Shown here: piece after piece, positions 1 through 64,000 of the stretch
Layout of the letters: every line of letters starts with the position of its first letter
How positions within the stretch are numbered: the first letter of the stretch is position 1
From: Nitratireductor pacificus pht-3B
GTDB taxonomy: Bacteria > Pseudomonadota > Alphaproteobacteria > Rhizobiales > Rhizobiaceae
Direction of reading: 5' to 3'
DNA length: 64,000 bases
Assembly (NCBI RefSeq): GCF_000300335.1
Contig: NZ_AMRM01000018.1
Location: forward strand, 1 to 64,000
Made by a program: the position numbers and the translations under genes
The notes under the pieces: model-generated
The model's database searches: none
Seen by the model: the letters and a program-made list of their open reading frames with translations, nothing else
What the model was told of the DNA's origin: nothing

Positions 1-2
1 GT

Positions 3-230
3 CCCCATTCCGAGCCGATTGACACCATCGCCGGCTTGTCGTCACGGATCGGCGAAACAGCCGGCGCCAGATCTGTCATCGAGCTTCGCCTATCGAAAGA
101 GGTCGAGGCCCGCATTCTTCAGCAAAGCATGATGCAATCGGTGCAGATCTCGACCGGCGCCGTGGCGCAGTACGACGGCAACATGCCGGTCCGCGTCCGC
201 GGCATCATCAAAGACAGGCGGGCGTATTGA
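3..230 (+). CDS. C-terminal part of a phage structural gene, cut by the window edge
   Basis: The reading frame is open from the window edge to the TGA at 228-230, with no ATG upstream. The only internal candidate start is a TTG at 36, so this is most simply the tail end of a longer gene. About 75 residues are visible, with a helical stretch (LSKEVEARIL) and a basic end (RGIIKDRRAY). I do not recognise the family. Its stop overlaps the start of the DUF3168 tail gene (TGATG), and this tight packing is typical of a phage head-tail operon, so a structural role is inferred from position only. It could instead start at the TTG and be a complete 64-residue protein. Confidence 0.5.
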   Translation, partial: PHSEPIDTIAGLSSRIGETAGARSVIELRLSKEVEARILQQSMMQSVQISTGAVAQYDGNMPVRVRGIIKDRRAY

Positions 231-616
231 TGAGCGCGCTACCGATCGTCGAGGCTATCCTGACGGCTGATGCCGGCGTGACAGCCATCGCCGGAACCCG
301 GATCTTCTATTCCGTCGCGCCCCAAGGCGCGCCACGCCCCTATATCGTGATCATCGGCACGGTCGAGCGCGACGAGATCCTGCTTGCCGGCCAGGCGCAA
401 TATCCCGAGGGACTGGTGAACGTCGCCTGCCATGCCGATGATTTCCCGACGGTAGAGAAGCTGGGCAATGCCGTGATTGCCGCGCTTCAGGATGCGGCCG
501 GCATATATCGCGGCAAGGCCGCAACGTTGTCGCGTGAAGACGTGGACGGGTTCGATTTTCTGCCAGCGGATAAGGTCCACCGGCGTGTGCTGGGGTTTGC
601 GGTCAGGTATCGGTGA
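230..616 (+). CDS. DUF3168-family phage tail completion protein
   Basis: This 128-residue protein resembles the DUF3168 family (tail terminator/completion proteins of the HK97 gp10-gp17 neighbourhood), which cap the tail tube or join it to the head. Family-like features are an N-terminal helix (ALPIVEAILTADAGV), the RIFYSVAPQGAPRPYIVI segment, a central strand-rich core, and the ending RRVLGFAVRYR. The length is normal for the family. I chose the ATG at 230 because it overlaps the upstream stop; a TTG at 227 is also possible. No other tail, portal or integrase genes follow, so the phage operon stops abruptly at about 616. It could be a decayed prophage or gene-transfer-agent-like cluster, the rest of which lies outside the window. 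Confidence 0.75.
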   Translation: MSALPIVEAILTADAGVTAIAGTRIFYSVAPQGAPRPYIVIIGTVERDEILLAGQAQYPEGLVNVACHADDFPTVEKLGNAVIAALQDAAGIYRGKAATLSREDVDGFDFLPADKVHRRVLGFAVRYR

Positions 617-687
617 GGCCGGCGAGCGCGTTACGATCGCACATTTCGTGTCAAGGTTTCGAAGTCTGGATAACGTTCATCGACGCT

Positions 688-1320
688 TCAATCTTTGTAC
701 TTCGGTTCCCCTCCATTCTGCTGTTCAAGCTGCCTCTTTTTGGATGCCCGGATTCTGTCGATCGTATCCTGGAAGGTTACCTGCGGATCGACGGTGTAGC
801 CGTTCTGCCAATGTACCCCGTAACTCTCAATCAGGCGTTTCAATATATGAAAGGCGCGAAGCCCAACGTCCGAAAATCGCAGCTCCAACTCTTCAAAGTA
901 CTCACTGTAGTCTGGAGGACCGCTTACTTGCTCGGCGATGAAGTCTGCCGATTCGGCCGCCGATTTTGCTTGTGCCGGCAGCAATAAGCACCGGTACATC
1001 AAATCTGAAGGAATTGACGGCCAATCAATCTCCGGCGACCATACGATGGAGGGATTTGGAACGGTTCCATGGACAACACCTTCCTCATCCTCGAACGTTG
1101 GATCATAGATGAGGTCGATGCAGTCGGATATGAACTGTTCTAATGTGGTGGCGATTAGCATCGCCTGATATTTCACCAAGCGTCGCCTTTTCCACCAATC
1201 CAGTGCGATATCCTTCGCGCCTCCAATGAAAACACCGAAGGCGGTGACGAAGAGAGTGCCGGATACAGTTAGTACTGTCTTCCCAAAATCATCCCTTGCA
1301 AGCTCTTTCAGCCATTCCAT
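688..1320 (-). CDS. Hypothetical membrane-anchored protein in the element next to tRNA-Asn
   Basis: This 210-residue protein has one likely transmembrane segment near the N-terminus (about residues 15-35, VLTVSGTLFVTAFGVFIGGA) followed by a basic stop (KRRRLVKY) and a soluble, acidic and helical domain. No recognised domain or catalytic motif is visible. The ATG at 1320 is chosen; a GTG at 1323 sits just before it. It overlaps the stop of the small upstream ORF (TGATG), suggesting translational coupling in a three-gene minus-strand unit. Base composition is clearly lower in GC than the chromosome to the right, consistent with transferred cargo. Function unknown. Confidence 0.6.
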   Translation of the reverse strand: MEWLKELARDDFGKTVLTVSGTLFVTAFGVFIGGAKDIALDWWKRRRLVKYQAMLIATTLEQFISDCIDLIYDPTFEDEEGVVHGTVPNPSIVWSPEIDWPSIPSDLMYRCLLLPAQAKSAAESADFIAEQVSGPPDYSEYFEELELRFSDVGLRAFHILKRLIESYGVHWQNGYTVDPQVTFQDTIDRIRASKKRQLEQQNGGEPKYKD

Positions 1321-1505
1321 CACGGAATCCGATCATACATAGGCATAAGGCGACGTAAGTTCCTCCACAATTCAAATGGGCCATTCTGGTCGTTGATTTC
1401 AGCCAGATTCAAATGCCGTAATGCAAGATTCAACGGCGCGTAGTTCGACCCCGTGAGATGACAGAACCGCACTGTGCGCCAACCTCGAATGGGCCTCTTT
1501 TGCAA
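1320..1505 (-). CDS. Small hypothetical protein, second gene of the cassette
   Basis: A 61-codon frame starts with a TTG directly after the stop of the upstream 91-residue gene and ends in a TGA that overlaps the start of the membrane protein gene. Its positioning within an otherwise gapless cluster is the main support. The sequence (for example NYAPLNLALRHLNLAEIN) has no motif that I recognise. It could be a real small protein, or the decayed or frameshifted remainder of a neighbour. Confidence is low. Confidence 0.35.
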   Translation of the reverse strand: MQKRPIRGWRTVRFCHLTGSNYAPLNLALRHLNLAEINDQNGPFELWRNLRRLMPMYDRIP

Positions 1506-1781
1506 TTACGGAAGAATCAATTCGCCGGTTACAGAAATCCAAGCATCGGAGAACTCCGCCCAATGGATAGGATGACGGGCGCCATAGTCATTAGTATACG
1601 GCTCGACTTCTGAACGCAGAATCTGCAGTGTCGAACGCTGGGCGCCCGTCATCGGCATCGTCTCCAGTTGGCGAATCTCACTGAGTGCCCCCTGATAGTT
1701 CCTGTGGGCGCCTCCTGGCGGGTGCAGCATTAAGCTCAGTGAGTCTAAGGCTTGCTTTCGACTGTCACGTTCGTGCTTCAT
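1506..1781 (-). CDS. Small hypothetical protein, first gene of the cassette
   Basis: This 91-residue protein starts at an ATG preceded by AGGAG (on the minus strand, at about 1787-1791), a good ribosome binding site. It is rich in charged and helix-forming residues at the N-terminus (KHERDSRKQALDSLSLML) and ends with a short hydrophobic strand (ISVTGELILP). No signal peptide, membrane segment or known domain is visible. It leads the minus-strand cluster that continues without a gap to 688. Function unknown. The lower GC and position beside phage genes suggest accessory cargo. Confidence 0.5.
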   Translation of the reverse strand: MKHERDSRKQALDSLSLMLHPPGGAHRNYQGALSEIRQLETMPMTGAQRSTLQILRSEVEPYTNDYGARHPIHWAEFSDAWISVTGELILP

Positions 1782-1890
1782 AGCTACTCCTTGTCAATCC
1801 ACGTTTATCATGCCTCAAGTTGGTGCAGGATTCAGCCGACGCAAATCGATTAAGCAGTATGCGGAGATTGGAATCGTCCAGTCTCCAATC

Positions 1891-2244
1891 TTACTGGAAG
1901 AAATAATCGTTGAACTGAACTCCCCCACCGTCGAAATTCTCTAGGCACCATGGAAGAACTTGCCCACCAAGTTTTGCGCTCGGCATATGCACTGAAATCT
2001 GACCGTCAGGTTTTCCCTCGGATCGATAGTGCTCGATCAAATCGCTGCACTGCGATCGTGCGATCTTCGCTGAGACCGAAATTTGGATACGCTTTCCGGT
2101 TTTGGGTGCCAACGATGAGACATCGACGGTGTGCTCTGGCAGCTTATTCTCCTGTGCTTCGCTGCACGCGAGGAGAATGAGGCCCAGAAGGCCCACGCCT
2201 ATGAACTTCTTGGGGGAACTCTGCTCCCGAAGAAAACTGATCAT
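1891..2244 (-). CDS. Putative small lipoprotein
   Basis: From the ATG at 2244 the 117-residue product begins with a short basic n-region (FLREQSSPKK), a hydrophobic core (FIGVGLLGLILLA) and a lipobox LLAC, with the lipidated cysteine at about residue 27. It is therefore probably exported and anchored in a membrane. The rest (about 90 residues) has two further cysteines that could pair, and no recognised domain. An upstream extension to 2316 would bury the signal sequence, so the shorter start is preferred. It lies between the unknown cassette and tRNA-Asn in the low-GC block. Function unknown; phage lipoproteins for superinfection exclusion have this general form, but nothing specific supports that here. 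Confidence 0.5.
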   Translation of the reverse strand: MISFLREQSSPKKFIGVGLLGLILLACSEAQENKLPEHTVDVSSLAPKTGKRIQISVSAKIARSQCSDLIEHYRSEGKPDGQISVHMPSAKLGGQVLPWCLENFDGGGVQFNDYFFQ

Positions 2245-2430
2245 CGATTGTCGTGCCAGCATGCCCCACCAGTCGCTTGGCTCAAGCTGCGCCGCTTGGG
2301 GAAAACGTCGCCCCATGCTCTGACGAGTATCCGTGGATTGCTCTGCCGAAGCAACTAGCGAATCCGTACCTATGCCGTACCTATCGGCTTTTTGTACCTT
2401 TTCCGATTTCCGCTAAGTGCTTGAAAAATT

Positions 2431-2505
2431 TGGCTCCCCGGGCCGGATTCGAACCAGCGACCAACCGGTTAACAGCCGGTTGCTCTACCACTGAGCTACC
2501 GGGGA
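2431..2505 (-). tRNA. tRNA-Asn (anticodon GUU)
   Basis: Reading the minus strand gives a full cloverleaf: acceptor stem TCCCCGG pairing with CCGGGGA, discriminator G and encoded CCA, D-arm GCTCAGTGGTAGAGC, anticodon loop CTGTTAA with anticodon GTT, and T-arm GGTTCGAATCC. The length is 75 nt including CCA. The 3' end faces the phage-like block at the left edge. tRNA 3' ends are common integration targets, so this is a plausible attachment site for that element. Confidence 0.97.
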
Positions 2506-2721
2506 ATGCCTGTGCTCGTCAGTGGGCGTGGCTATAGCAAACCACATTCAGCTTTGCAAAGCGGCATTTTCACTTTTTTGCGGACTTTTGCGGCCGGCGC
2601 CTCGTTTTCGCGCCTTTGGCTTCTCATATGGGGCTTGTCCGCGACGCAGCCGAGGCCTGAATGCACCGGGAACGCGGATGAGGAGGGGGCGTTGAACGAT
2701 GCAGATGAGGGTCGAAGCGGA

Positions 2722-2988
2722 ATGAGCGACAGAGCCGGGGCGGAAAACAGTGCAAGGCGACCGTCCGTATCGCTGATGGGGAAGCGGATACCGATTCCCC
2801 GTTCGCGGCTGGCGCGGATTGCCGGCGGCATCGGCCTGGTGATTCTCGGCCTGTTCGGCTTCCTGCCGGTTCTGGGCTTCTGGATGATCCCGCTGGGCCT
2901 GCTGATCCTTTCCTATGACATCGCGTCGGTGCGCCGCCGCCGCCGCCGTCTTGCCGTCTGGTGGAGCAGGAAGCGCGGGCAGCGCTAG
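2722..2988 (+). CDS. Small inner-membrane protein of the PGPGW type
   Basis: This 88-residue protein has two closely spaced hydrophobic segments (about residues 36-52 and 54-66) around the turn FLPVLGFWMIPLGLL, followed by a very basic tail (SVRRRRRRLAVWWSRKRGQR). This is the layout of the putative PGPGW transmembrane family, often found in Rhizobiales and often misnamed in databases as a tryptophan synthase relative. The ATG at 2722 is preferred over the far upstream 2506 start, which lies at the tRNA boundary. The gene is followed directly by a dispersed palindromic repeat. Molecular function unknown. Confidence 0.7.
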   Translation: MSDRAGAENSARRPSVSLMGKRIPIPRSRLARIAGGIGLVILGLFGFLPVLGFWMIPLGLLILSYDIASVRRRRRRLAVWWSRKRGQR

Positions 2989-2998
2989 ACCGATTCAT

Positions 2999-3086
2999 CG
3001 TTTCACAGAAACGCTGATCCGGTCTATCTCATTGTTTTTCCGCGTTTATGCGGACGTCAGGTGATTCCACCTGACTGCAAAACGCT
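2999..3086. repeat. Dispersed intergenic repeat, copy A
   Basis: The segment shares its layout with 37124-37221: CGTTTCAC, an imperfect hairpin, then CGCGTTTATGCGG, CGTCAGGTGAT, CTGACTGCAAAACGCT. Both copies lie between convergent genes, here between the PGPGW gene and the minus-strand secreted protein gene. Such short palindromic repeats are frequent in Rhizobiales intergenic DNA and may act as bidirectional terminators. Confidence 0.8.
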
Positions 3087-3122
3087 CCGAGGCTTGGGGA
3101 GGGCGGCTTGCGGCCCTTCCGG

Positions 3123-4088
3123 TCAGTCGGGGAATTGGTTGCGGGTGTCCAGCAGATCCGAGGGCAGAAGCTCGACATCCTGATTGCGGCCGGGGACGAC
3201 CGAGAAGTCGCGCTGGTAGATGCGGTCCCGGTTCTTGGCGATGATCGTGTAGCTGCCTTCGGCAAGCACCATGGAAGCATAGGCGCCGACCGTCTCGTAG
3301 ACGATCTCGCCCGAATCCGTGAGGATCGACCAGGCGGTGTCGGCTATGGCCTCGCCGCCCTGCTCGCGCACGAGCTTGAGCGTCAGGTCCGCGGCGCGGT
3401 GCTCGACCGTCGCCTCTGTCAGCTTGCCGGCCTCGACGCGGATGTCGGAACGGATCAGCGCATTGACCGCTCCATAGTTGGACACCACGTGATAGGTGCC
3501 GGTGTTGAGGCGCACGATGCTGCCCGGCTTCACGTCGGGAATGATCAGGGCGCCATCGCCGATCGCCTCGTCGCTCACCTCGTAGATCGAGAAGCGCAGC
3601 TGGGCGGGCGGGATGCGCACGCCGCCCGACAGGACGGCGTTGAGCTGGAGGCCTCCGGCGTCGAGAACGAGATCCTCGCGGTGCGGCTCGCGTCCGACCG
3701 TGATGCGTTTCGTGGCGCCGGCGCGCCCGTATGCGGCATGAACCAGATAGCTGCCGGGGGCGAGCTGGAACACCCCGGTGCCGCCGCGCGCGGTGGCGAT
3801 GAGGGGCAGCTTCTCGTCGGGTCCGGCCTGGGTGCCGAAGACTCGCCAGACCAGGCCGCTCGGAATCTCGCCGGCGTCGTTCGCCAGATGCGCGGCGAGC
3901 GTGATCTCGCCAAGCTCCCCGGTGGCGAGCGGACCGCCGAGCGAGGCGGGCGCGTAGTTGTTCAGGCCGGGAAGGCGCAGCCCGTCGAGCGCTGCCGCGG
4001 AATCGGCCTGCGCGGCAACCTGCTGCACCTGGAACGACGAGCCTGCAATGACGGTCAGGGCGAGGAGCGCCCGGTGAAGACGAAGCAT
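3123..4088 (-). CDS. Secreted hypothetical protein with repeated beta-sandwich-like segments
   Basis: This 321-residue protein begins with a signal peptide (LHRALLALTVIAGSSF, cleavage near residues 25-27 after VAAQA). The mature part contains three related beta-rich motifs of the form APGSYLVHAAYG, LNTGTYHVVSNYG and LAEGSYTIIAKNR, roughly 90 residues apart. They resemble the end of carboxypeptidase-regulatory or transthyretin-like folds. It is therefore probably a periplasmic or surface-associated protein with tandem beta-sandwich domains. No catalytic residues were recognised. It is transcribed alone and convergent with the PGPGW gene. The same protein family is commonly left as hypothetical in rhizobia. 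Confidence 0.7.
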   Translation of the reverse strand: MLRLHRALLALTVIAGSSFQVQQVAAQADSAAALDGLRLPGLNNYAPASLGGPLATGELGEITLAAHLANDAGEIPSGLVWRVFGTQAGPDEKLPLIATARGGTGVFQLAPGSYLVHAAYGRAGATKRITVGREPHREDLVLDAGGLQLNAVLSGGVRIPPAQLRFSIYEVSDEAIGDGALIIPDVKPGSIVRLNTGTYHVVSNYGAVNALIRSDIRVEAGKLTEATVEHRAADLTLKLVREQGGEAIADTAWSILTDSGEIVYETVGAYASMVLAEGSYTIIAKNRDRIYQRDFSVVPGRNQDVELLPSDLLDTRNQFPD

Positions 4089-4210
4089 AGGGACTTGAAG
4101 CCCAAGCCGGTGGCAATTTCAAGGCGATTGTGCCATCTCAGGCCTGCGTTTGCCAGCCGACGGCCAGCCGAAGCGCCTTGCCCGAGCCTTTCAACGACAG
4201 GAGACAGACC

Positions 4211-4795
4211 GTGAATCAATCCGTGCTCAACTTCATGCTGGCGCGCAAATCGACCCCCATCCAGGACATGGGCGCGCCCGCACCGTCTGACGCGGATATC
4301 GAGACGATCCTGACCGCGGCGTCGCGCGTGCCCGATCACGGCCGCCTCACGCCGTGGCGCTTCATCGTCTATCGCGGCGAGGCGCGGGAGCAGATCGGCG
4401 CGGCGCTGGCGGCGCTGGCCGAGCAGCGCGAAGGACCGTTGCCCGAAATGCGGCTGGAGAAGGAGCGGACGCGCTTCTCGCGGGCGCCGCTCGTCATCGG
4501 GGTCGTCTTCGTGCCGAAGAAGAACACGACGATCCCCGAATGGGAACTGTTCCTGTCGGGCGGCATGGCGGCGATGAACCTGATGATCGCGGCCAACGCG
4601 CTCGGTTTCGGAACCAATCTCATCACCAACTGGTATTCGGATGACGCCGAGGGACGGCGCATTCTCGGGCTGGCGCCCGACGAGCGGGTGATCGGCTTCG
4701 TGCATGTCGGCACAGCCACGGGGGAGGCGCCGGAGCGTCCGCGTCCGGACGTGGCATCACTGATCTCGACCTATCGCGCTCCCTGGGAGGAATGA
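4211..4795 (+). CDS. Nitroreductase family FMN-dependent oxidoreductase
   Basis: This 194-residue protein resembles the single-domain nitroreductases (YdjA-like), which bind FMN and use NAD(P)H to reduce nitro groups, quinones or other acceptors in the cytoplasm. The visible signatures are the N-terminal RKS motif (MLARKSTPIQDM), the ASRVPDHGRLTPWRF motif for FMN binding and substrate pocket, GGMAAMNLMIAANALGFG, and a C-terminal VGTA segment. The GTG at 4211 is the start because AGGAGA lies at about 4199-4204; a longer frame upstream has no family support. The stop overlaps the flavin reductase start (ATGATG), so the two are co-transcribed and the partner may supply reduced flavin. Confidence 0.9.
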   Translation: MNQSVLNFMLARKSTPIQDMGAPAPSDADIETILTAASRVPDHGRLTPWRFIVYRGEAREQIGAALAALAEQREGPLPEMRLEKERTRFSRAPLVIGVVFVPKKNTTIPEWELFLSGGMAAMNLMIAANALGFGTNLITNWYSDDAEGRRILGLAPDERVIGFVHVGTATGEAPERPRPDVASLISTYRAPWEE

Positions 4796-5400
4796 TGTTT
4801 TACGAACCGGAGAAGGGGCATGGGCTGCCGCACGACCCCTTCAAGGCGATCGTCGCGCCGCGCCCGATCGGCTGGATCTCGACGATCGGCCCCGACGGCG
4901 CGGTCAATCTCGCGCCTTATTCCTTCTTCAATGCGATCTCGTCCAATCCGCATCTGGTGCTGTTTTCGTCCGAAGGGGCGAAGGACAGCGCGACCTTCGC
5001 AGAGGAGAGCGGCGAATTCGTCGTCAATCTGGCGAGCCGGGATCTGGCGGAGAAGATGAACGCCAGCTCCGTCGATGCGCCGCGCGGCGTCAGCGAGTTC
5101 GCCTTTGCCGGCCTCACCGAGGCGCCGTCCAGGCTCGTGGCGCCGCCGCGCGTGGCGGAGTGCCATGCGGCGCTCGAGTGCAGGGTCACGGAGGTGCGTC
5201 GGCCGCAGGGTCTCGACGGCCGGCCGGCCGGCGTGATCGTCGTGACCGGCGAAGTGGTCGGCGTGCACATCGATGAAAAGGTGCTGCGCGACGGCCTGTT
5301 CGACGCCGTCGCGGCCGGCAATCTCGCCCGCCTCGGCTATCGCGACTACGCGTCGGTGACCGAAGTGTTCGAGATGACCAGGCCGCTCTGGAAGGATTGA
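4792..5400 (+). CDS. Flavin reductase-like protein (FMN-binding split barrel)
   Basis: This 202-residue protein has the flavin reductase/flavoredoxin fold. The signature region KAIVAPRPIGWISTIGPDGAVNLAPYSFFNAISSNP lies at residues about 17-52, with the LVLFSS and FVVNLAS strands after it. It probably binds FMN and reduces it with NAD(P)H or transfers electrons. It starts inside the stop of the nitroreductase gene; ATG at 4792 or 4795 cannot be separated, because the GGGAGG ribosome binding site is close to both. Substrate unknown. Confidence 0.88.
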   Translation: MMFYEPEKGHGLPHDPFKAIVAPRPIGWISTIGPDGAVNLAPYSFFNAISSNPHLVLFSSEGAKDSATFAEESGEFVVNLASRDLAEKMNASSVDAPRGVSEFAFAGLTEAPSRLVAPPRVAECHAALECRVTEVRRPQGLDGRPAGVIVVTGEVVGVHIDEKVLRDGLFDAVAAGNLARLGYRDYASVTEVFEMTRPLWKD

Positions 5401-5428
5401 TCGGCGTTTCGGGAACGGGAAGGGGCGG

Positions 5429-5815
5429 CTACCAGGCGCCCGCCTCGCGCACCATGTGGACGATGTTGGCGGGATTGACGATCCAGCCGCCCCGGAACCC
5501 TTCCGGAAGCGTCTCGATGGCGTCGCAGCGCACCACGCCCTTTTTCGCCAGATGCTCGGCTGCGTCGGGGAATGCGTCGGTGAAGAGTTCCAGCCAGATC
5601 TCCGCCTGGCTCATTCCCGGCGCCTCGTCGATCCAGAGCTTGTTCGGGCCGAGTTCGAAACCCACCGCCGGTGCCTTGTCGATGATCGGCTTGAGACCGA
5701 CCGTATCGCGGTAGAAGGCGATGGTGGCTTCGTATTGATGCGGCGGCACCTTCATCGCGATGTCGATGCCGCCATAGAGCGCGGCACTGGACTTTTCATG
5801 CGTCTGTTCCGTCAT
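5429..5815 (-). CDS. VOC (glyoxalase-fold) family protein
   Basis: This 128-residue, single-domain protein of the vicinal oxygen chelate superfamily has the pattern IAMKVPPHQYEATIAFYRDTVGL at the start, a central FELGPNKLWIDE strand and a second half ending WIVNPANIVHMVRE. Possible metal ligands (H26 region, E and H119 region) can be seen but are not proven. It follows the SRPBCC gene by 23 nt, in the same orientation, forming a two-gene unit opposite an ArsR regulator. In other bacteria such triples are often annotated as stress or antibiotic tolerance genes; no substrate can be named here. Confidence 0.82.
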   Translation of the reverse strand: MTEQTHEKSSAALYGGIDIAMKVPPHQYEATIAFYRDTVGLKPIIDKAPAVGFELGPNKLWIDEAPGMSQAEIWLELFTDAFPDAAEHLAKKGVVRCDAIETLPEGFRGGWIVNPANIVHMVREAGAW

Positions 5816-5838
5816 GACACTTTACCCTTGGTTCTTGT

Positions 5839-6321
5839 TCAAAGTTCCGGTTCGCGCGCGGGCTCGCCGCGCAGTTCGCTGCTGTAATAGCCCTGGCGCA
5901 GGTTGATGCCGTGCTCGAGGAAGGCCTTCAGGCAGCACAGCATCTGCGTCCAGCCCTCGCAGTTCATGTAGGATGCGCGCAGATGGCCTGAATTCTCCTG
6001 CCAGCCGCTTTCCATGATGGTGACGAGCGTTCCGCCGTCGTCGAGCGGGCGGAAGTCCATCTGGATCCGCGTCTTGTGGGGCTTTTTCCCCTGCGATCCC
6101 GAGCCGTCCCAGCGCAGGACGATCCTTTCCCGGTCGATCACCTCGTCGACCTCGACCGGCACCTCACCCCACCACAGGACGGTGGCGCCGGCTGTCAGCG
6201 GCGCGCTGGCGCCGCCAATGGTGGTGAAGTAGCCGCTCAGTTTCGCAGGGTCAGTCACCGCGTCGAAGACCATTTCGACGGGCTTTGAAATTCTCGCGGA
6301 AACCCGAAATTCCGGCGTCAC
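5839..6321 (-). CDS. SRPBCC/AHSA1-domain protein
   Basis: This 160-residue protein of the START-like superfamily (activator of Hsp90 ATPase homologue 1-like) begins EFRVSARISKPVEMVFDAVTDPAKLSGYFT, has the WWGEVPVEVDEVIDRERIVLRW strands, and ends with the long C-terminal helix GWTQMLCCLKAFLEHG that closes the hydrophobic cavity. It presumably binds a small hydrophobic ligand. It is divergent from an ArsR gene, an arrangement common for this pair, and the palindrome between them is the likely control site. It is co-directional with the VOC gene downstream. Confidence 0.87.
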   Translation of the reverse strand: MTPEFRVSARISKPVEMVFDAVTDPAKLSGYFTTIGGASAPLTAGATVLWWGEVPVEVDEVIDRERIVLRWDGSGSQGKKPHKTRIQMDFRPLDDGGTLVTIMESGWQENSGHLRASYMNCEGWTQMLCCLKAFLEHGINLRQGYYSSELRGEPAREPEL

Positions 6322-6352
6322 GGCTCACCTCGCGCTTGATCTGAGGAACAAT

Positions 6353-6372
6353 ATGTTATAAAAATATAACAT
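6353..6372. promoter_or_regulatory. Perfect inverted repeat, likely ArsR-family operator
   Basis: ATGTTATA, AAAA, TATAACAT form a perfect 8+4+8 palindrome in the 49-nt divergent intergenic region. The right arm runs into the ATG of the ArsR gene at 6371, so bound repressor would cover that gene's start and the SRPBCC promoter region. Its A+T richness stands out against the surrounding high-GC DNA. Regulator identity is inferred from adjacency. Confidence 0.75.
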
Positions 6373-6712
6373 GTCAAGACAAGCAGAAGACGATCTCGTG
6401 TTCAAGGCCCTGGCGCATCCGCGGCGCCGGGCCATGCTCGACGCGATGAAGGATAGCCCCTGCACGACAGGCGTGCTGTGCGACCGCTTCACCGATCTCG
6501 ACCGGTGCACGGTGATGCAGCATCTCAAGGTTCTCGAGGAGGCGGGGCTGGTGATCGCGCGGCGCGAGGGCAGGGAGCGCTGGAACCACCTCAACGCGCT
6601 GCCGATCAAGGCGATCCACGATCGCTGGATCAGCCAGTATGCGGCACATGCGGTCTCGGTGCTCGAGCGGCTCAGGGATGATCTCGACGGTCCCGCGCCC
6701 GACGGCGCCTGA
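6371..6712 (+). CDS. ArsR-family winged-helix transcriptional regulator
   Basis: This 113-residue regulator starts with the ArsR-type FKALAHPRRRAMLDAM helix and contains a recognition helix in CTVMQHLKVLEEAGLV, then a wing REGRERWNHLN. It lacks the classic metal-binding ELCVCDL motif, although C31, C37 and C46 are present. It belongs to the subgroup that accompanies SRPBCC genes rather than arsenic resistance. The ATG at 6371 has no Shine-Dalgarno sequence and lies in the operator, so translation may be leaderless; a GTG at 6398 is the alternative start. It is probably autoregulated and represses the divergent SRPBCC-VOC unit. Confidence 0.88.
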   Translation: MSRQAEDDLVFKALAHPRRRAMLDAMKDSPCTTGVLCDRFTDLDRCTVMQHLKVLEEAGLVIARREGRERWNHLNALPIKAIHDRWISQYAAHAVSVLERLRDDLDGPAPDGA

Positions 6713-6876
6713 TCCCGGCTTCGAGAGCGCGGCCGTCATGCCGGACCCGCTCGGCGGCGGACGGGTCAGTTCCTCCTTGCCAGCTGGCGCGGCGGGTGTA
6801 CATTCTGCGCGGGGATCGGGAGTTTTTGACGGGGCGGCCGCCGGACAGCGGCGGCCCCGATTGCTTGGAGGCAGAG

Positions 6877-7422
6877 ATGCGCAGACTTCCTGTAACCCTG
6901 GCCATGGCCTTATCCCTTGTGGCGGGAGGACTTCTCCCAGGCCATGCCGGGGAAACGCTGCTGACCATCGCCGGCGCGGTGGAGAACACCAATCGCGAGG
7001 CTTTCAACCCGTTCTTCGACGGTTTCCTCAAGTACCACGACAAGGAGTTCGACAAGGCCTTCGTCTTCGATGCCGAGGCGCTGGCGGCTCTGCCGCAGCA
7101 ATCCATAAGGGTCAACGCCGACACGGAGGATTGGCCGGGGGTGCTCTCCATGGAGGGCCCGCTGCTGAAGGACGTGATCGCCGCGGCCGGTGCCGAGGGC
7201 AGGGGCTTGACCGTCTACGCGCTCGATGGTTTCGGCCTGGAGATGAATGCCGAGAGGATCGCCGCCCATGACTGGGTGCTGGCGATGAAGGTCAACGGCG
7301 AGCCGCTGGGGATCGGCGGCCTCGGGCCGCTCTGGCTCGTCTACGACACCGGCGACCGGGTGGCGGTCGAAGACGAGGAGAAAACCTGGGTCTGGTCGGT
7401 CTTCTATATCGAGGCCGAGTAG
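6877..7422 (+). CDS. Exported protein with an oxidoreductase molybdopterin-binding-like fold, lacking the cysteine ligand
   Basis: This 181-residue protein starts at the ATG at 6877 behind GGAGGCAG. The signal peptide is about residues 1-24 (LPVTLAMALSLVAGGLLPGHAG). The mature part resembles the short periplasmic relatives of the sulfite-oxidase/YedY fold found in Rhizobiales: FDAEALAALPQQSIRV, SMEGPLLKDVIAAAG, YALDGFGLEM, GLGPLWLVYD. No cysteine is present, so the usual molybdenum ligand is absent and catalysis by a bound molybdopterin looks impossible. An 8-bp GC-rich hairpin (6836-6856) sits just before the ribosome binding site. It may be a sensor or binding protein. Family assignment is moderate. 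Confidence 0.65.
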   Translation: MRRLPVTLAMALSLVAGGLLPGHAGETLLTIAGAVENTNREAFNPFFDGFLKYHDKEFDKAFVFDAEALAALPQQSIRVNADTEDWPGVLSMEGPLLKDVIAAAGAEGRGLTVYALDGFGLEMNAERIAAHDWVLAMKVNGEPLGIGGLGPLWLVYDTGDRVAVEDEEKTWVWSVFYIEAE

Positions 7423-7504
7423 AGCGCCCCGGGGTGCGCGGCGATCCCGTCGGATCGCCGGGCGTCCTTTCGGACGCACAAACCACGATCTGGATCATTG
7501 ATGG

Positions 7505-7542
7505 AGCATCGGACCGAAAACCGGATTCCACTTTTCGGTCCC
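7505..7542. repeat. Palindromic dispersed repeat, copy 1
   Basis: GCATCGGACCGAAAACCGG followed by ATTCCACTTTTCGGTCC is the near-exact reverse complement of the element at 62179-62213. This is the widespread Rhizobiales repeat with the core GAAAAGTGGAATCCGGTTTTC. Here it sits between convergent genes (7422 and 7548) and could fold into a transcript-end hairpin. Confidence 0.8.
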
Positions 7543-7547
7543 ATCTT

Positions 7548-8411
7548 TTACCCGGCGCGCGCCAGCAGGCGCTGCGCCAGTGCGAGATGCGGGCGGTCGT
7601 ACATGCGCCCCTCGATGTTCACCACGCCGGCATTGCCCGCCGCCGCAAAGGCCTGAACGATCGCCTGCGCCTTGCAGATTTCCTCCTCTGCCGGCGTGAA
7701 GGCGGTGTTGATCGCCTGCACCTGCGCGGGATGAATCGCCATCTTGGCGACGAACCCGTCGCGCGCGGCAAGGCGGCATTGCGCCTCGAAGGCCGCCATG
7801 TCCGAGAAGTCGGGGAACACCGTGTCCACGGCCGGCACGCCGGCAGCGGCCGCCGCCAGCAGGGTCATGCTGCGGGCAAGGCGAAACAGGTCGGTGTAGG
7901 AACCGTCCGCCTCGCGCGAGGCAAGCGCGCCGACATGGGCGGAGAGGTCCTCGGCGCCCCAGGTCAGTCCGGCAAGACGCCGGCTTGCATTGCGGTAGCT
8001 CGCCGCGTTGAGGACCCCGATAGCGGTTTCGGTGATGATCGGCAGGATGCGCGTCGCGCCGTCGTCGACGCCATGCGCGGCCTCGTGAACGCGCAGGCTG
8101 GCGCTCAGATGCGCCACATCGGTTCCGCCCTCCGCCTTGGGCAGCATGATGCCGTCGGGCCGGCCGGCCATGACGGCGGCGAGATCGTCCTCGGTCATGC
8201 CGCTGGCGAGGTCGTTGACGCGGACATAGAGGCGCGCAGCCGATTTCTCGCGTACTCCCGAGAGGAAGTCGGCCGCAACGCGCCTCGCTTCCTCCTTGCT
8301 GTCGAGACCGACGGAATCCTCCAGGTCGACGATCAGCACATCGGCGCCGGATCCCAGGGCTTTTTCCAGTTTCCGGGGGGAATCGCCTGGCACGAACAGC
8401 AGCGACCGCAC
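7548..8411 (-). CDS. CitE/HpcH-type CoA-ester lyase
   Basis: This 287-residue TIM-barrel protein of the HpcH/HpaI aldolase/citrate lyase beta family begins RSLLFVPGDSPRKLEKAL and carries the ADVLIVDLEDSV motif, the arginine strand LYVRVNDL, the acidic residues around IMLPKAEGG and ILPIITETAIGV, and the IHPAQVQAIN motif near the end. The family cleaves or hydrolyses CoA esters of beta-hydroxy acids such as malyl-CoA or citramalyl-CoA. It starts with GTG, 2 nt after the MaoC stop, so the two are one operon. A hydratase plus lyase pair suggests hydration of an unsaturated acyl-CoA followed by cleavage; the exact substrate is not determined. Confidence 0.88.
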   Translation of the reverse strand: MRSLLFVPGDSPRKLEKALGSGADVLIVDLEDSVGLDSKEEARRVAADFLSGVREKSAARLYVRVNDLASGMTEDDLAAVMAGRPDGIMLPKAEGGTDVAHLSASLRVHEAAHGVDDGATRILPIITETAIGVLNAASYRNASRRLAGLTWGAEDLSAHVGALASREADGSYTDLFRLARSMTLLAAAAAGVPAVDTVFPDFSDMAAFEAQCRLAARDGFVAKMAIHPAQVQAINTAFTPAEEEICKAQAIVQAFAAAGNAGVVNIEGRMYDRPHLALAQRLLARAG

Positions 8412-8413
8412 GG

Positions 8414-8869
8414 TCAGGCGTCCTGCTTCTTGACGATCATTGCCTGACGCAGGCAGCGCGCCACCAGCTTGTCGTCCTGATTGTAGGCGCGATGCTCAAA
8501 CTCGACGATGCCGCGATCGGGTTTCGACTTCGATTCACGGACGGACTTGACCTCCGTCTCGACGCGGATCGTGTCCCCGTGGAACACCGGGTTTGGAAAC
8601 ACCGTGTCTGTCATGCCGAGATTGGCGACCGTCGTTCCGAGCGTCGTGTCATGCACGGAAATGCCGATCATCAGGCCGAGCGTAAAGAGGGAATTGACCA
8701 GCGGCTTGCCCCATTCGGTCTCCGCGGCGAAGGCGAAATCGATGTGCAGCGGCTGAGGGTTGAGCGTCATGACCGAGAACAGCATGTTGTCGCTTTCGGT
8801 AACGCTCTTGCGCAACTGATGCTTGAAAACCTGTCCCGGCTTGAACTCCTGCAGATAAAGGCCGCCCAT
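8414..8869 (-). CDS. MaoC-like hydratase/dehydratase
   Basis: This 151-residue hot-dog-fold protein has the MaoC hydratase signature: NPQPLHIDFAFAAETEWGKPLVNSLFTLGLM carries the catalytic Asp/His pair, followed by FPNPVFHGDTIRVETEV. Single-domain MaoC proteins hydrate enoyl-CoA esters. The start ATG has GGAGGAC upstream. The downstream CitE-type lyase is translationally close, giving a hydratase-lyase unit as in itaconate/citramalate or methylaspartate-type routes. Substrate specificity cannot be read from the sequence. Confidence 0.88.
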   Translation of the reverse strand: MGGLYLQEFKPGQVFKHQLRKSVTESDNMLFSVMTLNPQPLHIDFAFAAETEWGKPLVNSLFTLGLMIGISVHDTTLGTTVANLGMTDTVFPNPVFHGDTIRVETEVKSVRESKSKPDRGIVEFEHRAYNQDDKLVARCLRQAMIVKKQDA

Positions 8870-8999
8870 CGATGTCCTCCCGTGTTGCGCCGTTTCTTGA
8901 TAGGCGCGCGCGAACGGCCGGGCAAGCGGACGTTATGGTAAACGTTTCCTATACGAATTGCCGCTAGGGTCTTTCCAAACGGGCGGGAGCGGTGTTGCG

Positions 9000-10145
9000 G
9001 TGAGAGTGGTTCAGCATTTTCTGAAGTGGATCGAAACGGCAAGGGTGTCGGAGCGCGCCGCGGCCGCGACGGCCCTGGCCCAGGCCTATCTCAACGCGGA
9101 ACTCGCCTTCGAGGACCGCTATGCCGCCGAGGCGGCCTTGACGGCGTTGCTCGACGATCCCTCATCGAAAGTGCGCGGGGCGCTGGCCGAAGCGCTGTCC
9201 GTCAGCCGGCATGCGCCGATGCAGGTGGTGGCGGCGCTGGCGGCCGACCAGCCGGATGTGGCGGCTCCCATTCTCGGGCGCTCGCCGGTCCTGTTGGATT
9301 CCGACCTGATCGACCGCGTGGCCGAGGGGCGGGACGAGACGCAGCGCCTGATCGCCATGCGCCCAAAACTCTCCATGGGGGTTTCGGCGGCCATCGCCGA
9401 AGTCGGTTCACGAGATGCCTGCGTCGCGCTGGTGAAGAATGCCGGCGCCGAGATCGCCGGCCTGAGTTTCCGCCGCATGGTTGAACGGCATGGCGCCGAT
9501 GCGGCTCTGCGCGAAGCGCTGGTGCAGGATGCGCGCCTGCCACCCGATTGCCGGCATCTTCTTCTGGTGCAGCTTGGCGAGGCGCTGCGCGCCGCGCCGC
9601 TGGTGCAGGCGCTGGTGGGTGCTGCCCGCGCGGATAAACTGACCCGCGATGCCTGTACGCGGGCGTCGCTGACACTGATCGACGCGATCGGGCAGAACGA
9701 GCATGCGGCGCTCGTCGAGCATTTGCGCCTGCGCGGCGATTTGTCGACCGGCTTCCTGATCCGCATGGTGGCGCATGGCAAGATCGACTTCTTCGGCGCG
9801 GTCCTCGTGGCTTTGACGGGGCAGGGGGAAGCCCGCATCCGCGCCCTGCTGTCCGGCGGGCGGGACATGGCCGTCGGCGCCCTTCTGCGGAAGGCCGGGC
9901 TGGCGCCGCATACAAGGGCGCCGATCATGCGCGCGCTCTGCGTCTGGCGGGAAGTGGCGCGCGGCAAGCGCGTCGCGGGCGCGCAGGAGGTCTCCTGGCT
10001 GATGCTGCACAGTCTCGGCGCGACGCCGGGGCAGGCCGGTCCCGCGCCCGAGGCGGCCGAGCTGGCGGGGCTTCTGCGCGGGATCCATCTGGACGTCCTG
10101 CGCGAGAACGCACGCCTGCAGGCGCAGGCCATTGCAGCCGCCTAG
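9000..10145 (+). CDS. DUF2336 domain protein
   Basis: This 381-residue protein, mostly alpha-helical, has the alphaproteobacterial DUF2336 layout. It begins VRVVQHFLKWIETARVSERAAAATALAQAYL and has repeated short helical pairs (PSSKVRGALAEALS, QVVAALAADQPDVAAPIL, LIDRVAEGRDETQRLIAMRP) resembling HEAT-type repeats. These may be a scaffold for protein binding. I chose the GTG at 9000, with GGGAGCGG about 10 nt upstream, over a TTG at 8958. No membrane segment or catalytic motif. It stands alone, convergent with parE. Confidence 0.8.
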   Translation: MRVVQHFLKWIETARVSERAAAATALAQAYLNAELAFEDRYAAEAALTALLDDPSSKVRGALAEALSVSRHAPMQVVAALAADQPDVAAPILGRSPVLLDSDLIDRVAEGRDETQRLIAMRPKLSMGVSAAIAEVGSRDACVALVKNAGAEIAGLSFRRMVERHGADAALREALVQDARLPPDCRHLLLVQLGEALRAAPLVQALVGAARADKLTRDACTRASLTLIDAIGQNEHAALVEHLRLRGDLSTGFLIRMVAHGKIDFFGAVLVALTGQGEARIRALLSGGRDMAVGALLRKAGLAPHTRAPIMRALCVWREVARGKRVAGAQEVSWLMLHSLGATPGQAGPAPEAAELAGLLRGIHLDVLRENARLQAQAIAAA

Positions 10146-10178
10146 GCCAGTTCAGCGTCTCCTTGAGGCGATGCCGGT

Positions 10179-12236
10179 CTAGATATCCAGCTCTTCGGCA
10201 AACTCGGCATTGTCCTGGATGAAGCGGAAGCGTGCTTCGGGCTTGGTGCCCATCAGCGCGTCGATGGCCGTCTGCGTGGCTTCCTGGCCGTCGATGACGC
10301 TGACCCGCAGGAGCATGCGCTTCTTCGGGTCCATGGTGGTCTCCTTGAGCTGGCTCGCCATCATCTCCCCGAGGCCCTTGAAGCGGCCGATCTCGACCTT
10401 GCCGCGCCCGGTGAACTCGGTTTCCAGCAACTCGTCCTTGTGCGCGTCGTCGCGCGCATACATGGTCTTGCCGCCCTGGCTGAGACGGTAGAGCGGCGGC
10501 ACGGCCATGTAGAGGTGACCGTTCTCGATGAGCTGCGGCATCTCCTGATAGAAGAAGGTGATCAGCAGCGAGGCGATGTGCGCGCCGTCCACGTCGGCGT
10601 CGGTCATGATGATCACGCGGTCATAGCGCAGATCGTCTTCGCGGTACTTTGTGCGCGTCCCGCAGCCGAGCGCCTGGATCAGGTCGGTGATCTGCTGGTT
10701 CGCGGCCAGCTTGCCGGAGCCGGCGCTGGCGACGTTGAGGATTTTTCCGCGCAGCGGAAGCACGGCCTGGCTGGCGCGGTTGCGCGCCTGCTTGGCGGAG
10801 CCGCCGGCCGAATCACCCTCGACGATGAAGATCTCCGCGCCCGCCGCAGCACCCATGGTGCAGTCGGCCAGCTTGCCGGGCAGGCGCAGCTTGCGCACGG
10901 CGCTCTTGCGGCTGACCTCACGCTCCTGACGGCGGCGCAGGCGCTCATCGGCGCGGGCGACGACCCAGTCGAGCAGCTTCGAGGCTTCCTGCGGGTTGTC
11001 GGCCAGCCAGTGATCGAACGGATCGCGCACGGCGTTCTCGACGATGCGCATGGCGGCGGCCGTCGCCAGCTTGTCCTTGGTCTGACCGACGAATTCCGGC
11101 TCGCGGACGAAGACGGACAGCATGCCGGCGGCCGAGATCATCACGTCCTCGGCCGTGATGATGGCGGCGCGCTTGTTGCCCGTCAGTTCCGCATAGCCGC
11201 GCAGGCCGCGCAGCAGCGCGTTGCGGAAACCGCTTTCATGCGTGCCGCCCTCGGCCGTCGGGATGGTGTTGCAGTAGGAGTTCAGCAGCGCGTCGCCGCC
11301 ATACCAGGTGATGGCCCATTCGACCGCGCCATGGCCGCCGCGCTTCTCGCTGCGGCCGGAGAAGACTTCCTTGGTGACCTGGAATTCGCCGTCGAGCGAG
11401 GCGGCGAGAAAGTCCTTCAGACCGCCGGGAAAATGGAAGCTCGCCTTCTCGGGCGTCTCGTCCTTGCCGGTGATCAGGGACGGCGCGCACGACCAGCGGA
11501 TTTCCACGCCGCCGAACAGATAGGCCTTCGAGCGCGCCATGCGGTAGAGCCTGGCGGGCTCGAACTTCGCATCCTTGCCGAAGATCTGGTCGTCGGGCTT
11601 GAAGCGCACGCGGGTGCCGCGCCGGTTGTGGACCTCGCCGAGCTTTTCGAGCTTGCCCTGCGGCACGCCGCGCGAAAAGGTCTGGCGGAAAAGCTGGCGG
11701 TTGCGGGCGACCTCCACTTCGAGCACTTCCGAAAGCGCGTTGACGACCGAGACGCCGACGCCGTGCAGGCCACCGGAGGTCTCGTAGACCTTGGAATCGA
11801 ATTTACCGCCCGCGTGGAGCGTCGTCATGATGACTTCCAGGGCCGACTTGTCCTTGAACTTCGGATGCGGGTCGACCGGAATGCCGCGGCCATTGTCGGT
11901 GACGGAGAGGAAGCCGTCCTCGTCCAGCTCGACCTCGATGAAGGTGGCGTGGCCGGCGACGGCCTCGTCCATCGAGTTGTCGATCACTTCGGCGAACAGG
12001 TGATGCAGCGCCTTGTCGTCCGTGCCGCCGATATACATGCCCGGGCGACGGCGAACCGGTTCCAGACCCTCCAGAACCTCGATGTCGGCGGCGCTGTAGC
12101 CGTCGCCACCGTCGCGGGCCGGCGCCGCGCGCGGCGGCGTCCGCTGCGCGGTCGTGGGCCCGGTCGCAGGCTCGGGCGCCTTGGCGCGCTCGGCGGTGTT
12201 GCTCAGGCCGGCGAAAAGGTCGTTGTTGTCGTCCAT
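10179..12236 (-). CDS. parE: DNA topoisomerase IV subunit B (ParE)
   Basis: This 685-residue GHKL ATPase subunit works with ParC to decatenate daughter chromosomes. Visible motifs in order: the ATP-lid and binding residues EVIDNSMDEA and DNGRGIPVD, GGLHGVGVSVVNALS, the transducer domain, the TOPRIM motifs EGDSAGGSAKQARNR and LRGKILNV, and the magnesium-binding DADVDGAHI. The short linker rich in Ala/Pro/Arg before YSAADIEVLEGLEPVRRRPGMYIGG is usual for alphaproteobacterial ParE. The RRRPGMYIG phrase and the absence of the GyrB C-terminal insertion favour ParE over GyrB. The ATG at 12236 is preferred over 12266. It is transcribed alone. Confidence 0.95.
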   Translation of the reverse strand: MDDNNDLFAGLSNTAERAKAPEPATGPTTAQRTPPRAAPARDGGDGYSAADIEVLEGLEPVRRRPGMYIGGTDDKALHHLFAEVIDNSMDEAVAGHATFIEVELDEDGFLSVTDNGRGIPVDPHPKFKDKSALEVIMTTLHAGGKFDSKVYETSGGLHGVGVSVVNALSEVLEVEVARNRQLFRQTFSRGVPQGKLEKLGEVHNRRGTRVRFKPDDQIFGKDAKFEPARLYRMARSKAYLFGGVEIRWSCAPSLITGKDETPEKASFHFPGGLKDFLAASLDGEFQVTKEVFSGRSEKRGGHGAVEWAITWYGGDALLNSYCNTIPTAEGGTHESGFRNALLRGLRGYAELTGNKRAAIITAEDVMISAAGMLSVFVREPEFVGQTKDKLATAAAMRIVENAVRDPFDHWLADNPQEASKLLDWVVARADERLRRRQEREVSRKSAVRKLRLPGKLADCTMGAAAGAEIFIVEGDSAGGSAKQARNRASQAVLPLRGKILNVASAGSGKLAANQQITDLIQALGCGTRTKYREDDLRYDRVIIMTDADVDGAHIASLLITFFYQEMPQLIENGHLYMAVPPLYRLSQGGKTMYARDDAHKDELLETEFTGRGKVEIGRFKGLGEMMASQLKETTMDPKKRMLLRVSVIDGQEATQTAIDALMGTKPEARFRFIQDNAEFAEELDI

Positions 12237-12424
12237 TGGGCGTGTGGTTTCCTGTCCGCGAATCACTTCTCATTTTGCCATGGTTTCCAAGGCAAAGCGA
12301 AGATCGTTCCGGTTCCGTTCATTCGGCATCCCGATCCGTCCGCCGGCGGCTTCGCGCCGCTGCGGCAAGCAACGCCGGGACTGGCGAGGATGTCATAGGG
12401 GAAGATGCGGCCGCCTTCAATGCG

Positions 12425-13084
12425 TCAGGCCGACAACCAGTCGAACACCGGCTTCAGCCGGGTGAAGCGTTTCAGGCAATCCTCGGCAAACCCGTCCCGG
12501 CAGGCACGTCCGGGCGCATTGTCGTCGAGCCAGCAGGTCAGAGATTTGCGGCGCAGCAGATCGGCATTCCCGTGGTCGGCGGCATAGGGCTGTGGGACGC
12601 GCTTCAGCTCCGGCTCGCCGAAGCGGACGCCGTCCCGCTCCAACCGGGCGATCAGCCCGGAGAGGGTTTCGCCGTCAGCGCCGGCGACACGCGCCCTGAA
12701 GGCGTCGAGCGCCGTTGCCGTAAGTTCGAAAACGCCGGTGCCGACCACCAGCCGCTGCGGCTCGAGACCAAAGAACCAGCCCGGTTCAAGAGGGCCGTCC
12801 GTCTGCGCCGTGAAGGCGATGTGGAGATGGGCGTTATAGGGTGTCTTGTCGCGGGAAAAGCGCACATCCCGGTGGATGCGAAAGATCCTGGCGCGGTGCC
12901 GCATGCCGGTCAGCTTATCGAGCCGTGGCGTGATGACGCTGCAGAACTCTTCTGCGGGCGCCTTCACGGCCCTCTCGTAGACATCCTTGTTCTGCGCAAA
13001 CCAGTCGCGGTCATTGTTCGCCTTCAGTGCGGAAAGGAAGTCGAGCGCTTCGGGAGGGAACCGCGAGAAGCCATCCATGGTCAT
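12425..13084 (-). CDS. DUF2461 (TIGR02453) family protein
   Basis: This 219-residue protein matches the DUF2461 family. It begins FPPEALDFLSALKANNDRDWFAQNKDVYE and has the conserved IFRIHRDVRFSRDKTPYNAHL and GWFFGLEPQRLVVGTGVFELT. Function in the family is unknown; it is cytoplasmic, with no signal sequence. Its start overlaps the stop of the TfoX-like gene (ATGA), so the two are co-translated. Confidence 0.9.
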   Translation of the reverse strand: MTMDGFSRFPPEALDFLSALKANNDRDWFAQNKDVYERAVKAPAEEFCSVITPRLDKLTGMRHRARIFRIHRDVRFSRDKTPYNAHLHIAFTAQTDGPLEPGWFFGLEPQRLVVGTGVFELTATALDAFRARVAGADGETLSGLIARLERDGVRFGEPELKRVPQPYAADHGNADLLRRKSLTCWLDDNAPGRACRDGFAEDCLKRFTRLKPVFDWLSA

Positions 13085-13437
13085 CGCTTCGCTTCGGTTT
13101 TGGGCGGCAGCGTGCCGACGAAATCGAGCGCCAGGGCAACCCAGGATCTCAGCGCATCGTCGCCGCAGTCTTCCGCATCGACGAAAATGAAGCCGCTCAT
13201 CGTCCGTCCGCCCATTTCCATGAGCTTTGCGCCGGGACGGGCGAGGGCCTCGTCCTGATGGTCTTTGCCGACGCGGAACAGAAAGCGGCGCTCCCCCGTT
13301 TTCGCGCGGTCCGCGCCGCAGATCATGTTGCCGTCGACCATGAAGCAGACGGCGCCCATCATGCGCTTCTCCACCAGGCCGACCAGTCCCTCCAGGGCGG
13401 CCCGCAGGCGCGCGGTCAGTTCTTCGTCATAGGCCAT
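13081..13437 (-). CDS. TfoX/Sxy N-terminal domain protein
   Basis: This 118-residue protein is similar to the N-terminal domain of TfoX/Sxy. The segments VEKRMMGAVCFMVDGNMICGA, FLFRVGKDHQDEALARPGAK and SGFIFVDAEDC match the family pattern. In gammaproteobacteria full-length TfoX activates competence genes; short single-domain versions in alphaproteobacteria have no proven role. It is the first gene of a two-gene unit with DUF2461, overlapping by 4 nt. Confidence 0.88.
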   Translation of the reverse strand: MAYDEELTARLRAALEGLVGLVEKRMMGAVCFMVDGNMICGADRAKTGERRFLFRVGKDHQDEALARPGAKLMEMGGRTMSGFIFVDAEDCGDDALRSWVALALDFVGTLPPKTEAKR

Positions 13438-13494
13438 GTCCGATCTCCCGGAACCTTGCCGGGGAAGGGCGGCATGGGCCGACCAAAACGAACA

Positions 13495-13528
13495 TCCCGG
13501 CCGGTCATCTTCTCATGACCGGCCGGGA
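13495..13528 (-). terminator. Strong hairpin downstream of the gcv operon
   Basis: TCCCGGCCGGTCAT, loop CTTCTC, ATGACCGGCCGGGA form a perfect 14-bp stem between gcvP and the TfoX gene. On the minus strand it is followed by a T-rich tail (TGTTCGTTTT). It is probably the intrinsic terminator of gcvTHP. Confidence 0.75.
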
Positions 13529-13594
13529 CCCGTACAGAGCGCACCCCATCGCGGGATTCGGTCTCCTGCCATTTCTCCTGACGCGGAAGCCGCG

Positions 13595-16396
<2,802 letters not shown>

Positions 16397-16405
16397 GATC
16401 GTTCC

Positions 16406-16774
16406 TCAGGCCACGCTCGCCTGATAGGCGGCTTCGTCCATCAGGCCTTCGAGCTGGCTCTCGTCGGCGAGCTTCATCTTCCACAGCCAGCCGTCTCCGG
16501 TGGCAGCGGTGTTGACGAGGGACGGGTCGCTGGTCAGCGCCTCGTTGACCTCGGTGACCTCTCCATCGACCGGCGCATAGACGTCCGAGGCTGCCTTGAC
16601 GGACTCGACCACCACGGCGGTGTCGCCCCTGGAGAACGCCTTGCCGGCCTCCGGCAGTTCGACGAAGACGAGGTCGCCCAGCTGTTCCTGCGCATAGTCG
16701 GTGATCCCGACCGTCGCGACGCCGGCGTCGACCTTGATCCACTCGTGATCTTCGGTGAAATAGGTTTTGCTCAT
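16406..16774 (-). CDS. gcvH: Glycine cleavage system H protein
   Basis: This 122-residue lipoyl carrier shuttles the methylamine between P, T and L proteins. Lysine 60 in [15 protein letters not shown] is the lipoylation site. The start [15 protein letters not shown] is the family norm; the frame extends upstream but that part lies within gcvT on a different frame and has no similarity. It is 4 nt after gcvT and directly before gcvP. Confidence 0.98.
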
Positions 16775-16778
16775 TTTA

Positions 16779-17882
16779 TTATCCTTTGTGGTAGCGCTGC
16801 GGCGTGAAGGGAAGGGAATGGACGTCGAGTGCGATGCGGTTGCCGCGCACTTCGGTAAACAGGCGGGTGCCCGGCTCGGACAGGCTCCTGGCGACATAGC
16901 CCATGGCGACCGGATGGCCGGCAGAAGGGCCGAAGCCGCCGGACGTGACGCGGCCAACGGTTTCGCCGGCCTCGTTGACGATCGGTGCTCCGGCGCGCAC
17001 CGGCTGGCGGCCTTCCGGCTTCAGCCCGACACGCTTCTCCCGGGCGCCCTCGGCAATGATCGCCTGCAGGGCACGGGCGCCGACGAACTTGCCTTCCTCG
17101 CGCAGCGCCTTCGGCACGGCCCACAGGATGGCGGCGCTCGCCGGGTCGGTCGCTTCATCGAGGTCCTGCCCGTGCAGGCACAGGCCCGCCTCCAGCCGCA
17201 GGCTGTCGCGCGCGGCGAGGCCGACCCACTGCACGCGGTCGTCGTCGAGAAGTTTCCTTGCGAAACGCTCCGCTTCGGCGACCGGCAGCGCCACCTCAAA
17301 ACCGTCTTCGCCCGTATAGCCCGAGCGCGCGGCGAACCAGCCGTCCGCCGGTTCCGTGGCGGTCATGAAGGTGAGATCGCTCAGGTCCAGGCCGGCGGCG
17401 ATCAGCACCGCTTCGGCGTCCGGTCCCTGCAGCGCGAGAAGGACACGCTCCAGCGGCTCGAAGGTAAGGTCCATGCCCTTCGCCAGGTCGCGGAAATGGG
17501 CTTCGTCGCGGGCGGCATTGCCGGCATTGGCGACGACCATGAAGCGCTGCGGTCCGAGGCGGGTGACGATCAGGTCGTCGATGATGCCGGCCTTCTCCGT
17601 CAGGAGAACCGTGTATTTCGAGCGGCCCTCGCCGAGGGCCGCCGCATCGAGCGGGCAGGCGCGCGACAGGAAGGCGGCCGCGTCCGGGCCCTCGACCTCG
17701 AAGAGCTGCATGTGCGAGATGTCGAACAGGCCGGCACTTTCACGCGTGTGAAGATGTTCCTTCATCACGCCGGCCGGATAGGTGAGGGGCATGCGCCAGC
17801 CGGCAAAGCCGCCGAAGCGGGCGCCCGCTTCCTCGTGCAGCGTTTCCAGCGGCAGATGCTTGAGTGTTTCAGCGTCGCTCAT
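16779..17882 (-). CDS. gcvT: Aminomethyltransferase, T protein
   Basis: This 367-residue protein transfers the one-carbon unit from GcvH to tetrahydrofolate, releasing ammonia. Visible features are the [28 protein letters not shown] start, [16 protein letters not shown], the folate-binding [13 protein letters not shown] and the [13 protein letters not shown] motif, and the C-terminal barrel with [20 protein letters not shown]. The start [10 protein letters not shown] is set by GGAGG just upstream (17887-17891); ATG codons at 17885 and 17882 are both possible. A longer frame to 17981 reads into the riboswitch and is not protein. First gene of the operon. Confidence 0.97.
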
Positions 17883-17929
17883 CATTCCTCCAAAGGTGCA
17901 CGCATGCCGATTTACGCGGCATGTTCGTG

Positions 17930-18119
17930 CCCCTCTGTCGGAAGCCTGAGAGACTCGCATGACCGGAACCCTGTCGGTCATGCTTACACCTTCGGCGCGG
18001 GGGCCAGCCCCGACTTTCCAGAGTGTCTTTACCGATCGACGGTTCTTTTGCCTGAGAGATTTCGGGCGATTTCCCCTTCGGCGTCCGCACCGGATTGCTC
18101 CAGCTTGGCTCTCTCCCGC
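17930..18119 (-). promoter_or_regulatory. Tandem glycine riboswitch
   Basis: On the minus strand two aptamers lie in series before gcvT. The first shows GGGAGAG (18111-18117), CGCCGAAGGGG (18073-18083) and CTCTCAGGCAAAAG (18046-18059). The second shows GCGCCGAAGGTGTAAGC (17980-17996) and CTCTCAGGC closing with GACAGAGGGG down to about 17931. These are the signature boxes of the gcvT RNA class. A hairpin (17903-17909 with 17917-17923) lies between the second aptamer and the ribosome binding site and may be the expression platform. Glycine binding should turn on gcvTHP. Confidence 0.95.
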
Positions 18120-18256
18120 AGACCGGCAGGGCTTTCACCCTAGACGGCGGGGAAACTAGCGCAGGCAGAGTGATTTGTCACCTGCCGTAATGCGGGCAGG
18201 CCAACTGGCCCAGTTGTTTCTGTGCAGAACCCGGCAACGGGGACAAGGGGCCGGTT

Positions 18257-18640
18257 TCAGTGGCCGTTTGCGGCACGCTGCAGGTCGTTCTCGATCTGCG
18301 AGACGAGGCGGGCCGTCTCTTCCTGCAGCCGCCGGATGCGCTTCAGGTTCGCCGACACGGCGCTGACGAGTTCCGAGCGGCTCTCGTCGGCGGGCGAGGC
18401 GCCGACACCGTGCAGCAGCCATGACAGGGAGACGTTCAGGACGCCGGCCAGCATCGCCAGACGATTGGCGCGCGGCTGTGCGCGGTCGCTTTCCCAGGCC
18501 TGGATGGTCGCCGCCTTGACGCCGAGGCGCCGGGCGAGTTCGGCAACGCTGAGGCCGATCGCGTCACGGGCGCGCGAAAGGCGCCCGCCCATCGTGTCGC
18601 GGTCGGGCGTATCGGAATAGATATCGGTGGCGTCAAGCAC
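18257..18640 (-). CDS. XRE-family helix-turn-helix regulator
   Basis: This 127-residue protein has an N-terminal Cro/CI-type domain (LSRARDAIGLSVAELARRLGVKAATIQAWESDRAQPRA) and a C-terminal coiled-coil-like tail (LKRIRRLQEETARLVSQIENDLQRA) that could mediate oligomerisation. Start: a GTG at 18640 with GGAGG 9 nt upstream (18650-18654); the longer frame is in low-support sequence. The N-terminal DATDIYSDTPDRDT phrase recurs in rhizobial homologues. It lies upstream of the gcv riboswitch in the same orientation, but is a separate transcription unit. Target genes unknown. Confidence 0.85.
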   Translation of the reverse strand: MLDATDIYSDTPDRDTMGGRLSRARDAIGLSVAELARRLGVKAATIQAWESDRAQPRANRLAMLAGVLNVSLSWLLHGVGASPADESRSELVSAVSANLKRIRRLQEETARLVSQIENDLQRAANGH

Positions 18641-18831
18641 CGTACTGCACCTCCATTCTGGCTTGAAATCACCCGCGCCATGCGCCGGGTTGGCTGGCAG
18701 GAGCATGCAGGAAGCCGCGGGCAAGCGCAACTTTGCGTTCGTTCCGCGGTGGCTTCCTTGGAGAATTGACATGAGAAACAGCGTCTTGGCGGTGTCTTCT
18801 CAGCCTTTGATTCAGTGCCCGCGAGCCTCTT

Positions 18832-19671
18832 CTATCTCGTCTGCAGCCGGGCCGCGTGCCAGGCAAGGTGATCGTCCATGAAGGTCGAGATGAAGAAATA
18901 GGAATGGTCGTAGCCGTCGCGCATGTTGAGCGTCAGCGGGATCCCCGCCTTCCGGCAGGCCGCCTCGAACAGCCAGGGGCGCAGTCCCTCGTCCAGGAAG
19001 CCGTCGGCGCTTCCCTGGTCGATGAGAAACGCGTCGAAGCGATGCCCGTCTTCCACGAGGGCGCAGGCGTCGTGCGCCCGCCAGGCCGACCGGTCGCCGC
19101 CAAGGTATTTTTCCAGTGCTCCCTTCGACCAGCCGGCGGTTGACGGCTCGACGATGGGTGCGAAGGCGGAGCAGCTCCTGAACCGGTCCGGATTGCGCAG
19201 CGCCAGCGTCAGCGCCCCGTGGCCACCCATCGAATGGCCGAAAACGCCCTGGCGATCCATGTCGGCCGGAAAATTCTCGGCGATCAGTCGCGGCAGTTCC
19301 TCGATGACATAGGAATACATCCGGTAGTTTCGCGAGAAGGGCGCTTCGGTCGCATCGACATAGAAGCCGGCGCCCTTGCCGAACTGCCAGTTGTCCGGCT
19401 CGTCGGGCACATCGCCGCCGCGCGGACTCGTGTCCGGGCAGACGACGATCAGGCCCAGCTCCGCCGCCATGCGGCGATACTCGCCCTTGTCCATCACATT
19501 GGCATGCGTGCAGGTCAGGCCGGACAGATACCACAGCACCGGGCAGGGGGCTTTTGCGGCCTGCGGCGGCACGAAGACGGCGAAGGTCATGTCGCACCGG
19601 CAGGCGGAGGAGGCGTGGCTGTAGACGCCCTGGGTCCCGCCATGGGACCTGGCGGTGGAAACGGTTTTCAT
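18832..19671 (-). CDS. fghA: S-formylglutathione hydrolase
   Basis: This 279-residue serine esterase (esterase D family) hydrolyses S-formylglutathione to formate and glutathione, the last step of glutathione-dependent formaldehyde oxidation. The nucleophile serine 147 is in GHSMGG; the catalytic His is in YDHSYFF near the C-terminus. The conserved LSGLTCTHANVM and PDTSPRG segments are present. It is the third gene of the unit adhC-type dehydrogenase, UPF0178, fghA; the 2-nt gap to UPF0178 indicates one transcript. Confidence 0.96.
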   Translation of the reverse strand: MKTVSTARSHGGTQGVYSHASSACRCDMTFAVFVPPQAAKAPCPVLWYLSGLTCTHANVMDKGEYRRMAAELGLIVVCPDTSPRGGDVPDEPDNWQFGKGAGFYVDATEAPFSRNYRMYSYVIEELPRLIAENFPADMDRQGVFGHSMGGHGALTLALRNPDRFRSCSAFAPIVEPSTAGWSKGALEKYLGGDRSAWRAHDACALVEDGHRFDAFLIDQGSADGFLDEGLRPWLFEAACRKAGIPLTLNMRDGYDHSYFFISTFMDDHLAWHAARLQTR

Positions 19672-19672
19672 G

Positions 19673-20137
19673 TCAGTCCTTTTCCTGCTTTTCCCGCAAG
19701 GCGCGGCGCACGGTCTGGTCCAGTGCCTGCAGGAAGGCCGAGCGGTCGCGGGGCGTGAAGCCGGGATTGTAACCCTTGATCTCGCCCGCCTCGCGCAGGT
19801 CCTGCTTCAGGTTGCGCATGGCGACCGCCATGCCGATGGTTTCGGGGGTGAAGGGGCGGCCGGTGGGGCCGAGCGTGTGAATGCCCTTCTCCACCAGCCG
19901 TGCCGCCAGGGGCACGTCGGCGGTGACGGCGATGTCGCCTGCCACCGCATTGTCGACGATCCAGTCATCGGCCGCGTCGAACTTCCCGGTCACGACGATG
20001 TTGCGGATCATAGGATCACGGGAGGGGCGCAGGCCGCCATTGGCGACGAAGGTGACCGGCAGCCCGTGCCGCTCGGCCACTTTCACCACCTCCGCCTTGA
20101 CGGGGCAGGCATCGGCATCGACGAAGATCGCTGACAA
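19673..20137 (-). CDS. UPF0178 (YaiI/YqxD) family protein
   Basis: This 154-residue protein begins SAIFVDADACPVKAEVVKVAERHG, the signature of the UPF0178 family (YaiI/YqxD), which has a PIN/NYN-like alpha/beta fold with acidic residues (D7, D9 region). Start: a TTG at 20137 preceded by AGGGA. It lies between the formaldehyde dehydrogenase and fghA with gaps of 13 and 2 nt. The family's role is unproven; a nuclease-like activity is an inference from fold. The position inside the formaldehyde operon may be chance or may link it to repair of aldehyde damage. Confidence 0.88.
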   Translation of the reverse strand: MSAIFVDADACPVKAEVVKVAERHGLPVTFVANGGLRPSRDPMIRNIVVTGKFDAADDWIVDNAVAGDIAVTADVPLAARLVEKGIHTLGPTGRPFTPETIGMAVAMRNLKQDLREAGEIKGYNPGFTPRDRSAFLQALDQTVRRALREKQEKD

Positions 20138-20150
20138 GGTCCCTGCTGCC

Positions 20151-21278
<1,128 letters not shown>

Positions 21279-21428
21279 GATCGCGATTCTCCTGCTTCTT
21301 GCGATTTGCGTGTCAATGGGGGTTTGGGCAAGCACGCTTGCCCCGAAATCCGGGAGCATCAAGCCGGGCGTTTCTTGTAAGGCGGCTGTATATCAGCAAC
21401 CATGCCGGCCCGGCGCCTTCACATTTGG

Positions 21429-21438
21429 TCACATGTGA
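21429..21438. promoter_or_regulatory. TCACATGTGA palindrome in the frmA-lysR divergent region
   Basis: A perfect 10-bp palindrome lies 45 nt before the LysR start and about 150 nt before frmA. LysR proteins bind dyads in such divergent regions, so this is a candidate operator. No direct proof. Confidence 0.4.
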
Positions 21439-21482
21439 CGAACAATAGGACGCTGTCCGTTCGTCCGCGTTTTGAGGAATCC

Positions 21483-22418
21483 ATGGCCGATCTCCCACCC
21501 TTGAGAGCATTGCAGGTGTTCGAAGCCGTCGGCCGTCTGGGAAGCGTGACGAGGGCAGCACGGGAACTCCATGTGTCGCCGGGGGCGATCAGCCAGCAGA
21601 TCAAGAGCCTTGAGAATACACTTGAAACGCGTCTCGTCGAACGAAAGGGAAGCGGTATCGTCCTGACGAAGGTCGGGGCCGCCTTTCACAACGCCGTCGA
21701 GAAGACGTTCGCCGATCTCGTGAAGGCGCGGGTCGAGATCATCGACAAGCACAGGACGGGAGCGCTCATCATCAGCGCGCTGCCGCTGTTCGCCAGCCGC
21801 TGGCTGTCTTCGAGGATGTTTGCCTGGCAGACCTCCCATCCGCAGATCAACCTCCATCTGGAAGGTTCGGTCACCGAGCCGGCGACGGCCGAGCGCCCCT
21901 TCGACTTCCGCATCACCTATGCCGACAAGGCGCATCTGTTCGACAGTTTCGTCCCGCTGTTCACCGATGGCCTGTGCCCGGTGTGCAGCCCCGCCCTGAT
22001 CGCCAGCGGACCGCCGCTGAACACGCCGGCGGACCTGTTGTCGTACCGGCTCCTGACCATCGACTGGAGTGCGTTCCTGTCGCCGCCGCCCAGCTGGGAG
22101 GACTGGTTCCATCTGGTGAAGGTGGATGGCACGCATATTCCTCACTTCTTCGTCATGTCGCTGTCGAGCTTGGCGATCGAGGCGGCGATCGAGGGGCGCG
22201 GCATCGTGCTGGCGCAACGGGCCATGGTCGAGGACGAACTGAAAAGCGGCCGCCTCGTCGCGCCGTTTCCCGACGTGCTGAAGCTGCCGTCGCCCTATAT
22301 TCTCGGCTGGAAGAAATCAGTTTTCAGCAAGGCTGGCGCCGGTGAGTTTCATCGCTGGCTCGTCGGGCTCGCCCGCAAGGAGGATGTCGCTGCACCGGCG
22401 CCGAACGCTGCTATTTGA
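21483..22418 (+). CDS. LysR-family transcriptional regulator (GcvA-like)
   Basis: This 311-residue regulator starts with the winged helix (LPPLRALQVFEAVGRLGSVTRAARELHVSPGAISQQIKSLE), typical of the GcvA/AmpR subgroup, and a C-terminal periplasmic-binding-like effector domain. The ATG at 21483 is the start. It is divergent from frmA-UPF0178-fghA and its end overlaps by 8 nt the end of the convergent substrate-binding protein gene (22411). Control of the formaldehyde genes is the simplest inference; control of the 22-25 kb trio is the alternative. Confidence 0.9.
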   Translation: MADLPPLRALQVFEAVGRLGSVTRAARELHVSPGAISQQIKSLENTLETRLVERKGSGIVLTKVGAAFHNAVEKTFADLVKARVEIIDKHRTGALIISALPLFASRWLSSRMFAWQTSHPQINLHLEGSVTEPATAERPFDFRITYADKAHLFDSFVPLFTDGLCPVCSPALIASGPPLNTPADLLSYRLLTIDWSAFLSPPPSWEDWFHLVKVDGTHIPHFFVMSLSSLAIEAAIEGRGIVLAQRAMVEDELKSGRLVAPFPDVLKLPSPYILGWKKSVFSKAGAGEFHRWLVGLARKEDVAAPAPNAAI

Positions 22419-23574
22419 GGACTTCGATCTTTCCGCCGGATATCTTGGCGAAATAGACGTTCGGCCGGCTCTGCGCGCTTTCGGCGCCTTCCGGGCCGGA
22501 CTTGTCGAACGAGACCGCGCCGTTCAGGACATCGACCCTGGTGTTCCAGAGCGCCTCGCGGATCGCGTCGGGCTCGGTCGAACCGGCCCGCTCGATGGCC
22601 GAGGCGATGACCTGCACGCCGTCATAGCCGCGGAAGCTCTCGGTCAGGCCGGCGAAGTCGAAGCCTTTCGCCTTCCATGCTTCGATGAAACCACGCGTCT
22701 TTTCCGGGAAGGCCGTGCTGTCGGGATCCCACGGGGCGAAGAACACCAGATGCACGGTGTTTTCTGCCGCACTCCCCGCCTGTGCGACGAGCTGGTCGGG
22801 GTTCTGCGAACCGCCCGTGGTGATGATCTGTTTGTCGATGCCCAGCGCCGCCGCCTGTTTCAGCACCAGGGTCAGTTGCTCCACGGCGGTGGTGACGATC
22901 AGCGTGTCGGCGTCCGACGATTTCAGCTTGGAGAGCTGCGCGCTGACATCCTGGGACGCCTGGTCCATCAGCTCGACGAGGCCGACCTCGATGCCATGGT
23001 CCTTCATCGTCTTGCCGAACTGGTTGACCGTGTTCAGCCCCCAGTCGTTGTTGATGGCGAGGAAGTCGATCTTCCTGATGTTGAACTGATCGAGCTTCTC
23101 CTCGAAGCCGGCGGCCTCGATGACCTGCGTCGCGGCGATGCGGAAGATGAACGGGTTCCCGCTTTCGGTGATCTTGTTGGCGCCCGACGTCTCCACCACC
23201 ATCGGGACTTGGTACTGCATCAGCTTCGGCATCGCGGCCAGCGTCAGGCTGGACCCCCATGCGCCAAGGATGACCGGCACCTTGTCGCGGACAATGAGCT
23301 TTTCCGTGACGGTCGCTGCTTCCGTCGGGTTGCTCTTGTTGTCCTCGAGAATCAACGTCAGGGTCTTGCCGCCAAGAACCCCGCCTTTTGCGTTGATCTC
23401 GTCGATGGCGATCCGCGCGCCATCGGCGACATAGGTGCCGGACGCTGCGAAGGCACCGGTCAGCGGCATGTTCATGCCGATGGCGATGTCCTCGGCTTGC
23501 GCCTGGGCCAGAGCCGCGCCGATCAGCCCGCAGGCCGCGAGCACTGCCCGGGAAAGGGTGTTTCTTCGTTTCAT
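22411..23574 (-). CDS. Orphan ABC-type substrate-binding protein of the branched-chain amino acid class
   Basis: This 387-residue periplasmic protein of the LivJ/type I receptor-ligand family has a signal peptide (RRNTLSRAVLAACGLIGAALAQAQA), the IGMNMPLTGAFAASG ligand-loop start, and DGARIAIDEINAKGGVLGGKTL. The start ATG has GGAGGAGAA upstream. No permease or ATPase genes accompany it. It is instead in line with a 2Fe-2S reductase and a ferritin-like protein (gaps 52 and 142 nt). It could capture the substrate of that redox pair, work with a transporter encoded elsewhere, or feed a sensor. Ligand unknown. Confidence 0.9.
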   Translation of the reverse strand: MKRRNTLSRAVLAACGLIGAALAQAQAEDIAIGMNMPLTGAFAASGTYVADGARIAIDEINAKGGVLGGKTLTLILEDNKSNPTEAATVTEKLIVRDKVPVILGAWGSSLTLAAMPKLMQYQVPMVVETSGANKITESGNPFIFRIAATQVIEAAGFEEKLDQFNIRKIDFLAINNDWGLNTVNQFGKTMKDHGIEVGLVELMDQASQDVSAQLSKLKSSDADTLIVTTAVEQLTLVLKQAAALGIDKQIITTGGSQNPDQLVAQAGSAAENTVHLVFFAPWDPDSTAFPEKTRGFIEAWKAKGFDFAGLTESFRGYDGVQVIASAIERAGSTEPDAIREALWNTRVDVLNGAVSFDKSGPEGAESAQSRPNVYFAKISGGKIEVLK

Positions 23575-23626
23575 GATGTTCTCCTCCTTGTTGTTTTTGG
23601 GGGCTGTCGTCGTGGGGATTCCTCTC

Positions 23627-24607
23627 TCAAAGATCGAGCACCAGCGTTGCCGTCCTGGACCTCGATACGCAGGGCAGGACCACGTCGCCCGCTTCGCGCT
23701 GCTGATCGTTGAGAATGTCGTCATTGTGTTCGGGGATGCCGGCGAGCACGCGCACGAGGCAGGTGCCGCAGATGCCGGCGCGGCAGGAATTGGTGATGGC
23801 GCAGCCCGCATCCTCCAGGACGCTGAGCATGGAGCGGTCGGCCGGCACGACGACGCGCCGGCCGGACCGGGCGAGCTCGACCTCGAATGCGCCGGGATCG
23901 AGCGGTGTCTGGCGCTCGGACGGCGCGAAGCGCTCCTTGCGCAGGGCTCCCGACGGCCATGACGCGCACCGGTTCTCGACCGCTTCGATCAGGGGCTCCG
24001 GCCCGCAGCAATAGACGGCGCGTCCCGGCTCATGGGCGGTCAGGCAGGCATCGAGATCGAGAAGCCCGCATTCATCCTCCGGGCAGAGTTCCAGCGTGCC
24101 TCCGGCGAGCGTCGCGATCTCGTCCGTGAAAGCCATCGAGCGAGCGGTGCGGCCGCCATAGAGCAGGTGCCATTCGGCTCCGCGCGCCGACAGTTCCGCC
24201 AGCATGGGCAGGATCGGCGTGATGCCGATGCCCCCGGCAATGAAAAGATAGCGCTCTGCCGGATCGAGCGGAAAATTGTTGCGCGGATGGCTGGCTACAA
24301 GCCGGTCTCCGGCCCGCAGTTCTGAATGGATGTAGCTGGAGCCGCCGCGGCTTGCCGGGGCGAGCAGCACGCCGATCCGCCAGCGGCTCGTGTCGGCGGG
24401 GTCGCCGCAAAGCGAGTATTGCCGGGTCACGCCGTTGGGCAGGATGAGATCGATATGCGCTCCGGGAGACCAGCCCGGCAGCGGCCCGCCATCGGCTTTT
24501 GCAAGCGTGAGCGCCACAACGCCGTCCGCGACGGAGACACATCTCTCGATCCGCAGCGAGAGCTGTTCGTCCGCATTCTTCGCGGGAATGATGGCTGCTT
24601 GGTTCAT
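23627..24607 (-). CDS. Phthalate dioxygenase reductase-type (PDR/VanB) oxidoreductase
   Basis: This 326-residue protein joins an FMN-binding ferredoxin-NADP reductase domain (RQYSLCGDPADTSRWRIGV near residues 66-84, NAD-binding GGIGITPILPML) to a C-terminal plant-type 2Fe-2S ferredoxin domain with cysteines in CRAGICGTC and a fourth 29 residues later. This order (FNR then 2Fe-2S at the C-terminus) is that of PDR/VanB proteins, which deliver electrons from NADH to oxygenases. The ATG at 24607 is chosen over 24661. The neighbour at 24750 is a ferritin-like candidate oxygenase, so this is its likely electron donor. Confidence 0.92.
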   Translation of the reverse strand: MNQAAIIPAKNADEQLSLRIERCVSVADGVVALTLAKADGGPLPGWSPGAHIDLILPNGVTRQYSLCGDPADTSRWRIGVLLAPASRGGSSYIHSELRAGDRLVASHPRNNFPLDPAERYLFIAGGIGITPILPMLAELSARGAEWHLLYGGRTARSMAFTDEIATLAGGTLELCPEDECGLLDLDACLTAHEPGRAVYCCGPEPLIEAVENRCASWPSGALRKERFAPSERQTPLDPGAFEVELARSGRRVVVPADRSMLSVLEDAGCAITNSCRAGICGTCLVRVLAGIPEHNDDILNDQQREAGDVVLPCVSRSRTATLVLDL

Positions 24608-24749
24608 GGCAGACGGCCTTTCGGGTTCGTTCGGGCACGCATCGGCTTCCCGCCCCGCCACAGGCGAGGCGCCAGCACCGATGATCGGGTGTTCGTGTCA
24701 TTGCGTTCCGGCCGAAACGCTCGGGCGCGTCGCGGCCGGAATTCCCGCC

Positions 24750-25445
24750 TCAGGCCGCGCGCATCGTCGCCGCGACCACCTCGGGCGTGAAGGATTTCCA
24801 GGCGATGTCGCGCATGCCGCGCATGGCGCGGAGGATTTCCTCCCGGTCCTCGTCGGTCTCGGCATAGGTCGAAAGCACCTGGCGGCCGAGCCCGGTGTGG
24901 AACTTTTCGTCGATCTCGATCTGCTTGTAGATCTTCACCACATCGGTGTGGCCGTGGCGCTCGGCGCCGACGAATGTCGGCTCGAAACTGCCTGAAGCGG
25001 AGGTTTCCGAGACGTACCAGGCGGCGATGGCGGCCAGATGATGGCGGTCCATGCACTCCCAGAGGAAATTGCTCCACGGCACAGCGGCGACAGGAACGGA
25101 AGTCGGCACGATGCCGCCTAGGGATTCCACGGCCTTGCCGAGGGCCTCGTAGTGCTCCGCCTCCTGAAACGACTGCTTGGCGAGCAGCGTGATATGGTTG
25201 CGCTGGAAGCGCATCCCGTACCGGCGGATCTGCTCGTTGAGCAGGAACACATAGTCGATCTCGCGCCAGCAGCGCGTTTCCAGCCAGGATGCCAGAACCG
25301 CCTTGTTCGGATTCTCGGAATATTTGTCGAAGAACGACTTGGTGGCGTCGCGCGTGATTTCTTCTACGCTCTGTAGAATTTCGTCGACCTCTGCGTCGAT
25401 CGCTGCGAGACCATTTCCGCCCCTGACTTGTTTCGTATCAAGCAT
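24750..25445 (-). CDS. Ferritin-like protein with two ExxH motifs, candidate di-iron oxygenase
   Basis: This 231-residue, all-helical protein has E95-x-x-H98 (QEAEHYEALG) and E180-x-x-H183 (DEKFHTGLG), plus glutamates in the first helix (ETRCWREID, E56/E62) and third helix (YVSETSASG, E147). This spacing of four helices carrying E, ExxH, E, ExxH is the pattern of ferritin-like di-iron carboxylate proteins. Start: an ATG at 25445 with GGAGAA upstream. A dedicated NADH reductase follows 142 nt downstream, as for di-iron mono-oxygenases. I do not recognise a characterised family member. Chemistry and substrate are unknown; a TenA/haem-oxygenase-like fold is the main alternative. Confidence 0.7.
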   Translation of the reverse strand: MLDTKQVRGGNGLAAIDAEVDEILQSVEEITRDATKSFFDKYSENPNKAVLASWLETRCWREIDYVFLLNEQIRRYGMRFQRNHITLLAKQSFQEAEHYEALGKAVESLGGIVPTSVPVAAVPWSNFLWECMDRHHLAAIAAWYVSETSASGSFEPTFVGAERHGHTDVVKIYKQIEIDEKFHTGLGRQVLSTYAETDEDREEILRAMRGMRDIAWKSFTPEVVAATMRAA

Positions 25446-25513
25446 AGAAGTTTCTCCTCTGTCTATGCCGTCAATCAGATTGGCTAACCCATTCAAAGTC
25501 AACGATATTTCCT

Positions 25514-25549
25514 TTTAGAAAACCTGCTTCCATTTTTAGTTTTCCTAAA
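25514..25549. promoter_or_regulatory. AT-rich imperfect dyads upstream of the ferritin-like gene
   Basis: Two overlapping dyads stand out in the 317-nt divergent gap to pccA: TTTAGAAAAC (25514-25523) with GTTTTCCTAAA (25539-25549), and the compact TTTAG-TTTTC-CTAAA (25535-25549). The A+T content differs from surroundings. They lie 70-105 nt upstream of the ferritin-like gene start. A similarity to rhizobial iron-response (Irr/ICE-type) elements is suggestive only. The rest of the gap (25446-25762) shows no gene. Confidence 0.4.
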
Positions 25550-25762
25550 TATATGGCTTTGGCCGGAAGGTGCGGAACCGGTCGATCCAGCATTGCGAGG
25601 CGCGGCATCGACGTCGGGTTGCGTCGCCGGAAGGCGCAGCAGCGGCGAAGGTGATCGCTGGGGACAAACCGGGTTCGCACCGATGCAGCCTGCGGGGCGC
25701 TTGAGCCGCCGCGAGCAAACCCATAGAACAGGGAAAACACCGTCCCGGGGGAAACGCCGTTC

Positions 25763-27775
25763 ATGTTCAAGAAGATCCTCATCGCCAATCGCGGTGAAAT
25801 CGCCTGCCGCGTGATGAAGACGGCGCGGAAGATGGGTATCGCGACGGTGGCCGTCTATTCCGACGCCGATGCCGACGCCGTGCATGTGGACATGGCCGAC
25901 GAGGCCGTTCGGATCGGGCCGGCGCCGGCCAGCCAGAGCTACCTGATCGCGGATGCGATCATTGCGGCGTGCAAGCAGACGGGCGCCGAGGCGGTGCATC
26001 CCGGCTATGGCTTCCTGTCCGAGAACGCCGACTTCTGCGCGCGCCTCGAGGCGGAGGGCATCACCTTCATCGGACCGAAGGTGAAGGCCATCCAGGCGAT
26101 GGGCGACAAGATCACCTCGAAGAAGATCGCGGCGGAAGCCGGGGTTTCGACGGTGCCCGGCTTCATGGGCCTGATCGAGGATGCCGAACATGCCGCGAGG
26201 ATCGCGGGCGAGATCGGTTATCCGGTGATGATCAAGGCGTCGGCCGGCGGCGGCGGCAAGGGCATGCGCGTTGCCTGGAACGAGGCCGAGGCGCGGGAAG
26301 GGTTCGAGCGATCCAGATCGGAAGCTGCGTCGTCCTTCGGCGACGACCGCATCTTCGTCGAAAAATTCGTCGAGGAGCCGCGGCACATCGAGATACAGGT
26401 GCTGGCCGACGGGCATGGAAACTGCATTCATCTGGGCGAGCGCGAGTGCTCGATCCAGCGGCGCAACCAGAAGGTCGTCGAGGAAGCGCCGTCTCCGTTT
26501 CTCGACGCGGAGACACGCGCCGCGATGGGCGCGCAGGCCGTGGCGCTGGCGAAAGCCGTGGATTATCAAAGCGCTGGGACGGTCGAGTTCATCGTCGACA
26601 AGAACCGCAACTTCTTCTTCCTGGAAATGAACACCCGCCTGCAGGTGGAGCATCCGGTGACCGAGCTCGTCACCGGTATCGATCTGGTGGAGCAGATGAT
26701 CCGCATCGCCGCCGGAGAAAAACTGGCGCTTGTGCAGAAGGATGTCGTCCTCGAGGGGTGGGCGGTCGAAAGCCGTATCTATGCCGAGGACCCGGTGCGC
26801 AACTTCCTTCCGTCCATCGGCCGCCTGACGCGCTATCGTCCGCCGGAGGAGGGACGCACGGGCGATGTCGTCCTGCGCAACGACACGGGCGTCGCCGAAG
26901 GTTCCGAAATCTCCATGTTCTACGATCCGATGATCGCGAAGCTGTGCATCTGGGCGCCCGAACGCCTGGGGGCGATCGAGGCGATGAGCGAGGCGCTCGA
27001 CCGTTTCGTGATCGACGGCATCGAGCACAACATCCCCTTCCTGGCGGCGCTGATGAGCCATCCGCGCTGGCGGGAGGGGCGGTTGTCCACCGGCTTCATC
27101 GCCGAGGAGTTTCCGGACGGTTTTGCGCCGCCGGCGCCATCGGGCGAGGAGCGCGCCGTGCTATGCGCCGTGGCGCTGGCGGTGGAACTGCTGCGGCGCG
27201 ACCGGCTCGACCGCCTGACCGGCCGGCTGGCACCGCATTCGGGCGAATTGAAGCGCGACTGGGTGGTGCGCCTGGACGACGACTATCTCGCCGCCAGGGT
27301 GATCGAGGGGATGATCTCGATCCCGCTGGAGATGGACATCCTCATTGAGGATGCCGATGCCCTGACCGTTGCGTCCTCCTGGCGGCCCGGCGATCCCGTC
27401 TGGCAGGGAGAGGTGGGCGGCAGGCCGGTCGCGGTGCAGGTGAGGCCCGTGCTGAACGGCGTTCAGCTCGCGTGGAACGGCGTTTGCGCCCGGGCGCGCG
27501 TGATGCTGCCGCGCATCGCCGATCTCGACAGGCTGATGCCGGTTCGCGTTGCGCCGGACACCTCGAAGCTGCTGCTGTGCCCGATGCCCGGCCTGGTGGT
27601 CTCGATCGCGGTGACGGAGGGGCAGGAGGTCAAGGCGGGCGAGATCCTTGCCGTGGTCGAGGCCATGAAGATGGAGAACGTGCTGCGGGCCGAGCGCGAC
27701 GGAACCGTCGCCAAGGTCAACGCCGTGCCGGGAGACAGCCTCGCCGTCGACGCGGTGATCATGGAATTCGACTGA
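25763..27775 (+). CDS. pccA: Propionyl-CoA carboxylase alpha subunit (biotin carboxylase-BCCP)
   Basis: This 670-residue protein has an N-terminal biotin carboxylase domain (MFKKILIANRGEIACRV, HPGYGFLSEN, the glycine-rich KASAGGGGKGMR, EMNTRLQVEHPVTE), a middle BT domain, and a C-terminal biotinyl domain with EAMKMENV (biotin-carrying lysine near residue 635). Length and the KMENVLRAERDG ending match PccA of rhizobia. It carboxylates biotin for a beta subunit (PccB) encoded elsewhere, feeding propionyl-CoA into methylmalonyl-CoA. Acetyl- or methylcrotonyl-CoA carboxylase alpha subunits have a similar layout and cannot be fully excluded. The following HAD gene is 19 nt away. Confidence 0.9.
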   Translation: MFKKILIANRGEIACRVMKTARKMGIATVAVYSDADADAVHVDMADEAVRIGPAPASQSYLIADAIIAACKQTGAEAVHPGYGFLSENADFCARLEAEGITFIGPKVKAIQAMGDKITSKKIAAEAGVSTVPGFMGLIEDAEHAARIAGEIGYPVMIKASAGGGGKGMRVAWNEAEAREGFERSRSEAASSFGDDRIFVEKFVEEPRHIEIQVLADGHGNCIHLGERECSIQRRNQKVVEEAPSPFLDAETRAAMGAQAVALAKAVDYQSAGTVEFIVDKNRNFFFLEMNTRLQVEHPVTELVTGIDLVEQMIRIAAGEKLALVQKDVVLEGWAVESRIYAEDPVRNFLPSIGRLTRYRPPEEGRTGDVVLRNDTGVAEGSEISMFYDPMIAKLCIWAPERLGAIEAMSEALDRFVIDGIEHNIPFLAALMSHPRWREGRLSTGFIAEEFPDGFAPPAPSGEERAVLCAVALAVELLRRDRLDRLTGRLAPHSGELKRDWVVRLDDDYLAARVIEGMISIPLEMDILIEDADALTVASSWRPGDPVWQGEVGGRPVAVQVRPVLNGVQLAWNGVCARARVMLPRIADLDRLMPVRVAPDTSKLLLCPMPGLVVSIAVTEGQEVKAGEILAVVEAMKMENVLRAERDGTVAKVNAVPGDSLAVDAVIMEFD

Positions 27776-27794
27776 AACACTCTTGAAAAAAAAG

Positions 27795-28487
27795 ATGGAC
27801 GGGATGATGCAAGACGGCAAGCGGGCGGCGGTCCTTTTCGACCTCGACGGAACCCTCACGGACCCCTTCGTCGGCATCACCCGAAGCATCCGCCATGCGA
27901 TGGAGGCAATGGACCGCGAGGCGCCGGACGCCGAAGCGCTGCGCGTCTCCATTGGGCCACCCCTGCAGGTCACCTTCGCGCAATTGCTCGAAACGGACGA
28001 CGAAGCGCTCGTCTGGCAGGCGGTCGGTCACTATCGCGAGCGCTACAAGCGCGTCGGCAAGTTCGAGAACACGCTTATCCCCGGCATTGTGGACGTGCTC
28101 GAGCAATGCGCCGATGCCGGGTATTTCCTTTCCGTCGCCACCTCGAAGATGGAATCCTACAGCAGGGACATCCTCGACCATTTCGACCTGATGCGCTTCT
28201 TCGACGCCGTGCATGGGTCGGCGCCCGATGGCACCAACGCCAACAAGGCGGATCTGATCGCGCATATCCTCGCCGTCGAACCGGTTGCCGCAAAGAGGGC
28301 GGTGATGGTCGGCGACCGGAAGCACGACATTCTCGGCGCCTCGGCCAACGGGGTTGCGGGCATCGGGGTGCTTTGGGGGTTTGGCGACCGGAGGGAGCTG
28401 GAGGAGGCCGGCGCCGCCGCGATCACGGACCAGCCCGGCGAGCTGCCTGCGGCCATCGCGGCACGGTTCGCGCGGCAGCCCGTATAG
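27795..28487 (+). CDS. HAD-superfamily hydrolase, phosphoglycolate phosphatase-like
   Basis: This 230-residue protein has the HAD nucleophile motif in VLFDLDGTLTDP, motif II in LSVATSKME, and the motif III/IV lysine and aspartates in VMVGDRKHDILGASANGVAGIGV. It is of the Gph/YrfG class (cap type C1). The start is uncertain: ATGs at 27795, 27804 and 27807 and a TTG at 27783 are all near; I chose 27795. The position after pccA suggests a loose operon. Substrate unknown. Confidence 0.85.
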   Translation: MDGMMQDGKRAAVLFDLDGTLTDPFVGITRSIRHAMEAMDREAPDAEALRVSIGPPLQVTFAQLLETDDEALVWQAVGHYRERYKRVGKFENTLIPGIVDVLEQCADAGYFLSVATSKMESYSRDILDHFDLMRFFDAVHGSAPDGTNANKADLIAHILAVEPVAAKRAVMVGDRKHDILGASANGVAGIGVLWGFGDRRELEEAGAAAITDQPGELPAAIAARFARQPV

Positions 28488-28601
28488 GCCAGGTCCGACC
28501 CCGGGGGCACAAACCGGTGCGCGCCGCCTGTCGGCTCTTTACCGGACCCGGTCAATGCGGAACAATCGCGGTGAGTCTGAACATCCGGATAACTGCATAT
28601 C

Positions 28602-32123
<3,522 letters not shown>

Positions 32124-32198
32124 CAGTATTGCGTGATGCTGTCGGCCGGGCTCGGTCGGTTTTTTGATAATATTTTTTCAGTATGGGATTTTACGACG

Positions 32199-33284
32199 AT
32201 GGATCAGAACATTGCAGTCGCGGAAAGCGACGTCCGGCATCTCCGCTTCTCGTTCAGCGGCAGGGCAGTCGAGTATTTCGGCATCTGGATCGTCAATCTT
32301 CTCCTGTCCATCATCACACTGGGGATCTACACCGCGTGGGCGAAGGTCCGGCGGCTGCGCTATTTCTACGGAAACACTTGGCTCGACGGTCATAATTTCG
32401 AATATCACGCCCGCCCGGTCAGCATCCTGATCGGCAGGGTGATCGTCGTGGCGCTGCTGGTCGCCTACAATCTTCTGGTCACAATATCCCCCTTCTTCGG
32501 CCTGCTGGTCATCGTCTACCTGCTGGCCTTCCCCTGGCTGCTCAACAAGTCGATGGCGTTCAATGCGCGCATGACCAGCTACCGCAATGTGCGCCTCAAT
32601 TTCGGCGGCACCTATTTCGGGGCGCTGGGCGTGTTCGTGCTGATGCCGCTGGCGACGCTCCTGTCCCTGGGACTGCTGGCGCCCGTCGCATCGCGGCTCG
32701 CCAACAACTATATCGGCCGGCATCTGGGTTACGGCACTGCCCGCTTCGACACGCGCGCGCCGCTCGGGGCGCTCTACGCCAATCTGGGCGCGACGATCAT
32801 GTTCGTCATGCTCGTGGCAGTGGTGTGCAGCGGGCTGGGCTTCTTGATCGGCACTGGCACGGCGTCCCTCGGCGAACTGGCGGAGGGCAGTGAGGAGGCG
32901 CTTTACGAGTTCATCTCCCGCGGGCCGATCATCGGGGCAATCATCGGTGGATACATCGCGCTGACGCTGGCCTATCTTTTCTACGCGGCCGGCGTCCGCA
33001 ACGTCGCCTACAATCACACCACGCTTGACGGCACGCACCGCCTCTCGTCCGAAGTCGGCCGGTTCCGCTATGTCTGGATCCTGGTGAGCAATCTTTTTGC
33101 GACGCTGCTGACGCTCGGCCTGCTGCGCCCTTGGGCGGCGGTGCGGACATGGCGCTATCTGGCCGCCTCGACCGGGTTCGTGGTGGTGGGATCGCTGGAC
33201 CATTTCGTCGATGGAGCGGCACCCGAAGGCAATGTCGGCGCGGCGGAGTTCTTCGACATCGAGGGCATCGACTTCGGGCTTTAG
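32199..33284 (+). CDS. DUF898 (YjgN-like) multi-pass membrane protein
   Basis: This 361-residue inner-membrane protein has about six to eight hydrophobic segments and the family's repeated motif, seen twice: FSFSGRAVEYFGIWIVNLLL with WAKVRRLRYFYGNTWLDGH near the N-terminus, and related turns around SSEVGRFRYVWILVSNLFAT. The start is the ATG at 32199. Function unknown. The neighbouring M48 metallopeptidase gene 45 nt downstream is a frequent partner of this family. Confidence 0.88.
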   Translation: MDQNIAVAESDVRHLRFSFSGRAVEYFGIWIVNLLLSIITLGIYTAWAKVRRLRYFYGNTWLDGHNFEYHARPVSILIGRVIVVALLVAYNLLVTISPFFGLLVIVYLLAFPWLLNKSMAFNARMTSYRNVRLNFGGTYFGALGVFVLMPLATLLSLGLLAPVASRLANNYIGRHLGYGTARFDTRAPLGALYANLGATIMFVMLVAVVCSGLGFLIGTGTASLGELAEGSEEALYEFISRGPIIGAIIGGYIALTLAYLFYAAGVRNVAYNHTTLDGTHRLSSEVGRFRYVWILVSNLFATLLTLGLLRPWAAVRTWRYLAASTGFVVVGSLDHFVDGAAPEGNVGAAEFFDIEGIDFGL

Positions 33285-33329
33285 GCCTTTCAGAAGGGTG
33301 GTATCGACGGCGCAGACGGAGACAGAGGC

Positions 33330-34355
33330 ATGATCAAGGGACGCTATTTTCCGCCCGGCTCGTCGCGCGCCGTCGATGCCAGCCTTCGTAGAACCGAGCA
33401 GGGGCTGGTCCTCGCACGCGACGAAGAGGACGCCGCTCCGCAGTCCGACCCGGTGCTGGTCTCGGACCCGCTCGGCGGCGTGCCGCGCAAGCTGACCTTC
33501 GCCGATGGCGGGGTGTTCGAGGCGCCGCACGATGCCGATATCGACTTACTGCTGCGGCGGCGCGGCGGCTTCTTCGCGCGCCTGGCGCGGCTGGAGAAAA
33601 GCCTGGCCTTCGCGGGTGCCGCGGCTGTCGCCGTCATCGGTCTTCTGTTCCTGATCTACCGTTTCGGCATTCCGCTTCTCGCGGCGGGTGCGGCGGCGGT
33701 CACCCCGCCCGTCATCGTCGCGGCGATGGATCGCGGGACGCTCGAGACCGTCGACCGGACGGTGCTTTCGCCGACCGCGCTGGACGAGGAAGCGCAGGCG
33801 CGGCTGCACCGGATCTTCGCCGAACTGGTCGCGCTGGCGGAACCGGAGGGACCGCAACTGCGGCTGCTCCTGCGCGAGGGCGGCGTCATCGGCGCGAATG
33901 CGCTGGCGCTTCCGGGAGGCACGATCATCGTCACCGACGATCTGGTGGATCTGGCCGAGAGCGACGACGAGATCGCCGGCGTGATGGCGCACGAGATCGG
34001 CCATGTGCGCGAGCGGCATTCGCTGAAGCAGGTCTACCGCGTGCTCGGCATCGGCTTCATGGTTGGTGTGATCGGCGGCGATGCCGGCCAGCTGGTCGAC
34101 GACGTGGTGGCCCAGGCCGCAGCGTTCCAGACCCTGATCTACGCACGCGGTTTCGAGGCCGACGCCGACCGTTTCAGCGTCGGCCTGATGGTTGCCGCCG
34201 GACGCGATCCGACGGCCTTCGTCGATCTGCTAGACAGGATCGCCGCCGACAGCGGCGATGCCGGCGAGACGGGATGGCTGTCCACCCATCCGGGCACGCT
34301 GGATCGCCGCGCGGCCGTTCTGGAGGCGGCGCGGGGGCTCGGCTGGGAAGGGTGA
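33330..34355 (+). CDS. M48-family zinc metallopeptidase, membrane-anchored
   Basis: This 341-residue protein has an N-terminal cytoplasmic segment, one transmembrane span (about residues 91-111), and a peptidase domain with HEIGH at residues 221-225, the zinc-binding motif, and the third ligand glutamate in ARGFEADADRF. It also ends with the STHPGTLDRRAAVL motif typical of M48 proteins of the BepA/Ste24 class. The probable job is membrane or periplasmic quality control. It pairs with the DUF898 gene upstream. Confidence 0.9.
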   Translation: MIKGRYFPPGSSRAVDASLRRTEQGLVLARDEEDAAPQSDPVLVSDPLGGVPRKLTFADGGVFEAPHDADIDLLLRRRGGFFARLARLEKSLAFAGAAAVAVIGLLFLIYRFGIPLLAAGAAAVTPPVIVAAMDRGTLETVDRTVLSPTALDEEAQARLHRIFAELVALAEPEGPQLRLLLREGGVIGANALALPGGTIIVTDDLVDLAESDDEIAGVMAHEIGHVRERHSLKQVYRVLGIGFMVGVIGGDAGQLVDDVVAQAAAFQTLIYARGFEADADRFSVGLMVAAGRDPTAFVDLLDRIAADSGDAGETGWLSTHPGTLDRRAAVLEAARGLGWEG

Positions 34356-34389
34356 GCCGTCCCTTGCAACATGTTCAGCGGCGGCAGAT

Positions 34390-35025
34390 TCAGTAGTCGC
34401 GCTGCGCGCATTCAGTGCTCTGGATCGCCTTCGCGTCATCATGGGTCTGCGCCGAGACCGTTTCGGGGACGCTTCCGGCATAGATTACCATCGAGACCGT
34501 GCCGCCGTCCGGCAGTTCCGTTTCGATACAGGCGCTGACGCCATCGGCCTTCTCGCGCTTCTCATTGTCGCCGAGGTCGACCAGTTCGTAGCAAAGCCCT
34601 GTCTTGTTGACGAAGAACCTGCTGCAGGCGGCCATGGGGCTGTCGCCGCCGATCCTCTTGCCGTCGCGCCAGGTCCTGATGTCCAGCTTGAAGCCCTTCG
34701 TTCGCGCGTTGAAGGACGCCGGCGTCTTGCCGCGATAATGCTTCAGCCCGCACAGCGCCTCGCCATCGGCAAGTGCCGCTGTCTTCACCAGTTCGCCAAT
34801 GTCCACGCCAATATCGGGAAGAAAGCGGGTCACGATTTCGAGGCGGTCTTGGATCGTGCCGCCTGATACCGTGCACATGGTCTTGAGCGAAAAGTGTTCG
34901 GCGAGCCTGGCTGTGGCAAAGCCGAAATGGTCGGTCTGATTGTTCCGATACGCCTCGGCCGAAGCCGGTCCCGCCGCCGACAGTCCGAGAAACAGGATTG
35001 CGCCTTTCAGAATACTGCGAAACAT
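34390..35025 (-). CDS. Hypothetical secreted protein with cysteine pairs
   Basis: This 211-residue protein starts with a signal peptide (FRSILKGAILFLGLSAAGPASA). The mature part has six cysteines (in TMCTVSGG, EALCGLK, AACSRFF, GLCYELV, SACIETEL and TECAQ), probably forming disulfides in the periplasm. No known domain was recognised. It is transcribed alone, convergent with the M48 gene. The region from 35026 to 35160 holds no clear gene. Confidence 0.72.
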   Translation of the reverse strand: MFRSILKGAILFLGLSAAGPASAEAYRNNQTDHFGFATARLAEHFSLKTMCTVSGGTIQDRLEIVTRFLPDIGVDIGELVKTAALADGEALCGLKHYRGKTPASFNARTKGFKLDIRTWRDGKRIGGDSPMAACSRFFVNKTGLCYELVDLGDNEKREKADGVSACIETELPDGGTVSMVIYAGSVPETVSAQTHDDAKAIQSTECAQRDY

Positions 35026-35160
35026 GGAAACCCCACCTGTAAGATACGCCCCATGCTCGTTTTACGGGTGTTATCTCTTTCCGGCAATTGTTTCGCGTAC
35101 TTTTTGCTGCGGCTTTTCAGAAACGGGGACCCGGATCGGCAGTCTCCCAGGAAGCTCCCG

Positions 35161-36465
35161 TCAGTCCTCGCGCGGCGGCCGTCCGGCCCGGCCCCGGCCG
35201 AAGGTGTAGCCGGTTTCGACGGCCTGCCTGCCGAATTTCTCCCGCAGGCTGTCGATGGCGCCTTCGGCGAGCGCGCGCTTGTGCGAAAGCTGGTCCACCA
35301 GATCCGGCGGATCGGCCTTGCCGGCGTCGGTCAGGTCGCTGACGCCGATGCCAAGCAGGCGGTAGCGCGTTCCGTCGGTCTCGCGTCTTAGCATGTCGAG
35401 GCCGGTGTGGAAGATGCGGTCGGCGAGGCGGGTCGGATCGCCCAGCTGCCTGTTGCGGGTGCGGATCCGGAAGTCCGCGGTCTTCAGCTTGAGGACGATG
35501 GTGCGCCCCGCGATGTCCGCCTTCTTCAGACGCGCCGAGACCCGCTCGGAGAGGGCGCGCAGAACCGGCACCAGATCCTCGAAGCGCGACAGGTCGGTAT
35601 CGAAGGTGGTTTCGGAGGAAACGCTCTTCGCCTCGCTGCGCGGCTTCACGCTGCGCTCGTCCAGGCCGCGCGACAGATGATAGAGCCGATCTCCCATGGT
35701 GCCATAGCGGCGCATCAGCTCGCCGCGCTCCAGGGTCTGCAACTGCCCGATGCTGCGCAGGCCGTCGCCGGCGAGCGTCGCCGCAAAGGCCTTGCCGACG
35801 CCCCAGATGAGCGTGACCGGCTGCTGCGCGAGAAAGGAGACGGCCTCCGCCTGGCCGATCACCGAGAAGCCGCGCGGCTTGTCGCGGTCGGAAGCGACCT
35901 TGGCGAGAAACTTACAATAGGACAGGCCGACCGAGACGGTGATGCCGACCTCCTGCTCGACCTGGCGGGCGAAGCGGGCAAGCACCAGCGCCGGCGAAGC
36001 GCCGTGCAGCTTCCTTGTGCCGGCGAGATCGAGGAACGCCTCGTCGATGGAGATGGGTTCGACCATCGGGGTGAGCGCCTGCATCATGTCGCGCACCTGT
36101 CGGCCGACGCGGACATATTTCTCCATGTCCGGCTTGACGACCACCGCAGTCGGGCAGGCCTCCAGCGCCTTGAACATCGGCATTGCGGAGCGCACCCCGT
36201 TGATGCGGGCGATGTAACATGCCGTCGAGACGACGCCCCGCTTGCCGCCGCCGATGATCACCGGCTTGTCGCGCAGTTCGGGATTGTCGCGCTTCTCGAC
36301 CGCCGCATAGAAGGCATCGCAGTCGATATGCGCCAGGCTCAACGCATCAAGTTCGGGATGGCGCAAGACGCGCGGACTGCCGCAGGCGCGGCAACGCTTC
36401 GCATCCGTCTCCGCCGGAGCCAGGCAATCGCGGCAGAAACCGCGCGGAAGGGCGTTGACAGTCAT
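35161..36465 (-). CDS. dinB: DNA polymerase IV (DinB) with an N-terminal zinc-ribbon
   Basis: This 434-residue Y-family polymerase performs translesion synthesis. Signatures: [37 protein letters not shown], the catalytic [12 protein letters not shown], then [23 protein letters not shown] and the little-finger domain. The N-terminus adds a CRDC...CRAC segment (C11, C14, C25, C28) that looks like a zinc ribbon, seen in rhizobial DinB. The start ATG is 13 nt from a GTTC-N7-GTTC box, so it is LexA-regulated. Confidence 0.95.
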
Positions 36466-36477
36466 GGCGGGTCATGT

Positions 36478-36492
36478 GAACATAAAGTGAAC
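36478..36492 (-). promoter_or_regulatory. LexA (SOS) box upstream of dinB
   Basis: On the minus strand the sequence reads GTTC-ACTTTAT-GTTC, a perfect match to the alphaproteobacterial SOS box GTTC-N7-GTTC. It lies 13 nt upstream of dinB and about 57 nt before the divergent GNAT gene, so both may be repressed by LexA. Confidence 0.9.
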
Positions 36493-36548
36493 ACGCATCA
36501 TAATGGAAACACCATCGCGGCACAAGCCGTGGTGTGGGGAGAGGTCTC

Positions 36549-37124
36549 GTGGAGCGCGCATTCAGGCCGCTGACGGTCGCGCTGTGGCCGGCTTTCGAGG
36601 AACTGTTCGGCAAGCAGGGCGCCTGCTACGGCTGCTGGTGCACGCATTTCCGCTTGCCGCCGGCGGTGCGGCGCGAGAACAACCGGGAGCGCAACAAGGA
36701 TCACATGAAGGCGCGTGTCGCGGCAGGACCGCCGCCCGGCCTGCTGGCGATGGATGGCGATCGCGCCGACGGCTGGATGCAGATCGGACCTCGGGCTGAC
36801 GTTCCGGAATGGAACAATGGCGGTCGGGTCTCCGCGCCGCTCGAGGACAGGGATGCCGACGACGCTGGGGTCTGGGCGATCTCATGTTTCTTCCTGCGCA
36901 ACGCGGCTCGCCGGCAGGGCCTGACCCATCAGCTCGTCGCGGCGGGCATCGCCCACGCGCGGGCCAGCGGGGCGCGGCTCGTCGAAGCCTGCCCGATGGT
37001 CCAGTCGAAGGATTCGCGGTCGATCGGGCTGTTCGTCGGCTCCGCCGCGGTCTTCGAGAAGGCGGGCTTCGAACGGGTCGCCGAGCGCAAGACCGGGCGT
37101 CCGCTGATGCGGCTGGTGCTTTAG
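36549..37124 (+). CDS. GNAT-family N-acetyltransferase
   Basis: This 191-residue protein has the acetyl-CoA loop region ISCFFLRNAARRQGLTHQLVAAGIAHA, where RRQGLT corresponds to the Q/R-x-x-G-x-G/A motif, and a C-terminal FVGSAAVFEKAGFERVAE. It has a cysteine-rich N-terminal segment (ACYGCWCTHF) found in a GNAT subfamily of unknown substrate. Start: GTG at 36549 behind GGGGAGAGG. It is divergent from dinB across the SOS box. Confidence 0.85.
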   Translation: MERAFRPLTVALWPAFEELFGKQGACYGCWCTHFRLPPAVRRENNRERNKDHMKARVAAGPPPGLLAMDGDRADGWMQIGPRADVPEWNNGGRVSAPLEDRDADDAGVWAISCFFLRNAARRQGLTHQLVAAGIAHARASGARLVEACPMVQSKDSRSIGLFVGSAAVFEKAGFERVAERKTGRPLMRLVL

Positions 37125-37221
37125 ATACATTCAGCGTTTCACGGAATGCTGAATGTATCGATGTCTTTGTTTCTTCGCGTTTATGCGGTCGTCAGGTGAT
37201 CCCAGCTGACTGCAAAACGCT
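37124..37221. repeat. Dispersed intergenic repeat, copy B
   Basis: This starts with a perfect 12-bp hairpin GATACATTCAGC (37124-37135) / GCTGAATGTATC (37148-37159), followed by CGCGTTTATGCGG, CGTCAGGTGAT and CTGACTGCAAAACGCT as in copy A (2999-3086). It sits directly behind the GNAT stop and before the convergent HAD gene, so it may act as a transcription end for both. The remaining gap to 37348 shows no gene. Confidence 0.85.
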
Positions 37222-37348
37222 GTGGTTCCGGGTTTTCGGGAACGGCGGATGCCTCGCCGGATCTCCTGCGTCGGCGCGTTGCGGTGCCTGTTCCGCCGGG
37301 CGTTCGTGGTGCGGGAACCCGGTTGTCGGTGGTCCGATGCTCCTGCGT

Positions 37349-38002
37349 CTACAGACCGAGAGCCTTGGCGATCTTCGGTCCTGCGTCGCGCCAGTGCTCC
37401 ACCCGGGTGATGCCCTCCGGCACCGGCGGCAGCAGGGCGCGCACCGAATTGTCGGCCATCAGGTGGAACAGGTGCACCCCGGCAACCGTGTCGCGCGCCG
37501 AAAGAAGGTTGTGATACATGTCGTCGACGAACGCGACCGGCCGCGGATGCGCGCCACGCAGCAGCTTGATCGCCGGGCCCTTGGCGCGTTCGGTGGTGAC
37601 CAGCGGATAGGGCAGGTCGAGGCGGTCGAGCAGCGCGCGGCGGCGCGCGCGGTGGCGATGCGGCATCGCCGTCAGCAGGACGACCTCGACGGAGGATGCG
37701 AGAAGCGCAATGGTGTCCGCGGCGCTTTCGGCCAGCTCCTGCCAGTCGTGCTGAACGTCGAAGAAGTCGTCCACGAGCCGCGAGACCTGCTCCTTGTCCA
37801 CCCGCTCACCGGAAGCGAGATCGGCGATGTTGCCGTTCAGGCTGAAGGAATCGAACTTCAGCTCGAAGCCGCGCTCCCGCAGATAGACCGGAAACGGCCG
37901 GATGAACTCGAGGACGACATCGTCGACATCGAGCACGAGCAGCGGCAGGTCGCTGCGCGCCAGTTCGGCGATCTGCCGCGTGGTTTCCGGGTCGTCGCTC
38001 AT
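37349..38002 (-). CDS. HAD-like hydrolase
   Basis: This 217-residue protein has a HAD-type start LLVLDVDDVVLEF (nucleophile Asp region), a threonine motif II in VVLLTAMPHRH, and a later FVDDMYHNL motif IV. A second-motif lysine (ERAKGPAIK) is present. No cap domain is recognised beyond the helical insert. Substrate unknown. It is transcribed in the same direction as the DUF3572 gene upstream, 75 nt away. Confidence 0.78.
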   Translation of the reverse strand: MSDDPETTRQIAELARSDLPLLVLDVDDVVLEFIRPFPVYLRERGFELKFDSFSLNGNIADLASGERVDKEQVSRLVDDFFDVQHDWQELAESAADTIALLASSVEVVLLTAMPHRHRARRRALLDRLDLPYPLVTTERAKGPAIKLLRGAHPRPVAFVDDMYHNLLSARDTVAGVHLFHLMADNSVRALLPPVPEGITRVEHWRDAGPKIAKALGL

Positions 38003-38077
38003 CCGCTTCCTCTGGCTGTCCGATGGTTCCTGGTCGTGCCGCGGGGTGCTCCTATCGGCCGCAAGGCGCCGTGCCGC

Positions 38078-38362
38078 TCAGGGCTGTATGTCGTAGCTGG
38101 CCGCGCCATGCGGGAGAGCGGCGAGGGCGGCGCCGACCGCAGCCGGCGCGATGCCGCTTGCCTCCGAGAAACGCAGAAGCGTTGGTTCATGCGCCAGGAT
38201 GAACTGCATCACGCCCGCCAGAAAGCCGGGTTCGGCGGCTGCGCGGCGGATATCCGCCGCTTCAATGCCGCTCAGCGCCAGGAACCGGGACAGGAGTTCC
38301 GGTTCGGCGGCGACGAACGACAGGGCCGAGACGGCGATGCTTTCGGCTTCCTCGCGCTGCAT
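38078..38362 (-). CDS. DUF3572 family protein
   Basis: This 94-residue helical protein is a match to DUF3572: EEAESIAVSALSFVAAEPELLSRFLALSGIEAADIRRAA and the ASGIAPAAVGAALAAL ending. Function unknown. It is divergent from divK, which is the normal gene order in Rhizobiales and supports the assignment. The 252-nt gap to divK is AT-rich around 38490-38520 but shows no convincing CtrA box. Confidence 0.88.
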   Translation of the reverse strand: MQREEAESIAVSALSFVAAEPELLSRFLALSGIEAADIRRAAAEPGFLAGVMQFILAHEPTLLRFSEASGIAPAAVGAALAALPHGAASYDIQP

Positions 38363-38614
38363 GCTGTGTCCTTCTTTCTTGCCGGACGGCCGCGCCGGCG
38401 ATGGTGCTGGTCGGCTGGTCCGGGCATTTTACATTGTTGCCGGTTGCGGGCATGCTTTCGGGAAGGCAATGCTTGAACCGGACAAATCAAAGACGATAAT
38501 TACCGATTCATAAATCAAATTGCGCGACGATTGCGCCTGAAATTCGCATCGGGGGCATATCCGGACGGGACGCGGGAGATTGCGGACCCGGACGCGGTAG
38601 AGTGGGACGGGTGA

Positions 38615-38986
38615 ATGCCGAAGAAGGTCATGATCGTCGAGGACAACGAGCTCAACATGAAGCTCTTTCGCGATCTCATCGAAGCGAGCGGTTACGATAC
38701 GGTGCGCACCCGCGACGGGTTACACGCGCTCGACCTGGCGCGCGAGCACCGGCCGGACCTGATTCTCATGGACATTCAGCTGCCCGAGGTTTCCGGCCTC
38801 GAGGTCACCAAATGGCTGAAGCAGGACGACGATCTGCACACGATCCCCGTGATCGCTGTGACGGCATTCGCCATGAAGGGCGACGAGGAGCGGATTCGGC
38901 AGGGCGGCTGCGAGGCCTATATCTCCAAGCCGATCTCCGTCGCCAGCTTCATCGAGACGATCAAGTCCTATCTCGGTGACGCCTGA
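38615..38986 (+). CDS. divK: Response regulator DivK
   Basis: This 123-residue single-domain receiver begins [25 protein letters not shown], has phospho-acceptor D53 in [13 protein letters not shown], the threonine in VIAVTAFAM, and the lysine in YISKPISV. It has no output domain. In alphaproteobacteria DivK is phosphorylated by DivJ and dephosphorylated by PleC and tunes CtrA activity and cell polarity. The pleD gene follows 94 nt later. Confidence 0.97.
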
Positions 38987-39080
38987 TGGACGGGTTACGA
39001 CCCCAGATGCGCGCAGCGTCGCGGGGAACAGGATTTACTTCCGGCGTCCGGGCGGGCGCCTGGCGGGTTAGGGGGCGGTT

Positions 39081-40454
39081 ATGACTGCGCGCATTCTGGT
39101 CGTCGACGATGTTCCCTCCAACGTCAAACTGCTCGAAGTCCGCCTGCTTGCAGAGTATTTCGAGGTTCTGACCGCCTTTGGCGGGGCGGAGGCGCTGGAC
39201 GTGTGCCATGGCGGCAAGGTCGATGTGGTTCTCCTCGACGTGATGATGCCGGGCATGGACGGGTTCGAAGTCTGCCGGCAGTTGAAGGCCGACCCGGAAA
39301 CCCAGCATATCCCCGTCGTGATGATCACCGCGCTCGACCAGCCCGTCGACCGGGTGCGCGGCCTGGAGGCCGGCGCCGACGACTTCCTGTCGAAACCGGT
39401 CAACGACCTGCAGCTCATCACGCGGGTGAGGAGCCTCGCGCGCCTGAAGACGCTCACCGACGAGCTGCGCCTGCGCGCCGCCACGACCCGCAATGTCGGC
39501 CTGGAGCAGGTGTTGAGCGGGCAGGGCGCGGAGACGGAGCCGGCCCCGAGCGTTCTCCTGATCGATGAGGATGCCCAGTCCTCTGCGCGTATCGCCTCGA
39601 TGCTGCGCGACACATTCCGCGTCGATGTCGAGGACGATCCGCAGGCGGGATTCTTCCGCGCCGCCGAGGGGAACTATGAGTGCGTCCTGGTGGGAACGGG
39701 CTTCTCCAGCTACGATCCCCTGCGGCTCTGTTCGCAACTGCGCGCGCTCGACCGGACGCGGCTGCTGCCGATCATCCTGATTGCCGATCAGGGCGAGGAC
39801 GAGCGCGTTGCGCGGGCGCTGGAACTGGCGGTCAACGATTATGTCGTGCGGGTCGTCGACAAGCAGGAACTGATCGCGCGTCTGCGCACCCAGCTGCGGC
39901 GCAAGCGCTATAACGATCGTCTGCGCTCGAGCGTCACCGAGACGATGGAGATGGCCGTCACCGACCCGCTGACCGGCCTGCACAACCGGCGCTATCTCGA
40001 AAGCCATCTGCAGACGCTGTTCGAGCGCGCCGTTTCGCGCCGCCGGCCGCTCTCCGTGATGATGGCCGACATCGACAGCTTTAAGGCGATCAACGACCGG
40101 TGGGGCCATGACGGCGGCGACGACGTGCTGCGCGAATTCGCTGACCGTCTGCGGCGCAACATTCGCGGGATCGACCTGATCTGCCGCTATGGCGGGGAAG
40201 AGTTCGTGGTCGTCATGCCCGACACGGCCCTGGCGGTTGCCGAGAAGGTGGCCGAGCGGCTGCGGATGGAGATCGCCGCGGAGCCGTTCACCGTCGACAG
40301 CGGCGCCAACGCCATTGCCGTCACCACCAGCCTCGGGGTTGCCGAACTGCACCGCGCGAGCGATACGGCAGCAGCCCTGATGAAGCGTGCCGACATGGCG
40401 CTCTACGAGGCGAAGACCGGTGGCCGAAACCGGGTCGCGGCTCCCGCAGCGTGA
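39081..40454 (+). CDS. pleD: Diguanylate cyclase response regulator PleD
   Basis: This 457-residue REC-REC-GGDEF protein makes cyclic di-GMP. The first receiver has phospho-acceptor D53 (VVLLDVMMPGMDG). The second, degenerate receiver lies at about residues 155-275. The cyclase active site is GGEEF at 371-375, with an inhibitory RxxD site RGID at 362-365, five residues before it. In alphaproteobacteria PleD acts in the swarmer-to-stalked type transition downstream of DivJ/PleC. It follows divK. Confidence 0.97.
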   Translation: MTARILVVDDVPSNVKLLEVRLLAEYFEVLTAFGGAEALDVCHGGKVDVVLLDVMMPGMDGFEVCRQLKADPETQHIPVVMITALDQPVDRVRGLEAGADDFLSKPVNDLQLITRVRSLARLKTLTDELRLRAATTRNVGLEQVLSGQGAETEPAPSVLLIDEDAQSSARIASMLRDTFRVDVEDDPQAGFFRAAEGNYECVLVGTGFSSYDPLRLCSQLRALDRTRLLPIILIADQGEDERVARALELAVNDYVVRVVDKQELIARLRTQLRRKRYNDRLRSSVTETMEMAVTDPLTGLHNRRYLESHLQTLFERAVSRRRPLSVMMADIDSFKAINDRWGHDGGDDVLREFADRLRRNIRGIDLICRYGGEEFVVVMPDTALAVAEKVAERLRMEIAAEPFTVDSGANAIAVTTSLGVAELHRASDTAAALMKRADMALYEAKTGGRNRVAAPAA

Positions 40455-40706
40455 TCTGCGTGCATACTGTTCCGAGATAAAATAGTTGTGCAAAAGTCCG
40501 GTGGACGAATCTCGGCTATTTCTAAAATTTGAATGAAAAAGTCATATTTATGGCGGGAATGGTGGCTTTCCGCCGCCAAGGCCAGATTTTCAATGGCATT
40601 CGGGCCAGATTGACAGGCAGGTTTGCCGATACTAGGCAAATGTAGATTTCAGCAAGCAAATGTTCAGCCAGCCTAACGTCCAGAATTAGTCCGACAGGAG
40701 GTTTCG

Positions 40707-42899
40707 TTGGCTCTGATCATCGACAGTTCCCGCAAGTTACTTGCGGGGAGCGTCTTCGCTTGTTCCCTGCTTTGCGGACAGGCGGCCCTTTCGCAGCAGC
40801 AGCCCGTGCAGGCTGAGGACGGAAGGCCCCCGGAAGCCGCGGACGAGGGCTTTGACGGCAGAACGCACCGGCTGCCGCTTCTGGTCATCTCGGGCGATAG
40901 CACGCTTCTGCCGGAGGGCGACGCCGTCTACCGGGCTCCCGCCGCCGTCGGTTCCGTCGATGAAAAGGCGCTGCAGGAGCGTTTCGGAGGCGATGTCCGC
41001 AACGCGTTGCGCTCCGTGCCGGGCGTCTTCACCTACTCGCCGAGCACCAATCCGGCGATCGAGGTCAATATCCGAGGCCTGACCGGCTATGGACGGGTCA
41101 ACGCGATGATCGACGGCGTGCCGCAGAACTTCCGCAATGTCGGCGGTCACGGTTCGTCGGGCGGCAACCTTCTCTATGTGCATCCCGAACTCCTTGCCGG
41201 CGTGGACGTGGCGCGCGGCGCCGTTTCGGGCGCAGCCGGCGCCGGCACGCTCGCCGGTGCCGCCAACTTCCGCACGCTCGAGGTGGACGATGTCCTGCGC
41301 CCCGGCGCGAGCATCGGGGCGATGACGCGTTTCAGGGCCGGAACGAACGGGTATCACTACTCGGGCCTGCTTGCGGGCGCCGCGAGGGGCAAGATGTTTC
41401 CGGACCAGGCCGGCGAGGTGAGCATCGTCGGCGCGCTGGCCCATTCGGACTTCAAGAACTATGAGACCGCGGAAGGCGAGGTGTTCAGGCCGAATGACCA
41501 GGTGGAGAACACGCCCGCCGGTGGCCTTCTCAAGCTCGCGTTCGAGCCCAATGGCGAGCACCGTTTGAAGATCGGCGGGCGCTGGTACGACAACCGCTTC
41601 ACCAGCAGCAATTACGAGCAGACGCTCAGGAACCAGACCTATACGATCGACTATGGCTTCGATCCTGCTTCGGCATTCGTCGACCTGGCGGCGAATGTCT
41701 ACTTCAACGAAACAGAGATGCAGTACGATTCGAACATCGGCGGCGGCTATCGGGGCCGGCAGTCGAGGGATCGTTCGTTCGGCGGCAACATCGCCAACAC
41801 GTCGCGCTTCACCATCGGAGAGGGCATCGACCTGTCCTGGTATTACGGCCTCTCCTATGGCTCCACGGATTTCCAGGTCCTGCGCCGGCGCGGCGGCAAT
41901 CCGCCGGGCAGGCTGCAGAAGGCGAGCGCCTTCTCCGACGTCACCATGGATTGGAGCATCTTCTCGCTGACCGCTGGGCTTCGCTACGACTACTGGCACA
42001 TGTCGGGGCGGCAGACGCCCTATGCGGCAGGCACGGGCGACTGTCCGCCCGGAGGACCGGCCTGCGGCAACACGAAAGTTTCGCGGTCGGGCGGCGAGCT
42101 CCTGCCGAAGGTGACGCTGGAGGCGCAGCCGCTGGACTGGCTGCAGGTCTATGCGACCTATGCGCATACCGCCCGCCCGCCGACGGTGCAGGAAATGCTC
42201 TGGACGATGGTCGCGTTCGGAGACGGGATCGGCTCCGCCATCGCGAACAATCTCGGCCTTCAGCCGGAGGTCCGCAAGGGATGGGACGTCGGGGTCAACC
42301 TGCATCGTGACGGGGTGCTTCTGCCGGACGACCGCGTCCGCCTGAAGGTGGGTTACTTCAACCACGGTATCGAGAACTACATCGTCAACGATCTGGCGGA
42401 TGTGACGGGCATACCGTGGAAGGTTGCCAAATGGGTCAACGTGCCGGGCACCACCCGGATGTCTGGATGGGAAATCCAGGGCGGCTATGATGCGGGACCG
42501 TTCTATGTGAACGCGTCCTACACAAACGCGGACACGGACCAGCCGATCGGCTTCGGCACCGGCTGGGGCAATGGCGATGCCGGTTTCCTTCCGGAAACCT
42601 ATGCAACCGTCGATGTCGGCCTGCGCCTGTTCGACGAGCGCCTGACCCTTGGCGCGCAGATGCGCCATGTGGGCGCCAGCAGGCAGGCGGACGGCATGCT
42701 CGAACCGAAAGATATCCCTGCCTACACGCTGTACGATGCCTATGGCAGCTATGAGATCCGCGAGGATTTCAATGTCTTCTTCACGGTCGAGAACCTGTTC
42801 AACGAGACCTATGCGATCGCGGGATCGGGGCCGGAATCCATTCACTCGAAACGGGGCAGGGGACGCACCTTCATCCTCGGGGCGTCGGCAAAGTTCTGA
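40707..42899 (+). CDS. TonB-dependent outer-membrane receptor, haem/haemoglobin-like
   Basis: This 730-residue beta-barrel receptor has a signal peptide (about residues 1-29), a plug domain starting VYRAPAAVGSVDEKALQERFGGDVRNALRSVPGVFTY with DVARGAVSGAAGAGTLAGAANF, and a C-terminal FILGASAKF ending in Phe for BamA insertion. The VRNALRSVPGV and VENLFNETYAI motifs resemble HmuR/HasR-like haem receptors. The TTG start has CAGGAGG 5 nt upstream. The AT-rich 252-nt leader holds an imperfect TTCTAAAATTTGAA dyad (40520-40533). A siderophore rather than haem role cannot be excluded. Confidence 0.85.
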   Translation: MALIIDSSRKLLAGSVFACSLLCGQAALSQQQPVQAEDGRPPEAADEGFDGRTHRLPLLVISGDSTLLPEGDAVYRAPAAVGSVDEKALQERFGGDVRNALRSVPGVFTYSPSTNPAIEVNIRGLTGYGRVNAMIDGVPQNFRNVGGHGSSGGNLLYVHPELLAGVDVARGAVSGAAGAGTLAGAANFRTLEVDDVLRPGASIGAMTRFRAGTNGYHYSGLLAGAARGKMFPDQAGEVSIVGALAHSDFKNYETAEGEVFRPNDQVENTPAGGLLKLAFEPNGEHRLKIGGRWYDNRFTSSNYEQTLRNQTYTIDYGFDPASAFVDLAANVYFNETEMQYDSNIGGGYRGRQSRDRSFGGNIANTSRFTIGEGIDLSWYYGLSYGSTDFQVLRRRGGNPPGRLQKASAFSDVTMDWSIFSLTAGLRYDYWHMSGRQTPYAAGTGDCPPGGPACGNTKVSRSGGELLPKVTLEAQPLDWLQVYATYAHTARPPTVQEMLWTMVAFGDGIGSAIANNLGLQPEVRKGWDVGVNLHRDGVLLPDDRVRLKVGYFNHGIENYIVNDLADVTGIPWKVAKWVNVPGTTRMSGWEIQGGYDAGPFYVNASYTNADTDQPIGFGTGWGNGDAGFLPETYATVDVGLRLFDERLTLGAQMRHVGASRQADGMLEPKDIPAYTLYDAYGSYEIREDFNVFFTVENLFNETYAIAGSGPESIHSKRGRGRTFILGASAKF

Positions 42900-42907
42900 C
42901 GCTCCGG

Positions 42908-42933
42908 CGCCGCGCCTTGTAAGACGCGCGGCG
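42908..42933 (+). terminator. Hairpin after the TonB receptor gene
   Basis: CGCCGCGC, loop CTTGTAAGAC, GCGCGGCG form a perfect 8-bp stem just after the stop. There is no U-run, so it is a weak intrinsic terminator at best. Confidence 0.45.
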
Positions 42934-43511
42934 TTCCAACATCTCGAAGTGACGCGTGTTCGTCGTCCTTCAGATGAAGCCGTTCGAATGCGACATGCAT
43001 TGGGGCCGCGCCGTTCGTGATGTCTGACGGCGCGGCGATGGTCCGACCATCAAGGCGCTGCATCTCCCGGCAGGGGAGGCCGCGCCTTTTACTGCTTCGG
43101 CGCAAGAAAAGCCGCCCGCCTTGGGGCAGCGGGTAGTCCGACCGCACGAAAGAGTGATGCCATTTCCACCAATGGGGGGCAGACGGAAAGCAAGCAGCGG
43201 GCCATGTTTACCCTAATACTAGGGAGTTGGCGCTCATAGTTAAGTAAGTGTTGATTTTCCAGATGGCTTGCGCGAGTGTCACGCCGGACGGGAAGGGAGA
43301 CAACAGGTTTCTGTGCAAGCTTTCTCGACCTAACTTGAATACCCCATGATGCTCAGGTCCGCCGCATCTCCTGGGTCCGTGGGGTCGGCCGGCCGGCGCT
43401 GGTTGACAGTGGCCTCCTCGTACCGCTGCCAGTTTGCCGACCGGCCCCCAATTCCCGAAAGAACCGTTTCCCATCCCGCGTCATCCGGACACTGTCAGCC
43501 GGACTCATCGG
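42934..43511. other. About 580-nt region without a supportable gene
   Basis: Between the TonB receptor and rpmG I find no reading frame with a ribosome binding site and natural composition. Short frames on both strands (for example at 42842-43147 and 43208-43474, minus) look like chance. The segment near 43200-43260 is AT-rich (GTTAAGTAAGTGTTGATTTTCC). It may hold a small RNA or remains of an insertion; nothing definite is visible. Confidence 0.5.
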
Positions 43512-43541
43512 CAAATAAAAACGCCGCTCGAAGGCGGCGTT
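43512..43541 (-). terminator. Intrinsic terminator of rpmG
   Basis: AACGCCGC (43520-43527) and GCGGCGTT (43534-43541) form a perfect 8-bp stem with a TCGAAG loop, and on the minus strand it is followed by TTTTATTT. It is a classic rho-independent terminator behind rpmG. Confidence 0.92.
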
Positions 43542-43566
43542 TCAACGTGAGCGCTCAGGCAAGATC

Positions 43567-43734
43567 CTACTTGATCTTGGTTTCCTTGAACTCCACATGC
43601 TTCTTGGCAATGGGGTCGTATTTGCGCTTGGTCATCTTGTCCGTCATCGTGCGGCTGTTCTTCTTCGTGACATAGAAGAAACCCGTGTCGGCCGTCGACT
43701 GGAGCTTGATCTTGATGGTCGTGGCCTTGGCCAT
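43567..43734 (-). CDS. rpmG: 50S ribosomal protein L33
   Basis: This 55-residue basic ribosomal protein begins [28 protein letters not shown] and ends [11 protein letters not shown], the full L33 pattern. It lacks the cysteines of the zinc-binding type, as in most proteobacteria. The frame runs far upstream to 44016 but the ATG at 43734 gives the normal length. In related genomes it follows pleD closely; here a TonB receptor gene and a non-coding stretch lie between. Confidence 0.97.
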
Positions 43735-43927
43735 GTCTCTCGTCCGTTCCTGATGATTTCTGGCACGCGCAGCGGAAGAATCCTCATCGCCGCCGCGAAA
43801 AGTCTGGCGGACACATAAAGGGAACCTCCGGAATGTCAAGGCCGGTTCGGTCGTTCGGCGCATCCGTCGCGGCAAAATCCGTGTTCCGGCCGACGAAAGG
43901 AGCCGGAACACGGCATCCTCTTGCCGC

Positions 43928-43958
43928 TTGACCTTCCAGCGACTGGAAGCCCTATGCA
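43928..43958 (+). promoter_or_regulatory. MerR-type (CueR-like) promoter of copA
   Basis: A -35 TTGACC (43928-43933) and -10 TATGCA (43953-43958) are separated by 19 nt holding the dyad CTTCCAGC-GACTGGAAG. The long spacer and the CTTCCAG/CTGGAAG arms are the hallmark of copper-responsive MerR-family (CueR) promoters. It is 42 nt upstream of the copA start. No cueR gene is visible in the window. Confidence 0.85.
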
Positions 43959-43999
43959 CGCTGCGAACCTGGAAAACCAGCATTCGCGGAGCACGTGCG

Positions 44000-46486
44000 A
44001 TGACGAACGGAACCACGAACCACGATCATCACAGAGACCCTGCCGGCGCAGGCGCGGAGGTCGTTCGCGACCCGGTCTGCGGCATGGAGGTCGATCCGCA
44101 GGCGGGCAAGCCGGCCGCCCGGCATGGCGGGCACAGCTATCATTTCTGCAGCACCTCGTGTCGCGACCGTTTTATGTCCGACCCGGACAACTATCTCGTC
44201 GCCACGGATCCGGTCTGCGGCATGGAGGTCGACCGCTCGACGGCGCGGCATATGCACAAGCACGGCGGTGAAAAGCACTATTTCTGCTCTTCCGGCTGCG
44301 CCGAGACGTTTGTTGCGGAACCCGAAAAATACCTCGGCGACCGGCCGAAGCCCGAACCGATGCCGAAAGGCACCCGGTACACATGCCCCATGCATCCCGA
44401 GATCGTTCGGGACGGACCCGGCGATTGCCCGAAATGCGGCATGGCGCTGGAGCCTATGGGCGTTCCGACCGGCGAGGAAGGCCCCAATCCCGAACTGGTG
44501 GACTTCACCCGCCGTTTCTGGGTCAGCGCGCTGCTGTCCGTCCCCGTCTTCGTGATCGCCATGGCGCCGATGGTCGGCCTGCCCCTGCGCCACTGGCTTG
44601 GGGAACGGACGGCCGTGTGGGTCGAGCTGGCGCTTGCGACGCCCGTCGTGCTTTGGGCGGCGCTGCCGTTCTTCCGGCGCGGCTGGCAGTCGATCGTCAA
44701 CCGCAGCCCGAACATGTGGACGCTGATCGCCATCGGCGTCGGCGCCGCCTATCTCTATTCGGTCGTGGCGACGCTCCTGCCGGGCCTTTTCCCGCCATCC
44801 TTCCGCACCCATGGCGGTGCCGTGCCCGTCTATTTCGAGGCCGCCGCGGTGATCGTTGCGCTGGTCTTTCTCGGCCAGGTTCTGGAACTGAGGGCGCGCG
44901 AGCGCACCGGATCCGCGATCCGTGCCTTGCTCGATCTGTCGCCCAAGACCGCGAGGCTGATCGATGCGGACGGCGCCGAACGGGACGTGCCGCTCGATCA
45001 GGTCCGGGCGGGAGACCATTTGCGCGTCCGTCCGGGCGAGGCAGTGCCCGTCGACGGTGTGGTGGAGGACGGCCGTTCGGCGGTCGATGAATCGATGATC
45101 ACCGGCGAGCCGGTGCCGATCGAGAAGACCAAGGGCGATCCCGTGACCGGCGGCACGCTCAACAAGAACGGGTCGCTGGTCATGCGCGCCGAAAGGGTCG
45201 GCAGCGAAACCATGCTGTCGCGCATCGTCGAGATGGTCGCTTCCGCGCAGCGCTCGCGGGCGCCAATCCAGGGCATGGCCGATCGCGTGGCGGCCTGGTT
45301 CGTGCCGACGGTGGTCCTGATCGCCATTGCTGCCTTCATCGTATGGGCGCTGGTCGGGCCGCCGCCAAGCATGATCTTCGCGATCGTTTCGGCGGTCTCC
45401 GTGCTGATCATCGCCTGTCCCTGCGCGCTCGGGCTTGCGACGCCGATGTCGATCATGACGGCGACCGGGCGGGGTGCGCAGGCCGGCGTCCTGATCCGCG
45501 ACGCCGAGGCACTGGAGCGTTTTGCCGGGGTCGACACGCTGATCGTCGACAAGACCGGAACGCTGACCGAAGGGCGGCCGAAGCTCGCGGATGTGGTCCC
45601 CGCCGAGGGCATCTCGCGCGCCGATCTCCTGATGCTTGCGGGCAGCCTCGAACGCGGCTCCGAGCATCCGCTCGCGGAGGCGATCGTCGAGGGCGCGCAG
45701 ACCGAGGGCGCCAAGCTGGCTGCGGCCGAGGATTTCGAAGCCGTCACCGGCAAGGGGGTCTCCGGCAGGGTTTCGGGCCGGCGTGTCTCGCTGGGCAACG
45801 CGGCGATGATGGAGGCGGTCGGTGTCCCGGTCGCCGCACTCCGGGAGACGGCCGAACGGTTGCAGGCGGAGGGCAAGACGGCGATGTTCGTTTCCGTCGA
45901 CGGCGGGCTGGCGGGGGTTGTCGCCGTCGCCGACCCCATAAAGGAAAGCGCGCAATCGGCGATCCGCGCCCTGCACGAGAGCGGCCTGACCATCATCATG
46001 GCGACCGGCGACAACCGTCGAACCGCCGAATCGGTGGCGAAGAAGCTCGGCATCGATGCGGTGCGCGCCGATGTCCTGCCCGAGGACAAGAAGGCGCTTG
46101 TGGATGAACTGCGGGCGAAGGGCGCGCGTGTCGCGATGGCCGGCGACGGTGTCAACGACGCCCCGGCGCTGGCGGCGGCCGATGTCGGCATCGCGATGGG
46201 AACGGGCGCTGATGTTGCGATGGAGAGCGCCGGGATCACCCTGGTCAAGGGTGATCTGAACGGCATCGTCAGGGCGCGCAAACTGGCGCGCGCGACGCTC
46301 CGCAACATCAAGCAGAACCTGTTTTTCGCTTTTATTTACAACGCACTCGGCGTGCCGGTCGCGGCCGGTATCCTCTATCCGGTCTTTGGCGTTCTGCTGT
46401 CGCCGATGATCGCCGCCGCGGCGATGAGCCTGTCGTCCGTGTCCGTTATCGGCAACGCGCTGAGGCTGCGCGGGCTGAAGCTGTAG
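44000..46486 (+). CDS. copA: Copper-translocating P-type ATPase with YHS domains
   Basis: This 828-residue P1B ATPase exports Cu(I) from the cytoplasm. The N-terminus has two YHS metal-binding domains ([14 protein letters not shown] and [13 protein letters not shown]) and then a [22 protein letters not shown] heavy-metal-binding domain. The transmembrane CPC motif is in [13 protein letters not shown]; the phosphorylation loop is [10 protein letters not shown]; other motifs are SEHPLAEAI (nucleotide binding) and [11 protein letters not shown]. It lacks the usual N-terminal CxxC HMA domains. The ATG at 44000 is downstream of the CueR-like promoter. Silver could also be a substrate. Confidence 0.95.
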
Positions 46487-46506
46487 CGTTCCCGACAGGC
46501 CGCATC

Positions 46507-46557
46507 CGCGGATGCCAAAGCGCCGCCCCGCCACGGGGCGGTATCCCGGCATCCGCG
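46507..46557. terminator. Nested palindrome after copA
   Basis: An inner stem CCGCCCCG/CGGGGCGG (46523-46541) lies inside an outer CGCGGATGCC/GGCATCCGCG (46507-46516 with 46548-46557). There is no U-tract on either side. A possible transcription end, or a structural repeat. Confidence 0.5.
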
Positions 46558-46622
46558 TATCGTCGCCGGACGTTACCGTAAACCTACCTCTCCGGCACTG
46601 ACCGCTCCCGGTCTCTTCCCCA

Positions 46623-46637
46623 TTAACGTTTTGTTAA
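46623..46637. promoter_or_regulatory. Perfect CtrA box
   Basis: TTAA-CGTTTTG-TTAA fits the CtrA consensus TTAA-N7-TTAA exactly. It is about 106 nt upstream of the surface protein gene at 46743 in an otherwise high-GC region. It suggests cell-cycle control of that gene by CtrA. Confidence 0.75.
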
Positions 46638-47032
46638 CGATTTGCTCTGCGGGCGCGGATCGGCGCAGCCGGCCGCTCTGCAGCTGCCGTCGGCAAACAG
46701 GTATCGGCGCTAGCGGCGCCCTAGCAAGCGGGAGTTGTTGCGATGAGGTTGAACAGCCGGCGCACCGGGACTGTCGATCATGCGAACGCGGCGTTGCGGG
46801 AATGGGTGGTCCCCATCCGTCGAAGTCTCTCGGGGGTGTTGCTGATCGCGGTGGGGGGCCTTGTCGGATTGCCCGACCATGCCCATGCGCAAACGATCCC
46901 GCCGACGTCTCCGTGCAGCTACGGCGCCGGTGTCGTCCCGCCGGGATGGTCGATCGCCGGCGGTACGCCGGATTGTTCGCCCCCCAACACGACGAGCGGC
47001 CTGGGAAACACTCCATGGGTCAACGGACCCGT

Positions 47033-47051
47033 CCCCCCCCCCCCCCCCCCC
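47033..47051 (+). repeat. Homopolymer tract of 19 C inside the surface protein gene
   Basis: An uninterrupted run of 19 cytosines encodes six prolines (V-PPPPPP-T). Frame is preserved across it at the present length. Such a tract is prone to slipped-strand changes, so it could switch the gene on and off. Confidence 0.9.
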
Positions 47052-48126
47052 ACCTCGTTCGCGAGCTTTCACAACGACGGTACCAATCCTCCGGAAGGTA
47101 TTTCCACGACCACGAGCGGCCTCACGGTCGGGCAGACATACCGCAGTCCCATGTATGGAGTGGGGAACCGGAAGCTACGGTGCCTGTACGGGGATCACTG
47201 CCGGCACCACGGGTGTTTCCACGACGCTCACGTTCCCAATGGAAACGGATTGGGGGCAAAGCGTCTTCGTCTTCACGGCCGCTGCGCCGTCGCAGACGCT
47301 GACGATCAGGCCTTCTTCCGCCAGTTCGAACCCAGCCTGTATGGTGGCATGTGGTTTCGAGATTGAAACACTGGCAATGTGCGCGAAGTGGCATCGCCAT
47401 GGCCTCGTTCACTATGGTGGTTGACGCCAGCCTGGCACCGGGCGCGGTCAGTGCGACGGCCTTAATGGCCAGCTATCCACTGTCGAAGGCGGACATCGAT
47501 CCTGACGGCGACGGCGATCCGGACGACCCGACGGTGACGCCACTGCCGCACAGAGTGTCGTTGGCGCTTCAGAAGACAGGCGCATATCAGGGCGACCCGA
47601 ACGTGTTGGCCCAGCGGGGCGATACGGTGCTTTACACACTTCAGGTGGAGAACGACGGCAATGTTTCTCTGACCGGGGTGCAGCCGAGTGATCCTGGTCC
47701 GCGCTTCGACGGGCATCCGGGGACAGGATCGCTGTCGGGCTTCACCCCGGCGAGCGCCGATCTCCTTCCGGGCGAGAGACAGACCTTCACGGCGGTCTAT
47801 AGGCTGAGCGCGGCCGATATCGGACGTGCACAGGACGTCGAGGACGGTATCACAAACGTGGCGACGGCGGCCGGAACAGGACCGAAGGGGCGCCTCGCGC
47901 AGTCGCCGGAAGCCTCGGCGATGGTTGACCTGCCTGGCTTCGCCATCACGAAGACGGCCGGGATCGCCGAGGTCAGGCGCGGCGGGCGGGTGCCCTACAC
48001 AATCCGGGCGAAGGCGCTCGGCATCACAAGCCCGACGGTGGTCAACCTGATCGACCAGGTGCGGGTGGCCTTCGCCTATGTGTCGGGCTCGGCGACCTTC
48101 AACGGTGCGCCGGTCACGCCGAAGGT

Positions 48127-48135
48127 GGGGGGGGG
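48127..48135 (+). repeat. Homopolymer tract of 9 G at a frame break
   Basis: The run lies exactly where the reading frame must change to join upstream TPKV to downstream RIVFEKV. Seven or ten Gs would restore the frame; nine do not. Slippage, or an error in counting, are both possible. Confidence 0.85.
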
Positions 48136-48955
48136 CGGCGGATCGTCTTCGAGAAGGTAACGCTCAATCCGGACGAAGAGGTGGAGATTACGCTCTCGCT
48201 GGTGGCGACGGCGGCGGCCAAGCCGGACGAGTACGTCAACCGCGCTCACGTGGAGGACGAAACGGGGAAGGTGGTGTCTCGGGTGGCGACGGCGGCGGTC
48301 GAGGTGGTGGTCGAAGCGATCTTCGACTGCGGCGACGTGCTGGGCAAGGTGTTCGACGACAAGAACCGTAACGGCTACCAGGATGCGGGCGAGCCGGGCC
48401 TGCCGGGTGCGCGTGTCGCCACGGTGAAGGGCTTGCTCGTTACCTCCGACAAGCACGGCCGGTTCCACGTGGCCTGCGCCGATCTGCCGGACCAGCGGAT
48501 CGGGACGAACTACATGCTGAAGCTCGACCCGCGCTCGCTGCCGTCGGGCTACCGGCTGACGACCGAGAACCCGCGCGTCGTGCGGCTGACGGCGGGCAAG
48601 GCGTCAGAGTTCGCCTTCGGGGCGTCGATCGGCCGTGTCGTGCGGCTCGACCTGAACGGCGGGGCCTTCGAGGAGGGACAGGTGCTGCTCCGGCCCGAAT
48701 GGCGGGCGAGGCTCGAGCAGATGATTGCCCTGCTCGACAAGGAGCCTTCGGTGCTGCGGTTGTTCTACTCGGAGCCCGGCGGCGGTAGCAGGCTTGGGGC
48801 GCAACGGATGGACGCGGTGAAGCGGGCCGTCGCCGACCGCTGGCGCACCGTCGGCGGGCGCTACCGGCTCGAGGTCGAGACCAGCATCGACACCACTGGC
48901 GGGCGCACAGGATTGGATCGCCAGCCTACAAGGAACCGGAAAACCGCTCCCGCGG

Positions 48956-49654
48956 TCAGTCCCTGAGGACGATGCGGTCGCCGCGCAGATCGAACCCGGA
49001 CAGTGTGTCGATGAAGCTCATGCCGAGCAGGCTTTGGGTGAGCCTGCCCGGCTGGGCGATGTGGACCGGCAGGTCGTTGCGGACGATCGCGCCGACGCGA
49101 ATCTCCCCGGCGCGCGCCGTCGCTACCAGGGCGGTGCCGTTGGCGGTCGATACGGGGATGCGGAAATCGAGCCTGCTCAGGTCATAGCCGGAGCGAACGG
49201 CATCCTCGGCCGACAGGACCACGCCGCTTGCACCGGTGTCGATCAGCATGCGGATCGAGGCCCCGTTGACATCGGCCAGCACCTCGAAATGCCCGCGCGA
49301 GGATCGGTCCACCAGAACCCTGGCTCCGGCATCGTCGCTGATGGAGACCGGACTTCCGGGCACCAGCCCGGCGGTCACCCGGGAGGCGACGTCCTGCAGC
49401 TCGTAGCGATACTGGTAGAGGGCGACGAGCGCCAGGATGACGAGCGCCCAGATTGCCAGCGACCGCGCCATCTGGCCCATCCGCAGGCCCGACCCAAGCA
49501 GGCCGAGCGCGATCACCGAACCCAGGACGCCGAGATACAGGGTGCGCGCGAAGGCGTTGTTCTCGATGCCGAAGACACTGCCGGAATCGTGGTTGGCGAC
49601 CAGCAGGACCAACCCGCCGCCGAGCACCGCGATGGCGATCCAGAACAGCCGCAT
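48956..49654 (-). CDS. Retropepsin-like aspartic protease (TIGR02281 family)
   Basis: This 232-residue membrane protein has about three N-terminal transmembrane segments and a soluble domain with the single aspartic protease motif MLIDTGASGVVLS, followed by ANGTALVATARAGEIRVG and LLGMSFIDTLSGFDLRGDRIVL. Such proteins work as dimers in the periplasm. It is 3 nt downstream of the DUF1289 gene and they form a unit commonly found in Rhizobiales. Its end overlaps the end of the disrupted surface gene. Substrate unknown. Confidence 0.9.
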   Translation of the reverse strand: MRLFWIAIAVLGGGLVLLVANHDSGSVFGIENNAFARTLYLGVLGSVIALGLLGSGLRMGQMARSLAIWALVILALVALYQYRYELQDVASRVTAGLVPGSPVSISDDAGARVLVDRSSRGHFEVLADVNGASIRMLIDTGASGVVLSAEDAVRSGYDLSRLDFRIPVSTANGTALVATARAGEIRVGAIVRNDLPVHIAQPGRLTQSLLGMSFIDTLSGFDLRGDRIVLRD

Positions 49655-49657
49655 CCC

Positions 49658-49891
49658 TCAGCCCCCAGCCGCGCGCAGGCGGGCAAGCCGGGCACGCCTG
49701 GTCTCGCGCCGCGGGCGTCGTTCGACCGTTTCGAGGCGGTCGGGCAGCGTCTCCATGACGGCGCGTCGCTGGCCCGGCGGCATGTTGAGCCATGCGGCGA
49801 TCTCATCGCGCGTCCGGCCGCAACCGAAGCAGTAGCCCGTCTTGATGTCGATGGAGCACACGAGGATACAGGGAGATTCGATTTCAGCCAT
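49658..49891 (-). CDS. DUF1289 family protein
   Basis: This 77-residue protein has the DUF1289 pattern [32 protein letters not shown]: cysteines C8, C12, C21 and C24 form a probable zinc or iron-sulfur site. The C-terminal half is very basic ([16 protein letters not shown]), perhaps for nucleic acid binding. It is the first gene of the unit with the aspartic protease gene and lies divergent from the CobT homologue, as in related genomes. Confidence 0.92.
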
Positions 49892-50081
49892 GACCCGTCA
49901 AACCATTTGGTCTGACATGGGGCATTCGCCGGCCATGCGCAAGGGGGTCGTGCGCCGGCGGCCCGGGGCGCCGTTCGTCCCGATCAGCCGGAATGCCCGT
50001 TGCCGTGTCGTTCAGACCCATTGCGTCGGGCGCGCCCGACCGTTATGCCGGTGCCCGTCTCCAACCGGGATTTCTTCTTTC

Positions 50082-51038
50082 ATGACCGTTTCGGGAATGC
50101 CATTCGACGATGTGCGCGCCTTGCTCTCGCAGATCAAGGGGCCGGACCAGGGCGCGGCGGCCGGCATGGCGGCCGCGTTCGCCAAGGCTGGCCATGCGGG
50201 GGACGATCTGGGCCGTCTCAAGGAACTGGCCGTCTGGCTCGCCGCTACACGGGGCCGCGTTCCGCCATTGATCGGGCAGGCCGGCGTGGCCCTCTATGCC
50301 GCGACGCACGGCTTCGCCTCGGGCGAGGAAGACGTGCTGGCGGCGCAGCGCGGCCGCGTGGATGCGGTGGCCGCGGGCGCCGCGGCGGTGTCGCATCTGT
50401 GCGTTGCCAACGACCTGTCGCTGAACGTCTTCGACCTGGCGCTCGACATGCCCTCGACGGACATCACCAGGGATGCAGCGCTTGACGAGCGGAGCTGCGC
50501 CGCGACGATCGCCTTCGGCATGGAGGCGACGGCGGAGGGAGGCGATCTGCTCTGCCTCGGCGCGCTGGGCGCCCAGGCAGAGATTGCCGCAGGCGCCGTG
50601 CTGGCTGCCTTGTATGAAGGGGGCGAGGGCGCCTTCGGCGGCGAAACGATCGCCCGCGCCCTCGTATGCCATGCCGGCAGCCTGCGGGATCCGCTTGAAG
50701 TGCTGCGCCGCCTCGGCGGGCGTGACATCGCGGCACTCACCGGTGCCATCCTGGCGGCGCGCGCCCAGAACATTCCCGTCATCCTCGACGGTCTGCCGGC
50801 GCTGGCTGCTGCGGCGATCCTGCAGCGGCTTGCGCCGGGTGCGGCATCTCACTGCCTGCTCGCCTCGGCCGATACGCCCGCCATGCAGCAGGCTGCCGCG
50901 CACCTGCAGCTGGAGCCGTTGCTGGCGTTCGGCGTGACGCGGGGGGACTGCTCTGCGGCAGCTCTCGCGGCGGCGGTGGTCAAGTCGGCTGCGGTCCTTG
51001 CCGGCGGCGTGGCCGAGATCGCGCGGCGCATCGGCTAG
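50082..51038 (+). CDS. CobT-like protein lacking the conserved catalytic motifs
   Basis: This 318-residue protein is clearly related to nicotinate-nucleotide-dimethylbenzimidazole phosphoribosyltransferase: MPFDDVRALLSQIKGPDQGA, VANDLSLNVFDLALDMPSTDIT, ALDERSCAATIAFGMEA, DPLEVLRRLGGRDIAALTGAILAAR. But the family motif GEMGIGNTT appears as GALGAQAEI, the GPGTG loop is absent (GEGAFGGE), the KPAGSLGRLE phrase is HAGDDLGRLKE, and the C-terminal GEGTGA with the catalytic glutamate reads GDCSAA. It is also slightly short for CobT (335-350). The start is the ATG at 50082. It is probably inactive in that reaction. Confidence 0.85.
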   Translation: MTVSGMPFDDVRALLSQIKGPDQGAAAGMAAAFAKAGHAGDDLGRLKELAVWLAATRGRVPPLIGQAGVALYAATHGFASGEEDVLAAQRGRVDAVAAGAAAVSHLCVANDLSLNVFDLALDMPSTDITRDAALDERSCAATIAFGMEATAEGGDLLCLGALGAQAEIAAGAVLAALYEGGEGAFGGETIARALVCHAGSLRDPLEVLRRLGGRDIAALTGAILAARAQNIPVILDGLPALAAAAILQRLAPGAASHCLLASADTPAMQQAAAHLQLEPLLAFGVTRGDCSAAALAAAVVKSAAVLAGGVAEIARRIG

Positions 51039-51066
51039 GACCGGGCCATGTAGGACGCGACCCGCG

Positions 51067-52596
51067 TCAGCGCCGGCCGCCAGAAACGGCCTTTCTTTCC
51101 TGCGGCATGGCCGGAAGCTCTTCCATGACGCGGGAGCGGGGAAAGGCGACGACCGCCTCGGTGCCCGAGCGGAGCTTAGATTTCAGTTCGAAGGCCCCGC
51201 CATGCAGTTCGGCCAGTCCCTGGACGATTGGCAGGCCAAGCCCGGTGCCCTGTTCGGCGCTCTTGATGGCGATCGACCCCTGGCCGAACGCCGACAGCAC
51301 GATCGCCAGCTCGTCCGCCGGTATGCCGGGTCCGTTGTCGCTGATCGAGAGATACTGTCCGCCGCCTGCCGTCCACCCGACGCGGATGCGGATTTCGCCG
51401 CCGGTGGCGGTGAATTTCACTGCGTTGGAAAGCAGGTTGAGAGCGATCTGGCGGATGGCCCGTTCGTCGGCGAACAGGCGCAGAAGCGTCGGCTCCACCT
51501 GCACGGTCAGGCGGATGTCCTTGCCGCGCGCCTTCAATTCCATCAGCCGGCAGCAATCCTCGACCACGGATGCGAGAAGCAGCGGTTCCTCGTTGAGCTG
51601 ATAACGCCCGGCCTCGATGCGCGACAGGTCGAGAATCTCGTTGATCAGGTTCAGGAGGTGCCGGCCGGATTCGTGGATGTCGCCCGCATAGCTTCGGTAG
51701 GTGGGATTCTCCAGCGGCCCCAGAACCTCGTTCGCCATGACCTCCGAGAAGCCGAGAATGGCGTTGAGCGGTGTCCGGAGTTCATGGCTCATCGAGGCCA
51801 GGAAACGGGACTTGGCGAGATTGGCTTCCTCGGCGCGGCGGCGTGCCTCGTCCGACATCGACTTCGCCGTTTCCAGCTCGCCGATCAGACCGTCCTTCTC
51901 GCTGTTGAACGACAGAAGCGTCAGGGCCGCCCGTTTGCGGTGATGCGCCACATAAGCGAAGAATGGCAGCGAGACGGCCAGCAGGACGGCCATCGCCGCA
52001 TAGGCTGGAACCGGTTGTCCTGCAATGCCGAGGGCGAACAGGCAGACGGGTCCGGCGAAGGCCGCAACGAGCGCGCCGCCGAGCGATGCCGTGATCATCG
52101 CCGTGGCCGCGATCACACAGAGAAGAAGGGCCGCCTGCAGCGCCGGGAGCTGCGAGACGCCACAGTCCCCGCAGCGCAACGTGATGAAGTATGCCCAGCC
52201 GAGACCGCTGACGAAATGGGCCAGGAACAGCAGGTGACGGCTGCGGGTCACCTCGATCTCGTTGCGGCTGCGCCTCTCGATTCCCCGCGCGACCAGATAG
52301 AGCGGCGCGTAGCAGAGCGTCGCGACAAGCGCCCACAGGGAGACTGCTTCCCCCATGCCGAAGTAAAAGCCGGCAAGGCATACGAGCGTGACGAGAACGG
52401 GGAGCGCAGGTGCGGCCCGCAGGACCGCGTGGGCGTGGATCTTCAGCAGGTCTCGGTTGAAATCGGGGCTGCCGGCGTTCTGTGACAGGCGATCGCGCGT
52501 GCGGCGCACAGCCCGGCCGACATTGCTGTTGCGATGCGGCTTGGTGCGGTCCACAATGAATTTGTCAGCCGATTTTGAAGGTTGCGGCGCCATCAC
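51067..52596 (-). CDS. Membrane histidine kinase of the DivJ/PleC type
   Basis: This 509-residue kinase has an N-terminal membrane region of about six to seven helices (residues 55-215), a short coiled coil (SEKDGLIGELETAKSMSDEARRRAEEANLAKSRF), a HisKA domain with H271 in SMSHELRTPLNAILGFSEVM, and a HATPase domain with LNLLSNAVKFT, SDNGPGIPADE and GTGLGLPIVQGL. The dimerisation motif resembles DivJ/PleC/PdhS kinases that act on DivK, whose gene is in this window. No response regulator is adjacent. The exact start (GTG/ATG near 52596) is uncertain. Confidence 0.88.
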   Translation of the reverse strand: MMAPQPSKSADKFIVDRTKPHRNSNVGRAVRRTRDRLSQNAGSPDFNRDLLKIHAHAVLRAAPALPVLVTLVCLAGFYFGMGEAVSLWALVATLCYAPLYLVARGIERRSRNEIEVTRSRHLLFLAHFVSGLGWAYFITLRCGDCGVSQLPALQAALLLCVIAATAMITASLGGALVAAFAGPVCLFALGIAGQPVPAYAAMAVLLAVSLPFFAYVAHHRKRAALTLLSFNSEKDGLIGELETAKSMSDEARRRAEEANLAKSRFLASMSHELRTPLNAILGFSEVMANEVLGPLENPTYRSYAGDIHESGRHLLNLINEILDLSRIEAGRYQLNEEPLLLASVVEDCCRLMELKARGKDIRLTVQVEPTLLRLFADERAIRQIALNLLSNAVKFTATGGEIRIRVGWTAGGGQYLSISDNGPGIPADELAIVLSAFGQGSIAIKSAEQGTGLGLPIVQGLAELHGGAFELKSKLRSGTEAVVAFPRSRVMEELPAMPQERKAVSGGRR

Positions 52597-52661
52597 CCGT
52601 TTTGCATTCCAGCTATTCAGCTATGACGCTATCAAGGAATGATTAAGAGACCCTTCAGCAG

Positions 52662-53288
52662 ATGAGCCGCAGCCGTTTCAGAAAGCGCCGGCGGAGCCGG
52701 TTCGGGCGCTTTGGCGATCTGCTGCTGGCACTCGGTCTGCTCGTGGCGGTTGCGCTGGCCGTCGAGCGGCTTGACCGTTTCAGCATGCGCAGCCTTTCGG
52801 GGGCGGTCACGGTGCATGACGGGGACACGATCACGGTTTCCGGCGAGCGCATTCGTCTGAAGGGGCTGGACGCGCCGGAATATGCGCAGACCTGCAGCCG
52901 GCAGGGTGCGACCTATGCCTGCGGCAGGCAGGCGCGCGATATGCTCCGGCAGCTGGTCGGCACCGGACCGGTGGATTGCGAGGGGTTCGAGCGCGACCGG
53001 TATGACCGGCTTCTCGCCGTCTGCACGGCGGGCGGCAGGGATGTCGGGGAAGCGCTGGTGGAAGCCGGATGGGCCGTGGCCTATGGCGACTATGACCGCG
53101 TCGAGGCGGATGCGCGCCGGGCGCGCCGGGGATTGTGGGACGGTGCGTTCGACGCGCCGCGCGACTGGCGCGAACTGCACGGACAGGAAGCCGGCATGGA
53201 GGCGACGGGCATTGCCGGACGGGTGGCGAACATCGTCAGACGCCTGCTTGCGCGCATATCCGGATATCTGTTTGGGAGCGATCTGTGA
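52662..53288 (+). CDS. Thermonuclease-like (SNase) exported protein
   Basis: This 208-residue protein has a basic N-terminus, one hydrophobic segment (about 19-34) that may anchor or export it, and a staphylococcal-nuclease fold with VTVHDGDTITVSGERIRLKGLDAPEYAQTC, GRQARDMLRQL, DRYDRLLAVCTAGGRDVGEALVEAGWAVAYGDY. The catalytic R-L-x-G-x-D-A-P-E motif is present. It is followed 10 nt later by a GST gene, then a uracil-DNA glycosylase-like gene, all in one direction. Confidence 0.88.
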   Translation: MSRSRFRKRRRSRFGRFGDLLLALGLLVAVALAVERLDRFSMRSLSGAVTVHDGDTITVSGERIRLKGLDAPEYAQTCSRQGATYACGRQARDMLRQLVGTGPVDCEGFERDRYDRLLAVCTAGGRDVGEALVEAGWAVAYGDYDRVEADARRARRGLWDGAFDAPRDWRELHGQEAGMEATGIAGRVANIVRRLLARISGYLFGSDL

Positions 53289-53298
53289 GGGTGAGCCG

Positions 53299-53910
53299 AT
53301 GAAACTATACGATGGAGGCAGGGCGCCGAACCCGCGCCGCGTTCGCATCTTTCTGGCGGAAAAGGGCATCGAGGTTCCGCTCGAACTGGTGGACATGGGC
53401 GCGATGGAGCATCGGTCCGCGTCGCTGACGAAGCGCAATCCGCTGCAGCGCCTGCCGGTGCTCGAGCTGGATGACGGGACGATCCTCACCGAGACGATCG
53501 CCATCTGCCGCTATTTCGAGGCCCTGCATCCCGAACCCGCGCTGTTCGGCAAGGGTGCGCTCGGCAGCGCGCTGGTGGAGATGTGGCAGCGGCGCGTGGA
53601 GATGCATCTTTTCCTTCCCGTGGCGCAGGTGTTCCGTCACCTGCATCCGGCGATGCGCGAATGGGAGGTGCCGCAGGTGCCGGCCTGGGGCGAGGCCAAC
53701 AAGCCGAAGGTCTTCGCGTTCCTGCGCCATCTCGACGAGGCGCTGGCGGACCGACCATTCATCGCGGGCGACGACTACAGCGTCGCCGACATTACGGGGC
53801 TGGTCAGCATCGACTTCATGAAGCCCGCGAAACTGGCCTTTCCCGAAGGGCTCGATCATCTGGCACGCTGGTATCACACCGTGTCCGGGCGGCCGAGCGC
53901 GAAAGCCTGA
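53299..53910 (+). CDS. Glutathione S-transferase family protein
   Basis: This 203-residue protein has the thioredoxin-fold N-terminal domain (MKLYDGGRAPNPRRVRIFLAEKGIEVP, then NPLQRLPVLELDDGTILTETIAICRYFE with the cis-Pro and glutathione-binding E-T) and an all-helical C-terminal domain (VADITGLVSIDFMK). ATG at 53299, with GGGTGAG just upstream. Substrate unknown. Confidence 0.93.
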   Translation: MKLYDGGRAPNPRRVRIFLAEKGIEVPLELVDMGAMEHRSASLTKRNPLQRLPVLELDDGTILTETIAICRYFEALHPEPALFGKGALGSALVEMWQRRVEMHLFLPVAQVFRHLHPAMREWEVPQVPAWGEANKPKVFAFLRHLDEALADRPFIAGDDYSVADITGLVSIDFMKPAKLAFPEGLDHLARWYHTVSGRPSAKA

Positions 53911-53920
53911 GGCGGCTTCG

Positions 53921-54541
53921 GTGAGCCAGCCGCTGGATCAGCTCCTGACGCGCATCCGGGCCTGCCGGATCTGCGTCGAGGCTCCGCTTTCCACGCCGCT
54001 GCCGCACGAGCCGCGGCCGGTGGTGGTCGGGTCGCGCAAGGCGCGTATCCTGATCGCCGGCCAGGCGCCGGGAACACGGGTGCATGCCTCGGGCATTCCC
54101 TTCGACGACCGGTCCGGCGACCGCCTGCGCGACTGGCTTCAGGTGGACCGGCCGACCTTCTACGATGCGGACCGGTTTGCCATCGCGCCGATGGGGTTCT
54201 GCTTTCCCGGTCTTGACGCCAAGGGCGGCGACCTGCCGCCGCGTAAGGAATGCGCGCCCGCCTGGCGCGACGCGTTGATGGGGCTGATGCCGCAGATCGC
54301 CCTTGTCCTAGTGATCGGGCAGTATGCGCAGGCCTGGCATCTGGGCAGGGAGCGTTCCGCGACGCTCACCGAGACGGTGCGCGACTGGCGGCGCCTGTTC
54401 GAGCGGGAGGCGCGCCCGCGCGTCCTGCCGCTGCCGCATCCCTCCTGGCGCAACACCGGCTGGCTGAAGAAGAATCCCTGGTTCGAGCGCGACCTGCTGC
54501 CGGTTCTGAGAGAGGAAATTCGCTCCCATCTTGCCAGTTGA
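53921..54541 (+). CDS. Uracil-DNA glycosylase-superfamily protein
   Basis: This 206-residue protein shows a uracil-DNA glycosylase-like fold: ILIAGQAPGTRVHASGIPFDDRSGDRLRDWL (active-site region G-Q-A-P-G), MGFCFPG, IALVLVIGQYAQAWHLG, and PLPHPSWRNTGWLKKNPWF, where HPS is the usual motif 2. Paired cysteines (RACRIC) near the N-terminus are seen but not the full four-cysteine iron-sulfur set of family 4/5. GTG start at 53921. Repair of deaminated bases is inferred. Confidence 0.85.
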   Translation: MSQPLDQLLTRIRACRICVEAPLSTPLPHEPRPVVVGSRKARILIAGQAPGTRVHASGIPFDDRSGDRLRDWLQVDRPTFYDADRFAIAPMGFCFPGLDAKGGDLPPRKECAPAWRDALMGLMPQIALVLVIGQYAQAWHLGRERSATLTETVRDWRRLFEREARPRVLPLPHPSWRNTGWLKKNPWFERDLLPVLREEIRSHLAS

Positions 54542-54643
54542 TGGGAATAATCAACTTCTCAGCCGCATTCATAGGAAAAATGTTTCTTGTTATCGGGGAT
54601 TTCCGTTGGCAAATTAGGAAACTGTTTTTCTCCGGAGTCGACC

Positions 54644-55138
54644 ATGGACCGCCTAGACCGCAAGATCCTGCGCCTGTTGCAAGAAAATTCGACCCTCGCG
54701 GTCGCCGATGTGGCGAAAAAGGTCGGGCTTTCGACGACGCCCTGCTGGCGGCGCATTCAGAAGCTGGAGGAGGAGGGCGTCATCCGCCGGCGCGTCGCCG
54801 TTCTCGACCCCGAGCGGGTCAACGCCAAGGTGAACGTGTTCGTCTCGATCCGGACCAACATGCACAGCCACGAATGGCTGAAGCGCTTCTCGGAAGTCAT
54901 CCAGCAATTCCCGGAGGTGGTTGAGTTCTATCGCATGAGTGGGGATGTGGACTATCTGCTGCGCGTCGTGGTGCCGGATATTGCCGCCTATGACGCGTTC
55001 TACAAGCGGATGATCGCCAAGATCGAGATCCGCGACGTGTCGTCCACCTTCGCGATGGAGCAGATCAAGTACACGACCGAGCTGCCGCTGGACTATCTGG
55101 TCCTCGACAAGGAGTCGGGCGCTTCCAACGCGGCGTGA
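54644..55138 (+). CDS. Lrp/AsnC-family transcriptional regulator
   Basis: This 164-residue regulator has an N-terminal helix-turn-helix (MDRLDRKILRLLQENSTLAVADVAKKVGLSTTPCWRRIQKLEEEGVI) and a RAM effector domain (VVEFYRMSGDVDYLLRVVVPDIAAYDAFYKRMI). It probably senses an amino acid. The ATG at 54644 follows TCCGGAG. The AT-rich leader (54550-54640) may hold its own binding sites. It is convergent with the dehydrogenase gene of the amino acid importer region, which may be its target. Confidence 0.93.
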   Translation: MDRLDRKILRLLQENSTLAVADVAKKVGLSTTPCWRRIQKLEEEGVIRRRVAVLDPERVNAKVNVFVSIRTNMHSHEWLKRFSEVIQQFPEVVEFYRMSGDVDYLLRVVVPDIAAYDAFYKRMIAKIEIRDVSSTFAMEQIKYTTELPLDYLVLDKESGASNAA

Positions 55139-55193
55139 CGCCTGCGCACCGCGCGGCAGCAGCCAGGTGCGGTGACCCGGCTGCGGTACACGG

Positions 55194-56063
55194 TCACTTC
55201 TCCAGCCGGGCGAGCAGGGAAGACGTGTCCCAACGTTTGCCGCCCATGGACTGGACCTCCTTGTAGAACTGGTCGACCAGCGCCGTGACCGGCAGCGCGG
55301 CGCCGTTGCGATCGGCCTCGGCCAGGCAGATGCCGAGATCCTTGCGCATCCAGTCGACGGCGAAGCCGAAATCGTAACGCCCCTCGTTCATCGTCTTGTG
55401 CCGGTTTTCCATCTGCCACGAGCCGGCGGCCCCCTTGGAGATGACGTCGATCACCTTCTCGATGTCGAGGCCGGCCTTCTTGCCGAAATGGATGCCCTCG
55501 GCCAGTCCCTGAACGAGACCGGCGATGCAGATCTGGTTGATCATCTTGGTCAGCTGGCCGGCGCCCGCCGGTCCCATGAGGCCGACCATGCGCGCGAAGG
55601 ACTGGATGACGGGGCTCGCCCTGTCGAACACGGCCTGGTCGCCGCCGCACATGACGGTCAGCACGCCGTTCTCCGCGCCGGCCTGGCCGCCGGAAACCGG
55701 GGCGTCGATGAAATCGAAACCGCGCTTCTGCGCCTCGGCGGCCAGCTCGCGCGCGACTTCGGCGGAGGCCGTGGTGTTGTCGATGAAGACGGAGCCGCTT
55801 TTCATGGCGTGAAACGCGCCGTGCTCGCCGGTCGTGACCGAGCGCAGGTCGTCGTCATTGCCCACGCAGGCGAACACGAAATCCTTGTCGCGTGCGGCCT
55901 CCATCGGCGTCGCCGCCGTCTGTCCGCCATGTTCCGCAACCCATTTCTCGGCCTTCGCGGCGTTGCGGTTGTAGACGGTCACCCTGTGGCCGCCCTTGTT
56001 CTGCAAGTGGGCGGCCATGGGGTATCCCATGACGCCCAGTCCGATGAACGCGACTTCAGACAT
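55194..56063 (-). CDS. 3-hydroxyisobutyrate dehydrogenase-like oxidoreductase
   Basis: This 289-residue beta-hydroxyacid dehydrogenase has the NAD(P)-binding VAFIGLGVMGYPMAAHL, the substrate motif FIDAPVSGGQAGAENG, and the catalytic lysine in GAGQLTKMINQ. The class includes 3-hydroxyisobutyrate, tartronate-semialdehyde and glyoxylate/succinic-semialdehyde reductases. It is the last gene in line with the ABC importer (48-nt gap), so it may act on a compound taken up by it. Exact substrate unknown. Confidence 0.92.
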   Translation of the reverse strand: MSEVAFIGLGVMGYPMAAHLQNKGGHRVTVYNRNAAKAEKWVAEHGGQTAATPMEAARDKDFVFACVGNDDDLRSVTTGEHGAFHAMKSGSVFIDNTTASAEVARELAAEAQKRGFDFIDAPVSGGQAGAENGVLTVMCGGDQAVFDRASPVIQSFARMVGLMGPAGAGQLTKMINQICIAGLVQGLAEGIHFGKKAGLDIEKVIDVISKGAAGSWQMENRHKTMNEGRYDFGFAVDWMRKDLGICLAEADRNGAALPVTALVDQFYKEVQSMGGKRWDTSSLLARLEK

Positions 56064-56111
56064 TCGGCACTGCTCTCCCGGTGGTTCTCGCTGCCAGGCC
56101 GCCGGCCTGCC

Positions 56112-56936
56112 TCAGCGCTTCAGATGGCGGGTGATGCGGCGCTCGATCCAGTCGATCAGGTTGCGCAGCACCTCGACGATGGCAAGATAGATCATGGCCG
56201 CCCAGATGTAAGTCTGGAAATCGAAGGTCTGCGAATAGGCGCGCCGGGTCTCGCCCATCAGGTCGTAGACCGTGATGATGGCCACGATGGCAGACCCCTT
56301 GATCATCAGGATGATCTCGTTGCCATAGGGGCGCAGGGCGACGATCATCGCCTGCGGCACGATGATCTTGCGGATGGTCTGCATCTTCGACAGGCCGAGT
56401 GCCGCGGCGGCTTCCCACTGGCCGCGCCGGACGCTTTCTATCGCGCCGCGCAGGATTTCCGCCTGATAGGCGGCGGTGTTCAGCGTGAAGGCGAAGACGG
56501 CGCAGTACCAGGCCTCGCGGAAGAAGGTCCAAAGCCCGACCGCCTGCAGTTCCGGGCGGAACGAGCCGAGCCCGTAATAGACGAGGAAGGTCTGTGCCAG
56601 AAGCGGGGTTCCGCGGAAGAAATAGACATAGGCATAGGCCAGCGCCGCGACGAAGCCGTTGCGCGAGGTGCGGCCATAGGCGATCGGGATCGATAGGAGC
56701 GCGCCCAGAATCACCGAGACGACGACCAGCTTCACGGTGACCCACAGGCCCGAGAGGTAGCGCGGTAGATAGCGCTGGAAGATCGCCGGGTCCCAGGCGT
56801 CGAGCATGAAGACCAGCACCGCCAGGGCGAGGGCGGCCCAGATGCTCAGGAGGACAACGCCGATGGTGCGCTGGAGGGTCCAGCGGTCTCTCACGACCGG
56901 CGGTCGTTCCGCCGCCAGGGTCTGTTCCGTCCTCAT
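56112..56936 (-). CDS. Polar amino acid ABC transporter permease (HisM/ArtM-like)
   Basis: This 274-residue inner-membrane permease has about five transmembrane segments and the EAA motif EAAAALGLSKMQTIRKIIVPQA for contact with the ATPase. Conserved LSGLWVTVKLVVVSVILG and YVYFFRGTPLLAQTFLVYYG regions are typical for the HisMQ/ArtMQ family. The ATG at 56936 overlaps the stop of the upstream permease (ATGA). No ATPase gene occurs in the operon. Confidence 0.93.
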   Translation of the reverse strand: MRTEQTLAAERPPVVRDRWTLQRTIGVVLLSIWAALALAVLVFMLDAWDPAIFQRYLPRYLSGLWVTVKLVVVSVILGALLSIPIAYGRTSRNGFVAALAYAYVYFFRGTPLLAQTFLVYYGLGSFRPELQAVGLWTFFREAWYCAVFAFTLNTAAYQAEILRGAIESVRRGQWEAAAALGLSKMQTIRKIIVPQAMIVALRPYGNEIILMIKGSAIVAIITVYDLMGETRRAYSQTFDFQTYIWAAMIYLAIVEVLRNLIDWIERRITRHLKR

Positions 56937-57670
56937 CGCGATGCCCCGCTGCGCCGGGTCCAGTTCTCGATGGCGTGCAGGACGATGGAGGAAAGCATGG
57001 CCAGAACCAGATAGATCAGGCAGGCGATGCCGAAGAAGAGGAAGGCTTCCTTGGTCACCCGCGCCGCAATGCCGCTCTGGCGGAGGATATCCGCAAGACC
57101 GATGACCGAAACGAGCGCCGTGTCCTTGAGCAGGATCAGCCACAGGTTCGAGAGGCCGGGAAGGGCAAGGCGCACCAATTGCGGCAGGATGATGAGCCGC
57201 ATGGTCTGCAGTCCGGAGAGACCGACCGCGAAACTGCCCTCATACTGTCCCTGCGGGATGGCGCGAAACGCGGCCAGAAACACCTCGCTGGCATAGGAGG
57301 AGAACACCACGCCGAGCGCGATCATGCCGGCGACGAAGGCGTTGACCTCGATGTTCGCCGAGGGATCGAACAGATGGACGAGGCGCTGCAGTCCGATCTG
57401 CGCGCCGTAGAAGACCAGGAAAAGGGTCAGGAGTTCGGGAAGGCCGCGAAACAGCGTCGTGTAGATGTTGGCCGCCAGGCGCAGGAAGCGGTCGTTGGAG
57501 CGCTTGCCGAGCGCGATGAAGAAGCCCACGAGCAGACCGAGCGGCAGCGTCGCGAGCGCAAGCGACACCGTTACCAGCACGCCTTCCGCAATGTTATCGC
57601 CCCAGCCTTCGGGCCCGAAGCTCAGCAGGGTCAAGACCCGTTCCATCTCCCAAATCCCCGTTTTGGGCAT
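56933..57670 (-). CDS. Polar amino acid ABC transporter permease (HisQ/ArtQ-like)
   Basis: This permease of about 245 residues has the family pattern NIAEGVLVTVSLALATLPLGLLVGF, TLFRGLPELLTLFLVFYG and the EAA-type loop QYEGSFAVGLSGLQTMRLIILPQ. The start could be at 57670 (MPKTGIW) or 57646 (MERVLTL). It lies between the binding protein gene and the second permease, which overlaps it by 4 nt. Confidence 0.92.
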   Translation of the reverse strand: MPKTGIWEMERVLTLLSFGPEGWGDNIAEGVLVTVSLALATLPLGLLVGFFIALGKRSNDRFLRLAANIYTTLFRGLPELLTLFLVFYGAQIGLQRLVHLFDPSANIEVNAFVAGMIALGVVFSSYASEVFLAAFRAIPQGQYEGSFAVGLSGLQTMRLIILPQLVRLALPGLSNLWLILLKDTALVSVIGLADILRQSGIAARVTKEAFLFFGIACLIYLVLAMLSSIVLHAIENWTRRSGASR

Positions 57671-57825
57671 CGTTCCGGGATTGTTGGCTGTCGCAGCGCG
57701 TGCCCCTGGCTGCGGTTCCCGGTTCCGATTGCATGTGCCGCATGGCGGCTCGTCTTGCAAGACAGGCGGCCGGACCTACGTCCCGCCGCCTGCATGGTGC
57801 TTCGATCAAGACATGTTATGCGCGT

Positions 57826-58611
57826 TCAATCGCCATAGGCGTCGAACGAGAAATACTTGTCGTTGATCTCCTTGTACTTGCCGTTCTCGCGAAGCGCGAT
57901 GATCGCCGCGTTGAACTTTTCACGCAGCTCGTCCTCGCCTTTGCGGATGGCGATGCCGGCGCCGGGGCCGTGGATCGCTTCGACCGGGGTGATCGTGCCG
58001 ACCAGCTTGCAGCAATCGCCTTCGTCGCTCTCCAGGAATTCCTGCAGGACGATGACATCGTCGGTGACCGCGTCGAGCCGCCCGTTAATGATGTCGAGCT
58101 TGTACTCCTCGGCGGTCGGGTAGAGCCTGACGTCGCTGTCCGTATAGGTCTGCTCCGCATAGGCGGAATGCGTCGTCGATCCCTGCGCGCCGATGCTCTT
58201 GCCGGCCAGGTCTTCCTTCGTGACGCCCGCGATGTCGGTATCGTTGGGTGCGACGATGCCGGGCGGCGTGTTATAGTATTTGTTGGTGAAATCGACCTCT
58301 TTCTTGCGATCCTCGGTGATCGACATCGAGGCGATGATGGCGTCGAACTTGCCGGCCTGCAGCGCCGGAATGATACCATCCCAGTCCTGCGTGATGAATT
58401 CGCACTCGGCCTTCATCTCTTCGCAGAGCGCCCGCGCGATATCGATGTCGAAGCCTTCAAGCTTGCCGTCCGCGGTGAGATTGTTGAAGGGCGGGTAGGC
58501 GCCTTCCGTGCCGATCTTGATCTTCATCGGTTCCTGGGCATTGGCTGCTCCCACAGCCAGCGCAAGAGCCGCAGCCGGCAATGCAAGCGCGATACGCCTT
58601 GAAATACGCAT
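57826..58611 (-). CDS. Polar amino acid ABC transporter binding protein (family 3)
   Basis: This 261-residue periplasmic protein has a signal peptide (ISRRIALALPAAALALAVGAANA) and a family 3 fold: IKIGTEGAYPPFNNL, EGFDIDIARALCEEM, DWDGIIPALQAGKFDAIIASMSIT, then VGTITPVEAIHGPGAGIAIRKG. The close matches are lysine/arginine/ornithine/histidine binding proteins (ArgT/HisJ). Two cysteines in the CCKLV segment may pair. First gene of the importer operon; ligand probably a basic amino acid. Confidence 0.92.
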   Translation of the reverse strand: MRISRRIALALPAAALALAVGAANAQEPMKIKIGTEGAYPPFNNLTADGKLEGFDIDIARALCEEMKAECEFITQDWDGIIPALQAGKFDAIIASMSITEDRKKEVDFTNKYYNTPPGIVAPNDTDIAGVTKEDLAGKSIGAQGSTTHSAYAEQTYTDSDVRLYPTAEEYKLDIINGRLDAVTDDVIVLQEFLESDEGDCCKLVGTITPVEAIHGPGAGIAIRKGEDELREKFNAAIIALRENGKYKEINDKYFSFDAYGD

Positions 58612-58720
58612 TCGTGTTCCTCTCTGTTTTCTTCTCCATCCCGGGGCACGTGCCCCGGAGCGGGTCATGAGACCGGATATTCCCATCGTTCCGCGCAAGA
58701 ATGCAACCGTAAAAGCCGTG

Positions 58721-59257
58721 TCATACAGGCCGAGACGGGTCAGCGTCCGGCGCTTCCGATCCGGTCTGCTGAAGAATGAAATCGGCGATGCCGGAAATGT
58801 CTTCCAGCGAAAAGAGCGGCAGGCCGCCGCCCTCGGTGTCATGATCGGCCGCAATCGCAAGGATCGCGGGGTCTTCTGCCGCAAGGGGTGCCGTGTCCTT
58901 CGCACCGCTGCGCCGGCACTCGATCTTGGGATGCGGGCCGCGCTTGTAGCCTTCGACGAGGACGAGGTCGCAGGGAGAAAGCCGTTCGAGCATCGCTTCG
59001 AGGCCCGGCTCCTCCTCGTCCTGCAACTCATGGATGAGGGCCCAGCGGCGGCTGGAGACGATGGCGACCTCGGCCGCACCGGCGCTGCGGTGGCGGAACG
59101 AATCCGTGCCCTCATGGTCGATGTCGAACGCATGATGGGCATGCTTTACCGCTGCGATGCGCAATCCGCGCCCGCTCAACTCGGCGATCAGGCGGGAGGT
59201 GAGGGTTGTCTTGCCGGAATTCTTCCAGCCGACAATGCCGAAAACGCGGTGGCTCAT
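58721..59257 (-). CDS. mobB: Molybdopterin-guanine dinucleotide biosynthesis protein B
   Basis: This 178-residue GTPase-like protein begins VFGIVGWKNSGKTTLTSRLIAEL (P-loop GWKNSGKTT), and has VKHAHHAFDIDHEGTDSFRH and DLVLVEGYKRGPHPKIE, which are MobB hallmarks. It assists MobA in forming the guanine dinucleotide cofactor for some molybdoenzymes. Its start (59257) overlaps the stop of mobA (ATGA). Confidence 0.95.
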   Translation of the reverse strand: MSHRVFGIVGWKNSGKTTLTSRLIAELSGRGLRIAAVKHAHHAFDIDHEGTDSFRHRSAGAAEVAIVSSRRWALIHELQDEEEPGLEAMLERLSPCDLVLVEGYKRGPHPKIECRRSGAKDTAPLAAEDPAILAIAADHDTEGGGLPLFSLEDISGIADFILQQTGSEAPDADPSRPV

Positions 59258-59874
59258 TTCGTTTCCCCCTGCATCATCGCCCGCGCCCTGCGCAGGTCTT
59301 CCGGCGTGTTGACGTTGAAGAACGGGTCGCTGTCGGGCTCCGTGGGGAAGTCCACCAGCGCGGCGAGGTGACGGTCGCCGGCATAGGCCGTTACCCGGCG
59401 TTTTCCGCCTTGAGCAAGATATGTTTCGAGATCGTCGGCGAGCGCCAGGGGCCACAGGCCGAAAACCGGATGGATGCGTCCCAGCGACCGCGCAAGGACG
59501 ATGCCCCGTATATCGGCTGCCGCATTGCCGAGGCGCCTGGCGAGGTCGAGCGGAAAGAACGGCGTGTCCGCGGCAGCGGTAACGATATGCGTGAAGGATC
59601 CCTGCCGTTCCGCCCAGCGCAGGCCGGCGAGAACGCCGCCGAGCGGCCCCACCGGCTCTGGAAACGGATCGGCGACAATGTCGAGGCCGAAGGAGGCGAA
59701 CCTCTCCGGATCGCCATTGGCGTTGAGGATCACGTGATCCGCCTGTGAGGCAAGGCGCGTTGCGACCAGCCCGAGGAGCGTCGTGTCGCCGATCGCCGAG
59801 AGCCCCTTGTCGCCGCCACCCATGCGGGTGGCTTCGCCGCCAGCCAGAATGACGCCGGCGATTTTTCTGATCAT
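59254..59874 (-). CDS. mobA: Molybdenum cofactor guanylyltransferase
   Basis: This 206-residue nucleotidyltransferase begins IAGVILAGGEATRMGGGDKGLSAIG (GTP-binding signature LAGGxxxRMGGxDK) and has GPLGGVLAGLRWA, AAADTPFFPLDLA and NVNTPEDL. It adds GMP to molybdopterin. The ATG at 59874 overlaps the MFS stop (ATGA) and its end overlaps mobB, so MFS-mobA-mobB is one coupled unit. Confidence 0.95.
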   Translation of the reverse strand: MIRKIAGVILAGGEATRMGGGDKGLSAIGDTTLLGLVATRLASQADHVILNANGDPERFASFGLDIVADPFPEPVGPLGGVLAGLRWAERQGSFTHIVTAAADTPFFPLDLARRLGNAAADIRGIVLARSLGRIHPVFGLWPLALADDLETYLAQGGKRRVTAYAGDRHLAALVDFPTEPDSDPFFNVNTPEDLRRARAMMQGETK

Positions 59875-61196
59875 GTCGGTTCCCCGTCGGAGAGACCCAA
59901 CTGGCGGGCGACATGGATGACGTAGAGGGAGGCGCCGATCGCCAGAGCCGACGAGATCAGCATCACCCAAAGCAGCGGGAAGGGGCCGGATTCCGCCGTC
60001 AGCAGCGCACCGGCCACGACCGCCAGCGCCGCGCCGCCGCCGATCTGCAGCGCGCCGCCCAGTCCCGACGCCGTACCGGCGATGTGTGGCCTGACGCTGA
60101 CCAGACCGGCATTGGCGTTGGGCATGGTCATGCCGTTGCCGATCCCGACGAACATGGACGGGCCAAACAGCGAGAGCGGATGGAAATAGCCGGCGGTGAA
60201 CAGGACCAGCGCCAGGACCAGGCCGAGCGTGGCGATGATGTTGCCGACCAGCATCATGCGGTTGATGCCGAAGCTGCGCGAGAAGCGGGCGGTCAGGAAG
60301 TTGCCGAACATGTAGCCGAGGGAGATCAGGATGAAGTACATGCCGTAACCCGACGATGTCAGGTGCAGCATCTCGGTGGCGACATAGGGGCCACCGCCCA
60401 GGAAGGCGAAAAAGGCTCCTGACGCGAAGGCGGCCGTTGCCGTGTAGCCCCAGAAGCGGCGCGCGCGAAACAGCTCGGGATAGTGCTTCAGCTGCGATGT
60501 CATGCTGACGGAGCGGTTGCCGTTGGTTTCTCCCAGATCGAGATAGACGATCGCAAAGGAGACGATGCCGAAGGCGAGGATCAGGTAGAACGTGGCCTGC
60601 CAGCCGTAGAGTTCATCGAGAATACCGCCGATCAGCGGCCCGATCATGGGCGCGAGCGTCATGCCCATGGTAATGTAGCCGATGCGGCTGGCCGCATCCT
60701 CCGCGCTGACCGTGTCACGGACGATGGCGCGCGACAGGACCATGCCGGCGGCGGAAAACGCCTGGAACACGCGACAGATCAGGAAGATCGTGATGTTCGG
60801 CGCGTTCAGTGCCGCAATGGTGCTCAGGATGAAGATCGCAAAGCAGGCCAGCATCACCGGGCGGCGGCCGAGCCGGTCGGAAGCCGGTCCGATCACGAGC
60901 TGGAGGGCGGCCGTGGCGGCGAGATAAAGCGATACGGCGAGCTGGACGACACTGTAGTCGGCGTCGAAATAGGTCGCCAGGCCGGGCAGCGACGGCAGGA
61001 AGACATTCATCGACACGGCCGCCGTCGCGGTCGCGACCACGAGCGTCATGATGTGGGGAGGGGTGGTGCGGTCGAACAGGGGACTGGCCAGTGCTTTGTG
61101 AGAACGATGCCGCCCCAACAACCGTGTCCGGCGAACAAAGTCAAACCTGGAATTGCTCTTCCCGGAACATGCGGCCAGTACCCGAGGCAGGAACAT
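59871..61196 (-). CDS. MFS efflux transporter of the Bcr/CflA family
   Basis: This 12-TM drug-exporter-like protein begins around PPHIMTLVVATATAAVSMNVFLPSLPGLATYF and has the Bcr/CflA motif LVIGPASDRLGRRPVMLACF between helices 2 and 3 and RAIVRDTVSAEDAASRIGYI. The N-terminal extent is uncertain: ATG at 61196 (in the tandem repeat), TTG at 61121 or ATG at 61049. Its stop overlaps mobA by 4 nt, an odd partner for a cofactor gene. Substrate unknown. Confidence 0.9.
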   Translation of the reverse strand: MFLPRVLAACSGKSNSRFDFVRRTRLLGRHRSHKALASPLFDRTTPPHIMTLVVATATAAVSMNVFLPSLPGLATYFDADYSVVQLAVSLYLAATAALQLVIGPASDRLGRRPVMLACFAIFILSTIAALNAPNITIFLICRVFQAFSAAGMVLSRAIVRDTVSAEDAASRIGYITMGMTLAPMIGPLIGGILDELYGWQATFYLILAFGIVSFAIVYLDLGETNGNRSVSMTSQLKHYPELFRARRFWGYTATAAFASGAFFAFLGGGPYVATEMLHLTSSGYGMYFILISLGYMFGNFLTARFSRSFGINRMMLVGNIIATLGLVLALVLFTAGYFHPLSLFGPSMFVGIGNGMTMPNANAGLVSVRPHIAGTASGLGGALQIGGGAALAVVAGALLTAESGPFPLLWVMLISSALAIGASLYVIHVARQLGLSDGEPT

Positions 61197-61204
61197 GCGG
61201 CCAG
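61164..61204. repeat. Short direct repeat near the MFS gene start
   Basis: GGAACATGCGGCCAG occurs at 61164-61178 and 61190-61204, 26 nt apart, in the 5' end region of the MFS gene. It looks like a small local duplication and makes the true start of that gene harder to place. Confidence 0.75.
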
Positions 61205-61221
61205 GACCTGGGCGGCTACGG

Positions 61222-62142
61222 TCAGGTTCCGCCGGGCGTCATGCTGGGGCTGGTACTCTTCGCGGCAGGCTTCATGGTGCCGCGGAAGCGCTCGCGATAG
61301 AGCGTGTAGAGACCGGAGCAGACGACGATGGTCGCGCCGATGATCATCGGCAGATCCGGCTTGTCGCCGAAGACCAGGAGACCGAGCGCCAGCGCCCACA
61401 AGAGGGCGGTGTAGCGAAACGGCGCTATGAACGACAGGTCGCCGGCACGCAGCGCCTGAATGATGAACTGGTAGCCGAAGACGAGAAAAAGCGCCGCCGC
61501 CGCCAGCATGCCGAGGGACCGGCCGTCCACCGGCGCCCAGCCGCCATAGGGAACGACCAGCATGGCCCCGGCCAGGGTGACGGCGGCGGAGGTGGCGGTC
61601 GAGATCAGAAGTGTCGGCACGGCCGACGGAATGCGGCGCGTGGTCAGGTCGCGCATGGTGGCGAAGGCGACGGAGGCCAGGCCGTAGAGCGCGTAGGCGT
61701 TGAAGCCCTCGAAGCCGGGACGGATGATGATCAGGATGCCGATGAAGCCGGCCACGATAGCGCTCCAGCGCCGCCAGCCGACCGGTTCGGAGAGGAACAG
61801 GGCCGCGCCCATCGTCACCGTCAGCGGCAGCACCTGGAGCACGGCGGAGATGTTGGCGATCGGCATGTGCTGCAGCGCCGCCAGAAAGCAGATCGTCGCG
61901 CCGGTCTCGCCGATGACGCGCAGGGCAATCATCGGATGCAGGATGGAGCGCAGGCGTGCGAAGGCGCCCCAGCGCCAGGCGAACAGGCCGATCAGCAGCG
62001 TCGCCATGATGCCGCGGATCAGCATCACCTGACCCATGTTCATCGACTGGGCGATGAGCTTGGTCAGCACGTCATTGACGGTGAAGGCGGCCATCGCCAC
62101 CGACATGAGCAACGCGGCGCGCAGATTGGGTGAAAGAGGCAA
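61222..62142 (-). CDS. EamA-type (DMT superfamily) transporter
   Basis: This 306-residue protein has about ten transmembrane segments in two EamA repeats: LRAALLMSVAMAAFTVNDVL and PNAYALYG-type second half with FATMRDLTTRRI, and ending FGDKPDLPMIIGATIVVCSGLYTLYRERF. Drug/metabolite exporter. It is 25 nt upstream of the MFS gene and in line with mobA and mobB. Substrate unknown. Confidence 0.92.
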   Translation of the reverse strand: MPLSPNLRAALLMSVAMAAFTVNDVLTKLIAQSMNMGQVMLIRGIMATLLIGLFAWRWGAFARLRSILHPMIALRVIGETGATICFLAALQHMPIANISAVLQVLPLTVTMGAALFLSEPVGWRRWSAIVAGFIGILIIIRPGFEGFNAYALYGLASVAFATMRDLTTRRIPSAVPTLLISTATSAAVTLAGAMLVVPYGGWAPVDGRSLGMLAAAALFLVFGYQFIIQALRAGDLSFIAPFRYTALLWALALGLLVFGDKPDLPMIIGATIVVCSGLYTLYRERFRGTMKPAAKSTSPSMTPGGT

Positions 62143-62178
62143 GACCGCTCCAGAAGGCTAGCGATTCTGGAGACTAAA

Positions 62179-62213
62179 GCATCGGATCGAAAAGTGGAAT
62201 CCGGTTTTCGGTT
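62179..62213. repeat. Palindromic dispersed repeat, copy 2
   Basis: GCATCGGATCGAAAAGTGG followed by AATCCGGTTTTCGGTT is the inverted counterpart of the copy at 7505-7542. It is located upstream of the EamA gene and downstream of moaA. Confidence 0.8.
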
Positions 62214-62307
62214 ATTCCGGTGCTCGGCCAATGATGTACGACGCCGGATGGGCTTGGCATTCCAGCCGGCACCGACAAACGCGGGAGGCCCGGAGGACCG
62301 CCGGGAG

Positions 62308-63312
62308 CTATCCGCCCGTCACGCTCATGTGGCGGGAAACCGAGGGGCGGTTGGTGCGGCGGTCGATGATGAAATCATGACCCTTGGGCTTGCGCCCGAT
62401 CGCTTCATCGATGGCCGTGGACAGCAGCTCGTTGCCCTCCGAGGCGCGCAGCGCCGCGCGCAGGTCGGCCGAATCGTCCTGGCCGAGGCACATGTAGAGC
62501 ATGCCCGTGCAGGTGATGCGCACGCGGTTGCAGCTTTCGCAGAAATTATGGGTCATCGGCGTGATGAAGCCCAGCCTGCCGCCGGTTTCGGCGATCTCGA
62601 CATAACGGGCCGGCCCGCCGGTCTTGAAGGGAATGTCGGTCAGCGTGAATTGCTGCTCGAGTTGGGCGCGTAGAAGGGACAAGGGCAGATACTGGTCGGT
62701 GCGGTCGGCGTCGATCTCGCCCATGGGCATGGTCTCGATTACGGTCATGTCCATGCCGCGGCCGTGCGCCCAGCGCAGCATTTCCGGCAGTTCGTCCTCG
62801 TTGAAACCCTTCAAGGCCACGGCGTTGAGCTTGACGTGCAGCCCGGCGGCCTCCGCGGCTTCGATGCCGCGCATGACCTTGTCGAGATTGCCCCAGCGCG
62901 TGATGACGCGAAACTTGTCGGGGTCGAGCGTGTCGATCGACACGTTGATGCGGCGAACGCCGCAGTCGGCAAGTTCGGCGGCGAAGCGCTCGAGCTGCGA
63001 GCCGTTGCTGGTCAGGGTAAGCTCCTGCAGCGCTCCCGACTTCAGGTGGCGCGAAAGCTGGCGGACCAGATGCATGATGTTCTTGCGCACCAGCGGCTCG
63101 CCGCCGGTCAGCCGCAGCCGGCGGACGCCCTTCTCGATGAAGACGGTGCACAGGCGGTCCAGTTCCTCGAGGCTCAAAAGGTCGCGCTTGGGCAGAAACG
63201 TCATGTCTTCCGCCATGCAGTAGACGCAGCGGAAGTCGCACCGATCGGTAACCGACACGCGCAGATAGTCGATGGCGCGGCCAAAGGGGTCGATCATGCT
63301 AAACTGCGTCAT
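62308..63312 (-). CDS. moaA: GTP 3',8-cyclase (molybdenum cofactor biosynthesis protein A)
   Basis: This 334-residue radical SAM enzyme makes the first molybdopterin intermediate from GTP. The N-terminal cluster cysteines are in CDFRCVYC, the SAM-binding region is [13 protein letters not shown], and the C-terminal second 4Fe-4S cluster is in [18 protein letters not shown]. It ends with the flexible GG pair (VTGG) that reaches the active site. Its partner MoaC is not in the window. It lies upstream of the exporters and mobAB, in the same direction. Confidence 0.97.
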
Positions 63313-63492
63313 TCAAGCTCGCTCTCGCTGGCAGTCCCCGGCTGGACCTTCTCCACATCATGTCGTCTTCTGAAGCCGGCAATTCAAGCGCCGCAAGCTA
63401 GCATCAGGCCACGCCGCTCGGCAATGCGTCGATATGGGGCTTTTCCGCTCGGCCAAACCTGAATACTGCTATGGACCGAAAGGCGCTGCCAC

Positions 63493-63864
63493 ATGACCCC
63501 ATCTCATCCCATGAAGCCGCCAAGGGAACTGCGCGTATCCCGGGACCGCGCGGCGATGACCGTCCTGTTCGCCGATGCCGAGCCGGCCACGCTCACGGCG
63601 GAGATGCTGCGGGTTCTCTCGCCGTCGGCCGAGGTGCAGGGCCATGCGCCGGAGCAGCGCGTGACCGTGCCGGGCAAGCGAAGCGTCACGATCGTTCGCG
63701 TCGATCCCGTGGGAAACTATGCCGTCCGGATCGTTTTCAGCGACGGCCACCAGAGCGGCATCTTCACATGGCTCTACCTTCACGAGCTGATCATGGGGAA
63801 GGAAGAGAAGTGGCAGGGCTATCTGGAGGAGCTGCAGGAGAAGGGGCTGAGCCGTGGCGACTAG
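63493..63864 (+). CDS. DUF971 domain protein
   Basis: This 123-residue protein has the DUF971 (gamma-butyrobetaine hydroxylase N-terminal-like) fold: PRELRVSRDRAAMTVLFADAEPATLTAEMLRVLSPSAEVQG and VGNYAVRIVFSDGHQSGIFTWLYLHEL. The family has been linked to iron-sulfur or Mo-related proteins by gene context, but no function is proven. It is divergent from moaA and overlaps the next gene. Confidence 0.92.
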   Translation: MTPSHPMKPPRELRVSRDRAAMTVLFADAEPATLTAEMLRVLSPSAEVQGHAPEQRVTVPGKRSVTIVRVDPVGNYAVRIVFSDGHQSGIFTWLYLHELIMGKEEKWQGYLEELQEKGLSRGD

Positions 63865-64000
63865 CGAGACCGATCAGACCGATCACATCATTACCTCCCT
63901 CGACGCGCTGGAAGCGCTTTACGGAACGCCGGGGGAGGCATCGCTCGTGAAGGTGACCGAGCGGATCATTCCGGAATATGCGGCGCTCATCGAGGCATCG
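63854..64000 (+). CDS. Pyridoxamine 5'-phosphate oxidase-fold protein, N-terminal part
   Basis: The GTG at 63854 starts inside the end of the DUF971 gene; the product reads ATSETDQTDHIITSLDALEA then LYGTPGEASLVKVTERIIP and continues past the window edge. The segment ALYGTPGEASLVKVT is typical of the PPOX-class flavin-binding proteins (MSMEG_1061-like). Only 49 residues are visible, so this is a family-level call. Confidence 0.75.
   Translation, partial: MATSETDQTDHIITSLDALEALYGTPGEASLVKVTERIIPEYAALIEAS

Follow-up and report, generated by a model that had tools for sequence, protein, structure and literature searches.

This locus raises the question of what three genes of one strand do together in a 64,000-nucleotide stretch of Nitratireductor pacificus pht-3B DNA (the window). 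The first-pass annotation took them for a ferritin-like ExxH protein, a PDR-type reductase and a periplasmic binding protein, and all three genes are found where it placed them (Table 1); the first two are called FL and RED below. The LysR regulator gene and SFDH, outside or at the edge of the span then described (22411-25549), also belong in the picture. We lean towards the reading that FL and RED are the two components of a monooxygenase that uses O2 and NAD(P)H and sets formaldehyde free from a small carboxylate or zwitterion taken up by the cell. The observations behind it are the pairing of the genes, ligand invariance, the fold prediction, the enrichment of formaldehyde genes, operator conservation and the position of the island beside SFDH.

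Table 1. Features of the FL/RED locus, in positions of the window
Feature	Position	Strand	Remarks
S-formylglutathione hydrolase	18832..19671	-	named by eye; conserved context
SFDH, S-(hydroxymethyl)glutathione dehydrogenase (class III alcohol dehydrogenase)	20151..21278	-	named by eye; adjoins the island
Inserted island	21279..25690	.	borders approximate; comparison with island-free relatives
LysR-family regulator	21483..22418	+	closest NCBIfam model GcvA; start chosen by eye
Periplasmic binding protein, branched-chain amino-acid type, 387 aa	22411..23574	-	Peripla_BP_6; optional uptake part
RED, phthalate-dioxygenase-reductase-type (PDR-type) reductase, 326 aa	23627..24607	-	Fer2 and NAD-binding domains, 2pia match
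FL, heme-oxygenase-fold dimetal oxygenase candidate, 231 aa	24750..25445	-	predicted ligands E62, E95, H98, E147, E180, H183
Palindrome TTTAGTTTTCCTAAA, likely LysR operator	25535..25549	.	TTTAG-N5-CTAAA; last 15 bases of 22411..25549

FL reaches no Pfam cut-off in a domain search, and PDB sequences searched with it gave no usable match (best E 0.59 with phmmer and 0.054 with a profile). Neither PF11266 nor PF14518 has a match at E ≤ 0.001 in the N. pacificus pht-3B genome, so PF14518 misses FL itself at this threshold, and searches of plasmids and PHROGs gave no match. In the structure model, the helices bearing E, ExxH, E and ExxH span residues 48-79, 82-108, 138-151 and 167-194. The two motifs noted at first, E95xxH98 and E180xxH183, are invariant in 29/29 aligned FL sequences, as are E62 and E147, while E56, originally also listed as a ligand, is E in just seven of them. 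For the predicted fold, heme-oxygenase-like is a better label than plain ferritin-like, which was put aside once the model had been set against solved structures. The best Foldseek match is modest (E 5.2e-4), and identity to the structures listed, among them CADD, UndA, BesC, AetD and HrmI, is 6-15%. From the helix positions in a metal-free model, spacings like those of MboA and invariance, we infer that E62, E95, H98, E147, E180 and H183 converge on a dimetal site. I176 is likewise kept in all 29 sequences, giving the motif E95-H98-E147-I176-E180-H183; since it replaces a His of the canonical ligand motif of heme-oxygenase-like dimetal oxidases (HDOs), E-H-E-H-(D/E)-H (PMC11363339), FL is kept out of the canonical class, although it may function as an HDO does.

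RED is a PDR-type reductase, as first proposed: its residues 14-326 match phthalate dioxygenase reductase (2pia, E 7.1e-57), Fer2 scores 54.6 bits (cut-off 21) and NAD_binding_1 32.9 bits (cut-off 22). By sequence it has the flavin domain, the NAD domain and the C-terminal plant-type [2Fe-2S] domain of that family, with the four cysteines C275, C280, C283 and C313 invariant in 28/28 aligned sequences. A reductase gene lies directly behind FL in 27 of 28 loci, and sequence and model together support the two-component dimetal oxygenase, as a putative one. The conserved unit is the FL and RED pair; the trio expected to be linked across genomes is ruled out as such a unit, the binding protein being near FL in 4/29 loci. 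The branched-chain type of this protein was correctly recognized (Peripla_BP_6, 191.2 bits, cut-off 31.7). Its role as a dedicated capture protein would be confined to those four loci; other loci have an MHS symporter, TctABC, a TRAP or an NCS1-type transporter nearby. It was also called an orphan, which describes the neighbourhood in its own genome only, because in Pseudaminobacter arsenicus the orthologue is followed by a LysR gene and then by LivH, LivM, LivG and LivF (named by eye).

The LysR gene, convergent with the binding protein gene and divergent from SFDH, scores 223 bits with the GcvA model, under its cut-off of 288. The palindrome TTTAGTTTTCCTAAA, likely the LysR operator, lies upstream of FL, beginning 104 bases from its start, and has no second exact copy in the genome of 4.47 Mb (a reversed-pattern control gave two copies). 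No copy was found between the SFDH and LysR genes with up to two mismatches allowed.

Comparison with eight Nitratireductor genomes, none of which yielded an FL gene, separates the island from its surroundings. All eight have SFDH at the same place, with pccA adjoining it, and gcvT and gcvP are also there. Similarity to these relatives extends over some 75 to 100 bases in front of pccA, but on the SFDH side over only about 10 upstream bases, at the ribosome-binding site. pccA, divergent from the FL operon, is thus ancestral context; the suggestion that it receives a C3 product finds no support, and a role as pathway partner is rejected. The glycine cleavage genes, present in all eight, are for that reason no clue to sarcosine, and this idea was rejected. 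SFDH being ancestral in N. pacificus pht-3B, its adjacency to the island counts as one event, common to N. soli.

FL/RED is found across Alphaproteobacteria and Actinobacteria. When 398 genomes of the phylum were searched by alignment, two gave a match, that of N. pacificus pht-3B itself and G570 (21 bits); in the order to which G697 belongs, 397 genomes yielded two, G695 and G697, which were known already. Formaldehyde genes are enriched near FL and belong to two distinct thiol systems; they were picked for counting after they had been noticed, and the FL loci are related to one another. In the proposed reaction electrons would pass, as family knowledge suggests, from NAD(P)H via the flavin and the [2Fe-2S] cluster of RED to the dimetal site of FL, which would activate O2 and oxidise a one-carbon substituent of the substrate, in all likelihood a methyl group on N (or on O). 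The hemiaminal or hemiacetal would then break down to formaldehyde and the demethylated product, and a thiol-dependent dehydrogenase, at this locus the adjacent SFDH, would clear the formaldehyde. In Alphaproteobacteria the LysR regulator would control the operon via TTTAG-N5-CTAAA. Points against this reading are the single event behind the adjacency of SFDH, the missing operator copy between SFDH and LysR, the loci that lack a formaldehyde dehydrogenase, the diversity of neighbouring genes and the modest fold matches. The class of oxidative demethylase is suggested by the genomic association with formaldehyde genes.

That association may have another source. FL/RED could be a hydroxylase, desaturase or N-oxygenase, with formaldehyde arising at another step of the same pathway, which we regard as rather unlikely. 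It would suit the 19/29 loci with no thiol-dependent formaldehyde dehydrogenase in the flank examined (flanks are incomplete in 7/29), and likewise the mycobacterial and some alphaproteobacterial clusters with MoXDH, M20 hydrolase, CoA transferase or F420 genes. In the mycobacterial flanks examined such a dehydrogenase was found in none of six loci. However, the unit of FL, RED, binding protein and LysR gene has no other obvious catabolic enzyme adjoining it in N. pacificus pht-3B, N. soli and a third locus (L014), it lies against SFDH in the first two, and FL, RED, SFDH, Gfa and MHS are consecutive in two further genomes (G179 and G686; loci L016 and L019).

A BesC-like C-C cleavage, in which FL would fragment an amine or amino alcohol into formaldehyde and perhaps ammonia with no methyl removal, accounts for the formaldehyde genes equally well, and we hold it unlikely. 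BesC has the fold predicted for FL and turns 4-chloro-lysine into formaldehyde and ammonia (PMC13108848), but FL is without its E-H-E-H-(D/E)-H type site, and a review states that none of the HDOs characterised to date depends on a protein effector (PMC13108848), though MboA needs MboB (PMC13185094). Membership of FL among the usual ferritin-like di-iron oxygenases (FDO), of the PaaA, aldehyde-deformylating oxygenase or ribonucleotide-reductase type, is improbable. FL has the E, ExxH, E, ExxH four-helix pattern of that class, and the overlap of its model with an aldehyde-deformylating oxygenase structure is partial. An FL devoid of redox chemistry, be it an iron store, a sensor or a metal-free enzyme like PqqC and TenA, which share its predicted fold, is hardly credible against six invariant predicted ligands and a dedicated reductase.

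The neighbours of FL vary so widely (MoXDH, F420 genes, TctABC, racemase) that no substrate of the proposed monooxygenase satisfies all loci. Fitting some of them, N-methylprolines or betaines (racemase, ProP-like symporter), N-methyl pyridines (MoXDH), methylxanthines (NCS1-type permease, XDH-like genes) and beta-N-methylaminoalanine (diaminopropionate ammonia-lyase) were not chosen. The mycobacterial M20 hydrolases and purine nucleoside phosphorylase were set aside as pathway parts, since the gene order is presumably the same in mycobacteria without FL.

Tentatively, FL may represent a catabolic branch of the HDOs, in which a Glu from the neighbouring helix takes the place of one active-site His, so that a heme-oxygenase fold carries a dimetal site of the ferritin type (2His/4Glu), served by a PDR-type reductase and acting as a non-Rieske, non-P450 oxidative demethylase. 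If so, FL/RED links the two large di-iron oxygenase families and, to judge by literature searches, is the first of its kind to be described from the breakdown of nutrients, an HDO-type enzyme recruited there together with its own reductase and bearing ligands of ferritin type. Next to Rieske oxygenases and P450s, oxidative demethylation would gain a di-iron route, and the system would offer a natural test both of the choice of a di-iron peroxo species among desaturation, N-oxygenation and C-H hydroxylation and of the relation between the heme-oxygenase-like and ferritin-like folds. Its spread in Alphaproteobacteria and Actinobacteria and its linkage to two thiol systems make the proposal directly testable.

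Oxidative demethylases of the VanAB, NdmABD and GbcAB type have a PDR-type reductase and formaldehyde as a by-product, as proposed for FL/RED, but their oxygenase is a Rieske protein, which FL is not. Aldehyde-deformylating oxygenase and PaaA have the 2 His/4 carboxylate pattern also predicted for FL, whose helix set is larger and of the heme-oxygenase type. The HDOs CADD, UndA, BesC, AetD and HrmI resemble the FL model in fold, and BesC also yields formaldehyde (PMC13108848). These enzymes and SznF, which has a Glu as a seventh ligand (PMC11363339), carry E-H-E-H-(D/E)-H, where FL has E-H-E-I-E-H, and FL differs from them in its dedicated reductase and apparently catabolic setting. Other HDOs also need a reductant for turnover (PMC11363339), so that a dedicated reductase alone is no proof of new chemistry. 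The closest parallel in composition is MboA/MboB, a mangotoxin HDO with a dedicated flavin/[2Fe-2S] redox partner (PMC13185094): both pair a heme-oxygenase-fold enzyme (by prediction in FL) with an NAD(P)H-flavin-[2Fe-2S] partner gene, and E86-xx-H89, E143 and D176 of MboA align by spacing with E95-xx-H98, E147 and E180 of FL. MboA has three His (89, 172 and 181), FL has Ile at the position of 172 and the extra invariant E62, and MboAB, as described there, is biosynthetic whereas FL/RED is set among genes of uptake and formaldehyde removal.

FL, a candidate dimetal oxygenase with a predicted heme-oxygenase fold, and RED, a PDR-type (phthalate dioxygenase reductase) reductase, constitute a real two-gene oxygenase module present in two phyla, which in the window lies within an island adjoining a formaldehyde dehydrogenase gene. 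The first-pass annotation had joined to them a third gene, coding for a periplasmic binding protein (BP), and all three are indeed present on the minus strand. BP scores 191.2 bits against Pfam Peripla_BP_6 (cut-off 31.7) and RED 54.6 bits against Pfam Fer2 (cut-off 21); FL reaches no Pfam family cut-off and has no NCBIfam match at E <= 1.

Genes of the FL locus and of the adjoining region in the window
Feature	Position	Strand or orientation	Product length	Remark
FL	24750-25445	minus	231 aa	
RED	23627-24607	minus	326 aa	
BP (binding protein)	22411-23574	minus	387 aa	
LysR regulator	end at 22418	convergent		downstream of FL-RED-BP
SFDH, S-(hydroxymethyl)glutathione dehydrogenase	20151-21278			past LysR; name by eye from translation
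YaiI-like gene				past LysR, with SFDH; name by eye from translation
FGH, S-formylglutathione hydrolase	18832-19671			past LysR; name by eye from translation
XRE-type regulator, gcvT, gcvP				past LysR, after FGH; names by eye from translations

FL is rare. It occurs in 5 of the 297 genomes of the window's family (the window's own counted). A sample of 398 genomes from the phylum gave two matches, the window's own and a weak one of 21 bits, and two matched among 397 genomes from the order to which the mycobacterial relative G697 belongs. The weak match to the FL profile is a 402-codon open frame (L041, G570:C1:1414091-1414456), a possible distant relative. A contig scan with the first six FL sequences yielded 28 loci (L012-L039), some shared with the family search (L012 from G255, L013 and L020 from G238, L016 from G179, L026 from G221); it relied on two short peptide patterns, so distant relatives can escape detection. 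Counting the window there are 29 loci, of which 15 are alphaproteobacterial (Nitratireductor soli, Pseudaminobacter, Paracoccus, Pararhodobacter, Devosia, Mesorhizobium, and other Rhizobiales) and 14 actinobacterial (Pseudonocardia, Saccharopolyspora, Amycolatopsis, Prauserella, Mycolicibacterium/Mycobacterium, and one Solirubrobacterales MAG). FL is present in one copy per genome for the 20 loci searched, and in two in G238. Position 173, two helical turns before E180, is Tyr in 23 of the 29 aligned sequences (alignment A2) and His in 6, the latter being the six mycobacterial ones.

The proposed linkage of three genes holds for FL and RED and fails for BP. In 27 of the 28 relatives FL is immediately followed by RED, the distance between the two ranging from -11 to 172 bases (starts picked by script); in the last, L039, the contig stops 257 bases past FL. 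The distance matrices of the two proteins are correlated (Mantel r 0.79, n = 28 including the window; none of 5000 permutations as high), which is owed in part to shared descent. Judged by sequence, RED is of the PDR type: its best solved relatives are 6kbh and 6laa, P450s with a reductase part (which we take to be of the CYP116B class), and 2pia, phthalate dioxygenase reductase (E 7.1e-57), and C275, C280, C283, and C313 are invariant (28/28). BP is found near FL in only 4 of the 29 loci, the window, L012, L013, and L014; in L013 it is followed by a LysR gene and by LivH, LivM, LivG, and LivF (names by eye).

FL was not found in the other eight of the ten Nitratireductor genomes (G040, G136, G200, G1097-G1101; two of them only 86% complete). 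In these eight, SFDH adjoins pccA, the gene divergent from FL in the window, with 191 to 208 bases between them (in G1100 the pccA start was read from a separate piece), and the order YaiI-FGH-XRE-gcvT-gcvP follows SFDH in all. In the window and in N. soli, FL-RED-BP-LysR sits between SFDH and pccA. At the pccA-side border ca. 75 to 100 bases are still alike between island carriers and island-free relatives; upstream of SFDH only ca. 10 bases, at the ribosome-binding site, are alike, LysR thus now being divergent from SFDH. The window and N. soli agree at 155 of 226 positions (69%) in the LysR-SFDH region.

A thiol-dependent formaldehyde dehydrogenase of either type was found near FL in 10 of the 29 loci (at most 10 kb covered on each side, truncated in 7 loci): SFDH at at least 70% identity in the window, L012, L016, L019, L021, L023, and L036, and a mycothiol-type enzyme (name by eye), likewise at at least 70%, in L025, L028, and L029. 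This corresponds to 7 of 15 alphaproteobacterial and 3 of 7 non-mycobacterial actinobacterial loci; none was found in the flanks of the six mycobacterial loci or the Solirubrobacterales one. A Gfa-like protein is encoded in L016, L019, and L021, and an MBL-fold protein is encoded next to the mycothiol-type enzyme of L025 and of L028. Dehydrogenase copies were counted in 25 genomes, 12 with P0005 and 13 with the L025 protein, those at at least 70% being entered by hand and partial matches at contig ends taken as copies. A linked dehydrogenase was observed in 9 genomes against 0.16 expected (Poisson P 1.7e-13, with the caveat that the 25 genomes are interdependent and that this class of gene was chosen post hoc), and five distinct arrangements told apart by eye give P(>=5) = 7.8e-7. 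G179 and G686 (the genome of L019) each have a further SFDH away from the FL locus, the linked one being the second and more divergent of the copies. The link between FL and formaldehyde is statistically strong; its simplest mechanism, with roughly even chances of being correct, would be a demethylation in which FL and RED release a methyl group as formaldehyde.

The palindrome TTTAG-N5-CTAAA, a likely LysR operator, occurs upstream of FL as the one exact copy in the window's genome (25535-25549). In the 64-kb window 0.06 copies are expected at up to one mismatch, and at least one appeared in 6 of 100 shuffles, so the argument rests on position and conservation. In the 260 bases preceding FL it is found at 0-1 mismatch in 12 of the 14 alphaproteobacterial loci with upstream sequence and at two mismatches in L013; it was not found there in L014, nor in any of the 14 actinobacterial loci. 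Each of these 14 alphaproteobacterial loci has a LysR gene in its flank, whereas 13 of the 14 actinobacterial ones have a GntR gene near FL. Five further copies at 0-1 mismatch lie elsewhere in FL loci, two in L026 and three (L015:7630, L016:6104, and L019:2258, the last with one mismatch) preceding a TctC or proline-racemase-family gene and then one for an lldD-like FMN enzyme; those of L016 and L019 also face a divergent gene. The three copies suggest that these enzymes belong to the FL regulon. Genome-wide, a reversed-pattern control was as frequent as the exact palindrome, or more so, in all seven genomes scanned (8 vs 3 exact copies in G179, 3 vs 0 in G255). The proline-racemase-family proteins of L016:6498-7511 and L018:14950-15963 carry MCGHG at the first site and DRSPGGTG at the second, where epimerases have Cys and dehydratases Thr; a third subtype is possible.

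The neighbour sets of the FL loci examined could not be reduced to one substrate. Alphaproteobacterial clusters in G179, G221, G684, and G685 comprise, in varying combinations and with most names given by eye, a CoxMSL-type molybdenum hydroxylase, CoxG, an M20 ArgE/DapE-type deacylase, a TRAP transporter, GntR, a 110-aa cupin, a ThDP enzyme, an SDR, a betaine-aldehyde-dehydrogenase-like ALDH, and diaminopropionate ammonia-lyase (470.8 bits in G684, cut-off 276). As a recurrent cluster, though not with every gene in each, these genes are seen at L065, L073, L088, and L091. Mycobacterial loci contain an NCS1-type permease and a MoXDH (molybdenum hydroxylase) large subunit (5/6), GntR (6/6), and npdG (3/6); in G697 the permease scores 134.9 bits, under the cut-off of 353, and npdG 171.5 (cut-off 149.8). 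F420-type genes occur in the alphaproteobacterium Pseudaminobacter arsenicus (G238): next to an FL locus, at L062:5795-14273, there are npdG-like and cofE/cofD-like genes (named by eye) together with genes for CoA-transferase subunits and, at 209.2 bits against a cut-off of 166.9, for an F420-type LLM oxidoreductase; similar LLM, CoA-transferase, and npdG genes are near FL in some Mycolicibacterium.

The ligand set on the predicted heme-oxygenase fold would be the most novel aspect of FL. Among the matches listed from the open-access PMC literature (subscription journals and most preprints lie outside it), there was no heme-oxygenase-like dimetal oxidase (HDO) or other di-iron demethylase acting with a PDR-type reductase in catabolism. 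For the HDOs SznF, UndA, and BesC, a reducing agent is described in PMC11363339 as required for repeated turnover, and MboAB is presented in PMC13185094 as perhaps the first characterised dedicated pair of an HDO and its redox partner.
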